From assembly GCA_040367435.1 (NCBI GenBank), contig BAABWY010000002.1, positions 62,001-126,000 of the forward strand: a stretch of DNA of 64,000 nucleotides, written 5' to 3'. Below are positions 1 to 64,000 of the stretch, piece after piece. The DNA is from Hyphomicrobiales bacterium 4NK60-0047b (GTDB lineage: Bacteria; Pseudomonadota; Alphaproteobacteria; Rhizobiales; HXMU1428-3). The translations under genes were made by a program, and so were the position numbers. Under the pieces are notes generated by a model. The model made no database searches and had not been told where the DNA came from. It saw only the letters and a list, made by a program, of their open reading frames with translations. Position 1 is the stretch's first letter, and the number at the start of each line of letters is the position of its first letter.

Positions 1-516
1 GGGGCAAACATGCCGAAATGGGACGCAAAGTTAAAACGCCCATTAACTCTTGAGCAACGCATCAATACCTGCCGCACCCAAGGTTTAGGAGCAAAAGAAT
101 GGAAGTGGGAATCAAGTCAAATGCTTTCCATGACTGCTTTCATCCGCAACCTATCCCGTGGTATGCCAATGAATGTTCAAGCCGATGGCCCAATGAAACC
201 ATGGGTCGAAAAGGGTAAAAATATTTATTACACCCGCGTTGGTCAATTAAATATGTCCTGCTCAAATTGTCATGAAGATAATTACGGCAAATATATTCGT
301 GCAGACCATCTAAGTCAGGGTCAATCAAATGGCTTCCCAACTTATCGTCTAAAATGGCAAAAACTAGGTTCACTTCATCGTCGCTTTAAAGGCTGCATGA
401 AAAACATTCGTGCAACTCCTTATAAACCAGGGTCAGATGAATTTGTCGCACTAGAGATTTATCTATCTCAACGCGGCAAAGGCCTGGAAATCGAAACACC
501 AGCTGTGCGTAATTAA
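1..516 (+). CDS. soxA: SoxA, L-cysteine S-thiosulfotransferase c-type cytochrome subunit (5' end outside window)
   Basis: SoxA with SoxX joins thiosulfate oxidatively to the carrier SoxYZ in the periplasm. The reading frame is open from base 1, so the gene starts before the window and the ATG at 10 is internal. The visible C-terminal part carries the haem c motif CSNCH near 259-273 and, further on, RRFKGCMKNIRA, whose Cys is the conserved haem-ligand and active-site cysteine of SoxA. The ending resembles the usual SoxA C-terminus. It is followed by soxB after a 206-base gap holding two hairpins. soxX, soxY and soxZ would be expected upstream, out of view. The family call is strong; whether the complete protein has one or two haems cannot be seen. 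Confidence 0.95.
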   Translation, partial: GANMPKWDAKLKRPLTLEQRINTCRTQGLGAKEWKWESSQMLSMTAFIRNLSRGMPMNVQADGPMKPWVEKGKNIYYTRVGQLNMSCSNCHEDNYGKYIRADHLSQGQSNGFPTYRLKWQKLGSLHRRFKGCMKNIRATPYKPGSDEFVALEIYLSQRGKGLEIETPAVRN

Positions 517-548
517 TTAAGAAATAATTTCAATTGCGCAACCAAGTT

Positions 549-624
549 ATGGGCACAATGAATTGCCCATACCCCTACTTTATCCAAAACCGGGCTCAAG
601 AAATCTCCTATTCGGTTTTGGGTA
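549..624 (+). other. Two stem-loops between soxA and soxB
   Basis: The first stem pairs ATGGGCA (549-555) with TGCCCAT (564-570). The second pairs CCAAAACCG (584-592) with CGGTTTTGG (613-621) and can extend three more pairs outward, including one wobble. Neither is followed by a run of T, so they are not ordinary intrinsic terminators. They could stabilise or process the polycistronic RNA or tune soxB expression. The inverted repeats are seen directly; the function is inferred. Confidence 0.55.
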
Positions 625-722
625 AAGTTTGACCGAAACTTCTGGTAACGAAACTAGTACCGTAATGATGCTCATGGATTGAACTTAAAGTCCGTCCATT
701 ACGAAAAATAAAGGAACCCCAA

Positions 723-2411
723 ATGATATCTCGTCGAGAATTCATGCAAGCATCTGCAGCCCTCGCAGCTATTTACGGCACAACGCCCCCTTTGGGCTCT
801 TTAAACGCCAAACAAAAAATAACAGAAGACGATCTTCTAGGTATGAAACCTTTTGGCAATGTCACTCTAGCTCATCTCACAGATATTCACGCCCAACTCA
901 TGCCTGTTTGGTTTAGAGAACCATCCATTAATCTGGGTGTTGGAGAAGCAGAAGGTAAACCACCTCACCTAACAGGCGAAGACTTTCTAAAACGCTATAA
1001 TATCGAAGCCGGATCCGCCGATGCTTATGCCCTCCAATCAACAGATTTCTTAAAACTTGCAAAGCAATATGGACAGATGGGCGGCATGGATCGTATCGCA
1101 ACCGTATTAAAACGCATTCGGTCTGAGCGCCCTAACAACACCCTCTTCCTGGATGGTGGAGACACCTGGCATGGAAGTTACACAGCCCTTCAAACAAAAG
1201 GCGCTGATATGGTTGAAGTGATGAACGCACTAAAACCAGATGCCATGACAGGCCATTGGGAGTTCACACTTGGTGAAGAGAGAGTTCAGGAAATTGTAGA
1301 TAGCTTGCCCTTTGCTTTCCTTGGCGCAAATATTTTTAACAATGAATGGGAAGAACCCGCATTTGATGCCGTAAAAATGTTCGAAAGAGGCGGCGCTAAA
1401 ATCGCTGTGATCGGTCAGGCATTTCCATACACCCCCATTGCCAACCCCCGTTGGATGGTACCAAACTGGTCTTTCGGCATCCGTGAAGATGAGATCAGAA
1501 AGCAAGTTCAAAGTGCTCGTGACAAAGGCGCAAACCTGGTTGTTCTCTTATCTCATAATGGCTTTGACGTTGATAGAAAAGTTGCAAGCCGTGTAAAAGG
1601 CATCGATGTCATCCTTTGCGGACACACCCACGACGCAATGCCAGAGCCGTTAAAAGTTGGCAACACATTGCTCGTTGCCAGTGGCTCAAACGGCAAGTTC
1701 ATCTCAAGACTAGATCTCGATGTTGATAAATCCGGTGTCAAAGGTTTTAAATTCCGCCTCATTCCAATCTTCTCTGATGTCTTAACACCAGATAAAGATA
1801 TGACGGCCTTGGTCAAAAAAGTTCGCAGCCCCTATGAGAAAGAATTAAACCGCGTTGTAGGGCAAGCTGATGGACTTCTCTATCGCAGAGGTAATTTCAA
1901 TGGCACAGTCGATGATCTTATTTGCGATGCTCTATTAGAAGAGCGAGACGCAGAAATTGCATTATCACCGGGCTTCCGTTGGGGACCTAGCTTATTACCT
2001 GGTCAAAAAATCACTGTTGAAGATATCCACAATGTCTGCGCGATGACCTACCCCGCCGCCTATAGAACCAACATGACTGGCAAGCAATTAAAAGACATTT
2101 TCGAAGATGTTGCAGATAACCTCTTCAACCCAGACCCATACTATCAACAAGGCGGTGATATGGTACGTGTTGGCGGCCTTGGTTACACAATTGATCCTAA
2201 GAAGAAAATTGGTGAACGCATCACCAACATGACAGAACTAAAAACCAACACACCCATTGATATGAAAAAAGAATATGTGGTCGCCGGTTGGGCCAGTGTG
2301 AATAAAGATACACAAGGACCTCCAATCTGGGATGTGATTGAAAAATATCTCGCCAATCACACACCTGTTCAAGTCAAAGCTAACGACGGAATAAAAGTAC
2401 TCGGTATGTAA
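723..2411 (+). CDS. soxB: SoxB, thiosulfohydrolase of the Sox system
   Basis: SoxB hydrolyses the terminal sulfonate from SoxYZ-bound thiosulfonate to release sulfate; it is a periplasmic dinuclear-metal enzyme of the 5'-nucleotidase/metallophosphatase fold. The 562-residue protein starts with a twin-arginine signal (SRREFMQASAAL), consistent with folded Tat export. Metal-binding motifs are in order: TDIHAQLMP near residue 53, DGGDTWHGS near 144, GHWEF near 176, SHNGFD near 278 and CGHTHDAMPEP near 300. The C-terminal domain is complete and the length is typical for SoxB. The start is preceded by an AAGGA-type ribosome binding site about eight bases upstream. It lies between soxA and soxC in the standard order. 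Confidence 0.97.
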   Translation: MISRREFMQASAALAAIYGTTPPLGSLNAKQKITEDDLLGMKPFGNVTLAHLTDIHAQLMPVWFREPSINLGVGEAEGKPPHLTGEDFLKRYNIEAGSADAYALQSTDFLKLAKQYGQMGGMDRIATVLKRIRSERPNNTLFLDGGDTWHGSYTALQTKGADMVEVMNALKPDAMTGHWEFTLGEERVQEIVDSLPFAFLGANIFNNEWEEPAFDAVKMFERGGAKIAVIGQAFPYTPIANPRWMVPNWSFGIREDEIRKQVQSARDKGANLVVLLSHNGFDVDRKVASRVKGIDVILCGHTHDAMPEPLKVGNTLLVASGSNGKFISRLDLDVDKSGVKGFKFRLIPIFSDVLTPDKDMTALVKKVRSPYEKELNRVVGQADGLLYRRGNFNGTVDDLICDALLEERDAEIALSPGFRWGPSLLPGQKITVEDIHNVCAMTYPAAYRTNMTGKQLKDIFEDVADNLFNPDPYYQQGGDMVRVGGLGYTIDPKKKIGERITNMTELKTNTPIDMKKEYVVAGWASVNKDTQGPPIWDVIEKYLANHTPVQVKANDGIKVLGM

Positions 2412-2490
2412 AAAACACCGAACATATAGTTTTTTATTTATCTAAATATATGCAAATTTACGCATGCAAGCATCTTCAAGGAGGAGTGCT

Positions 2491-3795
2491 ATGACAACGA
2501 AGCTTAACAAACCAGAGCTAAGCCGCAGAGCGCTGCTAAAGTCAGCAGCAGCAGGTAGTGTAACTTTGGCTGCAAGTGCTACAGTCACTACAGGGGCGAC
2601 TACAGCCGCAAAAGCTCTAGAAAAAGAAACAAAAGAAAACCCAATCACAACCAAGCAAGACTGGAACCAAGTCCTTGGAGATGGTGTTGATGCCAACCCT
2701 TATGGCAAACCATCTGAATATGAAAAAAATGTCATTCGTAGAAGCGTTCCCTGGCTAACCGCCTCCCCAGAAAGTTCTATAAACTTCACTCCCCTACATG
2801 AATTAGATGGCATCATCACACCCAACGGCCTTTGTTTTGAGCGTCACCATGCCGGCATCGCTGAAGTTGACCCAACAGAACACCGCCTGATGATCAATGG
2901 CTTAGTCGACAAACCGCTTGTCTTCACAATGGAAGATCTAAAACGTTTCCCACGTACTAATAAAATCTACTTCCTAGAGTGTGCGGCAAATTCTGGTATG
3001 GAATGGCGCGGTGCTCAGCTGAATGGCTGCCAATTTACACACGGCATGATCCACTGTGTAAATTACACAGGCGTCCTATTAAAAGACATCCTCGCGGAAG
3101 CCGGCTTAAAAACAAATGCCAAATGGTTGATGCCAGAAGGGGCCGACGCCTCCGGCATGAACAGATCTGTCCCAATTGAAAAAGCCTTAAAAGATTGCAT
3201 GGTCGCATTCAAAATGAACGGTGAAGCCCTCCGCCCAGAGCAAGGCTATCCACTTCGTCTAGTCATCCCAGGCTGGGAAGGTAATATGTGGGTCAAATGG
3301 TTACGCCGAATTGAAGTGGGTGACATGCCATGGCACGCTCGCGAAGAAACCTCTAAATATACAGATCTAATGGAAAACGGCAAAGCCCGTCGTTTCACCT
3401 GGGAAATGGATTGCAAGTCCATTATCACCAACCCAAGCCCGCAAGCCCCTATCACTCATGGCAAAGGACACACAGTCCTGACAGGGCTAGCCTGGTCAGG
3501 TCGCGGTACAATTGACCGTGTTGACATCACGTTAGATGGCGGCAAAAACTGGCAAAAAGCCCGTATTGACGGCCCAAGTCTGGATAAAGCATTACACCGT
3601 TTTTACTTCGAATTTGAATGGGACGGCCGCCCTCTCTTACTACAATCAAGAGCGATCGATTCAACTGGTTACATCCAGCCAACCAAAGATGAGCTACGTG
3701 AAGTTCGTGGCACAAATTCAATTTATCATAATAATGGCATTCAAACTTGGCATGTCAACGGAAAGGGAGAAGCTGAAAATGTTGAAATTTCCTAA
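2491..3795 (+). CDS. soxC: SoxC, molybdenum sulfane/sulfite dehydrogenase subunit
   Basis: SoxC is the molybdopterin subunit of sulfane dehydrogenase SoxCD, which oxidises the sulfane sulfur left on SoxYZ. The ATG at 2491 follows AAGGAGGAG with ideal spacing, so it is preferred over the in-frame ATG at 2464. The product has about 434 residues, a Tat-type leader (LSRRALLKSAAAGS), an oxidoreductase molybdopterin domain with the Mo-ligating cysteine in FLECAANSG, and a C-terminal Mo-co dimerisation domain. Presence of soxC with soxD predicts complete oxidation of thiosulfate to sulfate rather than sulfur-globule storage. Its stop codon lies inside the start of soxD, a 17-base overlap that suggests translational coupling. 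Confidence 0.96.
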   Translation: MTTKLNKPELSRRALLKSAAAGSVTLAASATVTTGATTAAKALEKETKENPITTKQDWNQVLGDGVDANPYGKPSEYEKNVIRRSVPWLTASPESSINFTPLHELDGIITPNGLCFERHHAGIAEVDPTEHRLMINGLVDKPLVFTMEDLKRFPRTNKIYFLECAANSGMEWRGAQLNGCQFTHGMIHCVNYTGVLLKDILAEAGLKTNAKWLMPEGADASGMNRSVPIEKALKDCMVAFKMNGEALRPEQGYPLRLVIPGWEGNMWVKWLRRIEVGDMPWHAREETSKYTDLMENGKARRFTWEMDCKSIITNPSPQAPITHGKGHTVLTGLAWSGRGTIDRVDITLDGGKNWQKARIDGPSLDKALHRFYFEFEWDGRPLLLQSRAIDSTGYIQPTKDELREVRGTNSIYHNNGIQTWHVNGKGEAENVEIS

Positions 3796-4432
3796 AACTC
3801 TATCAATTGTTTTTTGTTCTCTTTTATTTGGGGCACCCGTTTTCGCAGGCGAACTAAACCTCGGCCGTGAAGCAACAAAAGCCGAGATCAAAGCCTGGGA
3901 CATTGATGTCCGCCCCGACGGTCAAGGATTACCCGAAGGTAAAGGCACAGTTGAAAAAGGCGAACAAGTTTTTTCAGAGCAATGCGCTGCTTGTCATGGT
4001 GACTTTGGTGAAGGTGTCGATAGATGGCCGGTTTTAGCTGGCGGCTTGGGTACAATCAAAGGCGATGATCCTGTTAAAACCGTTGGATCATATTGGCCAT
4101 ACGCCTCAACTGTTTTTGACTATATTTATCGAGCAATGCCATTTGGCAACGCTCAGTCACTCAGCCCTGATGAAGTATATGCTGTTACCGCTTACATTCT
4201 TTATTTAAATGAAATTGTCGCGGAAGACTTTGAGCTATCAAAAAAGAATTTCACATCTATAAAGATGCCAAATGAGAAAAACTTCTTTGCAGATCCAAGG
4301 CCAGATACACCTTCGAGAAGCAAGAAAAAACCTTGCATGAAAAACTGCAAGAAAGAAGTTAAGATAACCAAACGAGCACGGATAATAAACGTAACTCCTG
4401 AGGAAGATAAAAAAACAGCTGCTAAAGAATAA
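3779..4432 (+). CDS. soxD: SoxD, c-type cytochrome subunit of sulfane dehydrogenase (short, single visible haem site)
   Basis: SoxD takes electrons from SoxC and passes them to the respiratory chain in the periplasm. The start chosen is the ATG at 3779, preceded by AAGGGAGAAG and giving a clean Sec signal peptide (LSIVFCSLLFGAPVFAGE). The in-frame region further upstream is only the shadow of soxC. The 217-residue product has one haem motif, CAACHGDFGEG, and a likely axial Met in YRAMPFGNAQSL. Classical SoxD proteins, as in Paracoccus, are about 380 residues with two haem domains. This one keeps only the first and ends in a lysine-rich tail (SRSKKKPCMKNCKKE). An intrinsic terminator follows. 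Confidence 0.9.
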   Translation: MLKFPKTLSIVFCSLLFGAPVFAGELNLGREATKAEIKAWDIDVRPDGQGLPEGKGTVEKGEQVFSEQCAACHGDFGEGVDRWPVLAGGLGTIKGDDPVKTVGSYWPYASTVFDYIYRAMPFGNAQSLSPDEVYAVTAYILYLNEIVAEDFELSKKNFTSIKMPNEKNFFADPRPDTPSRSKKKPCMKNCKKEVKITKRARIINVTPEEDKKTAAKE

Positions 4433-4439
4433 AGTTTAA

Positions 4440-4471
4440 GGCTCAAAAGTTATTTTGAGCCTTTTATTTTT
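4440..4471 (+). terminator. Intrinsic terminator after soxD
   Basis: GGCTCAAAA (4440-4448) pairs perfectly with TTTTGAGCC (4453-4461) across a four-base loop and is followed by a T-rich run. It ends the soxABCD transcript or attenuates readthrough into the SoxH-like gene 27 bases later. Confidence 0.85.
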
Positions 4472-4497
4472 CAAAGGAAAAACAAAGGGGGAAGACA

Positions 4498-5466
4498 ATG
4501 AAATTAAAATTTTTAAATCAACTCATCATGATCATAGCCATCACGATCGGAATGCTAACTTCATCAGTGCAAGCAAGCCAATCCATTAAAGATCAATACC
4601 CAAACTCAATGCTTTATTCAAAACCCATTGAAGTCATCCCGAATGTGTGGTCAGCCATTGGCACAAGCGGCCCCCCTCTTTATGACAATGCAGGCCACAA
4701 CAACAACCTCTCCTTTATTGTCACAGGTGACGGTGTCATTGTTATTAATGGCGGCGCGTCTTATCTTTTAGCCAAAGCACTACATGATGAAATTAAAACA
4801 ATTACCAAACAACCAGTAAAACTTATCATCAATGAAAATGGTCAGGGCCATGCCATGCTCGGCAATTCATACTGGGCAGAACAAAACGTTCCAATTCTAG
4901 CACACACTGAAGCAAAAGCTGAATTTAAAGAACACGGCTATGACAGCTTATCCAATCATCAAAATGTCATTAAAGAAAAATCAAAAGGCACAAAAGTCCA
5001 CCTGCCAACAGAAACCTTCGAAGGCAAAAAAATAATTACAATGGGATCTTACACCATCGAAGTTATTAATTTTGGCCCAGCTCATTCACCTGGTGACATT
5101 TCAGTTTGGCTTCCCAAACAAAGATTAATCATCACCGGCGATATGGCCTTCCATGAACGTTTACTTGCTATTTTTCCAGACACAGAAGTATCTAATTGGA
5201 TAGAAAGCTGGGATAAAATGGAAAAATTAAAACCACTTTATGTCATCCCAGGCCATGGCCACCCAACAAATCTTGATCAAGTCAGAAAGTACACCAAAGA
5301 TTATCTGCTGTTCCTAAAAGGCAAAGTAAAAAAACTCATCGACGACGGCGGGACTTTACAAGACAGTTATAGCATCGATCAAAGCCCATACGCCCACCTC
5401 GACACATTCAAAGAATTAGCAAAAAAGAACGCAGGCCGCTTATTTGAACAATTAGAGTTCGAATAA
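4498..5466 (+). CDS. SoxH-like periplasmic MBL-fold metallo-hydrolase
   Basis: This 322-residue protein has a Sec signal peptide (about residues 1-26, ending SSVQA-SQS) and a metallo-beta-lactamase fold. It resembles SoxH, an accessory protein found beside sox genes whose substrate is not established. The usual HxHxDH zinc motif is replaced by NENGQGHAMLGN (residues about 112-123). Other fold landmarks remain: FGPAHSPGDISVWLP, ITGDMAFH and PGHGHPT. One metal site may therefore be lost or changed. The ATG follows AAAGGGGGA. It sits between the soxD terminator and the promoter region of the persulfide gene group, so it may be transcribed with sox by readthrough. MBL fold is certain; SoxH orthology is likely. 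Confidence 0.8.
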   Translation: MKLKFLNQLIMIIAITIGMLTSSVQASQSIKDQYPNSMLYSKPIEVIPNVWSAIGTSGPPLYDNAGHNNNLSFIVTGDGVIVINGGASYLLAKALHDEIKTITKQPVKLIINENGQGHAMLGNSYWAEQNVPILAHTEAKAEFKEHGYDSLSNHQNVIKEKSKGTKVHLPTETFEGKKIITMGSYTIEVINFGPAHSPGDISVWLPKQRLIITGDMAFHERLLAIFPDTEVSNWIESWDKMEKLKPLYVIPGHGHPTNLDQVRKYTKDYLLFLKGKVKKLIDDGGTLQDSYSIDQSPYAHLDTFKELAKKNAGRLFEQLEFE

Positions 5467-5517
5467 TAAATAACATCACGCCGAATTCAGGCGGGAGTTC
5501 ACTTCCCATACTGAAAC

Positions 5518-5717
5518 GATGAGACAGTCTCTAAAATGTGAATTAATCAATTAAACTTCCCCTCTGATTAGCCATTCACAAGAGAAACAAAAACCTTCTC
5601 CCTCCCTCAATAGAGACTGTCTCATCAAAATCTTTCCCCTTCATCAAAAAAACTAATCAAAAAAACGCGCCTCTTATACTTGTATTTTGAATATAAGTTA
5701 TATATAAACACTTATAT
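5518..5717 (+). promoter_or_regulatory. Regulatory region with paired GAGAC-N-GTCTC palindromes and CTTATA/TATAAG repeats
   Basis: GAGACAGTCTC at 5521-5531 and GAGACTGTCTC at 5613-5623 are each 11-base palindromes. With flanks they make a perfect 15-base inverted repeat (5518-5532 and 5612-5626). Centre-to-centre spacing is 92 bases. Closer to the gene, CTTATA (5673-5678), ATATAAGT (5691-5698) and ACTTATAT (5710-5717) form a second set of inverted repeats just before the persulfide dioxygenase start. The layout suggests two operator types controlling the sulfide/persulfide genes, possibly with looping between the outer pair. The repressor is unknown, and no ArsR-type SqrR/BigR gene lies in the window. 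Confidence 0.6.
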
Positions 5718-5738
5718 ATGCAGACAGAGGAATGTACC

Positions 5739-6626
5739 ATGACCCAATATCCCGTGACTATGAACATCACTCCGGAGATCACTCCGTTTTTTGACCCTGC
5801 AACAAACACAATAAGCTATATCGTCAAAGATCCATCAACGAACCATTGCGCAATCATAGATTCAGTCATGGATATTGATTATGCCGCAGGGTCTATCAGC
5901 TACACGCACGCAGACGCAATGATAGATCACCTCAAGAAAAATGACTTAACTCTTGATTGGATCATTGAAACCCACGTTCACGCTGACCACCTCTCGGCTG
6001 CCCCTTACATCCAGGAAAAATGCGGCGGTAAAATTGGCATTGGTGAAAACATCCTCATAGTCCAAGACACCTTCGGTAAATATTTCAATGAAGGCACTGA
6101 ATTCCAAAGAGATGGCTCACAATTTGACGCACTCTTTCAAGATGGTGACAAATATTCAATTGGTGAAATGGAAAGCTTTGCCATGTTCACACCTGGTCAC
6201 ACACCAGCTTGCATGGTCCATGTTATAGGAAACGCCGCTTTTGTTGGTGACACCCTTTTCATGCCTGATGGCGGTTCCGCTAGAGCAGATTTCCCCGGCG
6301 GTGACGCAGGCCAGCTTTATGATTCAATTCAAAAACTATTAAGTCTACCAGATGATATGCGCCTCTTCATGTGCCACGACTATGGCCCGAACGGTCGCAA
6401 CATAAAATGGGAAACAACAGTAGCAGAAGAAAAGCAGCACAACATTCATGTCGGTCACGGCAAAACCAAAGAAGAGTTTGTAAAATTAAGAACAGAGCGA
6501 GATGCAACTTTAGACATGCCAACTCTGATCATCCCGTCTTTACAAGTCAACATGAGAGCTGGCGAAGTTCCAAAAGATAAAGAAGGCAACCCAATGCTAA
6601 AAGTCCCTATTAAAGGTCTCAACTAA
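5739..6626 (+). CDS. Persulfide dioxygenase-like MBL protein (ETHE1/Blh type)
   Basis: Enzymes of this type oxidise glutathione persulfide to sulfite in the cytoplasm with a mononuclear iron. The start at 5739 follows AGAGGA with eight-base spacing and is preferred over the upstream ATG at 5718, which lies in an operator-like repeat. The 295-residue product has the metal motif THVHADH (about residues 78-84), FTPGHTPACMVHV, GDTLFMPDGGSARADFPGG and CHDYGP. The GSARADF motif is typical of the Blh/ETHE1 branch. It lies 60 bases before the DUF442-SQR gene, which would generate its persulfide substrate. Export is unlikely because no signal peptide is present. Confidence 0.9.
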   Translation: MTQYPVTMNITPEITPFFDPATNTISYIVKDPSTNHCAIIDSVMDIDYAAGSISYTHADAMIDHLKKNDLTLDWIIETHVHADHLSAAPYIQEKCGGKIGIGENILIVQDTFGKYFNEGTEFQRDGSQFDALFQDGDKYSIGEMESFAMFTPGHTPACMVHVIGNAAFVGDTLFMPDGGSARADFPGGDAGQLYDSIQKLLSLPDDMRLFMCHDYGPNGRNIKWETTVAEEKQHNIHVGHGKTKEEFVKLRTERDATLDMPTLIIPSLQVNMRAGEVPKDKEGNPMLKVPIKGLN

Positions 6627-6686
6627 AGCATTAGCAAAAAACAAAACCTCAACCTTCACCTAACCAAAGTAACTAGGACCTCACTT

Positions 6687-8369
6687 ATGGATATTAAAAC
6701 AATTGATGAAGCTCTCTCGGTCAGCCCTCAAATACAACTTGAAGATATGCCTGAAATAGAAAAACTCGGTTTTAAATCCATCATCTGCAATCGCCCAGAT
6801 GGAGAAGGCTCCGATCAGCCAACGGTTACAGAAATTAAAAATGCAGCCGAAAAACTAGGCATCTCAGTTCATTACTTACCCATAACTCAAGGGAAAGTCA
6901 GAGATGAAGATGCAGAAGAGTTTGCAAAATTACTAGGTGGATTGAGCTCCCCCACACTTGCCTATTGCAGAACAGGAACCCGCTCAACAACGCTCTGGGC
7001 TCTAAGCCAAAGCGCAAAAGGAAAAGATCTTCACTCAATTTTAGAAATCACGAAAGCTGCTGGATACAATATGTCTGGTGTGATACGGCGCATTGCAAAT
7101 GGTGGCCAGACACCTACCGAAGAAGGTGATGTGTCACACGACATTGTCATCATTGGCGGTGGTTCAGGTGGCATAGCAGCTGCCTCAAGCCTTTTAAACA
7201 GAGATAAAAATCTTGATATCTGCATTATAGATCCAGCAGACACCCATTATTACCAACCAGGTTGGACTATGGTCGGCGGCGGCATTTTCAATGCCAAACA
7301 AACCGCAAAACCCTTAGCAGCCCTCATCCCCAAAGGTGTTCACTGGATTAAAGCCGCTGCCTCTGCATTTGAGCCTGAAAATAATGCTGTCATTCTCGAC
7401 GGTTGCCGCGTTGTTAAATACAAGCAACTCATCGTGGCACCTGGTTTAAAATTAAATTGGAATGCAATTGAAGGTCTGGTCGAAACCTTAGGAAAAAATG
7501 GTGTGACCTCAAATTATAGATACGACCTCGCCCCTTACACATGGGAACTTGTAAAAAGTTTAAAATCTGGACGCGCTCTCTTCACTCAGCCCCCCATGCC
7601 AATTAAATGCGCCGGCGCTCCGCAAAAAGCCATGTACCTCTCGGGTGACCATTGGTTCAAAGAACAAGTCCTTAATAATATAGATATAGAGTTTTATAAT
7701 GCAGGTGGAGTTCTCTTTGGTGTCAAAGATTACGTACCAGCCCTAATGAAGTATATTGAAAAATATAATGTGGACACACGCTTCACACACAATCTAGTAA
7801 AAATTGATGGCCCCTCTAAAACGGCCTGGTTCAATAAGACGGATAGTGATGGCAACAGCGAATTGATTGAAACAACATTCGATATGATCCACGTGGTTCC
7901 TCCACAAACCACACCAGATTTCATACGTGTAAGCCCTCTCGTTGACGAAGCTGGTTGGGTTGATATTGATCCCAAAACATTGCGACACAAAACTTATGAA
8001 AACATCTGGTCCATAGGTGATGTTATGAACGCACCTAATGCAAAAACTGCAGCAGCAGTTAGAAAACAAGCCCCTATCGTTGCAAGCAATCTCCTTTCAA
8101 CTATGGGAAATAAAAAAATTAAAAATAACGGCGTTGCTCATTATGATGGATATGGCTCCTGCCCACTCACGGTTGAACGTGGTAAAATCGTATTAGCTGA
8201 ATTTGGCTATGGTGGAGTTTTATTACCAAGTTTTCCTGAATGGGCACTTGATGGCAAGAAACCAAGCCGGGCCGCATGGTTTTTAAAAGAATCTATGCTA
8301 CCTCCAATTTATTGGAAAGCTATGCTGCGCGGCAAGGAGTGGATGGCAAAACCAGAAATCGTCGGCTAA
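6687..8369 (+). CDS. DUF442 phosphatase-like domain fused to sulfide:quinone oxidoreductase
   Basis: The 560-residue protein joins two units. Residues 1 to about 115 are a DUF442 (Blh N-terminal, tyrosine-phosphatase/rhodanese-like) domain with the loop CRTGTRS (Cys94-Arg99). Residues from about 150 onward are an FAD-dependent sulfide:quinone oxidoreductase with IIGGGSGGIAAA, YYQPGWTMVGGG, the redox-cysteine motifs IKCAGAPQK and GYGSCPL, and the FAD-binding IWSIGDVMNAPNAKTAAA. The second unit oxidises sulfide to persulfide and passes electrons to quinone at the membrane. The C-terminal segment rich in Pro and Trp is likely the membrane anchor. DUF442-SQR fusions are known. The persulfide dioxygenase upstream and SulP transporter downstream fit one pathway. 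Confidence 0.92.
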   Translation: MDIKTIDEALSVSPQIQLEDMPEIEKLGFKSIICNRPDGEGSDQPTVTEIKNAAEKLGISVHYLPITQGKVRDEDAEEFAKLLGGLSSPTLAYCRTGTRSTTLWALSQSAKGKDLHSILEITKAAGYNMSGVIRRIANGGQTPTEEGDVSHDIVIIGGGSGGIAAASSLLNRDKNLDICIIDPADTHYYQPGWTMVGGGIFNAKQTAKPLAALIPKGVHWIKAAASAFEPENNAVILDGCRVVKYKQLIVAPGLKLNWNAIEGLVETLGKNGVTSNYRYDLAPYTWELVKSLKSGRALFTQPPMPIKCAGAPQKAMYLSGDHWFKEQVLNNIDIEFYNAGGVLFGVKDYVPALMKYIEKYNVDTRFTHNLVKIDGPSKTAWFNKTDSDGNSELIETTFDMIHVVPPQTTPDFIRVSPLVDEAGWVDIDPKTLRHKTYENIWSIGDVMNAPNAKTAAAVRKQAPIVASNLLSTMGNKKIKNNGVAHYDGYGSCPLTVERGKIVLAEFGYGGVLLPSFPEWALDGKKPSRAAWFLKESMLPPIYWKAMLRGKEWMAKPEIVG

Positions 8370-8389
8370 CAAATAGGATCATCAATCAA

Positions 8390-10168
8390 GTGTGGCCAAA
8401 CATTAAAAACAAGAGTGTGAACCTAAAGCAGTTTTTCCCTATTTTTGAATGGGGAAAAACCTATGACAAAGGTCAGTTTACTAATGATGGTATCGCAGCC
8501 ATCATAGTCACCATCATGCTCATTCCTCAGTCTCTGGCTTACGCTTTATTAGCTGGCCTCCCGGCAGAAATGGGCATTTACGCGTCGATCATCCCCATTA
8601 TTCTTTATGCTATTTTTGGGACCAGTAGAGCCTTAGCCGTTGGCCCTGTAGCAGTTGTCTCATTAATGACCGCCGCTGCTGTTGGAAACATCGCCGAACA
8701 AGGCACAGCCGATTACATAACTGCCGCGCTAACCCTCGCATTTCTATCAGGTGTATTTCTAATTCTTCTCGGTATCTTTCGCCTTGGCTTTATAGCAAAC
8801 TTTTTGTCCCACCCAGTGATCGCAGGCTTTATCACCGCCAGTGGAATTATCATCGCAACCAGCCAGATCAAACATATCCTCGGCATTAATGCGAGCGGAC
8901 ATAACCTTTATGAACTTATAAGCTCTATCTTTTCTCACCTTGATGAAACAAACATAATCACATGCCTCATTGGCCTTTCCTCCATAGCCTTTCTATTTTG
9001 GGTCAGAGGTGGCCTAAAACCACTTCTTTTAAAACTAGGCCTAAAACCTAAGCTTGCAGAAATACTCAGCAGAGCAGGACCAGTTGCAGCCGTAGTCTTA
9101 ACAACTCTCATTGCCTGGGGCTTTAATTTAATAACGCAAAATGTTGCTGTCGTGGGCGATGTCCCTCAAGGTCTCCCACCTTTAAGCAGCCCCTCTTTTT
9201 CTTTCGACCTTTGGTCAAGCCTCATAGGTTCAGCCATCTTAATTTCAATCATTGGCTTTGTTGAATCAATCTCAGTTGCCCAAACTCTCGCTGCTAAAAA
9301 ACGACAACGCATAGATCCAAATCAAGAGCTTATCGGCCTCGGCGCTGCAAACCTTGGCTCCGCATTCTCAGGCGGCTATCCAGTCACCGGTGGCTTTGCC
9401 CGCTCTGTAGTAAATTTTGATGCCGGCGCAGCAACACCAGCCGCTGGTGCTTACACAGCCATAGGTCTGGCTATCGCCTCTCTCTTACTAACCCCTCTAA
9501 TCTTTTTTCTTCCCAAAGCAACATTAGCAGCAACCATTATCGTCGCAGTTCTTTCATTAGTAGACTTTTCAATTTTAAAACGAACATGGGATTACTCAAA
9601 AGCAGACTTCATTGCCGTCACCGCCACGATCTTAATCACTCTCTTGTTTGGCGTAGAAATCGGAGTGAGTGCTGGTGTGGTTATTTCTGTTTTTATTCAT
9701 CTTTATAAAACATCGCGGCCTCATATTGCCATCGTCGGTCAAGTCCCTGGTACCGAACATTTCCGCAATGTAGATCGCCATAAAGTCATCACTCAAAACA
9801 ACATTCTGACCATCCGTATTGACGAAAGTCTTTACTTCGCAAACGCCAGATTTTTAGAAGATCAGCTTTACGACATGGTTGCAGAACATCCCAAGCTGGA
9901 GCATGTCATTCTTATGTGCCCCGGTGTCAACGAGATTGACATGAGCGCTCTTGAATCTTTAGAAGCCATCAATGAACGCTTAAAAGATTTAAATGTAAAA
10001 TTTCATTTCAGTGAAATCAAAGGCCCTGTAATGGATAAGCTTGACGAAACTGATTTTTTAAAACATCAAACAGGGAGCATTTACCTAAGTCAGCATCAGG
10101 CAATTTGTGATCTGACCAAAGGAGCTGACCCGAGCTGCAATGAAACTGAAAAAGTCCTAGAGGAGTAA
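8390..10168 (+). CDS. SulP-family anion permease with STAS domain
   Basis: This is an integral inner-membrane transporter of the SulP family, which carries sulfate, bicarbonate or related anions. The start is uncertain: the frame has an upstream ATG at 8276 inside the SQR gene, but GTG at 8390, about ten bases after TAGGAT, fits the gene gap better; GTG 8417 is an alternative. The product has about 592 residues, with many hydrophobic helices starting near IAAIIVTIMLIPQSLAYALL, the SulP signature GLPAEMGIYASI, GFVESISVAQTLA, and a cytoplasmic C-terminal STAS domain (ILTIRIDESLYFANA to the end). Position after SQR suggests sulfate or sulfite movement, though the substrate cannot be read from sequence. 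Confidence 0.88.
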   Translation: MWPNIKNKSVNLKQFFPIFEWGKTYDKGQFTNDGIAAIIVTIMLIPQSLAYALLAGLPAEMGIYASIIPIILYAIFGTSRALAVGPVAVVSLMTAAAVGNIAEQGTADYITAALTLAFLSGVFLILLGIFRLGFIANFLSHPVIAGFITASGIIIATSQIKHILGINASGHNLYELISSIFSHLDETNIITCLIGLSSIAFLFWVRGGLKPLLLKLGLKPKLAEILSRAGPVAAVVLTTLIAWGFNLITQNVAVVGDVPQGLPPLSSPSFSFDLWSSLIGSAILISIIGFVESISVAQTLAAKKRQRIDPNQELIGLGAANLGSAFSGGYPVTGGFARSVVNFDAGAATPAAGAYTAIGLAIASLLLTPLIFFLPKATLAATIIVAVLSLVDFSILKRTWDYSKADFIAVTATILITLLFGVEIGVSAGVVISVFIHLYKTSRPHIAIVGQVPGTEHFRNVDRHKVITQNNILTIRIDESLYFANARFLEDQLYDMVAEHPKLEHVILMCPGVNEIDMSALESLEAINERLKDLNVKFHFSEIKGPVMDKLDETDFLKHQTGSIYLSQHQAICDLTKGADPSCNETEKVLEE

Positions 10169-10174
10169 TAAATT

Positions 10175-10801
10175 ATGAGTTTAAAAATAGGTGAAATAGC
10201 CCCCAATTTTAATATAGATACAACCAATGGCCCGATTGATTTCCACGAGTGGATTGGTGAAAGCTGGGCATTTTTCTTTAGTCACCCAGCAGATTACACA
10301 CCCGTTTGCACAACAGAGATGGGAAAGACATCAAAGCTAGAAGATCAATTCACCAAGAGAAATGTAAAACCAATTGGTCTATCAACCGACACAATCGAAG
10401 AGCATAAAACTTGGATTTTAGATATTAATGACACCCAGCAAACAACACTAACTTTTCCCATCGTCGCAGATCCAGATTTAAAAGTCGCCAAACTTTATGA
10501 AATGATCCATGAAGAAGAAAGTGAAACCGCAGCAGTTCGTTCAGTTTTCATAATTGATCCAAACAAAAAAATTCGGCTCACAATGACATACCCAATGTCA
10601 GTCGGTAGAAACTTTGATGAAATCTTACGAGTGATAGATGCATTGCAACTAGGTGATGAGAAAAAAATCGCAACACCAGCTGATTGGCGTCCAGGTGAGA
10701 AAGTCATCATCCCACCATCTATTTCAAATGAAGATGCAAAAGACATTTTCCCGCAAGGTTGGGAAGAAATCAGACCTTACTTAAGAATAACAGAAGTTTA
10801 A
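10175..10801 (+). CDS. 1-Cys peroxiredoxin (Prx6 type)
   Basis: The 208-residue protein is an AhpC/TSA-family peroxidase that reduces peroxides, and in sulfur oxidisers perhaps also reactive sulfur species. The peroxidatic cysteine is in HPADYTPVCTTEMG (about residue 47), and the C-terminal Prx6 domain has DWRPGEKVIIPPS. No resolving cysteine is evident, as expected for a 1-Cys enzyme. It begins six bases after the SulP stop with AGAGGAGTAATAA as ribosome binding site, so it is co-transcribed with the sulfide genes. An intrinsic terminator follows. Confidence 0.93.
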   Translation: MSLKIGEIAPNFNIDTTNGPIDFHEWIGESWAFFFSHPADYTPVCTTEMGKTSKLEDQFTKRNVKPIGLSTDTIEEHKTWILDINDTQQTTLTFPIVADPDLKVAKLYEMIHEEESETAAVRSVFIIDPNKKIRLTMTYPMSVGRNFDEILRVIDALQLGDEKKIATPADWRPGEKVIIPPSISNEDAKDIFPQGWEEIRPYLRITEV

Positions 10802-10813
10802 GAAACCAAACAA

Positions 10814-10852
10814 AAAAGCCCGCATCTTCTAATTTGAAAGATGCGTGCTTTT
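10814..10852. terminator. Intrinsic terminator after the peroxiredoxin gene, probably bidirectional
   Basis: AAAAGCCCGCATCTT pairs with AAGATGCGTGCTTTT around a short loop, with one mismatch. A/T runs on both sides let it serve the + strand sulfide genes and the convergent Rrf2 regulator. Confidence 0.85.
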
Positions 10853-10872
10853 ATAAAAATTTCCCTTAAAAA

Positions 10873-11310
10873 CTAAAGTCCCTTTTCGATGCGCTCTAAC
10901 AGCTGATTACGATTAGACGCAATATCAGCCACGGTTAAATCATCTAAGACAGCCATAAACGCATCTGTAGCTTTCATCATAGCTTTCGATAATTTGCAAA
11001 TCCCAATCAAAGGACAACTATTGGTCTCAGGATTAAAGCATTCAACAACATCAAGCGGCCCCTCAGTCAATCGAACAACATCACCAACAGTAATCTCTTC
11101 TGCCGGGCGTCCTAAACGAAACCCACCATAGCGCCCACGCACAGTTTCTAAAAAACCAGCCTTCCCCAATTCATGAACAATCTTCACAATATGCGGCTTT
11201 GATAATTTATGAATAGTCGCAACATCTTCAACTCGCACAAGATCAGGTGAGTGCAATGCAGCCAATTGCATTGAGCGAAGCGCATAATTTGAATAGCTGG
11301 TCAGTTTCAT
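10873..11310 (-). CDS. Rrf2-family iron-sulfur transcriptional regulator (NsrR/RirA-like)
   Basis: The 145-residue protein has the Rrf2 winged helix-turn-helix (SKPHIVKIVHELGKAGFLETVRGRYGG). Three cysteines in VECFNPETNSCPLIGIC have the NsrR/RirA/IscR spacing for an Fe-S cluster. NsrR members sense nitric oxide and RirA members sense iron; sequence alone does not separate them here, though the N-terminus (MKLTSYSNYALR) is NsrR-like. It converges on the peroxiredoxin gene. Its target is not shown, and no nearby inverted repeat clearly matches a known NsrR or iron-response box. Confidence 0.88.
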   Translation of the reverse strand: MKLTSYSNYALRSMQLAALHSPDLVRVEDVATIHKLSKPHIVKIVHELGKAGFLETVRGRYGGFRLGRPAEEITVGDVVRLTEGPLDVVECFNPETNSCPLIGICKLSKAMMKATDAFMAVLDDLTVADIASNRNQLLERIEKGL

Positions 11311-11464
11311 AAATAAAAGTCCAGAAAATAAATTTTAGTCGTCCATCAAAACTCAAGATTTAAAATCTGAGTCTAGGAGGTATAATAAATATTATCGAAA
11401 AAGGGAAGTTCTATCTCATTTATATCAAAGAAATACTAGATTTATAAAAAAGATTACAGCCATG

Positions 11465-12715
11465 TTAAAGACGTGGCTTTAAAGTAAATTGATCTCCCAG
11501 CCGATGCCGCCAAGCGCGCCCACTTAACCCGGCTTTGTACCCAACAACATAGAGCTTTTTCATATATTCAGGATCAAAAATTTCTTTGGGTTTTTCCTGA
11601 AACGTCTCTGGAACTGAAGTTAAACGAAAGGCAAATCCATCACGCCGAGCAAGTCGCTCCAAACCAATAAGATCCCCACGTCCTTGATATTTAATCAAGG
11701 TACTAATCGAGCGTTCCGCAATGTCAGTCACACCAAGTTTCACAGATTTATATTCGGCCGCAATCTTTGTATTTCTCAAAAGCCAAAACGTCTTTTTCGG
11801 ACGAATACCAAGTCGTCGTTCAATCGCTTTCACTTTAATAGATGTAGGATAAGCAAAAATTTCATGTGTCACCCCACCATCCACATGTAGTTCCTGATAT
11901 CGCTTACCATCAATCACCACATCAAAAGCAACCGGTGGAAATACTCCAGGAATAGAAGCCGAAGCCAATAAAATCTTTCTGATTAAATCAGCAGCAAAAG
12001 GATGACCAGATGTGGCTATTTCACCAATGTTCCATATCATCTGCCGTTGCGCATCCAGATTAGTTGTTCCAATCAAAAGAAGGCGGCCTCTTCGATGCTC
12101 ACGTGCAATGGCTCGTAACAGCTTTGCATCAACTTCTTTTTTAATTGTTTTTATCAAAGGCGCAGGGTCACCCAGCGCTGTTCCACCAAACAATGCCGTC
12201 AAGGGTTCGATCGAGAGAATTTGCGACGTTTTGGTTTCAGTATAAAAACGCCGAAGCGTTTCATCATATTCAGACCCTAAATACGCAAACGGCGCGATTA
12301 AAGCCCCCGTAGAAACTCCCGTCACCAACGTAAACTCAGGACGGTCGCCTCGTTCGCTCCATCCTTTTAAAAACCCAGCGCCATAAGCTCCATCAGCCCC
12401 GCCACCAGAAAGAGCCAAAACATCATTGCGCCGTGCAAGAGCTGGATTAATTCGTATTTTACGGCGTCGTTCTTCAATCACACTTTCAATAAAGGGCGGT
12501 AACTCATCTCCCCACGATCGAATGCGCTTAAATCCTGAAATATGAGCTTTGTGATAAGAAGCTTTAGCTGGAGCTGGATGAAGACGACCAACTGTCGAAC
12601 AGCCCGCAAGAGAGGTTATAAAGCCGATCATCAAGAAAAAAGAAAAGACCGGGCGTATAGAACTCTTTTTTAAATTCAGTAATGAAACAACTTGAACGCA
12701 AAACATGAAGGGCAC
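11465..12715 (-). CDS. Patatin-like phospholipase lipoprotein
   Basis: The 416-residue protein has an N-terminal hydrophobic segment ending in the lipobox LAGC (about residues 36-39), so it is probably lipid-anchored in the envelope. The patatin domain is complete: oxyanion loop GGGADGAYGAGFL, nucleophile motif GVSTGAL (Ser of GxSxG) and catalytic Asp motif DGGVTHE. Such enzymes cleave fatty acyl esters in phospholipids. An alternative start at 12706 would shorten the leader by three codons. No operon partner is evident; the divergent gap before the TetR gene is only about 90 bases, on the same strand. Confidence 0.87.
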   Translation of the reverse strand: MPFMFCVQVVSLLNLKKSSIRPVFSFFLMIGFITSLAGCSTVGRLHPAPAKASYHKAHISGFKRIRSWGDELPPFIESVIEERRRKIRINPALARRNDVLALSGGGADGAYGAGFLKGWSERGDRPEFTLVTGVSTGALIAPFAYLGSEYDETLRRFYTETKTSQILSIEPLTALFGGTALGDPAPLIKTIKKEVDAKLLRAIAREHRRGRLLLIGTTNLDAQRQMIWNIGEIATSGHPFAADLIRKILLASASIPGVFPPVAFDVVIDGKRYQELHVDGGVTHEIFAYPTSIKVKAIERRLGIRPKKTFWLLRNTKIAAEYKSVKLGVTDIAERSISTLIKYQGRGDLIGLERLARRDGFAFRLTSVPETFQEKPKEIFDPEYMKKLYVVGYKAGLSGRAWRHRLGDQFTLKPRL

Positions 12716-12802
12716 ACCCCAAAACTCTAAACTGACGAAAACGATCGGAGAAACTTAAATGATCATAGCAACTTAACAAATAGAAAGCCAGAACCTCATA
12801 TC

Positions 12803-13396
12803 TTAAACACCGCGAATTCCATTTGCCTGTAACAAAGAAACCGCAGCCTCTTTTGCCTCCAGGCCAGCAGATCCATTGACCCCCATATGCTTCAAAACGA
12901 TGGCGCCTTCCTTAAGCAAAAACAATTGTCTTGTAAGCTTCTCAGCAATTTCTGGAGAGAGTTTCCCGCTATCAGTTTCCAATTCACGAACAATCTTAAG
13001 AACCGAGTTAAACATCAACTTTTTATGTTCGGTACATTGATTATAAATAGGATCATCCACACATTGAAATTCCGACGATGCTTTAATAAACATACATCCC
13101 TGAAAATCAGGTTGCTGAAACCATTCTTCCAAAACATCAAACACCGCCAAAAGCTGACCAAGAGGGGACGAAGCCAACTCCTCAACCCGGCGGAAAAACC
13201 AATTCCTCAATTGCTCATCACGCAACCGCAACACTGCCAAAATCAGGTCATCTTTGGTTCGAAAATGTTTGTACATAGACGTTTTAGATATACCAGTTTT
13301 CTTCACCAGCATATCCATGCCAGTGGCAGTAAACCCATTTTGGTAAAACACCTTAAGAGCTTCCTGAACCAATTCATCACGTTTAGAGGGCCTCAT
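12803..13396 (-). CDS. TetR/AcrR-family transcriptional regulator
   Basis: The 197-residue protein has a TetR helix-turn-helix at the N-terminus (GFTATGMDMLVKKTGISKTS, then MYKHFRTKDDLILAVL) and an all-helical ligand domain with GCMFIKASSEF, the pattern of the TetR_C group that includes NemR/RutR-like regulators. It is divergent from the NTF2-like/PNPOx genes. The shared intergenic region contains a perfect 10-base inverted repeat over a promoter, so it most likely represses the + strand pair and perhaps itself. The inducer is not known. Confidence 0.9.
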   Translation of the reverse strand: MRPSKRDELVQEALKVFYQNGFTATGMDMLVKKTGISKTSMYKHFRTKDDLILAVLRLRDEQLRNWFFRRVEELASSPLGQLLAVFDVLEEWFQQPDFQGCMFIKASSEFQCVDDPIYNQCTEHKKLMFNSVLKIVRELETDSGKLSPEIAEKLTRQLFLLKEGAIVLKHMGVNGSAGLEAKEAAVSLLQANGIRGV

Positions 13397-13531
13397 ATCA
13401 TCTCCTATATGAACAGATCAGTATATATACCCTACAAGCTATAAAAACTCAATAATTGAGTTTAAAACAATGATTTGACTTCTTTTCAGATCAAATTATT
13501 CCCATCAAAACCACATAGAAAATTTTTAAAC

Positions 13532-13582
13532 TTGACAAAAAAGAACAATCGGTACACATTGAGGCTAACTAAGTGTACCGAT
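13532..13582 (+). promoter_or_regulatory. Promoter and TetR-type operator for the NTF2-like/PNPOx genes
   Basis: TTGACA at 13532-13537 is a consensus -35. ATCGGTACAC (13548-13557) and GTGTACCGAT (13573-13582) form a perfect inverted repeat with a 15-base spacer, covering the expected -10 and start region. GATCAGTA recurs at about 13406 near the TetR gene and at 13580, hinting at a second half-site. A bound repressor would block RNA polymerase directly. The sites are seen in sequence; the assignment to the TetR protein is by position. Confidence 0.75.
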
Positions 13583-13635
13583 CAGTAAGCATTGATCTTC
13601 TTAGAAACAGTAAGCTTTCAAAAAAGGAAATGATC

Positions 13636-14112
13636 ATGTCACGCCCTCCCCTTCCCCCGTTTTCAAAACAAACAGCCATACAAAAAGTAAGAGCCGCTGA
13701 AGATGGATGGAACAGTAAAAATCCTGAAAAAGTCGCCCTTGCTTACACTGAACAGAGCATCTGGCGAAACAGATCGACATTTTTAAAGGGAAGAGCTGAG
13801 ATCATCGATTTCCTGACCGAGAAATGGAAAAGAGAACAAGATTATCGATTGATCAAAGAACTATGGGCCTTCAACGAAAATCGCATTGCCGTTCGTTTTG
13901 CCTATGAATGGCATGACAATGAGCAAAATTGGTTTCGCTCATATGGCAATGAAAACTGGGAATTCAATAAAGAAGGCCTCATGCAATGGCGCATTGCTAG
14001 CATTAATGATCTTGCGATTTCTAAAAGTGAAAGAAAGTTTTTCTGGGAAACAGATCTAAACAAAGGCCGCAGACCAGGTGATCATCCAAGCCTTTCTGAT
14101 CTTTCACTCTAA
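13636..14112 (+). CDS. NTF2-like (DUF1348) protein
   Basis: The 158-residue protein belongs to the nuclear transport factor 2-like DUF1348 family: [54 protein letters not shown] and WRIASINDL are typical. The start at ATG 13636 follows AAAAGGAA; the open frame extends back to a GTG at 13573, but that lies in the operator. Function in the family is not established; a small-molecule binding or catalytic cone fold is expected in the cytoplasm. It is followed after 53 bases by the PNPOx-like gene, and both are probably controlled by the divergent TetR. Confidence 0.88.
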
Positions 14113-14165
14113 AATTCAAACACAACCAAGCTTTGAAATGAATTCTCTATAATAAGGAGGCTTAA

Positions 14166-14789
14166 ATGGCTCGCGCTTTTGCAAAACTAGCATTCACCCC
14201 AACTGTTCAGTCGATACAAAAACAACAAGGATCAGCTGAAACCTATCAAAAATTTTTAGAAAATGATGCCGAACAAGCCAACAAACTCACAAATAGAGAA
14301 ATAGAATTCATTTCTGAAAGGGATGGCTTTTACCAGTCATCCGTATCTGAAACCAATTGGCCATACGTCCAATTTAGAGGTGGTCCCAAAGGCTTTTTAA
14401 AAATCATTGATGAGCAAACAATTGCTTACGCTGATTACCGAGGCAACCGCCAATATATCAGTACCGGAAATTTAACGACCAACAACCGCACATCATTAAT
14501 TCTCATGGATTATCCAAATCGCCGACGTTTAAAAATATGGGGTGAGGTCAACATCATTGATGCGTCAAGCAATCCCACCCTCATCTCAAACTTACATGAC
14601 GAAACATATAGAGCCCTACCAGAACGAGCCATTCAAATCACCATCAAAGCATTTGACTGGAATTGCCCGCAACACATCCCTCAAAGACTAACTCTTGAAG
14701 AACTCGAACCCCACATCCAACCCTTAAGAGAAGAAATTGAAAAACTAAAAGAAGAGAACAAACGCCTAAAACAGCAAACAAACGATTAG
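14166..14789 (+). CDS. Pyridoxamine 5'-phosphate oxidase-like flavin-binding protein
   Basis: The 207-residue protein has a split-barrel PNPOx domain: FISERDGFYQSSVSETNWPY, VQFRGGPKGFLKIID, YADYRGNRQYISTGNL and LILMDYPNRRRLKIWG. This subgroup binds FMN or F420-like cofactors and is often found with TetR regulators, where it may reduce reactive electrophiles. The C-terminus is a short charged coiled coil (REEIEKLKEENKRLKQQ). The ribosome binding site AAGGAGG is strong. It is second in the putative TetR-controlled pair. Confidence 0.87.
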   Translation: MARAFAKLAFTPTVQSIQKQQGSAETYQKFLENDAEQANKLTNREIEFISERDGFYQSSVSETNWPYVQFRGGPKGFLKIIDEQTIAYADYRGNRQYISTGNLTTNNRTSLILMDYPNRRRLKIWGEVNIIDASSNPTLISNLHDETYRALPERAIQITIKAFDWNCPQHIPQRLTLEELEPHIQPLREEIEKLKEENKRLKQQTND

Positions 14790-14931
14790 TTCTAAAAAAT
14801 CTTATCAGCTCAATAATTCAATTAACGCAAGTCCCTTGCCTAACAAAAAATAAGTTTTATACAACCAGCTTCAATTGACCAGTTTATTTGCTAGTATCCA
14901 GCAATCATTATCAAATATAAAGCTAAAGCAA

Positions 14932-15834
14932 ATGAAACAATCCATCTTAAGTTATTGCAATGACAATACCCTCATCTTACCTCAATCACTTTATCATATG
15001 ACAGATGCGCACCTCATTATGTCTTATAATGAAGCCAGTGTTTTTTATAAAAAAATAAATTATGAAATGAGAAACATTGAGTTCTTTACCAATAATCCAT
15101 GCTTCATTTATGTAGAAAATGGTGAAGAGACCTTCACACACCCAGATGGGGATCAGTTGATTTTAAAATCAAAAGAGATGCTGCTCATCCCTAAAAACAC
15201 ATTCATGCTCTCAGATTTTCAAAGTGAGCATAAACCTTTAATCGCATATATAATCTTTTTTGACCAATCACTCATAAAAGAGTTCTTAAAAAAAACAAAC
15301 GGACCAATTCAATCAAATACCACCAAAGCTAAAAGCTTTAAAATGCCAAAGAGTGATCACATAACCTCATATATCGAAATACTAAAAACAACATATGAAA
15401 AAGTATCCCCCTCAAAAGAACTCTTAAAAACAAAACTTCTAGAGTTACTCTTTCTACTCGACACACTCGATAATAAAAAAAATCTTCGCCCCTTCTTCAC
15501 AGCCGAAAATGAAGACAACACCAAAAGAAATATCAAATACATTATGAAAGAGCATGCCAGTACCAATCTAAGTATTAAAGATTTAGCGCTCATCTCAGGC
15601 AGATCCCAATCTAGTTTCAACCGAGATTTCAAAAGACAATATGGCTGCACACCAAATCAATGGTTAAAAGCAAGGCGCCTAGAAAAAGCGTACACACTTA
15701 TAAAAGAAACAAGTCTTTCAATCACAGAAATCGGCCTAGAAATCGGATATGAAAACACATCTCATTTCATCAAAGCCTTTAAAGAAAAATACGGCCATAC
15801 CCCAAAGCAAATGAGATTAGAAAATTTATGCTAG
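14932..15834 (+). CDS. AraC-family transcriptional regulator
   Basis: The protein has about 300 residues, with an N-terminal cupin-like sensing domain (NPCFIYVENGEETFTHPDGD) and two C-terminal helix-turn-helix motifs (LSIKDLALISGRSQSSFNRD and LSITEIGLEIGYENTSHFIK, then HTPKQMR). The ATG at 14932 is chosen, but the ribosome site is weak and an in-frame TTG at 14875 is possible. It is immediately upstream of two ABM-domain genes on the same strand and is a natural candidate to regulate them, although they have their own strong ribosome sites and could have their own promoter. Confidence 0.88.
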   Translation: MKQSILSYCNDNTLILPQSLYHMTDAHLIMSYNEASVFYKKINYEMRNIEFFTNNPCFIYVENGEETFTHPDGDQLILKSKEMLLIPKNTFMLSDFQSEHKPLIAYIIFFDQSLIKEFLKKTNGPIQSNTTKAKSFKMPKSDHITSYIEILKTTYEKVSPSKELLKTKLLELLFLLDTLDNKKNLRPFFTAENEDNTKRNIKYIMKEHASTNLSIKDLALISGRSQSSFNRDFKRQYGCTPNQWLKARRLEKAYTLIKETSLSITEIGLEIGYENTSHFIKAFKEKYGHTPKQMRLENLC

Positions 15835-15919
15835 AAAAACGGCATTTTTGAACAGCCACCGTTAGTCCCTCTCTTCAGAATGACCTATCAAAATGAATAT
15901 TTCAGCAAGGAGAAATATC

Positions 15920-16210
15920 ATGAGCATTTGGGTCACCCTGGAAATGAAAGTAAAAAGCGGAGAAATTGAAAAACTAATCCCCTTTCTAGAACAAAATTTA
16001 CAAAATGTTAGAGGCTTTAAAGGTTCTCTCAGCGTCTCACTTTACTACGATGAAAAATCTCGTAACTTCTTAATATATGAAGAATGGCAATCTCAAAAAC
16101 ACCATCAAGACTATATCAAATACATCAAAGAAAATGGTGTCATGAATAAATTAATGTCATTCATGGAAACCGCTCCTACAGTCAATTACTATTCAAAATT
16201 GCCTCTTTAA
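15920..16210 (+). CDS. ABM-domain (antibiotic biosynthesis monooxygenase-like) protein, cytoplasmic copy
   Basis: The 96-residue protein has the dimeric alpha-beta ABM fold: a beta strand WVTLEMKVKSGEIEKLIPFL, the RGFKGSLSVSLYYDE hairpin and the YEEWQSQKHHQDYIKYIKEN signature. Members include small quinol monooxygenases and many of unknown role. The start is set by AAGGAG seven bases before the ATG at 15920. It is a close paralogue of the next gene: both share NVRGFKG, EEWxSxxHHQxYIK and ENGVMNKL. No signal sequence is present, unlike its neighbour. Confidence 0.85.
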   Translation: MSIWVTLEMKVKSGEIEKLIPFLEQNLQNVRGFKGSLSVSLYYDEKSRNFLIYEEWQSQKHHQDYIKYIKENGVMNKLMSFMETAPTVNYYSKLPL

Positions 16211-16238
16211 ATTTCAAAACAATCAAAAGGAGGTAAAG

Positions 16239-16685
16239 ATGAAAACATCAAACAAATTGGTAACACGCAGATCAATACTAAAATTTTTAGGCGTAAGTTC
16301 ACTCGGCCTGTTCTACGCTAACCTCACTTCAAATGGAGTTGGTGGAACAATTAATTCTGCTTTCGCGGCATCAGTTTCAAAGAAACTCGATACTGAAAGC
16401 ATCATCGTTTTATTAGAAGTAAAATTAAAGCCTAAGACAAAAAGTGATTTTATCAAATTTCTAAATGCAAACTTACCAAACGTCCGCGGCTTTAAAGGCG
16501 CTAGAACAATAACTGTACTGCAAAATGAAATAAATATGAGTTTAGTCATCCATGAAGAATGGAAATCAAAAGAACATCATCAAAACTATATTAAATTCAT
16601 CACAGAAAATGGTGTTATGAACAAACTAACAAGCTTTCTGGTAGATCCACCATCAATGAAATATTTCAAAAAATTGAAAATTTAG
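16239..16685 (+). CDS. ABM-domain protein with twin-arginine signal, exported copy
   Basis: The 148-residue protein repeats the ABM domain of the preceding gene (NVRGFKGARTITV, HEEWKSKEHHQNYIKF, ENGVMNKLTSF) but adds about 45 residues with a Tat motif (TRRSILKFLGVSS) and a cleavage-like AFAAS. It should be folded, possibly with cofactor, before export to the periplasm. AAAGGAGG precedes the ATG. The pair looks like a tandem duplication in which one copy gained an export signal. A bidirectional terminator follows. Substrate unknown. Confidence 0.83.
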   Translation: MKTSNKLVTRRSILKFLGVSSLGLFYANLTSNGVGGTINSAFAASVSKKLDTESIIVLLEVKLKPKTKSDFIKFLNANLPNVRGFKGARTITVLQNEINMSLVIHEEWKSKEHHQNYIKFITENGVMNKLTSFLVDPPSMKYFKKLKI

Positions 16686-16694
16686 TAAGGGCAT

Positions 16695-16730
16695 AAAAAA
16701 AGGCCTCCCACTGTTTGAGAGGCCTTTTTA
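16695..16730. terminator. Bidirectional intrinsic terminator
   Basis: AGGCCTC (16701-16707) pairs with GAGGCCT (16719-16725), flanked by A runs on the left and T runs on the right. It separates the convergent ABM gene and DEAD-box helicase. Confidence 0.88.
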
Positions 16731-16755
16731 ATCTAACCATGAAATAGCTTACTAA

Positions 16756-18384
16756 CTAAGCAGCATGTTTGGAACGGACACGTCTTTTTTGCTGTCCACC
16801 AAATTTATTACCTGAAGGCTTCTGCCCATCACGCTTTTCAGATTTTTGTTTTGCTGTATTCTTGGCTGGGTTTTTCTTCTTACTAGCATGCTTCACACCA
16901 TCAGAAGATTTACCGTGAGTCTGTTTCTGACCCTGGCGCTCATTAGAGCGTTTATCTTTTTTACCTTCAAAACGCTTGCCTTCGGCACGAGCACCATCAG
17001 CTCGTTTCCCTGAAAATTTCTTACCTTGAGAAGATTTCCGCTCACTCCCGCTTTCACCCACTCGTTCACCCATTGGTGACCAATCAGAGCGCTTTTCACT
17101 AGATCTTCCACCATCACCATGTCTGGAGCGACCAGCCTTAGATCGTCCATTTTTAAAGCCGCCCTGCCGAGCACCACCAGAACTGCGCCCTTTATAGCCA
17201 CCACGCTGAGGTTTCTTTTTACCAGCAGCAGGTCCATTTTTAGGAACTTCAATATGAAATTCATGATCTTCGTCAACTTCAATCGGTAAATTGATCAAAC
17301 GTTCAATCGCACGTAAAGTTCCTACATCTTCCGGATCACAAAAAGAAACAGCTATACCAGATTTACCAGCCCGTCCGGTCCGGCCAACCCGGTGAACATA
17401 GTTTTCAGGTTCAATTGGCAATTCATAGTTCACCACATGTGTCACATCGTCAACATCAATGCCACGGGCTGCCAAATCAGTTGCAACCAAAACCCGAATA
17501 CGTCCATTCCGGAAATTTCTTAATATCTTCTCTCGAACACGTTGACGTTTGTCACCATGAATAGCATCAGCCTGTACATTATTCTTTAAAAGAAAGTCAG
17601 TGAGTTTATCAGCACCGCGTTTAGTCCGCGTAAAAACAAGCACCCGCTCAACGGCACCATTATCAAGCGTCTGTAAAAGCAAGTCTCGTTTATTAGAGCC
17701 CTTAACATTCATAACTTTATGATCAATGGTCTCAGCAACAGTTGTTTTCTGTTCTATTTCAACAAAAACCGGATCATTTAATAAAGCCTGAGATAATTTA
17801 CGGATCTTCGGGTTCATTGTAGCAGAAAATAAAACAGTCTGATGAGACTTAGGTAAAGCCTTAGAAATATCCATCACATCATTAATGAAACCCATATCAA
17901 GCATACGATCAGCTTCATCTAAAATAAAACTATGAGTTTCATCAAAAGTAATACCGCCACGCCCAACATGATCCATCAAACGGCCAGGTGTCGCAATCAA
18001 CACATCAACACCGCGCTTTAATTTTTGAATTTGCGGACCATAAGGTAAACCACCAGCAATCACTAAGTGAGTAAGCTTTGAACCAGCAGAAAAACTAGCA
18101 ATACACTGACCAATTTGCTGAGCCAACTCACGAGTTGGCGCTAAAATCAAAGCTTTTGCGGTATTAGGTAACGGTTTAGATGGGTTTTCAATTAGCTTAT
18201 GTAATAAAGGAAGTGAAAACGAAGCTGTCTTACCACCACCAGTATGAGCTATACCCATTAGGTCATGACCTTCCATCAAAGCTGGAATAGACATAGATTG
18301 TATTGGTGTTGGCGCTTCAAAACCTTGTTTCTCTACAGATTTTAAAAGTGGGGCAGCCAAGCCTAGCGCATCAAATTGCGTCAA
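16756..18384 (-). CDS. DEAD-box ATP-dependent RNA helicase (RhlE-like)
   Basis: The 542-residue protein has the full DEAD-box core: Q motif FEAPTPIQSMSIP, AHTGGGKTASF (motif I), PTRELAQQ (Ia), TPGRLMDH (Ib), DEADRMLD (II), SATMNPK (III), and VATDLAARGIDV and HRVGRTGRAGKSG (V-VI). From about residue 375 the tail is basic and low-complexity, rich in Arg, Gly, Lys and Ser, typical of RNA-binding tails of RhlE or CsdA-like helicases in ribosome assembly and cold adaptation. The hairpin in its leader (18401-18439) may matter for control. Confidence 0.93.
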   Translation of the reverse strand: MTQFDALGLAAPLLKSVEKQGFEAPTPIQSMSIPALMEGHDLMGIAHTGGGKTASFSLPLLHKLIENPSKPLPNTAKALILAPTRELAQQIGQCIASFSAGSKLTHLVIAGGLPYGPQIQKLKRGVDVLIATPGRLMDHVGRGGITFDETHSFILDEADRMLDMGFINDVMDISKALPKSHQTVLFSATMNPKIRKLSQALLNDPVFVEIEQKTTVAETIDHKVMNVKGSNKRDLLLQTLDNGAVERVLVFTRTKRGADKLTDFLLKNNVQADAIHGDKRQRVREKILRNFRNGRIRVLVATDLAARGIDVDDVTHVVNYELPIEPENYVHRVGRTGRAGKSGIAVSFCDPEDVGTLRAIERLINLPIEVDEDHEFHIEVPKNGPAAGKKKPQRGGYKGRSSGGARQGGFKNGRSKAGRSRHGDGGRSSEKRSDWSPMGERVGESGSERKSSQGKKFSGKRADGARAEGKRFEGKKDKRSNERQGQKQTHGKSSDGVKHASKKKNPAKNTAKQKSEKRDGQKPSGNKFGGQQKRRVRSKHAA

Positions 18385-18400
18385 AGCAAATATCCTCTCG

Positions 18401-18439
18401 CGGTTTCAATGACATATACATGTCATGTTTTCTCCGCGA
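18401..18439 (-). promoter_or_regulatory. Nested palindrome in the DEAD-box gene leader
   Basis: ATGACAT (18409-18415) and ATGTCAT (18420-18426) form a perfect 7-base inverted repeat with a four-base loop. CGCGG and CCGCG outside it can pair as well, with unequal internal loops. It lies just upstream of the helicase start and could be an operator or a cold-sensitive leader hairpin. Confidence 0.5.
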
Positions 18440-19037
18440 ACACAGAAAGCTTCAACAATGGACTCTTTAGGAAAAGAATCTCACAAAGCTACTCTTAAGT
18501 TATAAACTTAAGAAGGGAAGGCGGAATTAAAAATTAAATGAAAAATCATCGCACTAACTTTTGAAGTGCAACAAATCTGTCGCTTAAGTCACTTATTAAT
18601 GAAGCAAAGTCAAGAACAAACGTGAAGTTTACGAAAAAACTTTAATGCGCTCCGCCTAAATCTTCAAACATTCCACCCAAAAATGGTTACCGGATTTATG
18701 AAATACGCGGATAATTTCGCAACTGCTTTCGTGGCGGTTTCTGGAGGGAAACTGAAGCCACACTAATAAAGAGCAACCTAAAGGTTCACTAAAAAAGTGA
18801 ACAGCTGAAACAATAAGAAAACATCAGAAGTGCAAAAAAATGATCGCTAACGTAAAACTTTAAGAGCACCCAAATACGTTCAAAAAGAAAAGTTCTCTAT
18901 GCTAGTTTTGCGAATCAAAAGCAAAAAAACGAATCATTTATCTTAACGAACACGGTTAATTCACAAAACGCATATGGTTTTAAATACAAAAAAAATACGA
19001 TTTCAAATTTTTTTTCCACAACTCGAAAGAAAAAAAA
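18440..19037. other. Long intergenic region between the DEAD-box and HIT genes, no gene seen
   Basis: Apart from the helicase leader palindrome, this A/T-rich stretch contains a hairpin element at 18731-18761 (described separately) and a stem GTTCACT/AGTGAAC (18784-18790 and 18796-18802). No plausible protein gene or recognised RNA gene is apparent on either strand. Confidence 0.5.
18731..18761 (+). repeat. TGAA-bulge hairpin element (HIT upstream copy)
   Basis: Lower stem GTGGC/GCCAC (18731-18735 and 18757-18761), upper stem GTTTC/GAAAC (18737-18741 and 18748-18752), loop TGGAGG, and bulge TGAA (18753-18756) on the 3' side. The stems differ from the other copies in the window but the layout is the same. 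Confidence 0.6.
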
Positions 19038-19460
19038 ATGGCCACCTCAACAAATAATTTTTCACTCGCTCCAGAGTTATTAGCAGATACAATTCCGCTA
19101 AAATCAATCGGTGGAAACACCTTATCCCTTTGTTATCTCGGGCTCATGAATAATCAACATTTTCCATGGCTTATCATGGTTCCTCAACAAGCCAATTTGA
19201 AAGAAATCATAGACCTTTCGAAAACAGGTCAACATAAATTAATGGATGAAATCTCTCTTGTTTCAAATCAAATGCAAACAATTTTTGCACCCTATAAACT
19301 AAATGTTGCTGCCCTAGGAAACATAGTTGCACAGCTTCACATTCACATTATAGCACGCAACGAAAACGACGCTGCCTGGCCCAATCCGGTTTGGGGACAT
19401 GCCCCCACAAAACCTTACGATGAAGAAGAAAAACTTAAAATAATCAACCGCCTGAAATAA
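19038..19460 (+). CDS. HIT-domain protein
   Basis: The 140-residue protein ends its HIT domain with AQLHIHIIARNENDAAWP, which holds the HxHxH-type nucleotide-binding signature. HIT proteins hydrolyse nucleotide phosphoramidates or dinucleoside polyphosphates in the cytoplasm. The N-terminal region FPWLIMVPQQANLKEIIDL is typical of the short alphaproteobacterial HIT group. The ATG lies after an A-rich stretch with weak ribosome-binding character (CGAAAGA). No operon partner is seen. Confidence 0.88.
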   Translation: MATSTNNFSLAPELLADTIPLKSIGGNTLSLCYLGLMNNQHFPWLIMVPQQANLKEIIDLSKTGQHKLMDEISLVSNQMQTIFAPYKLNVAALGNIVAQLHIHIIARNENDAAWPNPVWGHAPTKPYDEEEKLKIINRLK

Positions 19461-19597
19461 AGGAATAGACTAACGATCAGCTATTAACTGCAAATTTTTC
19501 CTCTTGGCCCACGAGTTGCTTCTATAAAACTGAAACGTTCAAGAACAAAGACGCAAGAACGACAGATAAACTTCAGCCAGCAGCAAAGGAGCGCAAC

Positions 19598-20050
19598 ATG
19601 TCACTTGGTGGAATATCCGGCGGAACCTTCGATTTAACCAGTTTAAAGGCTCTAAGACAGGAAAAAGGGCTAGAACTCTTTAAACAGAACGATACAGATA
19701 AAAGCGGTGGGATCTCAATTTCAGAGTTTCAAAAAGCTCATGAAACTAATCCTCTTGCCCCTTTGACACAGGCAAAAAATACCGACCAGGCCTCCCTAGA
19801 AGAAATTTTTGCCCACTTAGATGCAGACGGAAATGGTGAAATAGGTATCAAAGAATTTAGAGATGCAAAACCACCAGCACCAGGCGGCAACTTTGCTCCT
19901 GACACACTCGCATCACTACTACAACTACAAGAAAAGAGTTCTGAAAATCCTTTTCAAAAATTAGTAGAAACAGCATCTAATAAACAAGATACAAATTCTG
20001 ATTTGCTAGATGGCCTCTTAAAAACATTGTCATCAGAAGACAAAAAGTAA
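19598..20050 (+). CDS. EF-hand calcium-binding protein
   Basis: The 150-residue protein contains two EF-hand loops, NDTDKSGGISISEF (about residues 31-44) and LDADGNGEIGIKEF (about 74-87), each with Asp/Asn at positions 1, 3 and 5 and Glu at 12. No signal peptide or membrane segment is evident, so it is probably cytoplasmic or released by an unknown route. AAAGGAG precedes the ATG. Calcium binding is predicted; the role is not known. A terminator follows. Confidence 0.85.
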   Translation: MSLGGISGGTFDLTSLKALRQEKGLELFKQNDTDKSGGISISEFQKAHETNPLAPLTQAKNTDQASLEEIFAHLDADGNGEIGIKEFRDAKPPAPGGNFAPDTLASLLQLQEKSSENPFQKLVETASNKQDTNSDLLDGLLKTLSSEDKK

Positions 20051-20090
20051 GATCACTTTTTTAATTTTAGAATTGATAGATAAAAATTGA

Positions 20091-20123
20091 AATGCTCTGC
20101 AAGGTATTGCGGAGCATTTTTTA
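20091..20123 (+). terminator. Intrinsic terminator after the EF-hand gene
   Basis: AATGCTCTGC (20091-20100) pairs with GCGGAGCATT (20109-20118) apart from one mismatch, followed by a T run. Confidence 0.85.
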
Positions 20124-20355
20124 TTAAAACCTTCAAAATAGATGCAAACACATCTCCAAAATTCCCAATCATAAAAGTCAAATCAATCAAACCAAATACT
20201 CTCATTTCTCAAACAACAAAAGCCCTCTAACTCACTGTGATATTTAAGACTCTTCAATCCGAGAAATTAGTTAGAAAGAAAAAATTAATCTTTTAGATTC
20301 ATTTAGATAGATAAGGTTACGTATCGTTATCTTTCAAAAACAGCAGGAAACAAAA

Positions 20356-21162
20356 ATGACTACAGCAACAAAATCAAAAGCAAAGCCTAAAAAGGTCGTC
20401 GCTAAAAAAACATCTACCATTACTAAAAAAGTAATCGCAGGTGAAAAAATCTCAACCAAAAAAATTAAAACAGCTAAGAAAACAACAGCTGCTAAAAAGG
20501 CTCCGGCTAAAAAAGCAACTGTGAAAAAAGCTCCAGCTAAAGCAGCTGCGAAAAAAGCTCCAGTGAAAAAAGCAGCAGCTAAAACAACTGCAGCTAGAAA
20601 AGCTCCAGCCAAAAAAGCAGTAGCTAAGAAAACTCCAGCTAAAGCAACTGCTGCAAAAAAAGCACCGGCTAAGAAAACTGTAGCGAAAAAAGCTCCGGCT
20701 AAAAAAGCTGTAGCTAAGAAAGCACCAGCTAAAGCAGCAACTGCGAAAAAAGCACCAGCTAAGAAAACTGTAGCGAAAAAGGCCCCAGCTAAAAAAACAG
20801 TAGCTAAGAAAGCACCAGCTAAAGCAGCAACTGCGAAAAAAGCGCCAGCTAAGAAAACTGTAGCGAAAAAAGCACCAGCTAAGAAAGCTGTAGCTAAGAA
20901 GGCTCCGGCTAAAAAAGCAGTAGCTAAGAAAGCACCAGCTAAATCAGCAACTGCTAAAAAAGCACCAGCTAAGAAAACTGTAGCGAAAAAAGCACCGGCT
21001 AAGAAAGCTGTAGCGAAAAAGGCTCCGGCTAAAAAAGCTGTAGCTAAGAAAGCACCAGCTAAAGCAGCAACAGCAAAAAAAGCGCCAGCTAAGAAAACTG
21101 CAGCTAAAAAAACTACGACTAGAAAAGCACCAGCCAGAAAAACGACAGCAAAGAAAGCTTAA
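20356..21162 (+). CDS. Histone H1-like Ala/Lys/Pro-rich repeat protein
   Basis: The 268-residue protein is almost entirely Ala, Lys, Pro, Thr and Val, like the C-terminal tail of histone H1 and bacterial H1-like proteins that bind and compact DNA. From about residue 88 it is built of 10-residue units APAKKxVAKK ending in a variant [10 protein letters not shown] or [10 protein letters not shown]. The DNA repeats with a 30-base period and uses varied synonymous codons. AGCAGGAAA precedes the ATG and a strong terminator follows. No globular domain is visible. The repeat number is likely to vary between strains. Confidence 0.88.
20614..21090 (+). repeat. 30-base coding tandem repeat with higher-order blocks
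   Basis: The 10-codon units group into blocks of three, three, four and four, each beginning with the [10 protein letters not shown] form and ending with the APAKxATAKK form. The order suggests block duplication on top of unit duplication. Confidence 0.75.
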
Positions 21163-21202
21163 GTTTTATTATGATCAACACATCAGGGTTGAACTTTATA
21201 CA

Positions 21203-21241
21203 AAAATGCACCGGCGAATAATTATTCACCGGTGCATTTAT
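21203..21241 (+). terminator. Intrinsic terminator after the H1-like gene
   Basis: AATGCACCGG pairs with CCGGTGCATT, and the stem continues inward as GAAT/ATTC after a single unpaired base on each side. A T-rich stretch follows. It may also serve the convergent GST gene. Confidence 0.88.
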
Positions 21242-21279
21242 CACTATTTTTGAATTAAATTGACTAACAATAGTTTTAG

Positions 21280-21873
21280 TTAAGGACTACCAATGTTCAT
21301 CTTTAACTCTTCTCTGCAACGAGAGAGCCAGGAAAGAACAAACGGTCTAGTCTCTAATCCAAACCCACCTAAATGACAGCGATGCGTATAAGCAAAAAGC
21401 GCAATATCAGCTATGGTCAATTGGTCACCGGCTAACCAATCATGATTGGCCAAATGTTGATTTAAAAAATCAAGCGCTTTTTCCCCTCGCTCAACACGCC
21501 ACAACTCACGCTCTTCTTTCTTCTTTTTTAAATAAAACATTTGAAACATTGAGACCGCAATATAAGGCTCATGACTATATTGCTCCCAAAACAACCACTC
21601 ATCCACTTTAGCTTCTAAAAAAGCATCCGTCGGTAAAAGGCCTGTTCCACGTGCTAAGAAACGTAAAATGCCATTTGATTGCCCAATCACTCGCCCATCA
21701 TCCAACTCAATAAGAGGCACCTGGCCAAAAGGACTTTTTATCAAAAATTCTTCGCTTCGCGTTTCACCTTTAAGCAGATCAATTTCTACCCACTCATAGT
21801 CCAAGTTCAAATAATCCGCCAGAAACTTAACTTTCAAACAATTACCAGATTGCGCATCTCCATAAATTTTCAC
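21280..21873 (-). CDS. Glutathione S-transferase family protein
   Basis: The 197-residue product has an N-terminal thioredoxin-like domain (KIYGDAQSGNCLKVKFLADY, FGQVPLIELDDGRVIGQSNG with the cis-Pro and the Gln-Ser glutathione contact) and a helical C-terminal domain (DWLAGDQLTIADIALFAYTH). The start is best placed at GTG 21873, after AAAGGGA, because this gives the standard GST beginning; an in-frame ATG at 21897 overlaps the upstream gene. Substrate unknown. The gene upstream on the same strand ends 21 bases away, so the two are probably co-transcribed. Confidence 0.88.
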   Translation of the reverse strand: MKIYGDAQSGNCLKVKFLADYLNLDYEWVEIDLLKGETRSEEFLIKSPFGQVPLIELDDGRVIGQSNGILRFLARGTGLLPTDAFLEAKVDEWLFWEQYSHEPYIAVSMFQMFYLKKKKEERELWRVERGEKALDFLNQHLANHDWLAGDQLTIADIALFAYTHRCHLGGFGLETRPFVLSWLSRCREELKMNIGSP

Positions 21874-21893
21874 AAAAAATTCCCTTTCAAAAA

Positions 21894-22865
21894 TCAAGCA
21901 AGATCCAGCCCCTTATGCGCCCCAGTCATCTCATCGTGCAATTGAATTAACTCGGCAAGTGATGGGGCAACTTTCCAATTGCCTATCTGCTTTATAAACT
22001 GACAAGTTGAATGACCTTTATGCAAATGCTCATAAGCCTCAACCCAATCATCATAAATTCTGAGTTTCTCTTCATCTTCAGGAGACCAGTGCTCTACCAT
22101 GTTCTTAGTCACCCGCCGGCGCAACAATGGATATAGATTTAATTTCTCAACGACTTCAGGTTTCATCCGCCAACTTTTGGGAGTAAGGCGAGCACGAAAA
22201 CTATTTTGGCTACGACATAAACTTTGATAAAGAGGGTCAGTACCTAAAGCATCAAAAATCTTATGCGTGTCTTCATCCCGCGGCTCTAAAGGTCTGGAAG
22301 AAACAATAACCCGATATCCCGCAAATGTGCGGTAAATTAAAAATCCAATATCATCAAAACCATCCGACTGGTTTCGAACAAAAGCCTCAATCCTAGAAAT
22401 AACGGCCTCGTGCCTCTCTTTTTCTTTTCTTATATTTTCTTCTATTATCTGAGATGTGCGAAGCAGAATTTTAGACAAAAAAGAAGGAGGTTTTATATCA
22501 GAAACATCCACATCAATATCAACAAACATCAACTGAGCTGTATTGAGAATCTGACAATGGTACTTGTTCCGAGTGATGATAGCTTGCTGAGAAGTCTCCT
22601 CCCCAATAGTTTTTAAAATTTCTTCGTTCACCACACGAAATGGATAATAGAAATCTTCATCATTCGGAGATCTGTTAAAAGCATTTACAATATCACCAAT
22701 ACGCTCATGCGCTTTTGTCTCCGCTTCTGCCTCAGACCTATCAGAATATCCCCAGGATGAAATATCTAGTGTGTCTGGTAAATCAGAGAGGTCACTGCCA
22801 GCAGGCAAAAAATCCTTAGTTTGTACAATCGCTTCAATCCGTTTCCAATAACGTGGTATAAACAT
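21894..22865 (-). CDS. Conserved protein of unknown function with DxD and YRxxAGYR motifs
   Basis: The 323-residue protein is not confidently assigned. ATG 22865 follows TTGGGAG; an upstream in-frame ATG at 22904 lies in the bfr terminator. Notable segments are MFVDIDVDVSD (about residues 112-122), a charged helix EENIRKEKERHEAVISRIEAF, IYRTFAGYRVIVSS (about 188-201) and LCRSQNSFRARLTPKSWRM. The last segment resembles a family of widespread uncharacterised bacterial proteins. The acidic DxD followed by an aromatic-Arg strand is reminiscent of primase-polymerase (AEP) active sites, but the similarity is only at motif level. It sits upstream of a GST gene and downstream of bfr. Confidence 0.7.
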   Translation of the reverse strand: MFIPRYWKRIEAIVQTKDFLPAGSDLSDLPDTLDISSWGYSDRSEAEAETKAHERIGDIVNAFNRSPNDEDFYYPFRVVNEEILKTIGEETSQQAIITRNKYHCQILNTAQLMFVDIDVDVSDIKPPSFLSKILLRTSQIIEENIRKEKERHEAVISRIEAFVRNQSDGFDDIGFLIYRTFAGYRVIVSSRPLEPRDEDTHKIFDALGTDPLYQSLCRSQNSFRARLTPKSWRMKPEVVEKLNLYPLLRRRVTKNMVEHWSPEDEEKLRIYDDWVEAYEHLHKGHSTCQFIKQIGNWKVAPSLAELIQLHDEMTGAHKGLDLA

Positions 22866-22888
22866 TGTGTCTCCCAAAAGCTCACAAA

Positions 22889-22930
22889 CAAAAAAGGCAT
22901 ACAAGAGGTGATAACCTACATGTATGCCTA
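22889..22930 (-). terminator. Intrinsic terminator after bfr
   Basis: On the minus strand AGGCATACA (22929-22921) pairs with TGTATGCCT (22903-22895) and is followed by a T run. An inner AGGT/ACCT pairing is also possible. Confidence 0.85.
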
Positions 22931-22958
22931 AATAAAATTCATTTAGATAAAAATTATA

Positions 22959-23444
22959 TCACTCTGCCTCATTGGCAGATTGTGCGTTCAATTGGCCATA
23001 TTTCTCTTCACCCAATTTTTCAAAAAGCTCCAATTGAGTTTCAAGAAAATCTATATGACCTTCTTCATCTGAAAGCAGATCTTCAAACAATTTCATTGTC
23101 ACATAATCACCAAGTTCATTACAAACTTCTCTTGATTTCTTATAAGAAGCACGAGCTTCTAACTCACCAGCTAAATCTGCTTCCAAAACTTCTTTGAGGT
23201 TTTGTCCAATTTGCAAAGGTGCCACAGTTTGCAAATTGGGGTGGCCTTCAAGAAAAATAATCCGTTCAATAATCTTGTCAGCATGCTGCATCTCTTCAAT
23301 AGATTCTTCACGCTCTTTTTTGGCTAATAAACCATAACCCCAATCATCCAATAAACGATAGTGCAGCCAATATTGATTAACCGCACCAAGCTCTAAAAAC
23401 AAAGCCTCATTCAACCGCTCAATGACTTTTGCTTCACCCTTCAT
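22959..23444 (-). CDS. bfr: Bacterioferritin
   Basis: Bacterioferritin forms a 24-subunit haem-containing iron store in the cytoplasm and oxidises Fe(II). The 161-residue protein has the ferroxidase glutamates and histidines ([70 protein letters not shown]). The methionine in EEMQHAD is the usual haem ligand. GAGGAAGAGC precedes the ATG. The Bfd gene lies just upstream on the same strand, giving a storage-plus-release pair. Confidence 0.95.
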
Positions 23445-23544
23445 GCTCTTCCTCCTCGAAGATTTATTTGTGTTTTTTGAATTTATTCAGGCAGTGTAAA
23501 CTATAATAGAAAAATGACAGAAAGAAATCAGTCCCCCGCACAAC

Positions 23545-23862
23545 TTAAGCAGCAGATACTTTGCGCAAACGCTCACGCGCAATAAGACGCGCCGTCTCAC
23601 ATTGCACATGCTTTTTCTTCAACCTGTCTATGAAAGAAATAATTTCAGCTTCTGCGGTTTCCTGCTTGCGATGATACCCTTCAGTAACACGAACAATAAT
23701 ATCAACAACTCTAGGAAAACAACCACAGCACTTCCCGCGCTTACTCATGGCATGATAAACTTGCCCCGGAACAATGAGCCGCCAACAATCTTCCTCTAAT
23801 AATTCTGTTATAACACCAGCAATCTCAGCTTCACTAATCACATTACAGCTACAAACAAGCAT
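23545..23862 (-). CDS. Bacterioferritin-associated ferredoxin-like [2Fe-2S] protein
   Basis: Bfd donates electrons to bacterioferritin to mobilise iron. The 105-residue protein has the BFD-like domain with cysteines in MLVCSCNVISEAEI and KRGKCCGCFPRVV, the CxC plus CxxC arrangement of the [2Fe-2S] cluster. It is longer than the typical 64-residue Bfd, with a C-terminal helical extension (ETARLIARERLRKVSAA). A gap of 100 bases separates it from bfr on the same strand. Confidence 0.9.
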   Translation of the reverse strand: MLVCSCNVISEAEIAGVITELLEEDCWRLIVPGQVYHAMSKRGKCCGCFPRVVDIIVRVTEGYHRKQETAEAEIISFIDRLKKKHVQCETARLIARERLRKVSAA

Positions 23863-24323
23863 TAGCAGTACTCCCTATTTAGAGGAGCTAAAAATGCAAA
23901 AGAACTTATAGATTGAGATATTTTGGATGATAATGAAAAGAAGTCTATCAAAGAAGAAAGAATGCATGAGAGCACATAATTTAAGCTGATAGAAACAGCA
24001 CATAAAGCAAGCAAAATCATATTGTATGTCCTAAAATCGAAAGGGTTCAAGGCCCCAGCATCTAAGGTTAAGTTGCTTGATTATGCGTGAAAGCTAAAAA
24101 GAGTCAAGTTAGCTATAGGTTTAAGTTAATTTCCCGCCTCACAATTGAGTTATACCCAGCCAACTCACAACCACAGCTTCAATCCCGCTCTCATCTCTTT
24201 TATAGTCTTTTTACCTTGACGAACATCTCACACAAAAACAGAACAAAATAAGAACATTTTTAACGAATATCAATTTAAACTCAACTCTAAAACATCAGGC
24301 TCAAAAGGGTGCAAAGTTAAATT
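23863..24323. other. Intergenic region between bfd and the DUF2130 gene
   Basis: This A/T-rich stretch of about 460 bases should hold divergent promoters for bfd and the DUF2130 gene. No convincing protein gene, tRNA or repeat was found. It marks the left edge of the putative island. Confidence 0.4.
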
Positions 24324-25583
24324 ATGTCAACCACCACCATGAAAACCACCTGCCCAAACTGTGGGACAGAAATCAAATTAGAAGATCAAATTGCCGCCCC
24401 CCTGATCGCTGAAAAAACAAAAGCCTTCGCTCTCAAAGAAAAAGAGTTTGAAGAGCGCACCAAAGAGTTTGCAAAACAAGAAGCCGCTAAAGAAATTGAA
24501 TTTGCCAAACAGCTCGAAGTTCAAAAACAAAAAATTGAGCAAGACGCTTTAAAAGCTGCAACAGCAACAGCAACCGAAAAAGCCAAAGCTGAAACCGCTC
24601 TAGAAATGGAAGCCAAGAGCAAAGAGTTAGAAGCAGCCAAAAAACTCATGGCTGAGCGCGAAGAAAAATTAAAACTCGCCCAAGAAAAAGAAGCTCTTTT
24701 TTTAGAAAAAGAACGCCTCCTTCAAGACAAAGAACGCGAGCTTAACCTCACGGTTCAAAAACAAGTCAGTGCTGCAAAAGAAGAGATGTTTAAAAAAGCC
24801 CAGGCTGAACTAGGCGAGACACAAGCCCTCAAGCTTAAAGAAAAAGATGAGCAACTCTCTTCAATGCAAAAGAAAATTGAAGACCTTCAAAGACGCGCCA
24901 GCCAAGGCTCCCAGCAATTACAAGGCGAAGCCTTAGAGCTCCAGCTAGAAGAACAACTCGCAGCCAAATTCCCTCATGACACCATCAGCCCTGTCGGCAA
25001 AGGTGTCTCCGGTGCTGACATTCAACAATTTGTCATCACCCAAACGGGACAAGCCTCAGGCTCTATTTTGTGGGAGTTAAAGCAAACCAAAAACTGGTCA
25101 AATGACTGGATCCCAAAACTAAAAACAGATCAAAGAAACGCCGGCGCAGAAATCGCCATACTCGTCTCCAACGCTCTGCCACAAGACGTTGAAACCTTCA
25201 ACTTCTATGAAGGGGTCTATGTCTGCTCCCCGCGCTATGTGCTGCCCCTGGCACTGATCCTGCGCCAAACCCTAATGGGCATCACTAAAGCCAAAGTGGC
25301 GCAACTCGGCCAGAAAGACAAAATGACATTGGTTTATGAGTACCTCACCGGCAACCAATTCAAACACCGCATTGAAGCCATCTGCGAACAATTCCAATCG
25401 ATGCAAGAAGACCTCAACAAAGAAAAAGCCGCCATGAACCGCATGTGGGCCAAGAGAGACAAACAAATCAACGCAGTGATCGAAAACACAGTTGGCCTCC
25501 ACGGCGACCTAGAAGGCATAGCCGGCCAATCCATGCCGCAGATAGAAGGGCTGGAAATAGATCTGCTAGCGAATGAGGAATGA
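24324..25583 (+). CDS. DUF2130 protein with coiled coil and PD-(D/E)XK-like core
   Basis: The 419-residue protein begins with a half zinc ribbon (CPNCGTEI). Residues about 20-200 form a long Lys/Glu/Ala-rich coiled coil. The DUF2130 domain follows (residues about 210-400): DTISPVGKGVSGADIQQFV and SILWELKQTKNWSNDW. The Asp of GADI and the ExK of WELK match a PD-(D/E)XK nuclease-like arrangement. The layout recalls RmuC. Its role is not established. It lies next to a ruined serine recombinase and a restriction-modification gene, which favours a DNA-processing or defence role. Confidence 0.8.
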   Translation: MSTTTMKTTCPNCGTEIKLEDQIAAPLIAEKTKAFALKEKEFEERTKEFAKQEAAKEIEFAKQLEVQKQKIEQDALKAATATATEKAKAETALEMEAKSKELEAAKKLMAEREEKLKLAQEKEALFLEKERLLQDKERELNLTVQKQVSAAKEEMFKKAQAELGETQALKLKEKDEQLSSMQKKIEDLQRRASQGSQQLQGEALELQLEEQLAAKFPHDTISPVGKGVSGADIQQFVITQTGQASGSILWELKQTKNWSNDWIPKLKTDQRNAGAEIAILVSNALPQDVETFNFYEGVYVCSPRYVLPLALILRQTLMGITKAKVAQLGQKDKMTLVYEYLTGNQFKHRIEAICEQFQSMQEDLNKEKAAMNRMWAKRDKQINAVIENTVGLHGDLEGIAGQSMPQIEGLEIDLLANEE

Positions 25584-25811
25584 GTGCGATCCAAGAAAGT
25601 TAAAATTACTGCTTTTGACCCAAAAGAGAAATCGTTGGTTAGCAATCAACAAAAGTTGGCAAATAGAATGATTAATTCATGGAATAATTCCAATTCGCCT
25701 ATTGAGTAGGCGTTCCAAAATTACGAAAGCGCCTCAATTAGCTCGATGGGCGTAATACAAGGGGACTCTTTTCTTTACCATGGTCACTCTAGTTCTTCTC
25801 AAAACCTCCGG

Positions 25812-26114
25812 TCAATCGGTAGCATCATCACTTAAATATTCACTAATCATATCAGTTGTTAAAATTAAAGTCGTTTGCGAGGGGGTTGCCCAGTGAGTGA
25901 CCGCCACGCGCTCTTTCTGCGTCTTGATAAACTCAATCATCCGCATAAATTCAGGTTACTCACCCTTCGTGGATGATTCAATGATTGTGTACTACTTGAT
26001 TATCTCCAAGTCTTTACGGTCTGCATATAGTCGAAAATTTGCAATCTGCGCTTCTAGCGAACGATCATCTTCCTGCTCTTTTGTAGATACACGGGCTAAA
26101 ATTACAGCTTTCAT
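25812..26114 (-). pseudogene. Decayed serine site-specific recombinase
   Basis: Reading from ATG 26114, the first 40 codons give MKAVILARVSTKEQEDDRSL and onward, the N-terminus of a large serine recombinase with the catalytic Ser in ARVST. The frame is then broken by TAG at 25994-25992 and TAA at 25958-25956. Between and after these stops, YTIIESSTKGE and PEFMRMIEFIKTQKERVAV still match the same family in the same frame. After that the similarity fades, and a third stop lies at 25814-25812. The ATG overlaps the stop of the restriction-modification gene (ATGA), so the two were once an operon. The C-terminal DNA-binding part is missing. Confidence 0.85.
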
Positions 26115-29100
26115 GACTTACTCTTTCCCTTCTGCAGAAAGTCTATTTCATCAATTTCTTTCATTATGCGGTCTGTTTCATTTAGAGCCACGATGATGCG
26201 CTGGTAGTGCATAATATCATCAACGGATAGCGTGCGGCTCTTACGATCTTTGAGCCACTTTTGTGCGGGCTGATAACCGCCAATGTAAAACTCCCATGCA
26301 GTTTCCGGCACGTTGCCGAAATACTGGCCTTCATTGATCCAGACTTTGCCATCACGATAGCTATTATTGCCAATGGTCTGGACTTCGTTATCTCCGGCTT
26401 CGCGATATGTTGTAATTAGGTCGTCTAGCGTATCGGATTCCATTAAATGGAGGCTGCGAAGCTCCGTGCCCTTTTGTACCAAAGCCTCAAACTTTGCTAG
26501 ATCATTGGGGTATGGAATACGAGGAAAATCAAGGCGAAGATATTCATTATATGTTTGACGATATGATGGGCTATGGAGAACGGCATACATATAGTCAAAG
26601 ATATTTTCTGGGCTAGCTGTCGGTATTTTTGATTTAATAGAGCTATAAATTTTCGGATTTATATTGGCTGTTTTCCCCCCCATAAGACCATCTTCATAAA
26701 TGTAAAGCGGACAACAGTAAGTTTGTTCTTTTGAATTTATGGATACTGAATTTAGATCGGTAATAGTGTTACAGCATAAGACGTGTGAAAAATCCTGAAT
26801 GGATAATTGTCGGCAAAATAAAAACATTAGGTTTTCTTTTGAAACAATATGCTTCATTACTTCGTCCCGTGGACGACCATGAAATGCGCTAGAATTACCT
26901 GTATAAGCTGTTTTTCTGGCATCAAACGGCCTATAAAGAATATCAACTATTGAGTATTCGTTTTTTAACAAATCTTCTTGTGCTTTCTCAACAGTCCAAA
27001 CTCCACCTTTTTTAACCTTATACTCTTCGTAAAATTCAGTCGTAGATAGCGAACTTAAATCAGAAGTAACTTTTTCAATTTCTTCCTGCGAAAATTGTAT
27101 AGCTATGGAGTCCTTTTTCGTTTGAATACCGCTGTTATAAGCAGGAAAAATTTCATTAACCTTGAAACCCAAATCATATTCAGCCTCGCGCTCGTAATTT
27201 TTTGGAACGAAATAAAAATTAGGTTCTTTATATTCAACTTTTTGAAAAGCTACGTCCTTTAAATCACAAGCGGTTAGTTTTTGATATTTAACTTCTCTTT
27301 TGCCGTAACTATCAACATGATAAACGTTTGCAAGTTTTTTACTGGCTTTGGGTTTCCTAACAAAAATTGAAATGCTGACTCCTTGCTGAATATCAAAAAC
27401 ATTTTCATCAACTGATCCATCAGGCGCGGTTTCTTTCTTTTTTGTGCTGCCGTGCAAATCATAAATATAAATATCGCTGAAAGTTTCCAGCAGATGTTTT
27501 CGCATTTGGCGATGCGTTATACCATCCAGAAAGCTATTATTTGTAATCATGGCCACAACGCCTTGGCCGTTCTTTTCTACGTAATGCTCGGCGTAGCGAA
27601 TAAATTTAATGTAATCATCATCCAAATTGATTTTCTTCTCGTTCAAGTCCTGTTTGTAATCGGCAATCAAGCCTTGTATCCACTCGCCTTTGTTAGAACT
27701 ACTCACTGCATACGGCGGATTACCAAATGCCACCATGATGGGCATGTTTTTCTTGATCCAGCTTGCGTCATTGGCTTCGCGGGATAACCAAGAGGCAAAG
27801 AGCGTATCCATTTCAGGGTGGTGTTCTTCAAGGCTATTCGTTAAATACACACTTAAACGTGGTGGGGTTGTTACATTTGATGGCTTATATCCTGTTTCCT
27901 GCAATAACAAATCCAGCTTCATGTGGCACATGGCGTAGCTGGCCATAAGTAATTCAAAGCCATGTAGGCGCGGCAAAAGATCGTTTTCAACGTAGCTGCT
28001 CCAAATACCTTCCTGCCCTTTATAGCGTTTATAAATCTGTTTTACGGCTTCGGCTAAAAATGTGCCTGTGCCTGTGGCCACATCCAGAAGCTGCACCTTA
28101 TGCACTTCCTTTTTGACCATCTTACGGCCTGTTTTTGTACGCTTGTCGGATTCCTGCGCTTCAACCTCAATTTCAATTTTGGATTTGTCGGCAATCCCGT
28201 CTTTCAGGTTAAAATGTGTTTTCAACACTTCATCAATGGCTCGGACAATGAAATTGACCACGGGTTCGGGCGTATACCAAACGCCACGGCTTTTACGCAG
28301 GGATTTATCGTATTCAGCTAGGAAAGTTTCATAGAAATGCAGCATCGGGTCGTTCTGCCCCGTAGCCGAGCCAAAGTCTTTCAAGATTGCATCAAGGTCA
28401 GAGAATAGAAAAACCTCACACAGCGCATCCACAATCCAGACAACTTTTTCATCAAGCTCTGATCCGGCAATATAGCTAAAAAGCTGGCGCAGGAATGGGT
28501 TGCTTTTCGGGATAAGCAGCAAGGCTTCACTTCGGCTAAAATCGTCCTTGGTTTTATCATGCAAACGCGCCGTAAACAATCCATAGGCTATTGTCTGCGC
28601 ATACACATCGGCAAACTGATCTTCGGTCATGTCGTGCATTAAAACGTTCTGGAAGGCTTTGAGCTGATCTTTCAGGCTGCTTTCTTCTTCACTGCTCACC
28701 ACATTGTAAAAGATGTGCTTCATCAGCTTGGCTTTGTGCGCCATCATCTTTGCCAGTTGCTTGGCAGATTTAATGGTCTGGCCTTGGAAAGCAGAAAAGT
28801 CCAAAAGCAGAGTTTTTAGGCGGTCGTAGTTTTCAGGGATTGGCTTGATATGGCCGTTTTCAATATCCGCGATACGTATCACATCAACCTTTTCGCCATA
28901 ACCATAAAAGCGAAATTCCAAGTAGTCCGTCAAAACAAGGTTATCAAGGGATTCCAGATAGCGTTTAAGCTGATCTGTCTTTTCTGTTTTGGATAGATCA
29001 GCGTCTACGTCCTTGGCTTCAATATAGCCAACGTCAATTTTGCGCCTATGAAGGATAAAGTCTGGTGCGCCACATTTGATATGCGCGGGGTCATTGATCG

Positions 29101-29221
29101 CCGTTACATCCGGCATAATATCTTCAATGAGGATTTTTAACGCTGGACGATAAGCATGCTCGCGTGCAATGCCCGTTTTTAACTGTTTTTGTATATCTTC
29201 TATATATTTTTGAAACGGCAT
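26111..29221 (-). CDS. Type ISP/IIG-like restriction-modification enzyme (nuclease plus N6-adenine methyltransferase)
   Basis: The 1036-residue single-chain protein starts with a PD-(D/E)XK nuclease site (APDF at residues 52-55, IEAK at 67-70). A helical region follows, then a gamma-type adenine methyltransferase with motif I LLDVATGTGTFLAEAV (about 378-393) and motif IV NPPY (501-504). The C-terminal part carries target recognition and the type ISP specificity ending, for example YFGNVPETAWEFYIGGYQPA. Such enzymes methylate and cut DNA without separate subunits. No SF2 helicase motifs were seen, which argues against the full ISP architecture. It appears intact; the recombinase behind it is not. 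No separate specificity gene is nearby. Confidence 0.88.
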   Translation of the reverse strand: MPFQKYIEDIQKQLKTGIAREHAYRPALKILIEDIMPDVTAINDPAHIKCGAPDFILHRRKIDVGYIEAKDVDADLSKTEKTDQLKRYLESLDNLVLTDYLEFRFYGYGEKVDVIRIADIENGHIKPIPENYDRLKTLLLDFSAFQGQTIKSAKQLAKMMAHKAKLMKHIFYNVVSSEEESSLKDQLKAFQNVLMHDMTEDQFADVYAQTIAYGLFTARLHDKTKDDFSRSEALLLIPKSNPFLRQLFSYIAGSELDEKVVWIVDALCEVFLFSDLDAILKDFGSATGQNDPMLHFYETFLAEYDKSLRKSRGVWYTPEPVVNFIVRAIDEVLKTHFNLKDGIADKSKIEIEVEAQESDKRTKTGRKMVKKEVHKVQLLDVATGTGTFLAEAVKQIYKRYKGQEGIWSSYVENDLLPRLHGFELLMASYAMCHMKLDLLLQETGYKPSNVTTPPRLSVYLTNSLEEHHPEMDTLFASWLSREANDASWIKKNMPIMVAFGNPPYAVSSSNKGEWIQGLIADYKQDLNEKKINLDDDYIKFIRYAEHYVEKNGQGVVAMITNNSFLDGITHRQMRKHLLETFSDIYIYDLHGSTKKKETAPDGSVDENVFDIQQGVSISIFVRKPKASKKLANVYHVDSYGKREVKYQKLTACDLKDVAFQKVEYKEPNFYFVPKNYEREAEYDLGFKVNEIFPAYNSGIQTKKDSIAIQFSQEEIEKVTSDLSSLSTTEFYEEYKVKKGGVWTVEKAQEDLLKNEYSIVDILYRPFDARKTAYTGNSSAFHGRPRDEVMKHIVSKENLMFLFCRQLSIQDFSHVLCCNTITDLNSVSINSKEQTYCCPLYIYEDGLMGGKTANINPKIYSSIKSKIPTASPENIFDYMYAVLHSPSYRQTYNEYLRLDFPRIPYPNDLAKFEALVQKGTELRSLHLMESDTLDDLITTYREAGDNEVQTIGNNSYRDGKVWINEGQYFGNVPETAWEFYIGGYQPAQKWLKDRKSRTLSVDDIMHYQRIIVALNETDRIMKEIDEIDFLQKGKSKS

Positions 29222-29849
29222 TACCCACTACATCCTTGCTACATCTTTTAATAAGTCTTCGTACACAATATCTAGCTTATCAGGGGGATAAACTCCTTTT
29301 ATTGGTTATTTACTGCGCCAAGCATAGCAAAACGTGGTGATTTAGTACCTTGCTCTAGTTTCTTAGCATCTGCTTTCAGGCGATCAAACTGACTGTCATT
29401 AAAGCCAAGCAATAATTTCTTACCTCTGATACCTATTTGCTTGCAAGTCTGAACAAAGCCCATCAAAGCCAAGATCGTATTTGGCCGTTTTCTAGGAAAA
29501 TGCGCCGGAATGTTATCAATCAGCTTTTCGAAGCTTCGCGTATCAATGTTCAGATCATAAAGTCCCTTGGTTATTTCTTCCCAATATTACATGAGAATGG
29601 TTCTTGACAAGCTAGCGCAGAATAGGTCTTTCTGTGTCATGTCGCGTTGTATGCCAAGGGTTTTAAAAGGCTTTTAACTTGCGTGATTTTAATCGTACTT
29701 CCAGAGGTAATTTCTCTGGTGTTTTTTACCCTGCAAACAAGTCATGCTGACAATCGTAATCATTTTTCAGCTCCACGGCTTGCACTGTATTTACTAGTCT
29801 GTTCCAAATCCTTAACCTTATCGTAAATAGCTATTTTATTGGTGCTTGC
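29222..29849. other. Eroded region upstream of the restriction-modification gene
   Basis: About 630 bases without an intact gene. It contains a 95-codon open fragment on the minus strand (listed separately) and a shorter one around 29760-29861 (minus, MCHASTNKIAIYDKVKDLEQ and onward to a stop), both without recognisable full-length genes. This pattern fits a degraded mobile segment. Confidence 0.5.
29299..29586 (-). pseudogene. C-terminal fragment of an unidentified gene
   Basis: From an in-frame stop at 29589-29587 to TAA at 29301-29299 the frame is open for 95 codons but has no good start. The translation is protein-like: DTRSFEKLIDNIPAHFPRKR, LALMGFVQTCKQIGIRGKKL, LGFNDSQFDRLKADAKKLEQ, PRFAMLGAVNNQ. 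The family is not recognised. The ordered ending and missing front suggest the tail of a gene truncated when the island decayed. Confidence 0.45.
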
Positions 29850-30116
29850 ATGGCACATAAAGCCAATTATGAAAGAATGATACAAGCTGATGCTTTATCA
29901 AGAGAGCAATTATCAATGGTTGAATGGTCGCAGCCAGAAGCGCTTTTCATTCGCACTTGGAATGTAGAAACTTACATTGATGATGGTGTGAAAGCTGTTG
30001 TGTTTAATATTGATAAAGAACTGGATACAGAAGTTTTTATGATGTTGAAACCTGAGGAAGCTAGAGAGATTGCTGTAGCATTATTAGAAAAATTAGAAGC
30101 TTTGAAGGCTGCTTGA
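29850..30116 (+). CDS. Small hypothetical protein at the island edge
   Basis: The 88-residue product is acidic with predicted helix near its C-terminus (KPEEAREIAVALLEKLEALKAA) and strands in EALFIRTWNVETYIDDGVKA. No signal peptide, membrane segment or known motif is evident, and no family is recognised. The ATG at 29850 lacks a good ribosome site; ATG 29877 (after GAAAGA) is an alternative. Composition and placement between island debris and core genes make it uncertain whether it is expressed. Confidence 0.5.
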   Translation: MAHKANYERMIQADALSREQLSMVEWSQPEALFIRTWNVETYIDDGVKAVVFNIDKELDTEVFMMLKPEEAREIAVALLEKLEALKAA

Positions 30117-30268
30117 ATTAATTCAAATTTTTAGATCATAAGTGTTTAAGTGATAAAATTTAATAGGTCCTGTATTGGCACTTTTCAGACATTCATTTTA
30201 ATTCAAGTTACTGTAAAATAGTAAACATCTAGCCCCTCAAAATCAAAAAAATGGAGGAATAAACAAAA

Positions 30269-30895
30269 ATGTTCGACCACGTCACTTTCATTTTATTCCT
30301 GACCATCCTAGCTACATCCGTGATGGCGGCATCCGCTGCCATTCAAGCGGTACGATACAAGTTTGATTATTTCGGCGCAGTTTTTCTATCTGTTATAACC
30401 GCTGTCGGCGGCGGGTCATTGCGCGATATACTCATCGGCATTTCTCCGGTTTTCTGGCTGAACGATCAAATTTATTTACTCACGGCCATCCCCGTTGGGA
30501 TCATCACTTTTTTTCTAACAAAAAAGATAGATTTCGCAACGGGTAGCAAATTAAAACTGCTCTCCCTGTTTGACGCCGTCGGCCTTGCCCTCTTCACATT
30601 AATCGGTGTTAAAATCGCACAAAATAATGATCTATCAATATTAGTTTCAATCATCCTCGGCTGCATCACCGGTATCGGCGGTGGTTTGCTGCGCGATATG
30701 CTCTGCGGTGAAACACCAATCGTTCTTAAAAAAGATATCTACGCCACGTTATCGATAGTAGGCGGCGCACTATATCTGGGGTTAGCCGCTTACTTCCCAG
30801 ACAAAGTCAGCATTGTCATAGCTTTTTTATTCATTGCCCTCACGAGAGCCTACTTCGTCCTCTACTGGCCTGTAAATATGGCAAATAAAGAATAG
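30269..30895 (+). CDS. TRIC/UPF0126-family membrane channel protein
   Basis: The 208-residue protein has about seven hydrophobic segments in two repeats of a three-helix unit. Each repeat has the glycine-rich signature, GGGSLRDILIG (about residues 47-57) and GGGLLRDMLCGETP (about 132-145). Prokaryotic TRIC homologues form trimeric cation channels in the inner membrane. ATGGAGGAATAA provides a strong ribosome binding site. The next gene, a DUF1428 protein, follows after 60 bases and may be co-transcribed. Confidence 0.9.
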   Translation: MFDHVTFILFLTILATSVMAASAAIQAVRYKFDYFGAVFLSVITAVGGGSLRDILIGISPVFWLNDQIYLLTAIPVGIITFFLTKKIDFATGSKLKLLSLFDAVGLALFTLIGVKIAQNNDLSILVSIILGCITGIGGGLLRDMLCGETPIVLKKDIYATLSIVGGALYLGLAAYFPDKVSIVIAFLFIALTRAYFVLYWPVNMANKE

Positions 30896-30955
30896 AAGAT
30901 CAGAGTGGTCTGATTACCCAAATTTTGGAAAAACAAAATCAAGGAAATTAAAAAA

Positions 30956-31318
30956 ATGACCTACATAGCCACTTTCGTTGCATCAGTACCAACAGAAAAT
31001 AAAACCATTTATACAGAACACTTAAGCGAATCCGCAGAGCTTTTTAAAAGACATGGCGCTACCAGGGTCGTTGAATGTTGGGGAGATGATATTCCAGAAG
31101 GTAAACTAACGTCATTTCCATTAGCTGTTAAATGCGAACCAAATGAAACAGTAGTCTTTGGTTTTGTTGAATGGCCCTCAAAAGCAGATCATGATGAAAA
31201 CATGCCAAAGGTCATGACTGAAATGGAAGAAAGCATGATGTCAGGTAAAATGAAAGAACCACCCTTAGATGGCAAACGAATGATCTTCGGAAGTTTTGAA
31301 GTGTTATTAGATACCTAA
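30956..31318 (+). CDS. DUF1428 protein
   Basis: The 120-residue protein matches the DUF1428 (YbaA-like) dimeric alpha-beta family: FVASVPTENKTIYTEHLSES, GATRVVECWGDDIPEGKLT, VFGFVEWPSKADHDENMPKV, GKRMIFGSFEVLL. The family has no settled function. AAGGAAATTAAAAA precedes the ATG. A bidirectional terminator separates it from acs. Confidence 0.9.
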   Translation: MTYIATFVASVPTENKTIYTEHLSESAELFKRHGATRVVECWGDDIPEGKLTSFPLAVKCEPNETVVFGFVEWPSKADHDENMPKVMTEMEESMMSGKMKEPPLDGKRMIFGSFEVLLDT

Positions 31319-31320
31319 AT

Positions 31321-31361
31321 AAAAACCCCCGCTTAGCTATTAGCTATACGGGGGTTCTTTA
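31321..31361. terminator. Bidirectional intrinsic terminator between DUF1428 and acs
   Basis: AACCCCCG (31324-31331) pairs with CGGGGGTT (31349-31356), with A run before and T run after, serving both convergent genes. Confidence 0.88.
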
Positions 31362-31385
31362 TTCTTGTTTATTTTATCAAACAGA

Positions 31386-33326
31386 TTATTTGTTTTGTCT
31401 GTTCTCAATCAGGTCATCAACAACCGCTGGTTCTGCGAGTGTGGAAGTATCACCAAGATTACCAAAGTCATCTTCAGCAATCTTACGCAAGATACGGCGC
31501 ATAATTTTACCAGAACGTGTTTTCGGTAAACCAGGTGAGAACTGAATAAGGTCAGGTGAAGCAATCGGTCCGATTTCTTTTCTAACCCAAGTCACAAGCT
31601 CTTTTTTCAACTCATCAGTCGGCTCATCACCTTCCATCAAAGTCACATAAGCATAAATGCCCTGGCCTTTAATATCATGCGGGTAACCCACAACAGCCGC
31701 TTCAGATACCTTATCATGCGCAACCAAAGCACTTTCCACTTCAGCAGTACCCATACGGTGACCAGAAACGTTGATCACATCATCCACACGGCCCGTGATC
31801 CAGTAATACCCATCTTCATCACGGCGTGCGCCGTCACCTGTAAAGTACAAGCCTTTATAAGTTGAGAAGTAAGTTTGAACAAAACGCTCATGATCACCAT
31901 AAACAGTACGCATTTGGCCAGGCCAGCTATCAGTGATAACCAGGTTGCCATCAGTAGCACCTTCAAGGAAGTTGCCTTCATTATCAACCAATGCAGGTTG
32001 CACACCGAAGAACGGACGTGTCGCCGAACCAGGTTTCAAAGCTGTCGCACCTGGTAGCGGCGTAATAAGAATGCCGCCAGTTTCAGTTTGCCACCATGTA
32101 TCAACAATCGGGCAACGACCATCACCAACAACATTATAATACCAATCCCAAGCTTCCGGGTTGATCGGCTCACCAACAGAACCAAGCAAGCGCAAAGTTG
32201 AACGGTCTGTGCGTTTTACCAAGTCTTCACCAGCACCCATTAACGAGCGAATAGCCGTTGGCGCTGTATAGAAGATATTAACACGGTGCTTATCAACCAC
32301 ATGCCAAAAACGGCTTGGTGTTGGGTAAGTCGGCACACCTTCAAACATCAAAGTAGTCGCACCATTAGCAAGCGGTCCATATACAATATATGAGTGACCT
32401 GTTACCCAGCCAACATCAGCCGTACACCAGTAAATATCACCTTCGTGATAATCAAACACATATTCATGTGTCATAGACGCATAAACAAGATAACCACCCG
32501 TTGTATGCAAAACGCCTTTAGGTTGGCCAGTTGAGCCAGATGTATAAAGAATGAAAAGCGGATCCTCAGCATTCATTTCTTCAACTGGACAATCAGCACT
32601 TACTTTTTCAAGTTCGTCATGTAGCCAAACATCCTGGCCGTCAACCCAAGCGATGTCTCCGCCGGTGCGCTTAACCACAACATTCTTCACATCGTGTTGT
32701 ACTTTTTCTAGAGCTTTATCAACGTTAGCCTTCAAAGGCACTTTACGGCCACCACGTAGACCTTCATCAGCAGTGATGACAATTTTACTGTCACAACCAG
32801 TAATCCTGTCAGCAAGCGCATCAGGGCTAAAGCCACCAAACACGATGGAGTGCACAGCACCAATACGTGTACAAGCAAGCATTGCATAAGCCGCTTCAGG
32901 GATCATAGGGAGGTATAAAGTAACACGATCACCTTTTTGAACGCCTTGCGCTTTCAAAACATTTGCAAATTTACAAACACGTTCATGTAGTTGTTTATAG
33001 GTAATTTTCTCATCTTCGGTCGGGTCATCACCTTCCCAAATGATAGCAACTTGATCGGCACGTTTTTCCAGATGACGGTCAATACAGTTGTAACAAACAT
33101 TCAGTGTGCCATCTTCAAACCACTTAATGTTCACATTATCATGGTCGTAAGACGTATTCTTTACAGTTGTATATGGCTTGATCCAGTCAAGGCGTTTACC
33201 TTGCTCACCCCAAAACTCATCAGGGGTCTCGACACTAGCTTTATACATTTCAAGATATTTATTATTATCAATGTGGGCATGGGCCTGCCACTCAGACGAA
33301 ACATCAAATACTTTTGTTTCTGACAT
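31386..33326 (-). CDS. acs: Acetyl-coenzyme A synthetase
   Basis: Acs activates acetate to acetyl-CoA through acetyl-AMP in the cytoplasm. The 646-residue protein has the expected length and motifs: [19 protein letters not shown] (phosphate-binding loop), [48 protein letters not shown] and the C-terminal [14 protein letters not shown], whose Lys is the regulatory acetylation site of the family. GGGGAGGACAG lies upstream of the ATG. It is transcribed alone. Confidence 0.97.
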
Positions 33327-33924
33327 ATTATTGCTGTCCTCCCCTTAGCACAGTTATAATTGCGCAAAATTTAGAATTTAAAATTAAGAAATATTTTTAA
33401 AATTATTCACGAAATAAACGCAGAAATAACGTCTAATGATTAACAAAGTTAAAATTAGAAATTATCCAATTTATTAAGGCAAAACCTCAAAAATACAATC
33501 TAACTAGGCTGTTATTAGCTCAAATATCTAAAAAGCAAATGCATGATATCGACCACATTGCTAATCAGAATTTTTCATACGAAATGTTTGACAGAATTCT
33601 TCGCAGATAATAATTGACTATTAGGCTAATTTTTACCTCATCATGGCCACTTTAGGCCAATTAATCCGCCTAACACAAGTCCAACAGTCTAAAACAACAT
33701 ACTAAAATACCACCAAAAGCGTTTTTTTTTGAAATTTGCTTCAAACAATAGAAAAATACAGTTTTAGCTTGCATAAAGATGCGTTCGAGCCTATAAACCC
33801 TCTTTCATTTCATATGTCGTCCGGCAGGGCATGCCGTGGCGACCAATTTCGCGTTTGTGCAGCACATTTCTAAAACTTATTAGATAGATCTGCTCACATT
33901 CATATTTTTAAGTAGGAGACGCAA
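33327..33924. other. Intergenic region between acs and rpmI
   Basis: About 600 A/T-rich bases carrying the divergent promoters of acs and the ribosomal protein genes. The only clear structure is the hairpin at 33816-33843. No further gene is apparent. Confidence 0.45.
33816..33843 (+). promoter_or_regulatory. Leader hairpin upstream of rpmI-rplT
   Basis: GTCGTCCGGCA pairs with TGCCG-T-GGCGAC, giving about 11 base pairs with one bulged T and one G-T wobble, around a GGGCA loop. It lies about 80 bases before rpmI. L20 represses its own operon through leader RNA in other bacteria, so a similar role is possible, but the known leader folds were not identified here. Confidence 0.45.
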
Positions 33925-34122
33925 ATGCCCAAACTGAAAACCAAAAGTGGTGCAAAAAAGCGGTTCAAGCTCACAGCCAGTGGCAAAGTGCGCGGCAATC
34001 AAGCTGGTAAACAACACGGCATGATCAAAAGAACCAACAAATTTCTCAGAAACGCCAGAGGCACACAGATCCTTCAAGATTGCGATGCTCGCATCGTTAA
34101 GAAGTTTCTTCCCTACGGCTAA
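33925..34122 (+). CDS. rpmI: 50S ribosomal protein L35
   Basis: The 65-residue basic protein is a standard L35: [20 protein letters not shown], then [18 protein letters not shown]. It is a component of the large ribosomal subunit. TAGGAG precedes the ATG. rplT follows after 49 bases. In many bacteria infC precedes this pair, but here infC is about 8 kb away on the other strand. Confidence 0.97.
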
Positions 34123-34171
34123 GCTAGATAGCTAATTTTTTTCTGTTTTTTACTTTTTTAGGAGCACCACC

Positions 34172-34528
34172 ATGTCACGAGTGAAAAGAGGCGTCACAAC
34201 TCACGCCCGTCATCGTAAAATTATCAAAGCTGCAAAAGGCTATTACGGCCGCCGCAAAAATACATTCCGCATTGCAAACCAGGCTGTAGAAAAAGCCGGT
34301 CAATACGCATATCGCGATCGCAAAGCAAGAAAACAAAATTTCCGCTCACTATGGATCCAGCGTATCAACGCAGCAGCCCGAGAACACGGCCTAACATATG
34401 GTCGCTTTATCAATGGCCTCACAATCGCAGGCATCGAAGTTGATCGTAAAGTTCTAGCTGACCTGGCCGTCCATGAGCCAGCATCATTCAAAGCATTGGT
34501 AGAAAAAGCACAAGCTTCTCTAGCTTAA
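34172..34528 (+). CDS. rplT: 50S ribosomal protein L20
   Basis: The 118-residue protein is a full-length L20, needed for early 50S assembly: [74 protein letters not shown] before the ATG is a strong ribosome site. It is followed by an intrinsic terminator, so pheS has its own promoter or depends on readthrough. Confidence 0.97.
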
Positions 34529-34560
34529 CGCAAACCAATTGCCAAATTGAACGAATTTAA

Positions 34561-34589
34561 AAATACCCTCCAATTTGGAGGGTATTTTT
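34561..34589 (+). terminator. Intrinsic terminator after rplT
   Basis: ATACCCTCC pairs perfectly with GGAGGGTAT around AATTT, followed by a T run. Confidence 0.9.
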
Positions 34590-34738
34590 GTATGAAGCAC
34601 TTGAAAACTAAAATATCTCAAATTCAAATAAACTTTATAGAACTAAGCCTCTTTAAAAAGGGGTACACCTTTGCATCAAATTGAGCTAAATACTCTCTAA
34701 TCAAATTTACGCACGATAAAAGACAAAAAAGGCGACCC

Positions 34739-35815
34739 ATGTCAGAGCTGGAAACACTAGAAAAAGATCTTACCAAAGCGATCAAAGAAGCAGCTGACCT
34801 TAAATCTTTAGAAGAAATAAGAGTAAGCGCGGTTGGAAAAAAGGGCTCCATCTCAGCTCTGATGTCTGGTCTTGGCAAGATGGCCCCTGAAGAACGCAAA
34901 AGTTTTGGTCAAGCCGTCAATAAAGTAAAACAAGCTGTCACCACAGAGTTAGAGGCCCGCAAAGAAGAGCTCGAGCGCATCGCCCTTAATGAGCGCTTAG
35001 AAACCGAGCGCGAAGACGTCACGCTCCCAGTGCGCCAAAGCCCAGCGCTGACAGGCCGCATTCATCCCATCAGTCAAGTATGGGAAGAAATCACCGAAAT
35101 CTTCGCTGACCTGGGCTTCTCTATGGCAGAAGGCCCCCATATTGAAACTGATGAAAACAACTTCACCAAACTCAATATCCCGGCTGAACACCCCGCAAGA
35201 CAAGAGCACGACACCTTCTACTTTAATGAAAAAGAAGATGGCACAAGACGCGTACTAAGAACGCACACATCAACCGTGCAAGTTCGTGTCATGGAAAATG
35301 AAAAACCGCCTCTGCGCATCATTGCACCGGGCCGCGTTTATCGCTGTGATAGTGACCAAACCCACACCCCAATGTTTCATCAGGTAGAAGGGCTCGTCAT
35401 TGATAAAGACACCCACATGGGTCACCTCAAATGGGTCTTGGAAGAGTTCTGCAAAACTTTCTTCGAAGTTGACGATGTAACCATGCGCTTTAGAGCCTCT
35501 CACTTCCCCTTCACTGAACCATCAGCAGAAGTAGACATAGGTTATTCCAAAAAAGGCGATGAGATGATTATCGGCGGTGAAGAAAAATGGCTCGAAATTT
35601 TAGGCTGCGGCATGGTTCACCCGAACGTGCTGCGCAATGTCGGCCTCGACCCTGAAGAATACCAGGGCTTTGCTTTCGGCATCGGCATTGATCGCCTTGC
35701 CATGCTCAAATACGGAATGCCTGACTTACGTGCCTTTTTCGCAGGCGATAGCCGCTGGCTCAAACATTATGGCTTTAGCCCACTCCATGTGCCAACCATT
35801 GCAGGAGGACTGTAA
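34739..35815 (+). CDS. pheS: Phenylalanyl-tRNA synthetase alpha subunit
   Basis: With PheT this makes the (alpha-beta)2 enzyme that charges tRNA-Phe. The 358-residue protein has the N-terminal coiled-coil arm and the class II core: motif 1 region [13 protein letters not shown], motif 2 [19 protein letters not shown], and motif 3 [27 protein letters not shown] and [12 protein letters not shown] line the substrate pocket. The gene is joined to pheT, which starts two bases after its stop. Confidence 0.97.
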
Positions 35816-35817
35816 TC

Positions 35818-38241
35818 ATGAAGTTCACACTTAGCTGGCTAAAAGACCATCTCGAAACAGACAAACCTCTGGATGAAATTCTAGAAAAACTCACACTCAT
35901 CGGCTTAGAAGTTGAAGAAGTCGTCAACCCTGCCGAAAGCTTGAGCAAATTCGTCATCGCTAAAATTGAAACTGCAGAAAAACATCCTGACGCAGATAAA
36001 CTTCAGGTCTGCACAGTGAACAACGGCACTGAGACAATGCAGGTTGTCTGTGGTGCACCCAATGCCAAAGCAGGTTTGCTTGGCGTGTTCGCACCTGTTG
36101 GCACCTATGTGCCAGGCATTGATTTCACACTAACCAAAGCAAAAATTCGCGGCGTTGAATCAATGGGCATGATGTGCTCTGAAAGTGAACTTGAGCTTTC
36201 TGAAGATCATGAAGGCATCATCGAGCTTGGCGAAAACGCCGCTGATAAAATCGGAACCCGCTATGTTGATTTCGCCGGGTTAGATGACCCAATGATCGAA
36301 ATCGCCATCACACCAAACCGCCCAGATTGCCTCGGCGTTAGAGGCATTGCCCGTGATCTAGCAGCAGCTGGTCTTGGCACATTAAAAAATGAGAACCTTG
36401 GGTTTACTGATAAAGGCGACTTTAAAAGCCCAACTGATATCAAGCTTGATATTGCAAAAGACAAAACTCACATCTGTCCAGCCTTTTGGGGCCGTTATGT
36501 GAAAGATGTAAAAAACGTCCCATCACCGGCTTGGTTACAAGCACGGTTAAAAGCTATCGACCTGCGTCCGATTAACGCGCTAGTCGATATCACTAACTAC
36601 ATCTCATACGATCGCGGCCGTCCGTTGCATGTTTATGATGCTGACAAACTTTCAGGGACTGTCTCAGCTCGTCTAGGCAACAAGGGTGAGAGATTCACCG
36701 CTTTAGATGGCAAAGACTATGAAGATCTTGAAGGCGCCTGCCTCATTGCTGATGAGAAAAACGTCCTCGGCCTTGGTGGCATCATGGGCGGAGAAGATAG
36801 TGGCTCCGTGTTAGAGACCACAAATGTCCTCATCGAATCTGCTTATTTCGACCCAATCCACATCGCCATGACTGGCCGTAAACTCAATCTCATCTCAGAC
36901 GCTCGCTATCGCTTCGAGCGTGGCATCGACCCGCAATCAGTCGAATTAGGCGTTAATCTCGCTACACAAATGATCCTGGATATTTGCGGCGGCACAGCCA
37001 GTGAAATGATCAAAGCCGGCACACCGCCAAAACCAGAGAAAACACTCGAGTTTGACCTCCAGCGTGTTACTAAACTCACTGGCGTGACCTTGTCTAATAA
37101 AGAAGTGACTGAGACCCTAACCAGCCTCGGCTTTGAGGTAAAAGGGAAAGACCAAACCGTAACAGTTAAAGTGCCAACCTGGCGCCCAGATATTGACGGA
37201 ACAGCAGATCTGGTAGAAGAAGTCATCCGCATAGTGGGGCTAGATAAAGTCACTCCAACACCATTGCCGCGCAACTTCGGCATTGCCCGCCCTGTACTAA
37301 CGGAAAGCCAAAAACGCGTGCGCACAGCAAAACGCGTGCTGGCCTCCAGAGGCGCCGTTGAAGCCATCACCTGGTCATTCATCACTGAGCCCCAAGCCAA
37401 ACTATTTGGTGGCGGTGAAGCTGAGCTTAAACTCGCGAACCCAATTTCAAGCGACATGTCAGACATGCGCCCATCCCTCTTGCCAGGCCTCATCACCGCA
37501 GCCGCGCGTAACATCGCACGCGGCACGCAAGACCCTGTGTTGATGGAAGTTGGCCAAACCTATCACTCAGATAAAGAAGACGGCCAGCACATGGTGGCTT
37601 CTGGTATCAGATGCGGCACAGCAAATCACACCGGCAATGGCCGCCATTGGTCTGGCAATAGCGAACCAGTCACAGTGTTTGAAGCCAAAGCCGATGCGTT
37701 CGCTCTCTTGGCTGCATTAGGTATGGAAGAAGGCAAAGTCCAAATCACGACAGACGCACCAAGCTGGTATCACCCAGGTCGCTCTGGTGTCATTCGTTTA
37801 GGGCCCAAAATCGTCATCGGCACCTTCGGCGAACTTCACCCTGAGACCATCAAAAAGCTAGACATCAAAGCCCCTGTTGTTGGCTTTGAAATCAATTTGG
37901 ATGCAATCCCAGAACCTAAGAAAAAATCACGCACCAAAGGCGCTATGGAAATCACAGATTTGCAGCCACTCACTCGTGATTTTGCCTTTGTTGTAAATAG
38001 CGATGTACCAGCAAGCAAACTAATCAAAGCCGCCAGCGGGGCTGACAAAAAACTAATAACTGAGGTTAGCCTCTTTGATCTATTCGAAGGACCGTCACTT
38101 GGCGAGAATAAAAAATCCCTCGCCATCGAAGTAACCCTACAACCAAAGGCAAAAACCCTCACCGACGAAGAAATCGAAGCGGTAGCCGATAAAGTCATCG
38201 CGTCCGTGAAAAAAGCTACGGGTGGTGAGATAAGGTCTTAA
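35818..38241 (+). CDS. pheT: Phenylalanyl-tRNA synthetase beta subunit
   Basis: The 807-residue protein is a full-length PheT. It has the N-terminal tRNA-binding/EMAP-like domain (FVIAKIETAEKHPDADKLQV), the B3/B4 editing domain (PAWLQARLKAIDLRPINALV, FTALDGKDYE, LGGIMGGEDSG), the B5 domain, the catalytically inactive synthetase-like core and the C-terminal FDX-ACB anticodon-binding domain (DLQPLTRDFAFVV). The beginning MKFTLSWLKDHLET is typical of the family. AGGAGGACTGTAATC before the ATG overlaps the end of pheS, suggesting coupled translation. Confidence 0.97.
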   Translation: MKFTLSWLKDHLETDKPLDEILEKLTLIGLEVEEVVNPAESLSKFVIAKIETAEKHPDADKLQVCTVNNGTETMQVVCGAPNAKAGLLGVFAPVGTYVPGIDFTLTKAKIRGVESMGMMCSESELELSEDHEGIIELGENAADKIGTRYVDFAGLDDPMIEIAITPNRPDCLGVRGIARDLAAAGLGTLKNENLGFTDKGDFKSPTDIKLDIAKDKTHICPAFWGRYVKDVKNVPSPAWLQARLKAIDLRPINALVDITNYISYDRGRPLHVYDADKLSGTVSARLGNKGERFTALDGKDYEDLEGACLIADEKNVLGLGGIMGGEDSGSVLETTNVLIESAYFDPIHIAMTGRKLNLISDARYRFERGIDPQSVELGVNLATQMILDICGGTASEMIKAGTPPKPEKTLEFDLQRVTKLTGVTLSNKEVTETLTSLGFEVKGKDQTVTVKVPTWRPDIDGTADLVEEVIRIVGLDKVTPTPLPRNFGIARPVLTESQKRVRTAKRVLASRGAVEAITWSFITEPQAKLFGGGEAELKLANPISSDMSDMRPSLLPGLITAAARNIARGTQDPVLMEVGQTYHSDKEDGQHMVASGIRCGTANHTGNGRHWSGNSEPVTVFEAKADAFALLAALGMEEGKVQITTDAPSWYHPGRSGVIRLGPKIVIGTFGELHPETIKKLDIKAPVVGFEINLDAIPEPKKKSRTKGAMEITDLQPLTRDFAFVVNSDVPASKLIKAASGADKKLITEVSLFDLFEGPSLGENKKSLAIEVTLQPKAKTLTDEEIEAVADKVIASVKKATGGEIRS

Positions 38242-38262
38242 ATTTTGACGAATATTTTTTAT

Positions 38263-38294
38263 AGGCACTGTTTTTTTAAAACAGTGCCTTTTTA
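38263..38294. terminator. Intrinsic terminator after pheT
   Basis: AGGCACTGTTTT pairs with AAAACAGTGCCT and is followed by a T run. It could also serve the convergent epimerase-like gene. Confidence 0.88.
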
Positions 38295-38357
38295 TTTACT
38301 CAAAAGGTAAATACTACACTCTGTAACCTTGTTATCATCATCACAAAAGAAGAAAAT

Positions 38358-39233
38358 TTAAAGATTCGATTGAAGCTCAACCGGCAAGGCTGAATTTAAA
38401 ACGGTCTTAAGGTCAGTCTGTTTATAGTCAGGAAGTAAAGCCTTAAAACGGACACCACAAAGCTCATGATCTGTCGACCAAAGATAACGCATTTCATTTA
38501 ATTCTCGAGCGAATTCCCAAAAGGGAGCCGATAGTGTAAATAACCACCAAGGAAATTGAGAATAACGCAAGTCCGTCTCCAAAACTTCCTCCAAGCCGAG
38601 CTTTATATCCGCAGTACATAAAGTATGGCCAGGAAAAGGGATATCTTCAAATAATCCCAATTGCTGTCTCATCTCACTAAATAGAACAGCTGCCCGAGCC
38701 CAGTCAGGTAAATAACACATTGCTTGCCGCGTCTCGATAGGGCCTAAAGTGATAATTTTTTTACTTGCTATATTCCGTAAATATATTTCAGACATAATGC
38801 ATCCCTGGCGATTGGGATCTATAAAATTACCAGCACGAAGCACAATCGTTTGAACACCGCTTTCAGCATAAGCCTGTTCCATAGCCAATCGAATTTCACC
38901 TTTACGGCTTACAGGACGCGGCAGAGTATGTTCAGACCATAATCCAGGCTGGTCGCCAAAATGATAGACATTACCAGGCAGGATGACAGTGGCCCCACAG
39001 AGTTTCGCAGCCTCTATCACTTTACGCGTTATTTCTGGAATGATCGTTTTCCAATTCTGATAGTTCGGCGGATTAAACCCATTAACAATCACATGAACGC
39101 CCTGCACCACTTTGTTAAGACAGTCCGTTTTTCGATCAAAATGTTTAACAGTCCAACCCGCCTGAGAAAATGCCTGAGAGCTGTGAAAGCCAATTTTCCC
39201 TGAAGCGCCAAGTATCAATAAAGTCTTATTCAT
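38358..39233 (-). CDS. NAD(P)-binding Rossmann-fold (epimerase-like) protein
   Basis: The 291-residue protein has an N-terminal dinucleotide-binding motif (LLILGASGKIGFHSSQAF) and further epimerase/atypical short-chain dehydrogenase features (VILPGNVYHFGD with the Tyr of the active-site region, TIVLRAGNFIDP). The substrate is unknown. It is divergent from a LysR-type gene with a 90-base shared promoter region, the usual arrangement for a target gene and its activator. Confidence 0.85.
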   Translation of the reverse strand: MNKTLLILGASGKIGFHSSQAFSQAGWTVKHFDRKTDCLNKVVQGVHVIVNGFNPPNYQNWKTIIPEITRKVIEAAKLCGATVILPGNVYHFGDQPGLWSEHTLPRPVSRKGEIRLAMEQAYAESGVQTIVLRAGNFIDPNRQGCIMSEIYLRNIASKKIITLGPIETRQAMCYLPDWARAAVLFSEMRQQLGLFEDIPFPGHTLCTADIKLGLEEVLETDLRYSQFPWWLFTLSAPFWEFARELNEMRYLWSTDHELCGVRFKALLPDYKQTDLKTVLNSALPVELQSNL

Positions 39234-39267
39234 GAATTTACCCTTCTAAGTACCAAGGAAAGGTAAG

Positions 39268-39329
39268 GCATATAAATATGAATTTAAATTGCATAAAAAT
39301 GACTATATGCTATTCATTTTTGTATGAAT
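39268..39329. promoter_or_regulatory. Divergent promoter/operator between the epimerase-like and LysR genes
   Basis: GCATATA (39268-39274) and TATATGC (39304-39310) are inverted repeats. ATTCAT and ATGAAT (39312-39317 and 39324-39329) form a second pair that covers the LysR start codon. The LysR ATG has no Shine-Dalgarno sequence in this A/T-rich leader, so its message may be very short-leadered. Regulator binding here is inferred from layout. Confidence 0.5.
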
Positions 39330-40238
39330 ATGCGAACAGAGACCCTAAATTGGACATTTATCCAAACGTTCCTCACTGTGGCTAAAACTGGCTCACTCAC
39401 AGCCGCTGCACAAAAATTGGGGTTGAGCCAACCAACAGTTGGCCGCCACATCAAACTTACTGAGAAATCATTAGGCGTAGAGCTTTTTACACGCGATGTT
39501 AAAGGGTTAACTCTAACAGAAGCCGGAGTGAGTTTACTAGAGCCAGCCAATGAAATGGCAAATGCATCTGCAAAACTATCTGCTCTTGCATCAGGGCGTG
39601 AAAAACAACTATCAGGAACTGTGAGATTAACAGCAAGTGTCGTTGTCTCCCATTATTTAATTCCGTCAATTGTCGCTACAATCCGCAAAAAAGAACCCGA
39701 GATTGAAATAGAACTATTACCATCAGACACATCTGAGAATCTCATTTTCCGAGAAGCTGATATAGCCATTCGAATGTACCGACCAACTCAGCTGGATATC
39801 ATAACCAAACATTTATTTGATCAACCCCTTGCACTCTATGCAACAACTTCACTTTTAAAAAAATGGGGATCACCTAAAAACTTAGAAGAATTAGTCAACC
39901 TCCCCTTTGTTGGCTTTGATCGCTCTGAATTAATCATCAATGTATTGTGTAATCTTGGGTGCCCGGTGGATAGACATTATTTTGGTGTCCGTTGTGATAA
40001 TCAATCGGCCTATTGGGAACTTGTGCGAGCGGGGTGCGGTGTTGGCGCCATGCAAACATCAATTGGAGACAAAGACCAACACGTCGTCAAACTAGAGTAC
40101 CAACCAGAATTACCTACATTGCCATTTTGGCTTGCAGCACCAAAGGCGTTGCGAACAAACATGAGAATAAAGCGAGTGTGGGATTTACTCATTGAAGAGC
40201 TCGCAAAGAAATTTAGTGAACCAGCAAAAGACAGATAA
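39324..40238 (+). CDS. LysR-family transcriptional regulator
   Basis: The 304-residue protein has the N-terminal LysR helix-turn-helix (FIQTFLTVAKTGSLTAAAQK, then LGLSQPTVGRHIKLTEKSLG) and a periplasmic-binding-like effector domain (GTVRLTASVVVSHYLIPSIV). It is divergent from the epimerase-like gene, which it probably controls. Two start codons, ATG 39324 and ATG 39330, are close together; both lack a clear ribosome site. The downstream flavoprotein gene converges on it with a gap of six bases. Confidence 0.92.
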   Translation: MNMRTETLNWTFIQTFLTVAKTGSLTAAAQKLGLSQPTVGRHIKLTEKSLGVELFTRDVKGLTLTEAGVSLLEPANEMANASAKLSALASGREKQLSGTVRLTASVVVSHYLIPSIVATIRKKEPEIEIELLPSDTSENLIFREADIAIRMYRPTQLDIITKHLFDQPLALYATTSLLKKWGSPKNLEELVNLPFVGFDRSELIINVLCNLGCPVDRHYFGVRCDNQSAYWELVRAGCGVGAMQTSIGDKDQHVVKLEYQPELPTLPFWLAAPKALRTNMRIKRVWDLLIEELAKKFSEPAKDR

Positions 40239-40244
40239 AATCAA

Positions 40245-41444
40245 TCAAACCACCTGCCCCGCAACCCAACCTGATGACCACGCCCATTGAAAATTATAGC
40301 CCCCTAGCCAACCGGTCACGTCCACCACTTCGCCAACGAAATAAAGCCTCGGCACATCCTTCGCCATCATCGTTTTTGAATTAAGCCCGTTGGTATCAAC
40401 CCCGCCAAGCGTAACCTCAGCCGTGCGATAACCTTCTGTTCCAACAGGCTGGACAGTCCAACGATTAATTACATCAGAAACTAGTTTCAGTTTTTTATCG
40501 GATAAATCAGCAATATTCCCCTCAAACTCAAATTGCTCTGTGATCATATCCGCAACACGCTTTGGGAAATATTCCGAAAGCACCGTTTGCAGGGCAAGCT
40601 TACCATTCGTTTGGCGCGCCTCTTTCAAAAGCTGAAACACATCACGGCCAGGCAGCATATCCAACTGAATGTTTTCTCCCTCGCGCCAATAAGATGAGAT
40701 CTGCAAAATAGACGGTCCACTAAGCCCGCGATGAGTAAAGAGCATCGCTTCAGAAAATTTAGTCTTTTGATAAGACACAACTGCATCAACCCCAATGCCA
40801 GAAAGCGGGCTTAAACTCGCCAAAAGCTGCTCATCAAAAGTGAGCGGCACCAAGGCTGGTCGTTGCTCAACCAACTCAAGCCCAAACTGTTCCGCCACTT
40901 TATAGCCAAACCCACTCGCCCCCATCTTGGGAATAGAGCGCCCGCCTGTGGCAATAACAAGAGAGCTACAAGAAACATCTTCAAGTGGTTCTTCTGTTTT
41001 TGAATGTTTTAAACGTAGTGAGAAACCATCTTCAGATTTTTCAATGCTCTCAACTTCCGTCTTAAGAGCAAGCTCAACATTTCCCTTGCGCATTTCAGAA
41101 ACAAGCATCTCAATTATCTCGGTTGCAGAGCCATCACAAAATAATTGCCCCAAAGTTTTTTCATGGAATGCAATGTCATATGATTTCACTAATGAGATAA
41201 AGTCATGCTGGGTATATTGGCTAAGCGCTGATTTGCAATAATGTCTATTAGCTGAGAGAAAATTCTTATGCGAACAACCACTATTCGTAAAATTACACCG
41301 CCCACCACCAGAAATTCTGATCTTCTCACCAAAGGCCGTGCTGTGTTCAATAAGCAAAACGGATCTTCCCCGTTGGCCAGCCTGCAAAGCACACATCATC
41401 CCCGCAGCCCCACCACCAATAACAACAACATCAAAATTTTTCAT
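40245..41444 (-). CDS. HI0933/BaiN-family NAD(P)/FAD-dependent flavoprotein
   Basis: The 399-residue protein has the HI0933-family FAD-binding start (VVVIGGGAAGMMCALQAGQRG), KIRISGGGRCNFTNSG, LVIATGGRSIPKMGASGFGY, GGVDTNGLNSKTM and the C-terminal GEVVDVTGWLGGYNFQWAWS. Relatives include BaiN of bile-acid metabolism and YhiN, but the reaction here is unknown. It is probably cytoplasmic. The region upstream, up to infC, is dense with hairpin repeats. Confidence 0.92.
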   Translation of the reverse strand: MKNFDVVVIGGGAAGMMCALQAGQRGRSVLLIEHSTAFGEKIRISGGGRCNFTNSGCSHKNFLSANRHYCKSALSQYTQHDFISLVKSYDIAFHEKTLGQLFCDGSATEIIEMLVSEMRKGNVELALKTEVESIEKSEDGFSLRLKHSKTEEPLEDVSCSSLVIATGGRSIPKMGASGFGYKVAEQFGLELVEQRPALVPLTFDEQLLASLSPLSGIGVDAVVSYQKTKFSEAMLFTHRGLSGPSILQISSYWREGENIQLDMLPGRDVFQLLKEARQTNGKLALQTVLSEYFPKRVADMITEQFEFEGNIADLSDKKLKLVSDVINRWTVQPVGTEGYRTAEVTLGGVDTNGLNSKTMMAKDVPRLYFVGEVVDVTGWLGGYNFQWAWSSGWVAGQVV

Positions 41445-41550
41445 GTATTTTCTTTCATTAGGTAAAGGCTTATTCGTCAGCCATCTTCGAATTACCTATA
41501 CGAAGAAGGAGTACTGCCTTCTCTCAAGGCAGTAGGACATGGCGAAGCTT

Positions 41551-41628
41551 CAGCGTAGCCCGGCGCGTTGCGCCGCCTCTCGGAGGCCCATGAGCTTCAG
41601 CTCATGGAATAGCCGTGAGAGAAAAAAA
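41551..41628 (+). repeat. Compound hairpin repeat, copy 1
   Basis: Three hairpins in series: CGGCGC-GTT-GCGCCG (41551-41565), GCCTC-TCG-GAGGC (41565-41577) and CCATGAGC-TTCA-GCTCATGG (41578-41597). They are followed by ATAGCCGTGAGAG and an A run. CTCTC and GAGAG can also close an outer stem. Copy 2 has the same order with different but still paired stem bases. Confidence 0.65.
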
Positions 41629-41641
41629 TACGCAGCAGCTA

Positions 41642-41672
41642 GCGCGGTTGCTAAATGGGCAAGCTAAAGCGC
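41642..41672 (+). repeat. TGAA-bulge-type hairpin element (between infC and flavoprotein gene)
   Basis: Lower stem GCGC (41642-41645) with GCGC (41669-41672), upper stem GGTTGC/GCAAGC with one mismatch, loop TAAATGG, and TAAA in the 3' bulge position. It sits between the two compound hairpin copies. Confidence 0.6.
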
Positions 41673-41690
41673 AAATAAAAAAGAGGCCGT

Positions 41691-41754
41691 CAGTGCGTTG
41701 CACTGCACCTCATAGGGCGGCAGCTTCGCTGCCATTGCCCGTGAGAGAAAAAAA
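41691..41754 (+). repeat. Compound hairpin repeat, copy 2
   Basis: CAGTGC-GTT-GCACTG (41691-41705), a weak CCT/AGG stem, and GGCAGC-TTC-GCTGCC (41719-41733), then ATTGCCCGTGAGAG and an A run. CTCA/TGAG and GGGC/GCCC pair in the outer stem, where copy 1 has CTCTC/GAGAG and GGC/GCC. Stems changed on both sides together. Confidence 0.65.
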
Positions 41755-41800
41755 GACCGAGCAGCAAAACCACTCGATCTTTTATAAATTCATGCTCTAT

Positions 41801-41820
41801 TAAAAAAAGCCTCGGCTTTT
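41801..41820 (-). terminator. Short intrinsic terminator at the end of infC
   Basis: On the minus strand the stop codon region reads AAAAGCC-GA-GGCTTTTTTT, a compact stem followed by T residues. Confidence 0.65.
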
Positions 41821-42358
41821 ATCTTGGCGCCAACACCATAATCATCTGGCGACCTTCAAGCTTTGGCTCAAGCTCAACTTTCGCAATCTCTTCAGTTTGC
41901 GCTTTCACCCGTCTAAGCAATTCCATGCCCAGCTGTTGGTGAGCCATTTCACGTCCACGAAATCTCAAGGTTACTTTCACCTTGTCGCCAGCGTCAAAGA
42001 ACTTCTGCATATTGCGCATTTTCACATCATAGTCATGTGTATCAATATTCGGGCGAAGTTTAATCTCTTTAACGTCGAAGGATTTTTGTTTCTTACGAGC
42101 TTCAGCAGCTTTTTTCTGGGCCTGGTATTTGTACTTGCCATAATCCAGAATTTTCACAATAGCAGGTTTTGACCCACCATTAATCTCTACCAAATCCATA
42201 TTGGCATCAGCTGCACGGTTGAGAGCATCCTCAAGGGGCACCATCCCAACATTCTCTCCAGTTTCATCAATCAATTGAACCTCAGCATCATCAATATCAT
42301 CATTGATGCGTGGTCCCTCATCCTTTTTTGGCGTTGCCTTCATTGGTCGGCGTGCGAT
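41819..42358 (-). CDS. infC: Translation initiation factor IF-3 with a likely AUC start codon
   Basis: IF-3 keeps ribosomal subunits apart and checks start-codon fidelity. The protein matches IF-3 throughout: [79 protein letters not shown]. The first ATG (42343) is 23 bases from the Shine-Dalgarno sequence. An in-frame ATC at 42358-42356 lies eight bases after AGGAG (42371-42367) and gives the beginning [12 protein letters not shown], the pattern of alphaproteobacterial IF-3. infC genes commonly use AUU or a similar rare start so that IF-3 represses itself, which fits. Length is then 179 residues. Confidence 0.93.
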
Positions 42359-42557
42359 GGCAGTATCTCCTATATAATTAATATAATAATTTTAAAAACA
42401 TCTCTCTCATCAACTATAAACAGTCTAAATTAAGAAAATCCCGCTGAGGTGAGAGAAAACAAACCCATTAAAAATCGGCCTGTTTTATGTATAACACATA
42501 AATTACAACCAAAGAGCTATAATTTCGTCAAGTGAATTAGCAAGTTCTACCCCTATT

Positions 42558-43757
42558 TTAGGCCCTAACTGTGGCTAGAGGCCCACCTAAAAGGGTCTCA
42601 TAGACCTGAATTGTCTGATTTTGCATGTTTAGGGTCGTAAAATTTTCTTTTATATAGCGGCGAGATATCTCAGCCATAAGCTGTAATTCGTTAGGTTGAA
42701 ACTCCAAAATACTAAGAATTCTGGTCGCAATCGCCGCTCCATCAGCAACCGGAACAAGCCATGCGGTTGCCTGATCCTGAGCTTGTGCTTCACCCTTTCC
42801 CAGATTCAAAAATTCTGGCGGCGCCCCAATATCTGTAGCTATAACCGGGCAACCCATCGCCTGAGCCTCAGCTGCAGCCCGGCCAAATGCCTCAGCTTCT
42901 CTAGATGCAACAACAACAATGTCTGCCAACTTATAAGCCGCTGCCATATCACTTACATGACCAACCAGCTTTACACGTTCCTCTAATCCATCTTTCCTAA
43001 TGAGCTCTTTTAAATCATTTTCATAAGCAATACGGCCCTGAGCATCTCCTGCCAAAATCATCACAGAACGATCATCATCTTTGCGTTTTAGCTGAGCTGC
43101 TGCTTCGATCACATCGCGCTGCCCTTTCCACTCGGTCAGGCGAGCAGCATGAAGAATGATTTTTTTATTCTTATATTCATCTCCGTCCACCCCCCATGAA
43201 GAACGCATCGCCTGCTCTCGTTCAGTTGAGACAGCATCAGGATCAATATCATCAACATCAACACCGCGATAAATCACAGTCAGTCGATCCGGATCGGGCG
43301 CATGACGATCAAGAATTAAATTTGCCGTGAACTTTGAGTTCGCAATAACCCAATCACCTCTGGCCATCACGCCATTATAGAACCCTTTGAGAGATGACTT
43401 CTGATTATATGCCCCATGGTAAGTTGTCACAAATGAGACTTTAGCAGCTCGCGCCGCCCAATAACCACTCCACGCCGGCGCCCGAGAGCGCGCATGAACA
43501 ATAGCGATATTTTCATCCCTAATTAGTTTAGTTATTGCCTTACCATTCATCCACATTTTCAAAGGGTTTTTTGTCGCGACCGGCATCTTTATAATTGTAC
43601 CGCCCTTGGCAATTACATCATCACAAAGCGCGCCGCCCTCGGTCACCACTAGCGAACGTCCACCAGCGCGGACAACGGCCTCCGTCATTTCAACAACAGA
43701 TTTTTCAGCCCCGCCAGTTTTTAATTCAGGGATTATTTGTAAAATAGTCGCGTTCAA
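42558..43757 (-). CDS. Glycosyltransferase, GT4/GT-B type
   Basis: The 399-residue protein has two Rossmann-like halves. The N-terminal acceptor domain begins ILQIIPELKTGGAEKSVVEM, and the C-terminal donor domain has ILHAARLTEWKGQRDVIEAA and VVASREAEAFGRAAAEAQAM, the E-x7-E region of GT4 retaining enzymes. It transfers a sugar from a nucleotide donor to a lipid or polysaccharide acceptor at the cytoplasmic face of the membrane. No neighbouring polysaccharide genes define the product. Confidence 0.9.
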   Translation of the reverse strand: MNATILQIIPELKTGGAEKSVVEMTEAVVRAGGRSLVVTEGGALCDDVIAKGGTIIKMPVATKNPLKMWMNGKAITKLIRDENIAIVHARSRAPAWSGYWAARAAKVSFVTTYHGAYNQKSSLKGFYNGVMARGDWVIANSKFTANLILDRHAPDPDRLTVIYRGVDVDDIDPDAVSTEREQAMRSSWGVDGDEYKNKKIILHAARLTEWKGQRDVIEAAAQLKRKDDDRSVMILAGDAQGRIAYENDLKELIRKDGLEERVKLVGHVSDMAAAYKLADIVVVASREAEAFGRAAAEAQAMGCPVIATDIGAPPEFLNLGKGEAQAQDQATAWLVPVADGAAIATRILSILEFQPNELQLMAEISRRYIKENFTTLNMQNQTIQVYETLLGGPLATVRA

Positions 43758-43879
43758 TTGAGATGATCCTGAAAATGGAATTTAAATCGTATAAATAAAG
43801 AACGTTTAACGAAAACAGTCATGCCTCATACAACAGAAACAGTCAAAGAAAAATCACAAATCAGATTAGGGTCTTGACC

Positions 43880-45271
43880 CTAGTTTGCCAACTCACAGTG
43901 AGAAAGAGCCGCTTTCGCTCTTGCTTTAACTTGCCACCCATACACCAGCTCAGTTTTTTCAGAGCTTAGTTCCTCATCTGCAGGTGCCACTTTATTATCT
44001 TTTAGGTCTGTTTTATCTTGCATCTCTTCTGGAGCCTGAAGTCTTAGTAAAACGCCCGTCTTTTCTTTATCTAATGTATAGCGGTTCGCATTGGCAAAAT
44101 CTTCCAATTGCTGAGTTAAATCCCCAAAGGCCCAGAAAAATTGCGGTGTTCTTTGCACTAACCCTCTAGCTTTCTCCTTAGGCAGTCTCCCTACCAAGTC
44201 AATGAGCAAAGCCTCAGCCTTACGCTCAGAGGCATCAGCCAAGCCTAAAACATAAAATGTTTCTGATAAAAATTCTGGCTTCAAAACGCAGCCATCTAAC
44301 GAATTGAGAGAAACACCGATATCACCTTCAAATAGCGTCTTATAAAATTTCATAGTTGATGCTTGAACACGAGAACGGTGATCTAACAATTGTGCCGTGA
44401 GGTGACTGGCCCTTTGATGAAGCAAGCTCTTAAACAACACAGCATCCAAAGCTTCCTTTCCGCCAAGCCTGGCTAGCTTTTCAGGCAGAACCCATAGAGA
44501 ATAATCCCGCTTATGAACACCCGTTTTGCAATCAAGAACCGTTTTTTTCAAACTACAATTCTCAGCACTAAATAGAGGGTTTGTTTTACCAAAAGTCTTA
44601 TAAGTGATGCCGCCCATATAAGTGTGGCTAACATAATCAACATCAACAGGCTCAATCAAAGCATTTTTATCTGACACCAATTTAGCAAAGTCTACATCAC
44701 GAAAAACACAAGCTAAACTATCCCGGCAAGCCCCTGCTTTTTTAATCAAGCGCAGCCCAGATCCTCCTTCGTAAAAAATTGCTGCTTTTTCCAAGCCATT
44801 GCTAATAGTACAGCCAGCTGCACCACAGAGAACAAGGTCTGCCCCAGCCGTTACATCCCAGGCTGAGCCATCAGCTTGGAGCGGCATGACAACAAGCGCT
44901 ACAGTATAAGTTTCAGCTGAAACTTTCGTCTCCGGCTTATCTTTGGTTTCATTGTTTAAAGGGTCTTTTTCAGAACTTATTGGCTCTTGAGATAAGTCCG
45001 TCTCTTTCTTTGTCTCGGAAGCTGGCTCGTTTTCACTATCCTTTTTTGCAACATCATCATTCACAAAATCTAACTTAGGAGGGTAGTCAAAATACAATCT
45101 GTCTTGAACAGCATCTGCTTCAGAGGCCTCTGAACTGACCAAAGAGCTCAAAAATATGGAACTAAAAACACCACAGACTATGAGTGGCAAAATCAAATTT
45201 TTTTTCAAATTATTTTTTTCCATATAATCCATATAGGAACTGCCAAGAAGCTTTTCGACAAAAAATCGCAT
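43880..45271 (-). CDS. Secreted or membrane-anchored protein of unknown function
   Basis: The 463-residue protein has an N-terminal hydrophobic segment (LILPLIVCGVFSSIFLSSLV) that is a signal peptide or anchor. Then comes a charged linker rich in Glu, Lys, Asp and Pro (DSENEPASETKKETDLS), and a folded part with paired cysteines (LVLCGAAGCTISNG, AGACRDSLACVFRD, NCSLKKTVLDCKTG). The cysteines suggest disulfides in the periplasm. Starts at 45232 or 45223 are possible, since 45271 lacks a clear ribosome site. No family is recognised. Confidence 0.7.
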   Translation of the reverse strand: MRFFVEKLLGSSYMDYMEKNNLKKNLILPLIVCGVFSSIFLSSLVSSEASEADAVQDRLYFDYPPKLDFVNDDVAKKDSENEPASETKKETDLSQEPISSEKDPLNNETKDKPETKVSAETYTVALVVMPLQADGSAWDVTAGADLVLCGAAGCTISNGLEKAAIFYEGGSGLRLIKKAGACRDSLACVFRDVDFAKLVSDKNALIEPVDVDYVSHTYMGGITYKTFGKTNPLFSAENCSLKKTVLDCKTGVHKRDYSLWVLPEKLARLGGKEALDAVLFKSLLHQRASHLTAQLLDHRSRVQASTMKFYKTLFEGDIGVSLNSLDGCVLKPEFLSETFYVLGLADASERKAEALLIDLVGRLPKEKARGLVQRTPQFFWAFGDLTQQLEDFANANRYTLDKEKTGVLLRLQAPEEMQDKTDLKDNKVAPADEELSSEKTELVYGWQVKARAKAALSHCELAN

Positions 45272-45373
45272 TCATTTCTAATCAAATGAGCTCAGTTTCG
45301 TCAAAGTGAGAGTTTAAAACCTAAAAGTACCAAGAAAATATGATGTAAAAACATATATAGAGAGACCCTGGGC

Positions 45374-45556
45374 TCAAAAATCTGAAATAATGCCTTTTGT
45401 TTCCCAATCTCCGAAACGAACTGGGTCAGGTCCATCTCGTCCCCCAATTTCTTTAGGGTTTTCAGCTTGTTTTTGCTGTTTTTTACGCAATTCAGCCTCT
45501 TCCAAAGCTCGCTGTGCAATTGGCGAAAGTTTCTTTTTATCTCTATTTTCATCCAT
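45374..45556 (-). CDS. DUF1674 protein (SDHAF4-like)
   Basis: The 60-residue protein ends with the DUF1674 signature GGRDGPDPVRFGDWETKGI. The mitochondrial relative SDHAF4 helps assemble succinate dehydrogenase; bacterial members are assumed to act similarly but this is not proven. The basic N-terminal half is probably flexible. A larger overlapping frame on the same strand (45301-45600) is the shadow. No sdh genes lie nearby. Confidence 0.88.
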   Translation of the reverse strand: MDENRDKKKLSPIAQRALEEAELRKKQQKQAENPKEIGGRDGPDPVRFGDWETKGIISDF

Positions 45557-45700
45557 AAACTGATCTCTTTACCCTTGCGAGTTAAACTTGTCATACCCAT
45601 ATTAGCTTCACTATTATAGTATAAATTAAATCATGGCATAAAGTCATTTATTAGAGATTAGAAGCTAGATAAATTGTATACCTAGCACGATTGCTAATTC

Positions 45701-45778
45701 CGGATGCCGGACCGGTTACCTTGTGGGTAACTTGAGGGAGTACCTGCGACGGTTGCTAGTGGGCAACCGAAGGAGCAC
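45701..45778 (+). repeat. Pair of TGAA-bulge-type hairpin elements upstream of htpX
   Basis: Element one: GTTACC (45715-45720), loop TTGTG, GGTAAC (45726-45731), then TTGA and GG able to pair with an upstream CC. Element two: CGGTTGC (45750-45756), loop TAGTGG, GCAACCG (45763-45769), then AAGGAGCAC. Both lie in the presumed htpX leader, the second within 25 bases of the start codon. Confidence 0.6.
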
Positions 45779-45799
45779 TAAAAGAGAAAGAAACAAAAA

Positions 45800-46825
45800 A
45801 TGAGCTACGTCAAAACCGCATTACTTCTTGCTGTAATGACAGCCCTGTTTACAACAATTGGCGCCATAATGGGCGGCCAAACAGGAATGCTTATCGCCTT
45901 TGCTATAGCAATTGCTATGAACCTTTTCAGCTATTGGAATTCTGACAAAATGGTCCTCTCAATGCATAATGCTGTTGAAGTTGATAGACAATCAGCTCCA
46001 GAGTTCTATAGCATTGTCGAGCAACTCGCTATGAATGCAGACTTACCAATGCCAGCCGTTTATGTCATCCACACAGATCAACCCAATGCTTTTGCCACGG
46101 GGCGCAATCCAGACAATGCCGCCGTTGCTGCCACAACAGGTCTTCTAGACGTCTTAACGAAAGAAGAAGTCGCCGGCGTTATGGCCCATGAATTCGCCCA
46201 CATTAAAAACCGCGACACTCTGATTATGACCATCACTGCAACCTTCGCAGGTGCCATCTCAATGATCGCAAATTTCGGTATGTTCTTCGGCGGAAGACGT
46301 GAAAATGGTCCCGGTATGATCGCCTCAATAGCTATGATGTTCTTAGCCCCTATGGCAGCTGGTTTGGTGCAAATGGCCATTAGCAGAACCAGAGAATATG
46401 AAGCCGATAAAATAGGCGCTGAAATTTGTCAACGCCCCTTATGGCTCTCTTCCGCGCTCTATAAAATCGCTGTAGCTGCTGGCCGCACCCCATTCCCAGA
46501 AGCTGAAGACAACCCGGCCGCCGCCCATATGTTCATTATCAATCCCTTAAGCGGCCAGAAAATGGATAATTTATTTTCAACCCACCCCGATACAGAAAAC
46601 CGTATCCAGGCTCTGGAAAACTTGGCTGAAGATTGGGGGCAACTAGAGGCTCCAACAGGTCAACCTATGGGTTTTTCTTCACATCAATCATCTGAAAAAT
46701 TTGATTTATTCTCTGATAGTTCAGCAAGCTCAGAAACATCAAATCATGAACCTGGTCCCTGGGACACACAACCGAATAATAATCAAGCTAAGAAAAAAGA
46801 CAAATTCGGCGGACCTTGGGGTTAA
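45800..46825 (+). CDS. htpX: M48 zinc metalloprotease HtpX
   Basis: HtpX is an inner-membrane protease that degrades misfolded membrane proteins. The 341-residue protein has N-terminal membrane segments ([37 protein letters not shown]), the catalytic [10 protein letters not shown], two more hydrophobic segments, and the third zinc ligand region [16 protein letters not shown]. The C-terminal extension after about residue 280 is Ser/Asn-rich and ends in [11 protein letters not shown], longer than in Escherichia coli. GAGAAAGAAAC precedes the ATG. Two hairpin elements lie in the leader. Confidence 0.95.
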
Positions 46826-46906
46826 TAAGTAGGTATAATAAGCGGAGATAAAAAACACCACAACCCCTCAACCCGTTCCCTAAAAAACGGGCCAGCCCGC
46901 TACTCG

Positions 46907-47713
46907 TTAGTCTTGTTTGAAGAGGGCTGTTGCGGTGAGACCCGCAATGGCTGCTAGGATGACAGCAAACACGCCATAGAAAAACGGGTGATCGTAGGCA
47001 AAATTATAAATCAAACGCTCAAAGCCAGATTTATGAATTGTAATTGGGGTGCTGCGCCGTCCCAAAAGCTTTCCACCACGAAACAGATAAACATCAGCAA
47101 AAAATTCACCTGATGGCACATTCGCATCCAATTTTATGTTCACTTGAAACAACCGGTCACCAACAATTTTAACACCGCTCGCACCAGACTTGTACAAGCC
47201 CTGTTTTTCCATAATCCGAACAACAGCTTCAGAATATTGTTCAGCCACATTGCTGTCTTCAACATCAATATTACGAGACAGCTCACTAACTAATGACGGA
47301 AAACCAATATCTAAACTATCAAGTAAAGATGCAGGTGCTATGTCCAGTAATGGACGGGAACTTGCAACAGAATAATAAAGCGGAACAGAACTAACTTTAT
47401 TTGGGTTTTTATTGATCCAAATACCAAAGGTTCTTTCTTTTTTACGAGTCACAAGTCCCTTTTTAGGTCCTCTGACAACAACGATCACATCCGGTTTATT
47501 ATCAGGCCTAATCTCACCCTCAATCGCCCCAAAAAGAAAAATATTAGCGCCAGTAAAATTCCATTCAATTGGGACTTTATCAGCTGTTAGATCAGTGATA
47601 ACGCCATCAGCAGCTTGAACAGAAGGAGAAAAAACAAACAAAGATAGTAAGAGTAAGAAAATACTCAAAATACGATGCAATAGAGTGTGAGAAATTTGAG
47701 AGGTGCTAATCAT
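46907..47713 (-). CDS. TIGR02186-family membrane-anchored protein
   Basis: The 268-residue protein has a signal peptide (ILSIFLLLLSLFVFSPSVQA), a beta-rich periplasmic domain (VPIEWNFTGANIFLFGAIEG) and a C-terminal membrane helix (FFYGVFAVILAAIAGLTATA). It matches the TIGR02186 alphaproteobacterial family that occurs beside TauE/SafE transporters. Its ATG shares an A with the transporter's TAA stop (TAATG), indicating translational coupling. It may be a partner in anion export; direct evidence is lacking. Confidence 0.87.
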   Translation of the reverse strand: MISTSQISHTLLHRILSIFLLLLSLFVFSPSVQAADGVITDLTADKVPIEWNFTGANIFLFGAIEGEIRPDNKPDVIVVVRGPKKGLVTRKKERTFGIWINKNPNKVSSVPLYYSVASSRPLLDIAPASLLDSLDIGFPSLVSELSRNIDVEDSNVAEQYSEAVVRIMEKQGLYKSGASGVKIVGDRLFQVNIKLDANVPSGEFFADVYLFRGGKLLGRRSTPITIHKSGFERLIYNFAYDHPFFYGVFAVILAAIAGLTATALFKQD

Positions 47714-48636
47714 TAAAAGCCCCCCAACATCTGAGAAACAGAATAAAGCTCATCAGGCTCAATAATCAAATCAACAAGCATACGCAAACAAACCGCAAGA
47801 ACCATAAAACCCAGCAAAGCTCTCATTTGTTCACCACGCAAATGCTGCCCAACACGAACACCAAATTGCGCCCCAATCACCCCTCCAATCATCAATAAAA
47901 GTGCTAAGACAACATCAACAGTTTGATTTGAGGTTGAATGAAGAATGGTAACAATAGCCGTTACAAATACAATTTGAAAAAGAGACGTCCCAACAACAAT
48001 ATTCGTAGGGATCCGCAATAGATAAATCATGGCCGGCACAATAATAAAACCACCACCAACACCCATAAGGGCAACCAACAAACCAACCAATAAACCTAAG
48101 ATCAAAGGAGGTAGCGCACTGATAAATAATTTAGAACGATGAAATCGCACTTTAAGCGGCAAGCCATGAATCCAGCTATGACGTGATTTATTCCGTTTGG
48201 GAGTAATATCTAACTTTGAACGACGCATCGCGTTCAAGCTCTCAAGCATCATCAAACCGCCAATAACACCAAGAAACGTCACATAAGCTAATGAAATAAT
48301 CAGATCAATTTGACCAATAGAGCGAAGCCAACGGACCAGCTCAACACCAATAAAAGACCCAACAATACCGCCAATCAGTAAGATAGTGCCAAGCTTGACA
48401 TCAACATTCCCACGTTTCCATTGTGCCAAAGCACCTGAAATAGAAGACGCAACAATTTGATTAGCTCCCGTCGCAACAGCTACGGTTGGTGGAATGCCAG
48501 TAAAGATCAATAAGGGCGTCATAAGAAAGCCCCCTCCAACCCCAAAAAGGCCAGAAAGGAAACCAACCGCTCCCCCCATTGCAAAAATCGCAAATATATT
48601 GACGGAGATTTCAGCTATCGGCAAATAAACTTGCAT
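47713..48636 (-). CDS. TauE/SafE-family sulfite/organosulfonate exporter-like permease
   Basis: The 307-residue membrane protein has two repeats of the TauE/SafE domain, each opening with a glycine-rich motif: GLFGVGGGFLMTPLLIFTGI and ALMGVGGGFIIVPAMIYLLR. Around seven to nine hydrophobic helices are present. Members export sulfite or sulfonate-derived anions. In an organism with a Sox pathway, sulfite export is a reasonable guess, but the substrate is not shown. It is coupled to the TIGR02186 gene downstream. Confidence 0.88.
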   Translation of the reverse strand: MQVYLPIAEISVNIFAIFAMGGAVGFLSGLFGVGGGFLMTPLLIFTGIPPTVAVATGANQIVASSISGALAQWKRGNVDVKLGTILLIGGIVGSFIGVELVRWLRSIGQIDLIISLAYVTFLGVIGGLMMLESLNAMRRSKLDITPKRNKSRHSWIHGLPLKVRFHRSKLFISALPPLILGLLVGLLVALMGVGGGFIIVPAMIYLLRIPTNIVVGTSLFQIVFVTAIVTILHSTSNQTVDVVLALLLMIGGVIGAQFGVRVGQHLRGEQMRALLGFMVLAVCLRMLVDLIIEPDELYSVSQMLGGF

Positions 48637-48952
48637 CGGCGAACAAATCCCAACAGTGGCACTACAAACTTAAAACTCTACACCTCAAAAGAAAAAACAA
48701 AAGATCGCCATCAAATACATAGTGATGGAGGATCATAAAATCTTTTCGTCAAAATGAGAATGACATGAAATGTCAAAATGTGAATGACACAAAATTTAAT
48801 GGTGCAGCAAAGATATTCAACTTTCTTAATATATAAAAAAGGCTTTGTATATGAAAACAACAAAGAGAAAAAATAACTTCTTCTACCTATTTTGGCCATC
48901 AATTTATAGGACGTCAATCACAAAGCCTATAAATCCTTAAGTTCATAAATCA
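48637..48952. other. Intergenic region upstream of the TauE-like gene
   Basis: It holds a 24-base tandem repeat at 48748-48795 and an inverted repeat AGGCTTTGT/ACAAAGCCT (about 48843-48851 and 48921-48929). No protein gene is apparent. It probably contains the promoter of the tauE-TIGR02186 pair and the 3' end of the PodJ-like transcript. Confidence 0.5.
48748..48795. repeat. 24-base direct repeat, two copies
   Basis: GTCAAAATGAGAATGACATG and the following four bases (48748-48771) recur at 48772-48795 with three differences. The repeat is adjacent and in phase, so a protein-binding array or a slippage product is possible. Confidence 0.65.
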
Positions 48953-51900
48953 TTAAAGAGAAGCCTTATTCAATTTTTGAATCAAGTCAGGATTAATTTT
49001 ACCCGTAATTGGCATTCCCTTGTCTTTTTCAAACTTCTTAACCGCACGAATAGTTTCCTCATTCATAGATCCGTCGGCCGCCTTAAGGCCATATCCCAAT
49101 TTGCGTAGTAAAATTTGTGCAGTTAAAATACGAGACCGTGAAACAGTTTCATGGGCATGAGACATCGTGCTGGTAATATGAGAAGAGATACGTCCAACAT
49201 CGTTAGCTTTAGGGTCAATTGTTAAAGCTCTCCAGCCTTGCAATATCTGACTAGCCTTTAGCAAATCTTCTTTTTTCAGTTTTTTCTCAAGCGTATCTCT
49301 TCGAGATGCCGCATCAACATCACCTTGACGAGCAGCTAATGAGAACCACTTGTAAGCCTCAATATTATCTTTCGAAAGCCCAACGCCATTTTGGTAAAGA
49401 ATAGCCAAATTAAATTGACTGTCAGCTAAATTACGATTAGCTGCCTGCTTAAACCAATAAATAGCAGCCTTATAATTGGTGTCTTCCTTATCAAGCGCTG
49501 TACTAATCACAGCCAAATTATGCATTGCTTTAATGTTACCAAGCATTGCAGCCCGCTGATACCAAACTTTAGCGCGTCCTAAATTTTTCTCAACGCCCCG
49601 ACCGCGTTCATAATAAGTGGCCAATCGATATTGTGCCGGAGCAAAGCCCTTAGAGGCACCTTGCATATACCACTTAACAGCTTTTTCAGCATCTTTCGGC
49701 ACCCCAAGACCATAACTAAACCGGCGAGCAACTTCATATTCAGCACGCACATCACCGCGAGCAGCAGCTAACCTCAAAGAATAAGGACCGATCAAAGCTG
49801 GCGGCATACCAAGTTTTACCCCACCACTTTCTAAAACTGATTGATCTAAAGATTGATCCAACTTGTTACTATTTTCACCAATATTTCCTGTAATCACAGG
49901 TTCTTTGTCCAATAAAGGAGAAGACGCCTTATAATTTTTTATCAAGGAGCCAAGCCGGTCATCCGATTTACTCTGCTCGAAAACTTTCTCCTTTTGCTCA
50001 TTTTGCTCTTTTGATTTTTTATCTACCTGAGGTAAAGTCTTTGCAGTTTTTTCTAAAGAGCCACCCTGCCCCAAAACACCTTTTGCTGTAGCTACAATAT
50101 TAAAAATTGCGTCTTGAAAACCTTTCGTATTCCCACGAAAAGCAATACCCGTCGCTGCTAACAACAGTGCAATAACAACTATTAAAACAACAACTCGCAA
50201 CCCTCTAGGTTGCATCGTGTGTAAATCTGAATCGTTTGAAACAATATCGGCGCTATTAAACTGATCCCGCAGAGTAGCACTCTTCGATAAAAAATCATCA
50301 CCCCTAATACTGCCCGGATCCCCACCAAGTTCTTTTCCCTGAATTCCAGAAAGAGGCTCATCTGCTTTCTCATTAGAGGGTGAAGCTGACATACGTGCAG
50401 ACATAGGATCTCCTCCGGTTTCATTTTCAGGTTTTCCAAAAGTCCGCTCTGATGCAGATTTGCTCATAGCTTGCCTTAATTTAGCAATAGCATTAACGTC
50501 CCCTGCTTCAGAAGCAACCATACCAGCATCCTTATCAAAATTATCCAAAGCTTCTGGTGACAGTAATGGAGGGGTATCATCAACTGAAGACTGCATATCC
50601 GTAATCCGAGATGAAAGGTCGGCCTTGTCGTTTAAGCCGTTATTCTTATCTTTTGTTTCAGTCGGAATCTGAATTTCATCAACCCGGTATTCTCTAGACC
50701 GGTTCACATTGTCACCAGCTGTCTCACTTGGTTTTTTATTTTCTTCTACAGACGAAACTGGAATAGAATTCTGTAAAGGTGAAGGCACACCAGATTGTTC
50801 AACAATTCTTCCATCGCCAGTTGATTGTGGTGAAGGTGAAGGCACATTTTTTTTAATTTCTAACTTTTGAGCATCTCTCGGATCTACTGCAACTTGAGAG
50901 ACTGATTCCATTTTCAAAAGAGCCTTACCAAGTTTCTCAATCGTTTCTTGAGTCTCTTGATTTTTTTGTGTCTGATTCTTTTGATATAAAATAAAAGCTG
51001 TTTCAACATCAGCCAATCGGCGCCCTAAAGCCGTATCATCTAAATTATTAATAGCAAGCTTCATCGCTGCTCGGGCCGCTTCATTTGCTATTTCTTTACG
51101 ATCACCAAAATGATGGCCAATAACTTGTTCAAGCTGAGAAATTCGATCAACCAGCTCATGACGTAATTGTTTAAAATGTCCAGAATGATCATCAGCCTCA
51201 ACGACGTCCATCGAGGAATGGTTACGCGCAAATGGATTTTCAAATTTAATTGGACTAAAAATTTGAGAGGGCTCACCTAACACATTTCGCTCTTCGCGTT
51301 GCGCCAACTCATTTTGCGCTCCCCCTTGAGAATGCCCATCAGCATGAGAAGATATATTCTCTTGTTGCGATTGACCAAATCCAAAATCCGCTGGAGAAAG
51401 ATTTGAAACAGACGTAGCACCATTCCTATCCTCCTTCTTATCACTCATATTAGAAAGAGGCGGCCTAACACTGTCTAGCTGAGCGTCTTCTGACTGTTGA
51501 CTATCTAAAGGAGCATCCCCCCACAACAAAATCTTTTTAGGCTTATTGACCTCATCTCGCAGAGAAGAACCCGTTAGCACTTCTTCCGTAATTGATTGAG
51601 GGTTTTGAGAATTCGCCAAGCTGTCATTTGGATCTAAAGAGTGCTTATCATTGAAATAGTCACGCACCTCATTTAAAACTTCACTATATGGCTGAAGCAT
51701 ATCAAGTGGTTCAGCAGCTTGAAACTCATCACCCCTTTGAGCGCCAGTTTCATTAAGAGGTTGCGAAAATTTCTCATCCAAACTCTGTTGCATGTCCCTA
51801 GCAGAATTGTCTACAGACACCTTCTGCCCATGTTGTAACTGAGAGTGTGGCTGATCATTTTGAAAACTATTAGTTTGAAGAGTTTGAGCCTGGCTAGTGA

Positions 51901-52135
51901 GGGGAACCTGGTTAGTCAGGGGAGATTGCCCTGTTTGGAGAGAGTTATCATCTGCCTTTTGCTTAGCCAATAACTCCTCTGGAGAACCATCAGTCATAAT
52001 CGCATTGATCCGACCAAGGATATTTTCCAGCTGCGTAGTGCTAGCCGCTTCACCAAACTCAGCATGAGCTTCTGTAGTTTGTTCCTCTTGAGACAAAGAG
52101 TGATCTTTATTATTTTGCTTTGGCTGAAACGACAT
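48953..52135 (-). CDS. PodJ-like Sel1-repeat and peptidoglycan-binding protein
   Basis: The 1060-residue protein has a long Gln/Ser/Asn-rich disordered N-terminal part (about residues 1-330) and a helical region near 335-430 that may be a coiled coil. One membrane helix follows (VVVLIVVIALLLAATGIAF, near residue 650). The periplasmic side has at least four Sel1/TPR-like repeats (AEYEVARRFSYGLGVPKDAE, APAQYRLATYYERGRGVEKN) and a C-terminal peptidoglycan-binding domain (LTAQILLRKLGYGLKAADGS). This order is that of PodJ/PdhS-type polar organisers in alphaproteobacteria. Polar localisation is inferred. Confidence 0.82.
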   Translation of the reverse strand: MSFQPKQNNKDHSLSQEEQTTEAHAEFGEAASTTQLENILGRINAIMTDGSPEELLAKQKADDNSLQTGQSPLTNQVPLTSQAQTLQTNSFQNDQPHSQLQHGQKVSVDNSARDMQQSLDEKFSQPLNETGAQRGDEFQAAEPLDMLQPYSEVLNEVRDYFNDKHSLDPNDSLANSQNPQSITEEVLTGSSLRDEVNKPKKILLWGDAPLDSQQSEDAQLDSVRPPLSNMSDKKEDRNGATSVSNLSPADFGFGQSQQENISSHADGHSQGGAQNELAQREERNVLGEPSQIFSPIKFENPFARNHSSMDVVEADDHSGHFKQLRHELVDRISQLEQVIGHHFGDRKEIANEAARAAMKLAINNLDDTALGRRLADVETAFILYQKNQTQKNQETQETIEKLGKALLKMESVSQVAVDPRDAQKLEIKKNVPSPSPQSTGDGRIVEQSGVPSPLQNSIPVSSVEENKKPSETAGDNVNRSREYRVDEIQIPTETKDKNNGLNDKADLSSRITDMQSSVDDTPPLLSPEALDNFDKDAGMVASEAGDVNAIAKLRQAMSKSASERTFGKPENETGGDPMSARMSASPSNEKADEPLSGIQGKELGGDPGSIRGDDFLSKSATLRDQFNSADIVSNDSDLHTMQPRGLRVVVLIVVIALLLAATGIAFRGNTKGFQDAIFNIVATAKGVLGQGGSLEKTAKTLPQVDKKSKEQNEQKEKVFEQSKSDDRLGSLIKNYKASSPLLDKEPVITGNIGENSNKLDQSLDQSVLESGGVKLGMPPALIGPYSLRLAAARGDVRAEYEVARRFSYGLGVPKDAEKAVKWYMQGASKGFAPAQYRLATYYERGRGVEKNLGRAKVWYQRAAMLGNIKAMHNLAVISTALDKEDTNYKAAIYWFKQAANRNLADSQFNLAILYQNGVGLSKDNIEAYKWFSLAARQGDVDAASRRDTLEKKLKKEDLLKASQILQGWRALTIDPKANDVGRISSHITSTMSHAHETVSRSRILTAQILLRKLGYGLKAADGSMNEETIRAVKKFEKDKGMPITGKINPDLIQKLNKASL

Positions 52136-52618
52136 TTCGTTACCCTTGAATTAATCTCAGACGCTAAACGCCACGAACTCACTCAGAACTAAACATCGAA
52201 ATCACAACTTACAAAACGTCGATCCTTCTAAAGAAACTCAAACACTTATGAACCCTAAATAGATAAAATTGCGCAAATCACAATTGCTTGACACCAAGAC
52301 TAAAGTTCATAAAAAAATGATCCTAAATGGGTAAACCAATGAAAAATTTAACTTAACTTATATGAAAAATTAAAATTCACTCAAAAGGAATCAAAAACAT
52401 AGCTACCTAAATGAGATATGTGATTCATCCATTTGAAGCATCCCCTAATTTATGAAAAACAGTGCGAAAAACTAAAAAAACAACAAAAATGCAACTTATT
52501 TTGCCAAAAATCTCAATTTTATTTTAAAAACCGAAAAAGAAACATGTTTCATATTTATACTCACCCAAGAAAAACAACTGAAACTTCAGTTTAAATACGA
52601 TCATAGAGGCCTAAAATC
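52136..52618. other. Divergent promoter region of the PodJ-like gene
   Basis: About 480 very A/T-rich bases. The one clear structure is AACTGAA-AC-TTCAGTT (52576-52591), an almost continuous palindrome just before the next gene that could be an operator. Nothing else was identified. Confidence 0.4.
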
Positions 52619-53146
52619 ATGCCCTTCATACTGCGAAACAAATCAGCATCAAAATTTTATTTAAAAACAAATTTTACTCTTCTATTAGCCATACTTACCC
52701 TCTCAACTCCAATAAATGGGGCATTCGCAGAAGAAAACAGTAGTCGGTACACCATGATAGAAAGTAAAAACGGCATCATCCGTCTTGATAAAAAGACAGG
52801 TGCCATGTCCAATTGTAAAAAATCGACAAATGGATGGAGTTGTCGTCAAATCAAGGAAACCAGTGGAGCTGATAAGCTGGCAAATCAAGATAACAACGAT
52901 CAGTTCTTCTCAGAATTGCAAAAAGCAAATGAAGAACTTGAAAAAGAAAATCAAATATTAAAACAAAAAATTGCCAACCTCGAACTCGGGATAAAAAACG
53001 ACCCAACAGACAAAAAATTGAAACTTCCAACCGATGAAGAAGTAGATGAAGCCATCACCTATATGGAAAAAATGATCCGTAAATTCGGTGGCGCCATGAA
53101 GAGATTGCAAGAAAAAAATTCCCGCGTTCCAGGCACTGAATTATAA
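52619..53146 (+). CDS. Periplasmic coiled-coil protein of unknown function
   Basis: The 175-residue protein has a Sec signal (LLLAILTLSTPINGAFA). A short conserved-looking segment follows, IIRLDKKTGAMSNCKKS then TNGWSCRQI, whose two cysteines may form a disulfide. Next are a coiled coil (ELQKANEELEKENQILKQKI) and an acidic-to-basic helical tail (YMEKMIRKFGGAMKRLQEKN). The DKKTGxMSxC...GWSC pattern occurs in other alphaproteobacterial secreted proteins of unknown role. It is convergent with the symporter gene, whose end is one base away. Confidence 0.72.
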   Translation: MPFILRNKSASKFYLKTNFTLLLAILTLSTPINGAFAEENSSRYTMIESKNGIIRLDKKTGAMSNCKKSTNGWSCRQIKETSGADKLANQDNNDQFFSELQKANEELEKENQILKQKIANLELGIKNDPTDKKLKLPTDEEVDEAITYMEKMIRKFGGAMKRLQEKNSRVPGTEL

Positions 53147-53147
53147 A

Positions 53148-55019
53148 TTAAACGCTTCCCGTCGTGCGTCGTGGCATAGCTAATCGCAGTAAGCGATCAT
53201 AAAGCGCCTCGCCGCCTGGCGTTCGTATATCAAGCAAAACTTCCATATCCGCACCATTCGGCTTTGGACCAATCAACGAGCCAACCATACCACACACAAA
53301 AGAGAAAATAATAAGCACGATTGCGCATTCAAATAAATTAAAACCTAGCGGTCCACTATTTAAACCAAAATTAGTAAGAAAGAGCACGACACAGCCTCCA
53401 ACCAGCCCGGGTATGATGCCAAAAACAAATCCAAGTTTTGTCATCCTATTCCACCAAATACTCAAAAATAATAAGGGAAAAACACTACAAGCGCATAAAA
53501 CCAAGCCTGATAAAAACAGGGCAAAACCGCTGGTATCAACATAGAGAGCCCCCCAAATTAAACTCATCGCGGTCAAAACAATCATTAAGCGGGTCCAGAG
53601 CAAATTACTCAATCCAACAACATCAGATTCCATTTCAGATTTTTGAAAATGCAAGTCTCTCGACAATAACTTTGACAATGTCATCAGTCGGCCAACAAAG
53701 CTCGCCATAGCCGCCGCCATCAAAGCCGCAAAACTAAGAGATTGCATAGTACCATTTAACCCTGCAACCACAGGCAAACCAAGCAAACCAACATCTCGTG
53801 AAAATAAAAATTCAGAACCAACAATTTGCCCATCATTATTAATATCCTTAGCACTTAATAACCCGAAAGCCTCTAATTGCTCTATCCAATCAGGTAAGTC
53901 CCCAACAAGAAACTTAGCCTCAGGACTAAAAATCATATATTGCAGAAAGATCGCACAAGCAGGAATTGAAAGCACAATTAATCCTACAAGAGTAACAGCC
54001 CAAGCAAAACTCTTACGTGCCTGAAACACCGTTAAAGTCATAGTCGATCGCAGCAATACAGACGGCATCGCTGCAACACCAAAAGCAATCACAATCATCA
54101 TGAAAACTTTATCAAAAGCGGTTAAAGCCCTTTCTCCACCAATAAACGGAATGGATAATGCTTGAACTTCATTTTTTAAAAAGCCTGACCATTGGGTAAT
54201 CACTACCTCCCCTTGATCAGAAGACAGGCGATCACCGGAAAGTCCTTGAAAAACAGAAATTTCATCAATCAAACTGCCATAAGTCATTTGCGCTAGTGGC
54301 AAGTTCGTCAATTTTAGAGAAACTATAATTAACGGAATGATCAGGCCCAACAAGACAACAATTGCCAAAGCACACTGCGCCCACCCCATAGACCTCACAC
54401 CACCAGGCAATAAAACACATAAAGCCAAAACCAAAACGACCAGCAAAGTAAATTCACTTGAAAGTCCAAAAACAAGAGGTCCCATAAATTTCAAAAAACT
54501 AAGTTCGGCAAAAGCAAATAATATCACAGGTACAATTAAAACAAGCGCAGTAAGGAACCCAATAAAACGACTACGAAATCTCACTTCAAAAAAAGAGGAG
54601 AGAGTATAAACTCCAGATTTCCGTATAAATGATGCTAGAAAAAATCCAGATATAAGCAAGCCACCTAAAAGCCCAAACAACAGCCCGTAGCCATCGACCC
54701 CAAGAAAAAATACAGCCCCTGTAAAACCAGACAAACCCGCCCCACCAACAGAAAGGACAAATAAAACAAATCCATTTAATCCAGCTGGAACACGCCGCCC
54801 AGAAACATAAAAATCTTCGCTCTGGTTTGTCATCGTCGCCAAAGAAATGACAACTGACAAAACAAATGCTGCGCCAGTCAAAGCATAAAGAATATACTCA
54901 TCAATAACTTTCATATGCTCCAGAATGAGCAAAAACACGACAAGCCCAATAAAGACGGCCGTGAAAATTCCATAATAAACACCAAGAAGGGGATTAACTG
55001 TTCTCTGGCGAGTATACAT
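53148..55019 (-). CDS. Sodium:solute symporter, VC_2705/ActP-like large subunit
   Basis: The 623-residue inner-membrane protein has more than a dozen hydrophobic helices and the SSS-family core (TNQSEDFYVSGRRVPAGLNG, GGAGLSGFTGAVFFLGVDGY, LPGGVRSMGWAQCALAIVVL). A long loop between transmembrane segments contains DQGEVVITQWSGFLKNEVQA, typical of the two-subunit family in which a DUF4212 protein is the partner. Family members take up acetate or other short monocarboxylates. acs, about 20 kb away, would use imported acetate. The substrate is inferred. Confidence 0.88.
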   Translation of the reverse strand: MYTRQRTVNPLLGVYYGIFTAVFIGLVVFLLILEHMKVIDEYILYALTGAAFVLSVVISLATMTNQSEDFYVSGRRVPAGLNGFVLFVLSVGGAGLSGFTGAVFFLGVDGYGLLFGLLGGLLISGFFLASFIRKSGVYTLSSFFEVRFRSRFIGFLTALVLIVPVILFAFAELSFLKFMGPLVFGLSSEFTLLVVLVLALCVLLPGGVRSMGWAQCALAIVVLLGLIIPLIIVSLKLTNLPLAQMTYGSLIDEISVFQGLSGDRLSSDQGEVVITQWSGFLKNEVQALSIPFIGGERALTAFDKVFMMIVIAFGVAAMPSVLLRSTMTLTVFQARKSFAWAVTLVGLIVLSIPACAIFLQYMIFSPEAKFLVGDLPDWIEQLEAFGLLSAKDINNDGQIVGSEFLFSRDVGLLGLPVVAGLNGTMQSLSFAALMAAAMASFVGRLMTLSKLLSRDLHFQKSEMESDVVGLSNLLWTRLMIVLTAMSLIWGALYVDTSGFALFLSGLVLCACSVFPLLFLSIWWNRMTKLGFVFGIIPGLVGGCVVLFLTNFGLNSGPLGFNLFECAIVLIIFSFVCGMVGSLIGPKPNGADMEVLLDIRTPGGEALYDRLLRLAMPRRTTGSV

Positions 55020-55033
55020 ATCAAAAGTCTCTC

Positions 55034-55294
55034 TTATAAATCTTCATCCGCACCGTAATGTGCATCAATCTGATCTTGAAAACCGGTAAACCAAAAAACA
55101 ATTCCAATGCACAAAAGCACTAAAAATTGTCCTGCAATTAAAACACCAAGAGGAAACCCAAAAAGACGAAAATCATCAAGCAGGTGAGAAAAAATAAGAC
55201 CAAATAAATTTGCAAGGAAACAGATCAAAGCCAATGCGACAACCAGTCGCTTAGTCGCTGTCCAATAAGGCCAAAATCTTTCATTTTCCATCAT
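55034..55294 (-). CDS. DUF4212 small subunit of the sodium:solute symporter
   Basis: The 86-residue protein has two membrane helices (LVVALALICFLANLFGLIFS and GVLIAGQFLVLLCIGIVFWF) and the conserved ending FTGFQDQIDAHYG. DUF4212 genes almost always precede a VC_2705-type symporter, as here, with 14 bases between them. It is needed as a partner subunit or for stability, judged from family context. Confidence 0.9.
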   Translation of the reverse strand: MMENERFWPYWTATKRLVVALALICFLANLFGLIFSHLLDDFRLFGFPLGVLIAGQFLVLLCIGIVFWFTGFQDQIDAHYGADEDL

Positions 55295-55518
55295 ATCAAA
55301 CCATCCTCAATTCAACTTGAAGGTAAAAACCAATAAGCAAAGGTCAACAATAGTTATATACAAGACATAACAAAAGAGCATATTCTCTTTTAATATTAAT
55401 CCTTTATAATTTTACATTACCGTAAATTATCACTGCCATTTCTCTTAAAAGAATGATAAGAAAAGAAAATAAAACTGTCAGATGGCACCAAATAACCAGC
55501 AATGAAGGGAATTATATC

Positions 55519-55920
55519 ATGGGAATGCTAGGTGAATTCAAAGAGTTTGCTCTAAAGAGTAATTTTGTAGACATGGCTACAGGTATTGTTATCGGCGGAG
55601 CCATTGGCACAGTCGTTAAATCACTTGTCTCAGATATCATAATGCCACCAATCGGCCTTGCTTTAGGTGGAATTGACTTTTCAGAGCTGGCAATAAAACT
55701 ACAAGATAAAGTTGGTGATAAACCTGAAGTTGCAATTAAATATGGCTCGTTCATCAATAATTTAATCAGCTTCCTAATCATCATGGCTGCAATCTTTATG
55801 TTGATTAAAATCATCAACACAGCAAAAGCTCAGTTTGAAAAAGAAGAAGAAGAAAAACCATCAGAGCCACCACGCAATGAAGTTTTGCTTGAAGAAATTC
55901 GCGATTTATTAAAAAAATAA
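55519..55920 (+). CDS. mscL: Large-conductance mechanosensitive channel
   Basis: MscL is a homopentameric inner-membrane valve that opens under osmotic downshock. The start at 55519 follows GAAGGGA and gives the normal N-terminus MGMLGEFKEFALKSNFVDMA; an upstream frame from 55453 is not needed. The 133-residue protein has TM1 (TGIVIGGAIGTVVKSLVSDI), the periplasmic loop, TM2 (FINNLISFLIIMAAIFMLIK) and a charged C-terminal bundle (EVLLEEIRDLLKK). A terminator follows. Confidence 0.96.
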   Translation: MGMLGEFKEFALKSNFVDMATGIVIGGAIGTVVKSLVSDIIMPPIGLALGGIDFSELAIKLQDKVGDKPEVAIKYGSFINNLISFLIIMAAIFMLIKIINTAKAQFEKEEEEKPSEPPRNEVLLEEIRDLLKK

Positions 55921-55944
55921 ATCTAGAATAAAATTCTATATATT

Positions 55945-55980
55945 AAAAACGCAGTTGATCATATCAGCTGCGTTTTTTCT
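55945..55980 (+). terminator. Intrinsic terminator after mscL
   Basis: AACGCAGTTGAT pairs with ATCAGCTGCGTT (one T-G wobble) around CAT, followed by a long T run. Confidence 0.9.
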
Positions 55981-56075
55981 TTTTTATCATCCAATTTCCA
56001 AATATTATCTAGACTAATGAATGCAAAAAAACGAATGTATTCAAAGATAAATCGAGTTAATTTAAAAGGAAAACC

Positions 56076-56306
56076 ATGCCAACATATAATTACACATGCG
56101 ATACACATGGCACCTTTAGCGCTCAAGCTTCGATGGCTGAATTCGATGCCCCACAAAACTGCCCAATCTGCCAAAAACCATCTCCAAGAGACCTAGTAGC
56201 AGCTCCTCAAATCTCCACCAAAGGTGGCCGCCCCAAAGCCAATCAATCAGGCGGAGCAACTGGTCGCAAAGTAAAACACGCCCCAGGCTGCCCCTGCTGT
56301 TCATAA
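56076..56306 (+). CDS. FmdB-type zinc-ribbon protein
   Basis: The 76-residue protein starts with the FmdB-like pattern MPTYNYTCDTHGTF and has CPICQKPSPRDL as the second zinc knuckle. Its first knuckle lacks the usual CxxC, having a single Cys followed by His (CDTHG). The C-terminus ends in GCPCCS. Function in the family is not established; regulatory and RNA or protein-binding roles have been proposed. AAAGGAAAACC precedes the ATG. Confidence 0.83.
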   Translation: MPTYNYTCDTHGTFSAQASMAEFDAPQNCPICQKPSPRDLVAAPQISTKGGRPKANQSGGATGRKVKHAPGCPCCS

Positions 56307-56506
56307 GAGCATTTCCCACATGAAAACTAAATGATAGTATTAACAAGAACAAATACTATAAAAATTTTCATATAAAAATTAAATACATGAGTATTTGAAG
56401 TATTTATTGGAAACGAAACTATATTAAATAGGATTAACCAAACAAATTAAATATATATCAAAACTTAACTGTCAGATTTCATAATTCAGACAGAGGAGTT
56501 TTAGTC

Positions 56507-57061
56507 ATGAGTTTTTTGTTTAGTTTCCATGGGCGAATCGGCCGTTTAGAATGGTGGCTCGGGCAACTAATTGTTCTTTCGATTATTTTAATAGCTGTTG
56601 CAGTTTTTCCATTCATCATGACATCATCATACGAACAGTTAGGATTAATATCTCACCTCAATCTAGAAGGACTAAATACGAATAGCATAATCTATATATT
56701 ATGCGTTATATCTCTAGCTTATTGGATTAGCCTAGCAATCTCAGCCAAACGATATCATGACCTCAATAAAACTGGATTTTGGGTTTTGGTTACTCTGATA
56801 CCTTACATAGGAGCACTATGGCAAATAATTGAATGTGGCTTTTTCCTAGGTACCAATGGAACCAATGACTATGATGCTCCCAAAGATACCACAAGTAGTT
56901 GGTCATCAGATAAATATAACTCTCAAGATCAGAGCTATAACAATATTGATGAAGTAATCGCTCGTCATGTTGCTGAACACAAATACCGGTCTCCAAACTT
57001 GCCAGATAGTATCAAAAAACCTATGGGTAGTAACAAACCAGCATTTGGCAAACGCACATAA
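56507..57061 (+). CDS. DUF805 membrane protein
   Basis: The 184-residue protein has the DUF805 start FSFHGRIGRLEWWLGQLI, three or four membrane helices, and the family motif ISAKRYHDLNKTGFWVLVTL then CGFFLGTNGTNDYDA. The role of the family is unknown. The C-terminal 65 residues are polar and low-complexity (DTTSSWSSDKYNSQDQSYNN). AGAGGAG precedes the ATG. Confidence 0.88.
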   Translation: MSFLFSFHGRIGRLEWWLGQLIVLSIILIAVAVFPFIMTSSYEQLGLISHLNLEGLNTNSIIYILCVISLAYWISLAISAKRYHDLNKTGFWVLVTLIPYIGALWQIIECGFFLGTNGTNDYDAPKDTTSSWSSDKYNSQDQSYNNIDEVIARHVAEHKYRSPNLPDSIKKPMGSNKPAFGKRT

Positions 57062-57153
57062 AAGATTGTGAAAAGTTCGAAAAGAACCAGCAATCAAACA
57101 AGATGTTTTAATTAACTATGTATGTAAGGAATAAACTATTCTGCCTTAGGCAG

Positions 57154-57228
57154 TGGTGCCGCTGGGGAGAATTGAACTCCCGGCCTCACCATTACCAATG
57201 GTGCGCTCTACCACTGAGCTACAGCGGC
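57154..57228 (-). tRNA. tRNA-Thr (anticodon GGU)
   Basis: On the minus strand the sequence reads GCCGCTG-TAGCTCAGTGGTAGAGC, an anticodon arm CACCA-TTGGTAA-TGGTG with anticodon GGT, a T arm with GTTCAAT, and CAGCGGC-A-CCA. The acceptor stem pairs over all seven bases, and the terminal CCA is encoded. The gene lies alone between DUF805 and the murA region. Confidence 0.96.
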
Positions 57229-57437
57229 TGACAAAGCCTAAATGCGCTTAAAAAGCATCAAAATTTAAAGGTTTTTCATCAGGTGGCCGGACACTGCCAC
57301 AGCTCAAAAGATCTTTCAAGCCCTGAAAAGCTCTATTCTTTTGAAAAGACACTTAACAAGACCCACCTCATCAGCGTATAACCGCAAAATCAAACTTTCA
57401 AAAGCAACTATTTATTCAAAATTGATAGTTAAAAGAG

Positions 57438-57599
57438 ATGACAAACAAGAGTAAAAATGCAAACGATCGAGAAAATCGTTTAAAAAACAATTTGCGATCT
57501 AATTTGCAAAAACGCAAATCGCAAATCCGCGCCCGCAAAACTGAAGAGAATTCTAAAGAAGACAGCCCCAAAGAAGATAACAAAGACACTAAAGAATAA
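57438..57599 (+). CDS. Small basic protein upstream of murA
   Basis: A 53-codon frame (MTNKSKNANDRENRLKNNLR, then SNLQKRKSQIRARK and an acidic tail) with AAAGAG before the ATG. The LKxNLxxRKxQxRARK core resembles a small conserved protein often encoded near murA in Hyphomicrobiales, but this is recalled rather than searched. It is likely helical and nucleic-acid-binding by charge. No other gene occupies the region. The call is tentative. Confidence 0.6.
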   Translation: MTNKSKNANDRENRLKNNLRSNLQKRKSQIRARKTEENSKEDSPKEDNKDTKE

Positions 57600-57660
57600 C
57601 CCCGCTTGATTTAAGGTAACGAATAAAGCACAAAAATCCGACGATTGCTTTTTACGGATG

Positions 57661-57806
57661 TTCGCACCGGTTCCCTCGTGGGTAATCTGAAGGGCCACAA
57701 AATAGCCCGGTTGCTTGTGGGCAACCTGAAGGGCCACAAAATAGCCCGGTTGCTTGTGGGCAACCTAAAGGGCAACTAAGGCGGATGCTTCGTGGGCATC
57801 TGAAGC
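57661..57806 (+). repeat. Array of TGAA-bulge hairpin elements in the murA leader
   Basis: Four elements: a degenerate one near 57669-57694; two near-identical units with GGTTGC (57709-57714 and 57748-57753), loop TTGTGG, GCAACC, bulge TGAA or TAAA, and lower stem GCCC/GGGC; and one with GATGC/GCATC (57784-57788 and 57796-57800), loop TTCGTGG. The first three repeat with a period of 39-40 bases, sharing GGGCCACAAAATAGCCCGG. The last element ends 28 bases before murA. Confidence 0.7.
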
Positions 57807-57833
57807 CTTTTTAAAAAAGAGAGAGAATGCAGA

Positions 57834-59123
57834 ATGGATAAAATTGAAATCACTGGTGGCAATGAACTCAATGGTCAGATTCAAATCAGCGGCGCAAAAA
57901 ATGCAGCCCTCCCATTGATGATCACCAGTTTGCTCACTCCAGACACACTCACATTAAAAAACGTTCCAAACCTAAGAGACGTCAATCAACTCAAAAAAAT
58001 TCTGGGTAACCACGGTACAGACCTAACTGTTGAAGGTAAACGCGCCAATGGTAACAAATATGCTGGTGAAACATATCATCTCACAGCAAGAGATATTGTC
58101 GACACAACAGCCCCCTATGAAATGGTCTCAACCATGCGCGCAAGTTTTTGGGTACTTGGCCCCATTCTAGCACGTTGCCATGAAGCAAAAGTATCCTTGC
58201 CTGGTGGCTGCGCTATCGGCACACGCCCTGTTGATCTTCACTTAGCTGGGTTAGAAGCACTCGGCGCACAGATCGAACTCAAAGATGGTTATGTCATCGC
58301 AAAAGCCCCCGGCGGTCTAAAAGGCGGACATGTTCGCTTTCCAAAAGTCTCTGTTGGCGCCACCATCAATGTTCTCATGGCTGCCACCTTAGCCAAAGGT
58401 GAAACAATTATTGAAAACGCCGCAACTGAGCCAGAAATCGGTGACGTTGCAAATTGCCTTGTTAAAATGGGGGCCAAAATTGAAGGTATCGGTCGCAAAA
58501 CCATGCACATTCAGGGCGTTGAAAATCTAGAAGGCGCTGTTCATAACGTTCTGCCAGATAGAATTGAAACAGGCACCTTCATGATGGCTGTTGCTGCAAC
58601 TGGCGGCGAAGTTGAACTTCTGGGCGCTGTTCCAGAGACTTTAACAGCCGCCATCGAAGTGCTACGTGAAGCTGGTGTATCAATAACCGAAACACCCAAG
58701 GGCTTATTGGTCAAACGCGAAGGTGACAGTATCAAACCAGTTCACATTGAAACCCAACCCCATCCTGGTTTCCCAACTGATTTACAAGCTCAGCTTATGG
58801 GCCTCATGACCATAGCTGATGGCCGCTCGGTTATTCGAGAAACAATTTTTGAAAATCGCTTCATGCATGTGCAAGAGCTCGCCCGTCTTGGTGCGAATAT
58901 CAGCCTGAATGGCGACACAGCCATCGTCGAAGGTGTAAAAGAATTACGCGGCGCTCCCGTCATGGCAACTGATCTTAGGGCCTCAGTCTCACTTGTCATA
59001 GCTGGCTTGGTTGCGCAAGGTGTAACAACCGTCAACCGAGTATATCACTTGGATCGCGGCTTTGAACGTATTGAAGAAAAACTCGGTAATTGCGGCGCAC
59101 AAATCAATCGCGTAAGCGACTAA
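57834..59123 (+). CDS. murA: UDP-N-acetylglucosamine 1-carboxyvinyltransferase
   Basis: MurA performs the first committed step of peptidoglycan synthesis, adding enolpyruvate to UDP-GlcNAc; it is the fosfomycin target. The 429-residue protein has [20 protein letters not shown] at the start and the catalytic Cys in [15 protein letters not shown], the canonical Cys form that would be fosfomycin-sensitive. Other landmarks are [10 protein letters not shown] and [31 protein letters not shown] precedes the ATG. The leader carries the hairpin array. Confidence 0.97.
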
Positions 59124-59165
59124 TACAAAATCACAGTTAAGAGAGACCACTGGTAAGAGAGAGCA

Positions 59166-59615
59166 ATGTCAGAGACATCAAAACCTTTAAAACTCATCGC
59201 CCTTGATGCAAGTGATTTAGAAGTCATTTCTGCTCATTGTCAGGATGCTGTTTTACGTCTCGATGATATTGGCTATGTGAAGAAAAATCGCCGGTTCGCA
59301 ATCATCCTCAATCGCTTTGATTGGGAAACAGCACTAAAAGCTGGCAAGGACCATCAATTAAGACGGCGGCGCACAGCCCTGCGTTTCGAATGTGTTGACC
59401 AAGCTGAGCATATCAACCTCAAATCGAAACAAAAAGATCATGCTCTAAAACTACTCGCAATAAACTTTGAAGAAAAAGACGCACCATCTGGTATTTTATC
59501 GCTTATTTTTTCTGGAGATTGTGAAATAAAACTAACCGTTGAATGTATTGAGATAGAACTCAATGATCTGGGCGCTATGTGGGAAACAAAAAATCTGCCT
59601 GATCATAAATTATAA
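59166..59615 (+). CDS. DUF2948 protein
   Basis: The 149-residue protein matches DUF2948: LKLIALDASDLEVISAHCQD, AVLRLDDIGYVKKNRRFAII, LNRFDWETA, RRRTALRFECVDQAEHINLK and the C-terminal VECIEIELNDLGAMWETKN. It has no known function. Its place between murA and hisD is a conserved gene order in Hyphomicrobiales. AAGAGAGAGCA precedes the ATG. Confidence 0.9.
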   Translation: MSETSKPLKLIALDASDLEVISAHCQDAVLRLDDIGYVKKNRRFAIILNRFDWETALKAGKDHQLRRRRTALRFECVDQAEHINLKSKQKDHALKLLAINFEEKDAPSGILSLIFSGDCEIKLTVECIEIELNDLGAMWETKNLPDHKL

Positions 59616-59690
59616 AATGTACAAGCCTTGTGAATTACATCTTACAAGAACGACCAAACTGCATAAATTTTGACTGAAAGTATGGAACCT

Positions 59691-60980
59691 ATGGTAGCGC
59701 GCCTCAACAACCAAAACACTGAGTTTGAACAACAATTTCAAACCCTTTTGAACGCCAAACGCGAAAGTGCTGCAGATGTAAATGAAGCCGTAAGCGACAT
59801 TATCAAAAACGTACGCTCCAATGGCGACAATGCTCTATATGAGCTTACCGAGCGCTTTGACAAACAAGATTTAAGAACGTCCGGCCTTGCTATCACGAGT
59901 GAAGAAATTGAAGAGGCGATTAAAAACGTCGCCCCAGAAACAATGCAAGCCCTTGAGCTCGCTGCAGAGCGAATTGAAAGCCATCACAAAAAACAAAAAC
60001 CTGATAATCAAAGATACACAGATGAACTCGGCGTTGAACTCGGATATCGCTGGAGCCCCGTCAGTGCGGCCGGTCTTTATGTACCAGGCGGCACAGCCTC
60101 TTACCCAAGTTCAGTATTAATGAATGCCATCCCCGCCAAAGTCGCCGGCGTTGAAAGATTAGTTATGGTTGTCCCCACACCGAATGGCATCACCAATCCA
60201 CTTGTGCTGGCCGCTGCCAAATTAGCTGGAATTACAGAAATTTACCGCATTGGTGGCGCTCAAGCCATAGCTGCCTTAACCTATGGAACTGAAACCATAA
60301 ACCCGGTTGATAAAATCGTCGGGCCGGGCAACGCATATGTGGCGGCAGCAAAACGACAAGTTTTCGGCACCGTAGGCATAGATATGATCGCCGGCCCTTC
60401 AGAAGTTTTAATCATTGCTGATAAAAACAATAACCCAGATTGGGTCGCAGCTGACTTGCTGGCACAAGCTGAACATGACATCGCTGCCCAATCTATTTTA
60501 ATTACTGATGCCCCAGACCTCGCTTCGGAAGTTGAAAAAGCGGTAGAAGCTCAGTTAAAAACTCTGCCACGTAAAGAGATCGCCGAAAAAGCCTGGCAAG
60601 ATTTTGGCGGTATCATACTCGTTGATGATTTAGAAAAAGCAGCCGAACTTTCTGATCGCTTGGCACCAGAACACTTAGAGCTTGCCCTAGACGACCCGGA
60701 AGTCATGTTTGAAAAAATCAAGCATGCTGGTGCCGTATTTATCGGCCACCACACACCAGAGGCCATTGGAGATTATGTCGGCGGCTCAAACCATGTTTTA
60801 CCAACAGCCAGATCTGCCCGTTTCTCATCTGGACTAAACGTCCTGGATTTTATGAAAAAAACAACAATTCTCAAATGTTCCGCTGAAGGATTAAGAGCCC
60901 TTGGGCCCTCAGCCATCACATTAGCCGAAGCTGAAGGGTTAGGCGGACACGCCCGTAGCGTATCGATTAGGATGAATTAA
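59691..60980 (+). CDS. hisD: Histidinol dehydrogenase
   Basis: HisD catalyses the last two oxidations of histidine biosynthesis with NAD and zinc. ATG 59691 gives the usual start MVARLNNQNTEFEQQFQTLL; in-frame TTG 59670 and ATG 59682 are further upstream. The 429-residue protein has VGPGNAYVAAAKRQVFG, GIDMIAGPSEVLI, the zinc-binding DLLAQAEHDIAAQSILIT, and GDYVGGSNHVLPTARSARFS. It is encoded apart from other his genes, as is common in this group. Confidence 0.96.
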   Translation: MVARLNNQNTEFEQQFQTLLNAKRESAADVNEAVSDIIKNVRSNGDNALYELTERFDKQDLRTSGLAITSEEIEEAIKNVAPETMQALELAAERIESHHKKQKPDNQRYTDELGVELGYRWSPVSAAGLYVPGGTASYPSSVLMNAIPAKVAGVERLVMVVPTPNGITNPLVLAAAKLAGITEIYRIGGAQAIAALTYGTETINPVDKIVGPGNAYVAAAKRQVFGTVGIDMIAGPSEVLIIADKNNNPDWVAADLLAQAEHDIAAQSILITDAPDLASEVEKAVEAQLKTLPRKEIAEKAWQDFGGIILVDDLEKAAELSDRLAPEHLELALDDPEVMFEKIKHAGAVFIGHHTPEAIGDYVGGSNHVLPTARSARFSSGLNVLDFMKKTTILKCSAEGLRALGPSAITLAEAEGLGGHARSVSIRMN

Positions 60981-61079
60981 CCATAAAATTCAAACCTGAT
61001 ATATCAATACTTTTTCCCCTGTTGCAGGTATGTCAATGACAGGGCATAAAGAAAGGGCTGAAAATAAGGGTTTAAAATA

Positions 61080-61583
61080 ATGAGCGATGACGAGACTACA
61101 AATACAAATTGCTTATTTGATATCATTTTGGATGAAGACACCATTCGCCGAAACACGCCAGATATCGACCATGAACGTGAAGTCGCCATTTTCGATTTAT
61201 TGGAAGAAAACTATTTCGAATTGGCCCCACGAGAGGGAAAACAATCAGCATCAGGTCCCTTCATCCTCACCCTTTCTCTGGTTGAAAACCGCCTGTTATT
61301 CCATATTGCAGACCAACAAAACAATCATCTGGTAGCTCATACACTGTCATTATCTCCTTTTAAAAAAACCATCAAAGACTATTTCTTAATCTGTGAGAGT
61401 TATTTTGAAGCTATTAAAACAGCAACTCCCCAGCGCATCGAAGCCATAGATATGGGCCGCAGGGGCCTTCATGATGAGGGAAGTGACCTATTGATTGAAC
61501 GTTTAAAAGATAAAATTTTACTGGACAAAGCAACATCTCGCCGCCTTTTTACACTCATTACGGCCCTCCACTGGAAGGGCTAA
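61080..61583 (+). CDS. UPF0262 protein
   Basis: The 167-residue protein matches UPF0262, found next to hisD in alphaproteobacteria: LFDIILDEDTIRRNTPDIDH, EREVAIFDLLEENYF, GPFILTLSLVENRLLFHI, and IEAIDMGRRGLHDEGSDLL. No function is established. Its stop is three bases before the phosphatase start, so the two are translated from one transcript. Confidence 0.92.
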   Translation: MSDDETTNTNCLFDIILDEDTIRRNTPDIDHEREVAIFDLLEENYFELAPREGKQSASGPFILTLSLVENRLLFHIADQQNNHLVAHTLSLSPFKKTIKDYFLICESYFEAIKTATPQRIEAIDMGRRGLHDEGSDLLIERLKDKILLDKATSRRLFTLITALHWKG

Positions 61584-61586
61584 TTT

Positions 61587-62027
61587 ATGAGCGGCGCCCG
61601 TCCACAAGCCATTCTCTTCGTTTGCACTGAAAATGCAATACGCTCACCCATGGCTGCAGCGCTCTACCAACTAACTTATGAAAATGAAAGCTATGTACAA
61701 TCAGCAGGCATTCGAGCAGGCCAAGTCAATCTCTTTATGCCCGTGGTCATGAAAGAAGTTGGTATTGACTTAAGTAACCACATCCCCCAAACCTTAAATG
61801 ATCTGCAAGACAGCCTGTTTGATGTGATTGTCACACTAAGTCCAGAAGGCCATCACCAAGCCATGGAACTCACAAGAACCATGGCAGTAGATGTTGAATA
61901 TTGGCCCACAATGGATCCAACTTTAGTTGATGGCAATCGAGAACAAAGATTAGATGCATATAGAGCCTGCCGTGATACTTTAAAAAAGAAAATTAAATCA
62001 CGTTTCGATACACCAGCAGAAGCTTAA
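61587..62027 (+). CDS. Low-molecular-weight tyrosine phosphatase-like protein
   Basis: The 146-residue protein has the C-x5-R-S phosphate loop at its start (ILFVCTENAIRSPMAAAL). A typical continuation is AGIRAGQVNLFMPVVMKEVG. The general acid region near YWPTMDPTLVDGNREQRLDAY has the Asp-Pro of the family. It may act as a protein-tyrosine phosphatase or arsenate reductase; no arsenic genes are nearby. It lies in the hisD-UPF0262 operon. Confidence 0.9.
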   Translation: MSGARPQAILFVCTENAIRSPMAAALYQLTYENESYVQSAGIRAGQVNLFMPVVMKEVGIDLSNHIPQTLNDLQDSLFDVIVTLSPEGHHQAMELTRTMAVDVEYWPTMDPTLVDGNREQRLDAYRACRDTLKKKIKSRFDTPAEA

Positions 62028-62441
62028 AACAGCAAAAGAAAAACCAATTCAAAAACTCTCAAACCAGAGCTCAGACTTAAAATTTGTGTGAAAATCAGCT
62101 CAAACCTATAAAACTCTTCTCATTTCTTCCCCTTTTTTCCTCTATTATCAAGCGAAAGACACAAATTGTGCACGTGACTGCAATTGAGCACTTGATTTTA
62201 TACGCGTGAAGAAGGAAACTCCGGCGCAACAAAACTTTTATCAAAGACCTCTGAATAATGAGGAATTTTTGGTTCTGGCATTAGACAATGTGAAACTGCG
62301 GATGCTATGTGGGCATCTTAAGCACCGTTAAAAAGAACGGAACATAGATATAACTATTTGAGTACCACAAGTGAACATTGACGACGCCAGAAACAAAAAG
62401 AACCATTATGCAGAAGTCTTTATCAAGAAATGAAGGAATTT
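62028..62441. other. Long leader region upstream of infA
   Basis: About 410 bases without a protein gene. It contains one hairpin element (62299-62322) and presumably the infA promoter. No other structure was convincing. Confidence 0.45.
62299..62322 (+). repeat. TGAA-bulge-type hairpin element upstream of infA
   Basis: GATGC (62301-62305), loop TATGTGG, GCATC (62313-62317), then TTAA in the bulge position and GC able to pair with the GC at 62298-62299. Same layout as the murA and maf copies. Confidence 0.6.
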
Positions 62442-62660
62442 ATGGCTAAAGAAGAACTACTAGAGTTTCCCGGCATCATTACCGAGCTCCTACCAAACGC
62501 AACCTTTCGAGTAAAACTTGAAAACGATCATGAAATTATCGCTCACACAGCTGGCCGCATGCGCAAAAACCGCATTCGCGTCCTTGCAGGTGACAAAGTC
62601 CTCGTAGAAATGACACCTTATGATCTAACTAAAGGCCGCATCACATACCGTTACAAATAA
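62442..62660 (+). CDS. infA: Translation initiation factor IF-1
   Basis: IF-1 blocks the ribosomal A site during initiation. The 72-residue OB-fold protein has the full canonical sequence ([56 protein letters not shown]). ATG 62442 follows GAAGGAATTT and is preferred over ATG 62430. A hairpin element lies in its leader. Confidence 0.97.
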
Positions 62661-62726
62661 ACCTGTAATTGTACGATCAATGTAATTAGAACGTTTTACC
62701 ATAAGTGGATACCGTTTTAGGAATAG

Positions 62727-62788
62727 CGCAGTTGCTTTTTGCGGATGCTTTGTGGGCATCTGAAGCACAGAAAAGAGCAACTGAAGCG
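62727..62788 (+). repeat. Nested pair of TGAA-bulge hairpin elements upstream of maf
   Basis: The inner element is GATGC (62744-62748), loop TTTGTGG, GCATC (62756-62760), bulge TGAA, with GC/GC below. It sits in the loop of an outer element whose CAGTTGCT (62729-62736) pairs with AGCAACTG (62776-62783), overlapping a TGAA-type bulge and followed by GCGC, which can pair with the GCGC just upstream. Confidence 0.7.
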
Positions 62789-62863
62789 CAAATTAAGAAT
62801 CTAGAGCATTTCATTAAATTCATCAAAAAAGTAAAGCTCTAGTGATAAATTGAGGATGGATTT

Positions 62864-63562
62864 GTGGTTGATTTTTCAGCAATTAAGCGTCTAGGACAAA
62901 ACAAGAAACCAGCCGTTATAAATCCTGACGGGGCAAACAGTCTTGTTTTGGCTTCAGCATCACCGCGCCGTTTGGCTATTTTAGGTCAGGTCGGTATTGA
63001 GCCTGATGCCTTGCGCCCAACATCAATTGATGAAACACCACAAAAAACAGAACCACCGCGTGCTTACGCAACAAGAGTTGCGAAAGAAAAATCAATGGCA
63101 GCTCTTAAAATTATCGATGAAGAACCGGAATTAGCTGGTTCATTTATCTTAAGTGCTGACACCGTGGTAACCGTCGGCCGCCGCATTCTAACAAAGCCAG
63201 AACTCGTTGAAGAAGCAGCCAGTATGCTACAATTGCTCTCAGGTAGAGCACACCGAGTTTACACAGCCGTTTGTTTAGTCACCCCCTCACGTAAAGTTCG
63301 CCAACGTATCGTCGAAACAAGAGTTCGTTTCAAACATCTATCACCAGAAGAAATTGATTGTTACCTCGTCTCAAACGAGTGGCGCGGCAAAGCAGGTGGT
63401 TATGCAATCCAAGGTATGGCAGGGGCTTTTGTCGAGCGTCTTGTTGGTTCATACACAAATGTAGTCGGCCTACCGCTCACAGAAGTGATAAAAATGCTCC
63501 GCTCAGAAGGGTATCCAGTAACATACCACTGGATGAAACGCGCCGGCAGAGACTTAGAGTAG
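62864..63562 (+). CDS. maf: Maf-family nucleotide pyrophosphatase
   Basis: Maf proteins hydrolyse non-canonical nucleoside triphosphates. The 232-residue protein has the signature [20 protein letters not shown], then [35 protein letters not shown] and [20 protein letters not shown]. The start is GTG 62864 after TGAGGA; no ATG gives the full N-terminus. It follows infA, as expected in alphaproteobacteria. Its leader carries the nested hairpin element. Confidence 0.95.
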
Positions 63563-63679
63563 AGATCTTGAGTGATACTCGAATTAAGCGTTCAAAAATT
63601 TCTGCAAGTGGTAATTAAAAAACCGCTTGAATCAAACAATTTATTTGAAGACCATTCCCAATAAAGATATTTGATTAAA

Positions 63680-63910
63680 ATGACCGATAAAAAAAATAAA
63701 ACTCCAAAATGTTCGCTCTGCGACAAACCAAGGTCAGACAAATATCGCCCGTTCTGCTCAAAACATTGCGCTGACTTAGACCTCAATAGATGGCTCACAG
63801 GTCAATATGCCATCCCCGTCGAAGAAGAAGAGCCAGACGATTTCGATCGAGCAATCAGCCAAGCAAACGCTCTCTCAAACGAAGAGAACGATCCTAAAAA
63901 ACTGAATTAA
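63680..63910 (+). CDS. yacG: DNA gyrase inhibitor YacG (zinc-binding)
   Basis: The 76-residue protein has the four-cysteine zinc motif CSLCDKPRSDKYRPFCSKHC and the following RWLTGQYAIP, the YacG signature. YacG binds GyrB and inhibits gyrase in Escherichia coli. The ATG at 63680 lacks a strong ribosome site; an in-frame TTG lies at 63671. In many relatives a ribonuclease E/G gene separates maf and yacG; here only about 117 bases lie between them. Confidence 0.92.
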   Translation: MTDKKNKTPKCSLCDKPRSDKYRPFCSKHCADLDLNRWLTGQYAIPVEEEEPDDFDRAISQANALSNEENDPKKLN

Positions 63911-64000
63911 ATCAGCTCTTTAATTATTGCCTTTATAATTAGAAAAACGGCGAAGAGCTGTAATCTCCCCCCCTCCATTTGAGCGAATTCTCTGGACAGC

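Follow-up and report, generated by a model that had tools for sequence, protein, structure and literature searches.

The hairpin array upstream of murA

The window, the whole stretch of 64,000 nucleotides analysed here, carries a murA gene, whose named relatives belong mostly to Hyphomicrobiales/Rhizobiales, preceded by an array of hairpin repeats and, farther upstream, by a small open reading frame (Table 1). The array comprises four units, spaced 39, 39 and 35 bases apart, and ends 24 bases before the murA start. The units share one anatomy: a lower stem, an upper stem, a loop with GTGG at its 3' side, a GAA-type bulge and a closing lower arm. Units 2 and 3 are nearly identical, their upper stems being GGTTGC/GCAACC, while unit 4 is of a GGATGC/GCATCT type, so that both arms have changed. 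This layout and the paired change of the upper stems had been recognised in an earlier note, made from the letters alone, and both are present at the array, with small corrections of position. The same note had assigned a 39-40 base period to three units and a gap of 28 bases to murA; the gap is 24 from the true end of the stem and 27 from the end, 57806, that the note itself had given.

Table 1. Features in the window, with strand and basis of assignment
Feature	Position	Strand	Basis
M element	41500..41622	+	model R2, 97.1 bits
Unit adjoining M	41639..41679	+	model R1, 33.2 bits
Partial M element	41675..41748	+	model R2, 25.5 bits
Unit	45744..45782	+	model R1, 39.3 bits
Small ORF (53 aa), 5' of array	57438..57599	+	read from sequence
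Apparent degenerate left arm of nested composite unit (CGACGATTGCTTTTTACGGATGTT)	57639..57662	+	by reading, composite-like
Unit 1, degenerate hairpin	57664..57695	+	sequence; repeat families D1/D2
Unit 2, GCCC-GGTTGC-TTGTGG-GCAACC-TGAA-GGGC	57705..57734	+	sequence repeat
Unit 3, as unit 2 except bulge TAAA	57744..57773	+	sequence repeat
Unit 4, AAGGC-GGATGC-TTCGTGG-GCATCT-GAA-GCCTT	57778..57809	+	sequence repeat
murA	57834..59123	+	ORF; relatives found
Unit, GGATGC type	62293..62332	+	model R1, 24.9 bits; present in G003
Composite: GGATGC-type unit in loop of GTTGC-type unit	62723..62796	+	absent from G003

A covariance model of the unit matches units 2 and 3 at 57702-57740 (56.6 bits) and 57741-57780 (63.7 bits), respectively. 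The array region is predicted to fold better than its shuffled versions both as RNA (z -2.21) and as DNA (z -2.43). The predicted minimum-energy RNA structure pairs unit 2 with unit 3 instead of forming four separate hairpins, while units 2 to 4 are separate hairpins in the predicted DNA fold. By pattern, the part of unit 4 at 57787-57809 is a terminator-like hairpin followed by TTTTT, and it is kept in G003, a close relative of the same genus.

Leaders of murA were compared among seven genomes of the genus, the G005 locus having stopped short of the leader. Units lie within 400 nt of the murA start in G000, G002, G003, G006 and G007, in five arrangements, and no unit was found within 500 nt upstream of the gene in G001 and G004, where an M-like match (see below) lies 499 and 644 nt upstream, respectively. 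By reading, a sequence similar to the small upstream ORF precedes murA in G001-G004. In the leaders of L057 and L261 a unit is found about 345 nt upstream, in or near a small upstream ORF, and a second unit is nested, again by reading, in the loop of a unit. In G006 (L260, 8292-8326, minus strand) the unit stops 3 nt before the start codon, and on reading it seems to supply AAGGAG as a possible ribosome-binding site for murA; units with a GGAGC lower arm could likewise provide such sites elsewhere.

A dispersed family of units and a larger element, M

The murA array is one island of a dispersed family of units of about 38 nt, not a leader specific to murA. Searching the genome by blastn with the 251-bp array region returned at least 55 matches at E<=1e-3 when 40 of 215 candidates were scored, a count that includes the array itself. 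For the covariance model, built from 15 units with the GGATGC variant left out of the seed, scoring 150 of 2860 candidates yielded at least 167 matches at E<=1. A genome search with such a model had been proposed in the earlier note as a check on its reading, and further copies are thus many. Within 622,620 bases, made up of the window and fetched loci, 282 matches were found at E<=0.01, a figure which does not measure density, the loci having been chosen for carrying units. Islands lie mainly between genes: 161 of the 175 classified ones are outside ORFs of at least 100 aa. Units were detected at E<=1e-3 in 9 of 61 genomes: the eight of the genus, without exception, and G059, which belongs to another family. 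Within the genus, the matches per genome numbered anywhere from 4 to over 100 in one search.

The limits of the unit were read from solitary copies, 31 out of 51 of which could be anchored: conservation starts at about T/AGCGC and fades in an A-rich tail after CACTAA. The units are arranged head to tail in tandem and are also nested in each other's loops; several composites, among them the one listed in Table 1, hold a GGATGC-type unit in the loop of a GTTGC-type one, both in the same orientation. Near 62700 in the window, as well as at several solitary units, the unit is preceded by a sequence resembling ACCGGTTTTAGGAT, which suggests that yet another repeat serves as host.

Many units lie inside or beside a second repeat, M, about 115 nt long and containing four hairpins, in the order ACGAAGAAGGAG, hairpin 1, GGACATG, hairpin 2, hairpin 3, CCTCGTAGGC, hairpin 4, GAATAGCCGTGAGAG; the grammar of hairpin 4 resembles that of the unit. 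M is more widespread than the genus, being found in 20 of 61 genomes, from 13 of 54 genera, at E<=1e-3. A search of 297 genomes in the order, at E<=1e-6 and with 12 candidates scored per genome, detected it in 32, which represent 14 of 122 genera. A comparison of M with 80 named murA loci, covering a few kb per genome, returned only L057, from the MAG Hyphomicrobiales bacterium OFTM288, below E 0.1.

Compensated change is strong in M. In an alignment of 131 copies, from 95 own-genome sources, 93.4% of the pair cells are standard pairs, against 75.1% in shuffles, and the covariation score is 0.417, against 0.144 in shuffles and 0.064 in the best slid version. Double changes are seen in all 31 pairs, against 20.6 in shuffles, a count that leans upward because the alignment was fitted to the structure; a MAFFT alignment of 12 copies shows them in 17 of the 31 predicted pairs. 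For the units, the best 150 of the 282 matches, making up 140 distinct rows, were analysed: standard pairs fill 93.5% of the pair cells and the covariation score reaches 0.163, compared with 86.6% and 0.075 in shuffles. Two of five measures, however, fail to exceed the shuffles, namely pairs with double changes (4 against 3.1, with 64 of 500 shuffles reaching 4) and further pair types (13 against 12.3, with 208 of 500 reaching 13). Of the pairs with double changes, three belong to the lower stem, which has four pairs, and one, with 3 cells, belongs to the upper stem. Compensated change in single units is therefore real, though it rests on few changes, and the strong covariation is that of M. 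The earlier note had made its case depend on statistically supported covariation, and this is found relative to shuffles, strongly in M and modestly in the units. Its proposal of selection on structure is compatible with these results, but correction of DNA templated by the opposite arm could mimic the same pattern.

In the 131 copies of M, every insert of at least 25 nt, 68 in all, lies in a hairpin loop: loops 1 to 4 hold 5, 4, 27 and 32 of them, respectively. Inserted stretches elsewhere stay below 15 nt. These counts describe the copies found, some of them adjacent rows, and the model may miss M elements whose stems are broken by an insert. The inserted sequence matches the unit on the same strand in 39 out of 68 cases and on the opposite strand in two, both in loop 1. 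By eye, 17 more inserts correspond to a third element of about 52 nt, GATCAGCC...GCTGATCGCAAAAAA, located in loop 3 (examples are L192 5052-5224 and L024 1483-1686). On reading, a unit inserted into hairpin 4 takes the place of its 3' arm in several copies.

Differences between close relatives were followed in a comparison with G003 over stretches of 164 kb and 152 kb; aligned blocks longer than 500 bp are 80-96% identical in DNA. All 24 and 22 unit matches, respectively, lie on one strand, and several sites are common to both genomes almost letter for letter. Since many sites are shared, recent insertion is infrequent. Among the differences are units lost or gained, the junctions lying in unit repeats, one M shortened internally and one island, with one detected unit, found only in G003. 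At the murA array, the junction of the difference from G003 lies within the composite-like left arm at 57639..57662. The junctions of copy-number differences fall at TTGCTT at murA and, near position 90679 of the joined stretch, at a repeat of 12 bp, and several of the differences look like tandem loss or gain at repeats.

Together, dispersed copies, nested copies and differences in presence and copy number between close relatives bear out the suggestion, made in the earlier note, of a mobile palindromic family.

Orientation with respect to replication and genes

Both repeats have a strong strand preference. In 1,079,660 bases of the own genome, about a third of it, with many stretches selected because they carry units, the strand having A>T at fourfold sites holds 297 of 310 units and 116 of 120 M elements. 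This strand was assigned contig by contig; by covariance model the figure for M is 125 of 131. Thirteen units and four M elements are exceptions, and 5 of the 185 islands hold copies on both strands. The rule also holds in own-genome stretches that had been selected on other grounds than the presence of units, for 47 of 48 units and all 28 M. The majority strand of the units, as judged from skew at fourfold sites, has A>T in all 11 contigs and C>G in 9, the G/C skew dissenting in contigs C9 and C12. A 20-kb stretch of contig C6, in which the G/C skew is near zero, contains no element.

As GGGNAGGG (32:14) and tRNA genes (9:4) favour the opposite strand, that of the elements is read as lagging, the direction of replication being the one implied by skew; contig by contig, the counts of GGGNAGGG are small and mixed. 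The mnmG gene was considered as an origin marker and discarded: on contig C2 the units on either side of it share one strand, and hence no origin is indicated there.

Gene context was assessed for 185 islands, 10 of which, at edges, were set aside, with ORFs picked mechanically. Islands flanked by two lagging-strand genes lie in sense, on the lagging strand, in 58 of 59 cases; islands flanked by two leading-strand genes still lie on the lagging strand in 28 of 32, antisense to both neighbours. The same strand is occupied in 47 of 50 islands between convergent genes, in 20 of 20 between divergent ones and in 13 of 14 inside ORFs of at least 100 aa. Orientation thus follows the replication strand far more than the genes, whose direction matters little; because islands are commoner between lagging-strand genes than between leading-strand ones (59 vs 32), gene direction has a secondary effect.

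Polarity is found in other genomes as well. In G004, of the same genus, 47 of 50 M elements lie on the majority strand of their contig, a count that includes two contigs with one M each; on a 1.32-Mb contig the figure is 9 of 9, and the three contigs whose skew was sampled are in agreement. G032 belongs to another family; its eight contigs with at least two M each keep to a single strand, for 30 of 30 copies, and one M is present on each of four further contigs. Where skew was sampled in G032, all four contigs have M on the C>G strand, and the A/T skew, which is weak, agrees in only one of them. The 62 weaker M matches of G018, spread over many contigs, are mixed, often inverted and without polarity; often forming inverted pairs, they are perhaps a different repeat family.

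Wobble pairs give an indication of which strand folds. On the strand written here, G.T exceeds A.C both in M (148 vs 85) and in the units (45 vs 25), which is only suggestive of folding by the written strand and not by the lagging-strand template, the rows being non-independent and the model favouring G.U.

Modes of spread and comparison with known systems

Polarity along the replication strand over gene direction, insertion into loops and strong stem covariation are three testable marks which, taken together, point to single-strand chemistry at forks. Dispersal and polarity are directly observed; as to mechanism we infer, with a probability of roughly 0.55, that the family is REP-like and moves in single-stranded form at replication forks. 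Copies would spread in folded form at the fork, where the loops of hairpins would be open targets and one strand would be favoured; tandem copies would afterwards expand and contract via slippage between repeats. For the murA array itself, the role of a passenger is the most likely one; it may have incidental effects, its last hairpin being, by pattern, terminator-like on the plus strand.

The enzymes expected of known systems were searched for. Y1_Tnp (PF01797), through which a RAYT/REP system was sought, gave no match in the own genome, where a very divergent protein or one falling in an assembly gap would escape; it was found in 1 of 8 genomes of the genus, being absent from 6 of 7 relatives, and in 5 of 14 members of the control set. 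Neither of the two copies in G003 has a confident unit or M within 1.5 kb on either side. RVT_1, through which a retroelement was sought, is missing from the own genome and present in 2 of 8 genomes of the genus; in G006 a unit (L278 1077-1114) lies 387 nt before a reverse transcriptase-like match. At gathering score, Rfam recognised only tRNA in the window; on seven M loci it gave nothing but sub-threshold matches on M itself, with tRNA, BjrC1505 and ffh elsewhere. The match to the alphaproteobacterial sRNA BjrC1505 is at L176 5657-5791 (57.8 bits). Plasmids searched with one M and phages searched with the murA array gave no match. With neither Y1_Tnp nor RVT_1 in the own genome, and with wobble favouring the written strand, a lost or divergent enzyme and fork-driven slippage with template switching remain as the live options.

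The second option leads to the strongest alternative, namely that the family is amplified without any transposase, folded strands slipping or switching template at hairpins during lagging-strand synthesis. Such a process would duplicate units in tandem, write them into loops and correct the arms of stems, and could thus generate polarity, nesting and compensated stems with neither an enzyme nor selection on RNA. It agrees with the lack of both protein domains in the own genome, with the junctions of copy-number differences in unit repeats and with the identity between the strand favoured by wobble and the one read as lagging; it hardly explains, however, the dispersal of a defined unit of about 38 nt to hundreds of sites, and we consider it rather unlikely. 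A similarly doubtful status is given to the claim that these are mobile structured repeats with neither a transposase nor a reverse transcriptase of their own, their folded single strands being written into loops at the fork: if true, nested hairpins all facing the same way with respect to replication would occur in more than one family of the order.

Alternatively, structured, A-tailed RNAs might be copied at forks by a reverse transcriptase, acting in the past or in trans. The 3' ends of the units and of the X element are rich in A, the stems of M covary, G.T exceeds A.C on the written strand and RVT_1 does occur in two genomes of the genus, all of which would fit; yet the own genome has no RVT_1, and genomes lacking it hold as many units as the two that have it, so that retro-insertion appears improbable. 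Polarity could also be the outcome of selection, if the repeats served as functional sites with a set direction, recognised for instance by a chromosome-organising protein or a translocating one, and copies in the wrong orientation were purged. High polarity and conserved letters in loop and bulge are what such sites would show, but the number of matches varies widely within the genus, from 4 to more than 100, and loop nesting and tandem arrays are not expected of them; we regard this as quite improbable. A cis-regulatory leader RNA of murA, for which the position just 5' of the gene, the RNA fold (z -2.21) and the terminator-like unit 4 could be invoked, is very improbable, as copies are found at many sites and in both gene orientations with little regard to gene direction, and in two of the seven genomes of the genus the 500 nt before murA hold no unit, while the arrangements in the others differ.

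The covariation carries a warning: repeat stems with compensated changes need not indicate a regulatory RNA. If the reading preferred here, spread as folded single strands at forks, is true, polarity could mark the direction of replication in draft genomes of this group. Among the titles and openings of abstracts listed by word matching in the open-access literature, none describes replication-polarised REP-like arrays.

The family resembles the REP/REPIN/BIME sequences associated with RAYT, which are likewise short, imperfect, bulged hairpins, present in high copy number, mainly intergenic and clustered. It differs from them in several respects. Those sequences go with a RAYT (TnpA_REP) protein, whereas Y1_Tnp was not detected in the own genome. 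According to the excerpts of PMC6006769, REPINs are inverted pairs, whereas the units are arranged head to tail on one replication strand. The GTAG-type foot of REPs, as given in excerpts of PMC3733652 and PMC6006769, is, by eye, not conserved in the 31 solitary units, whose conserved ends are T/AGCGC and CACTAAAA.

Similar in some features are the CGTC-tagged REPs, presented in the excerpts of PMC3733652 as palindromic, mainly alphaproteobacterial and apparently devoid of a dedicated transposase, their mode of movement being left open there. The palindromic character, the alphaproteobacterial host and, as far as Y1_Tnp goes, the apparent lack of a dedicated transposase are common to the family described here. 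The same excerpts report stems of 8-9 bp, a CGTC-type foot, a mainly head-head arrangement and negligible head-tail dimers, whereas, by reading, the units described here form head-tail arrays and have a stem in two parts, a bulge of GAA type and an A-rich tail. RIME and ABC palindromes, repetitive structured intergenic elements of rhizobia (excerpts of PMC2573895), are similar as far as their description goes.

Finally, IS200/IS605 elements and their relatives have in common with this family the use of hairpins and an orientation that follows replication, in their case because the lagging-strand template serves as both donor and target (excerpts of PMC5371812 and PMC6006769). They differ from it in three respects: no TnpA was found here, the units, of about 38 nt, have a different anatomy, and wobble favours the strand other than the lagging-strand template which those elements use.
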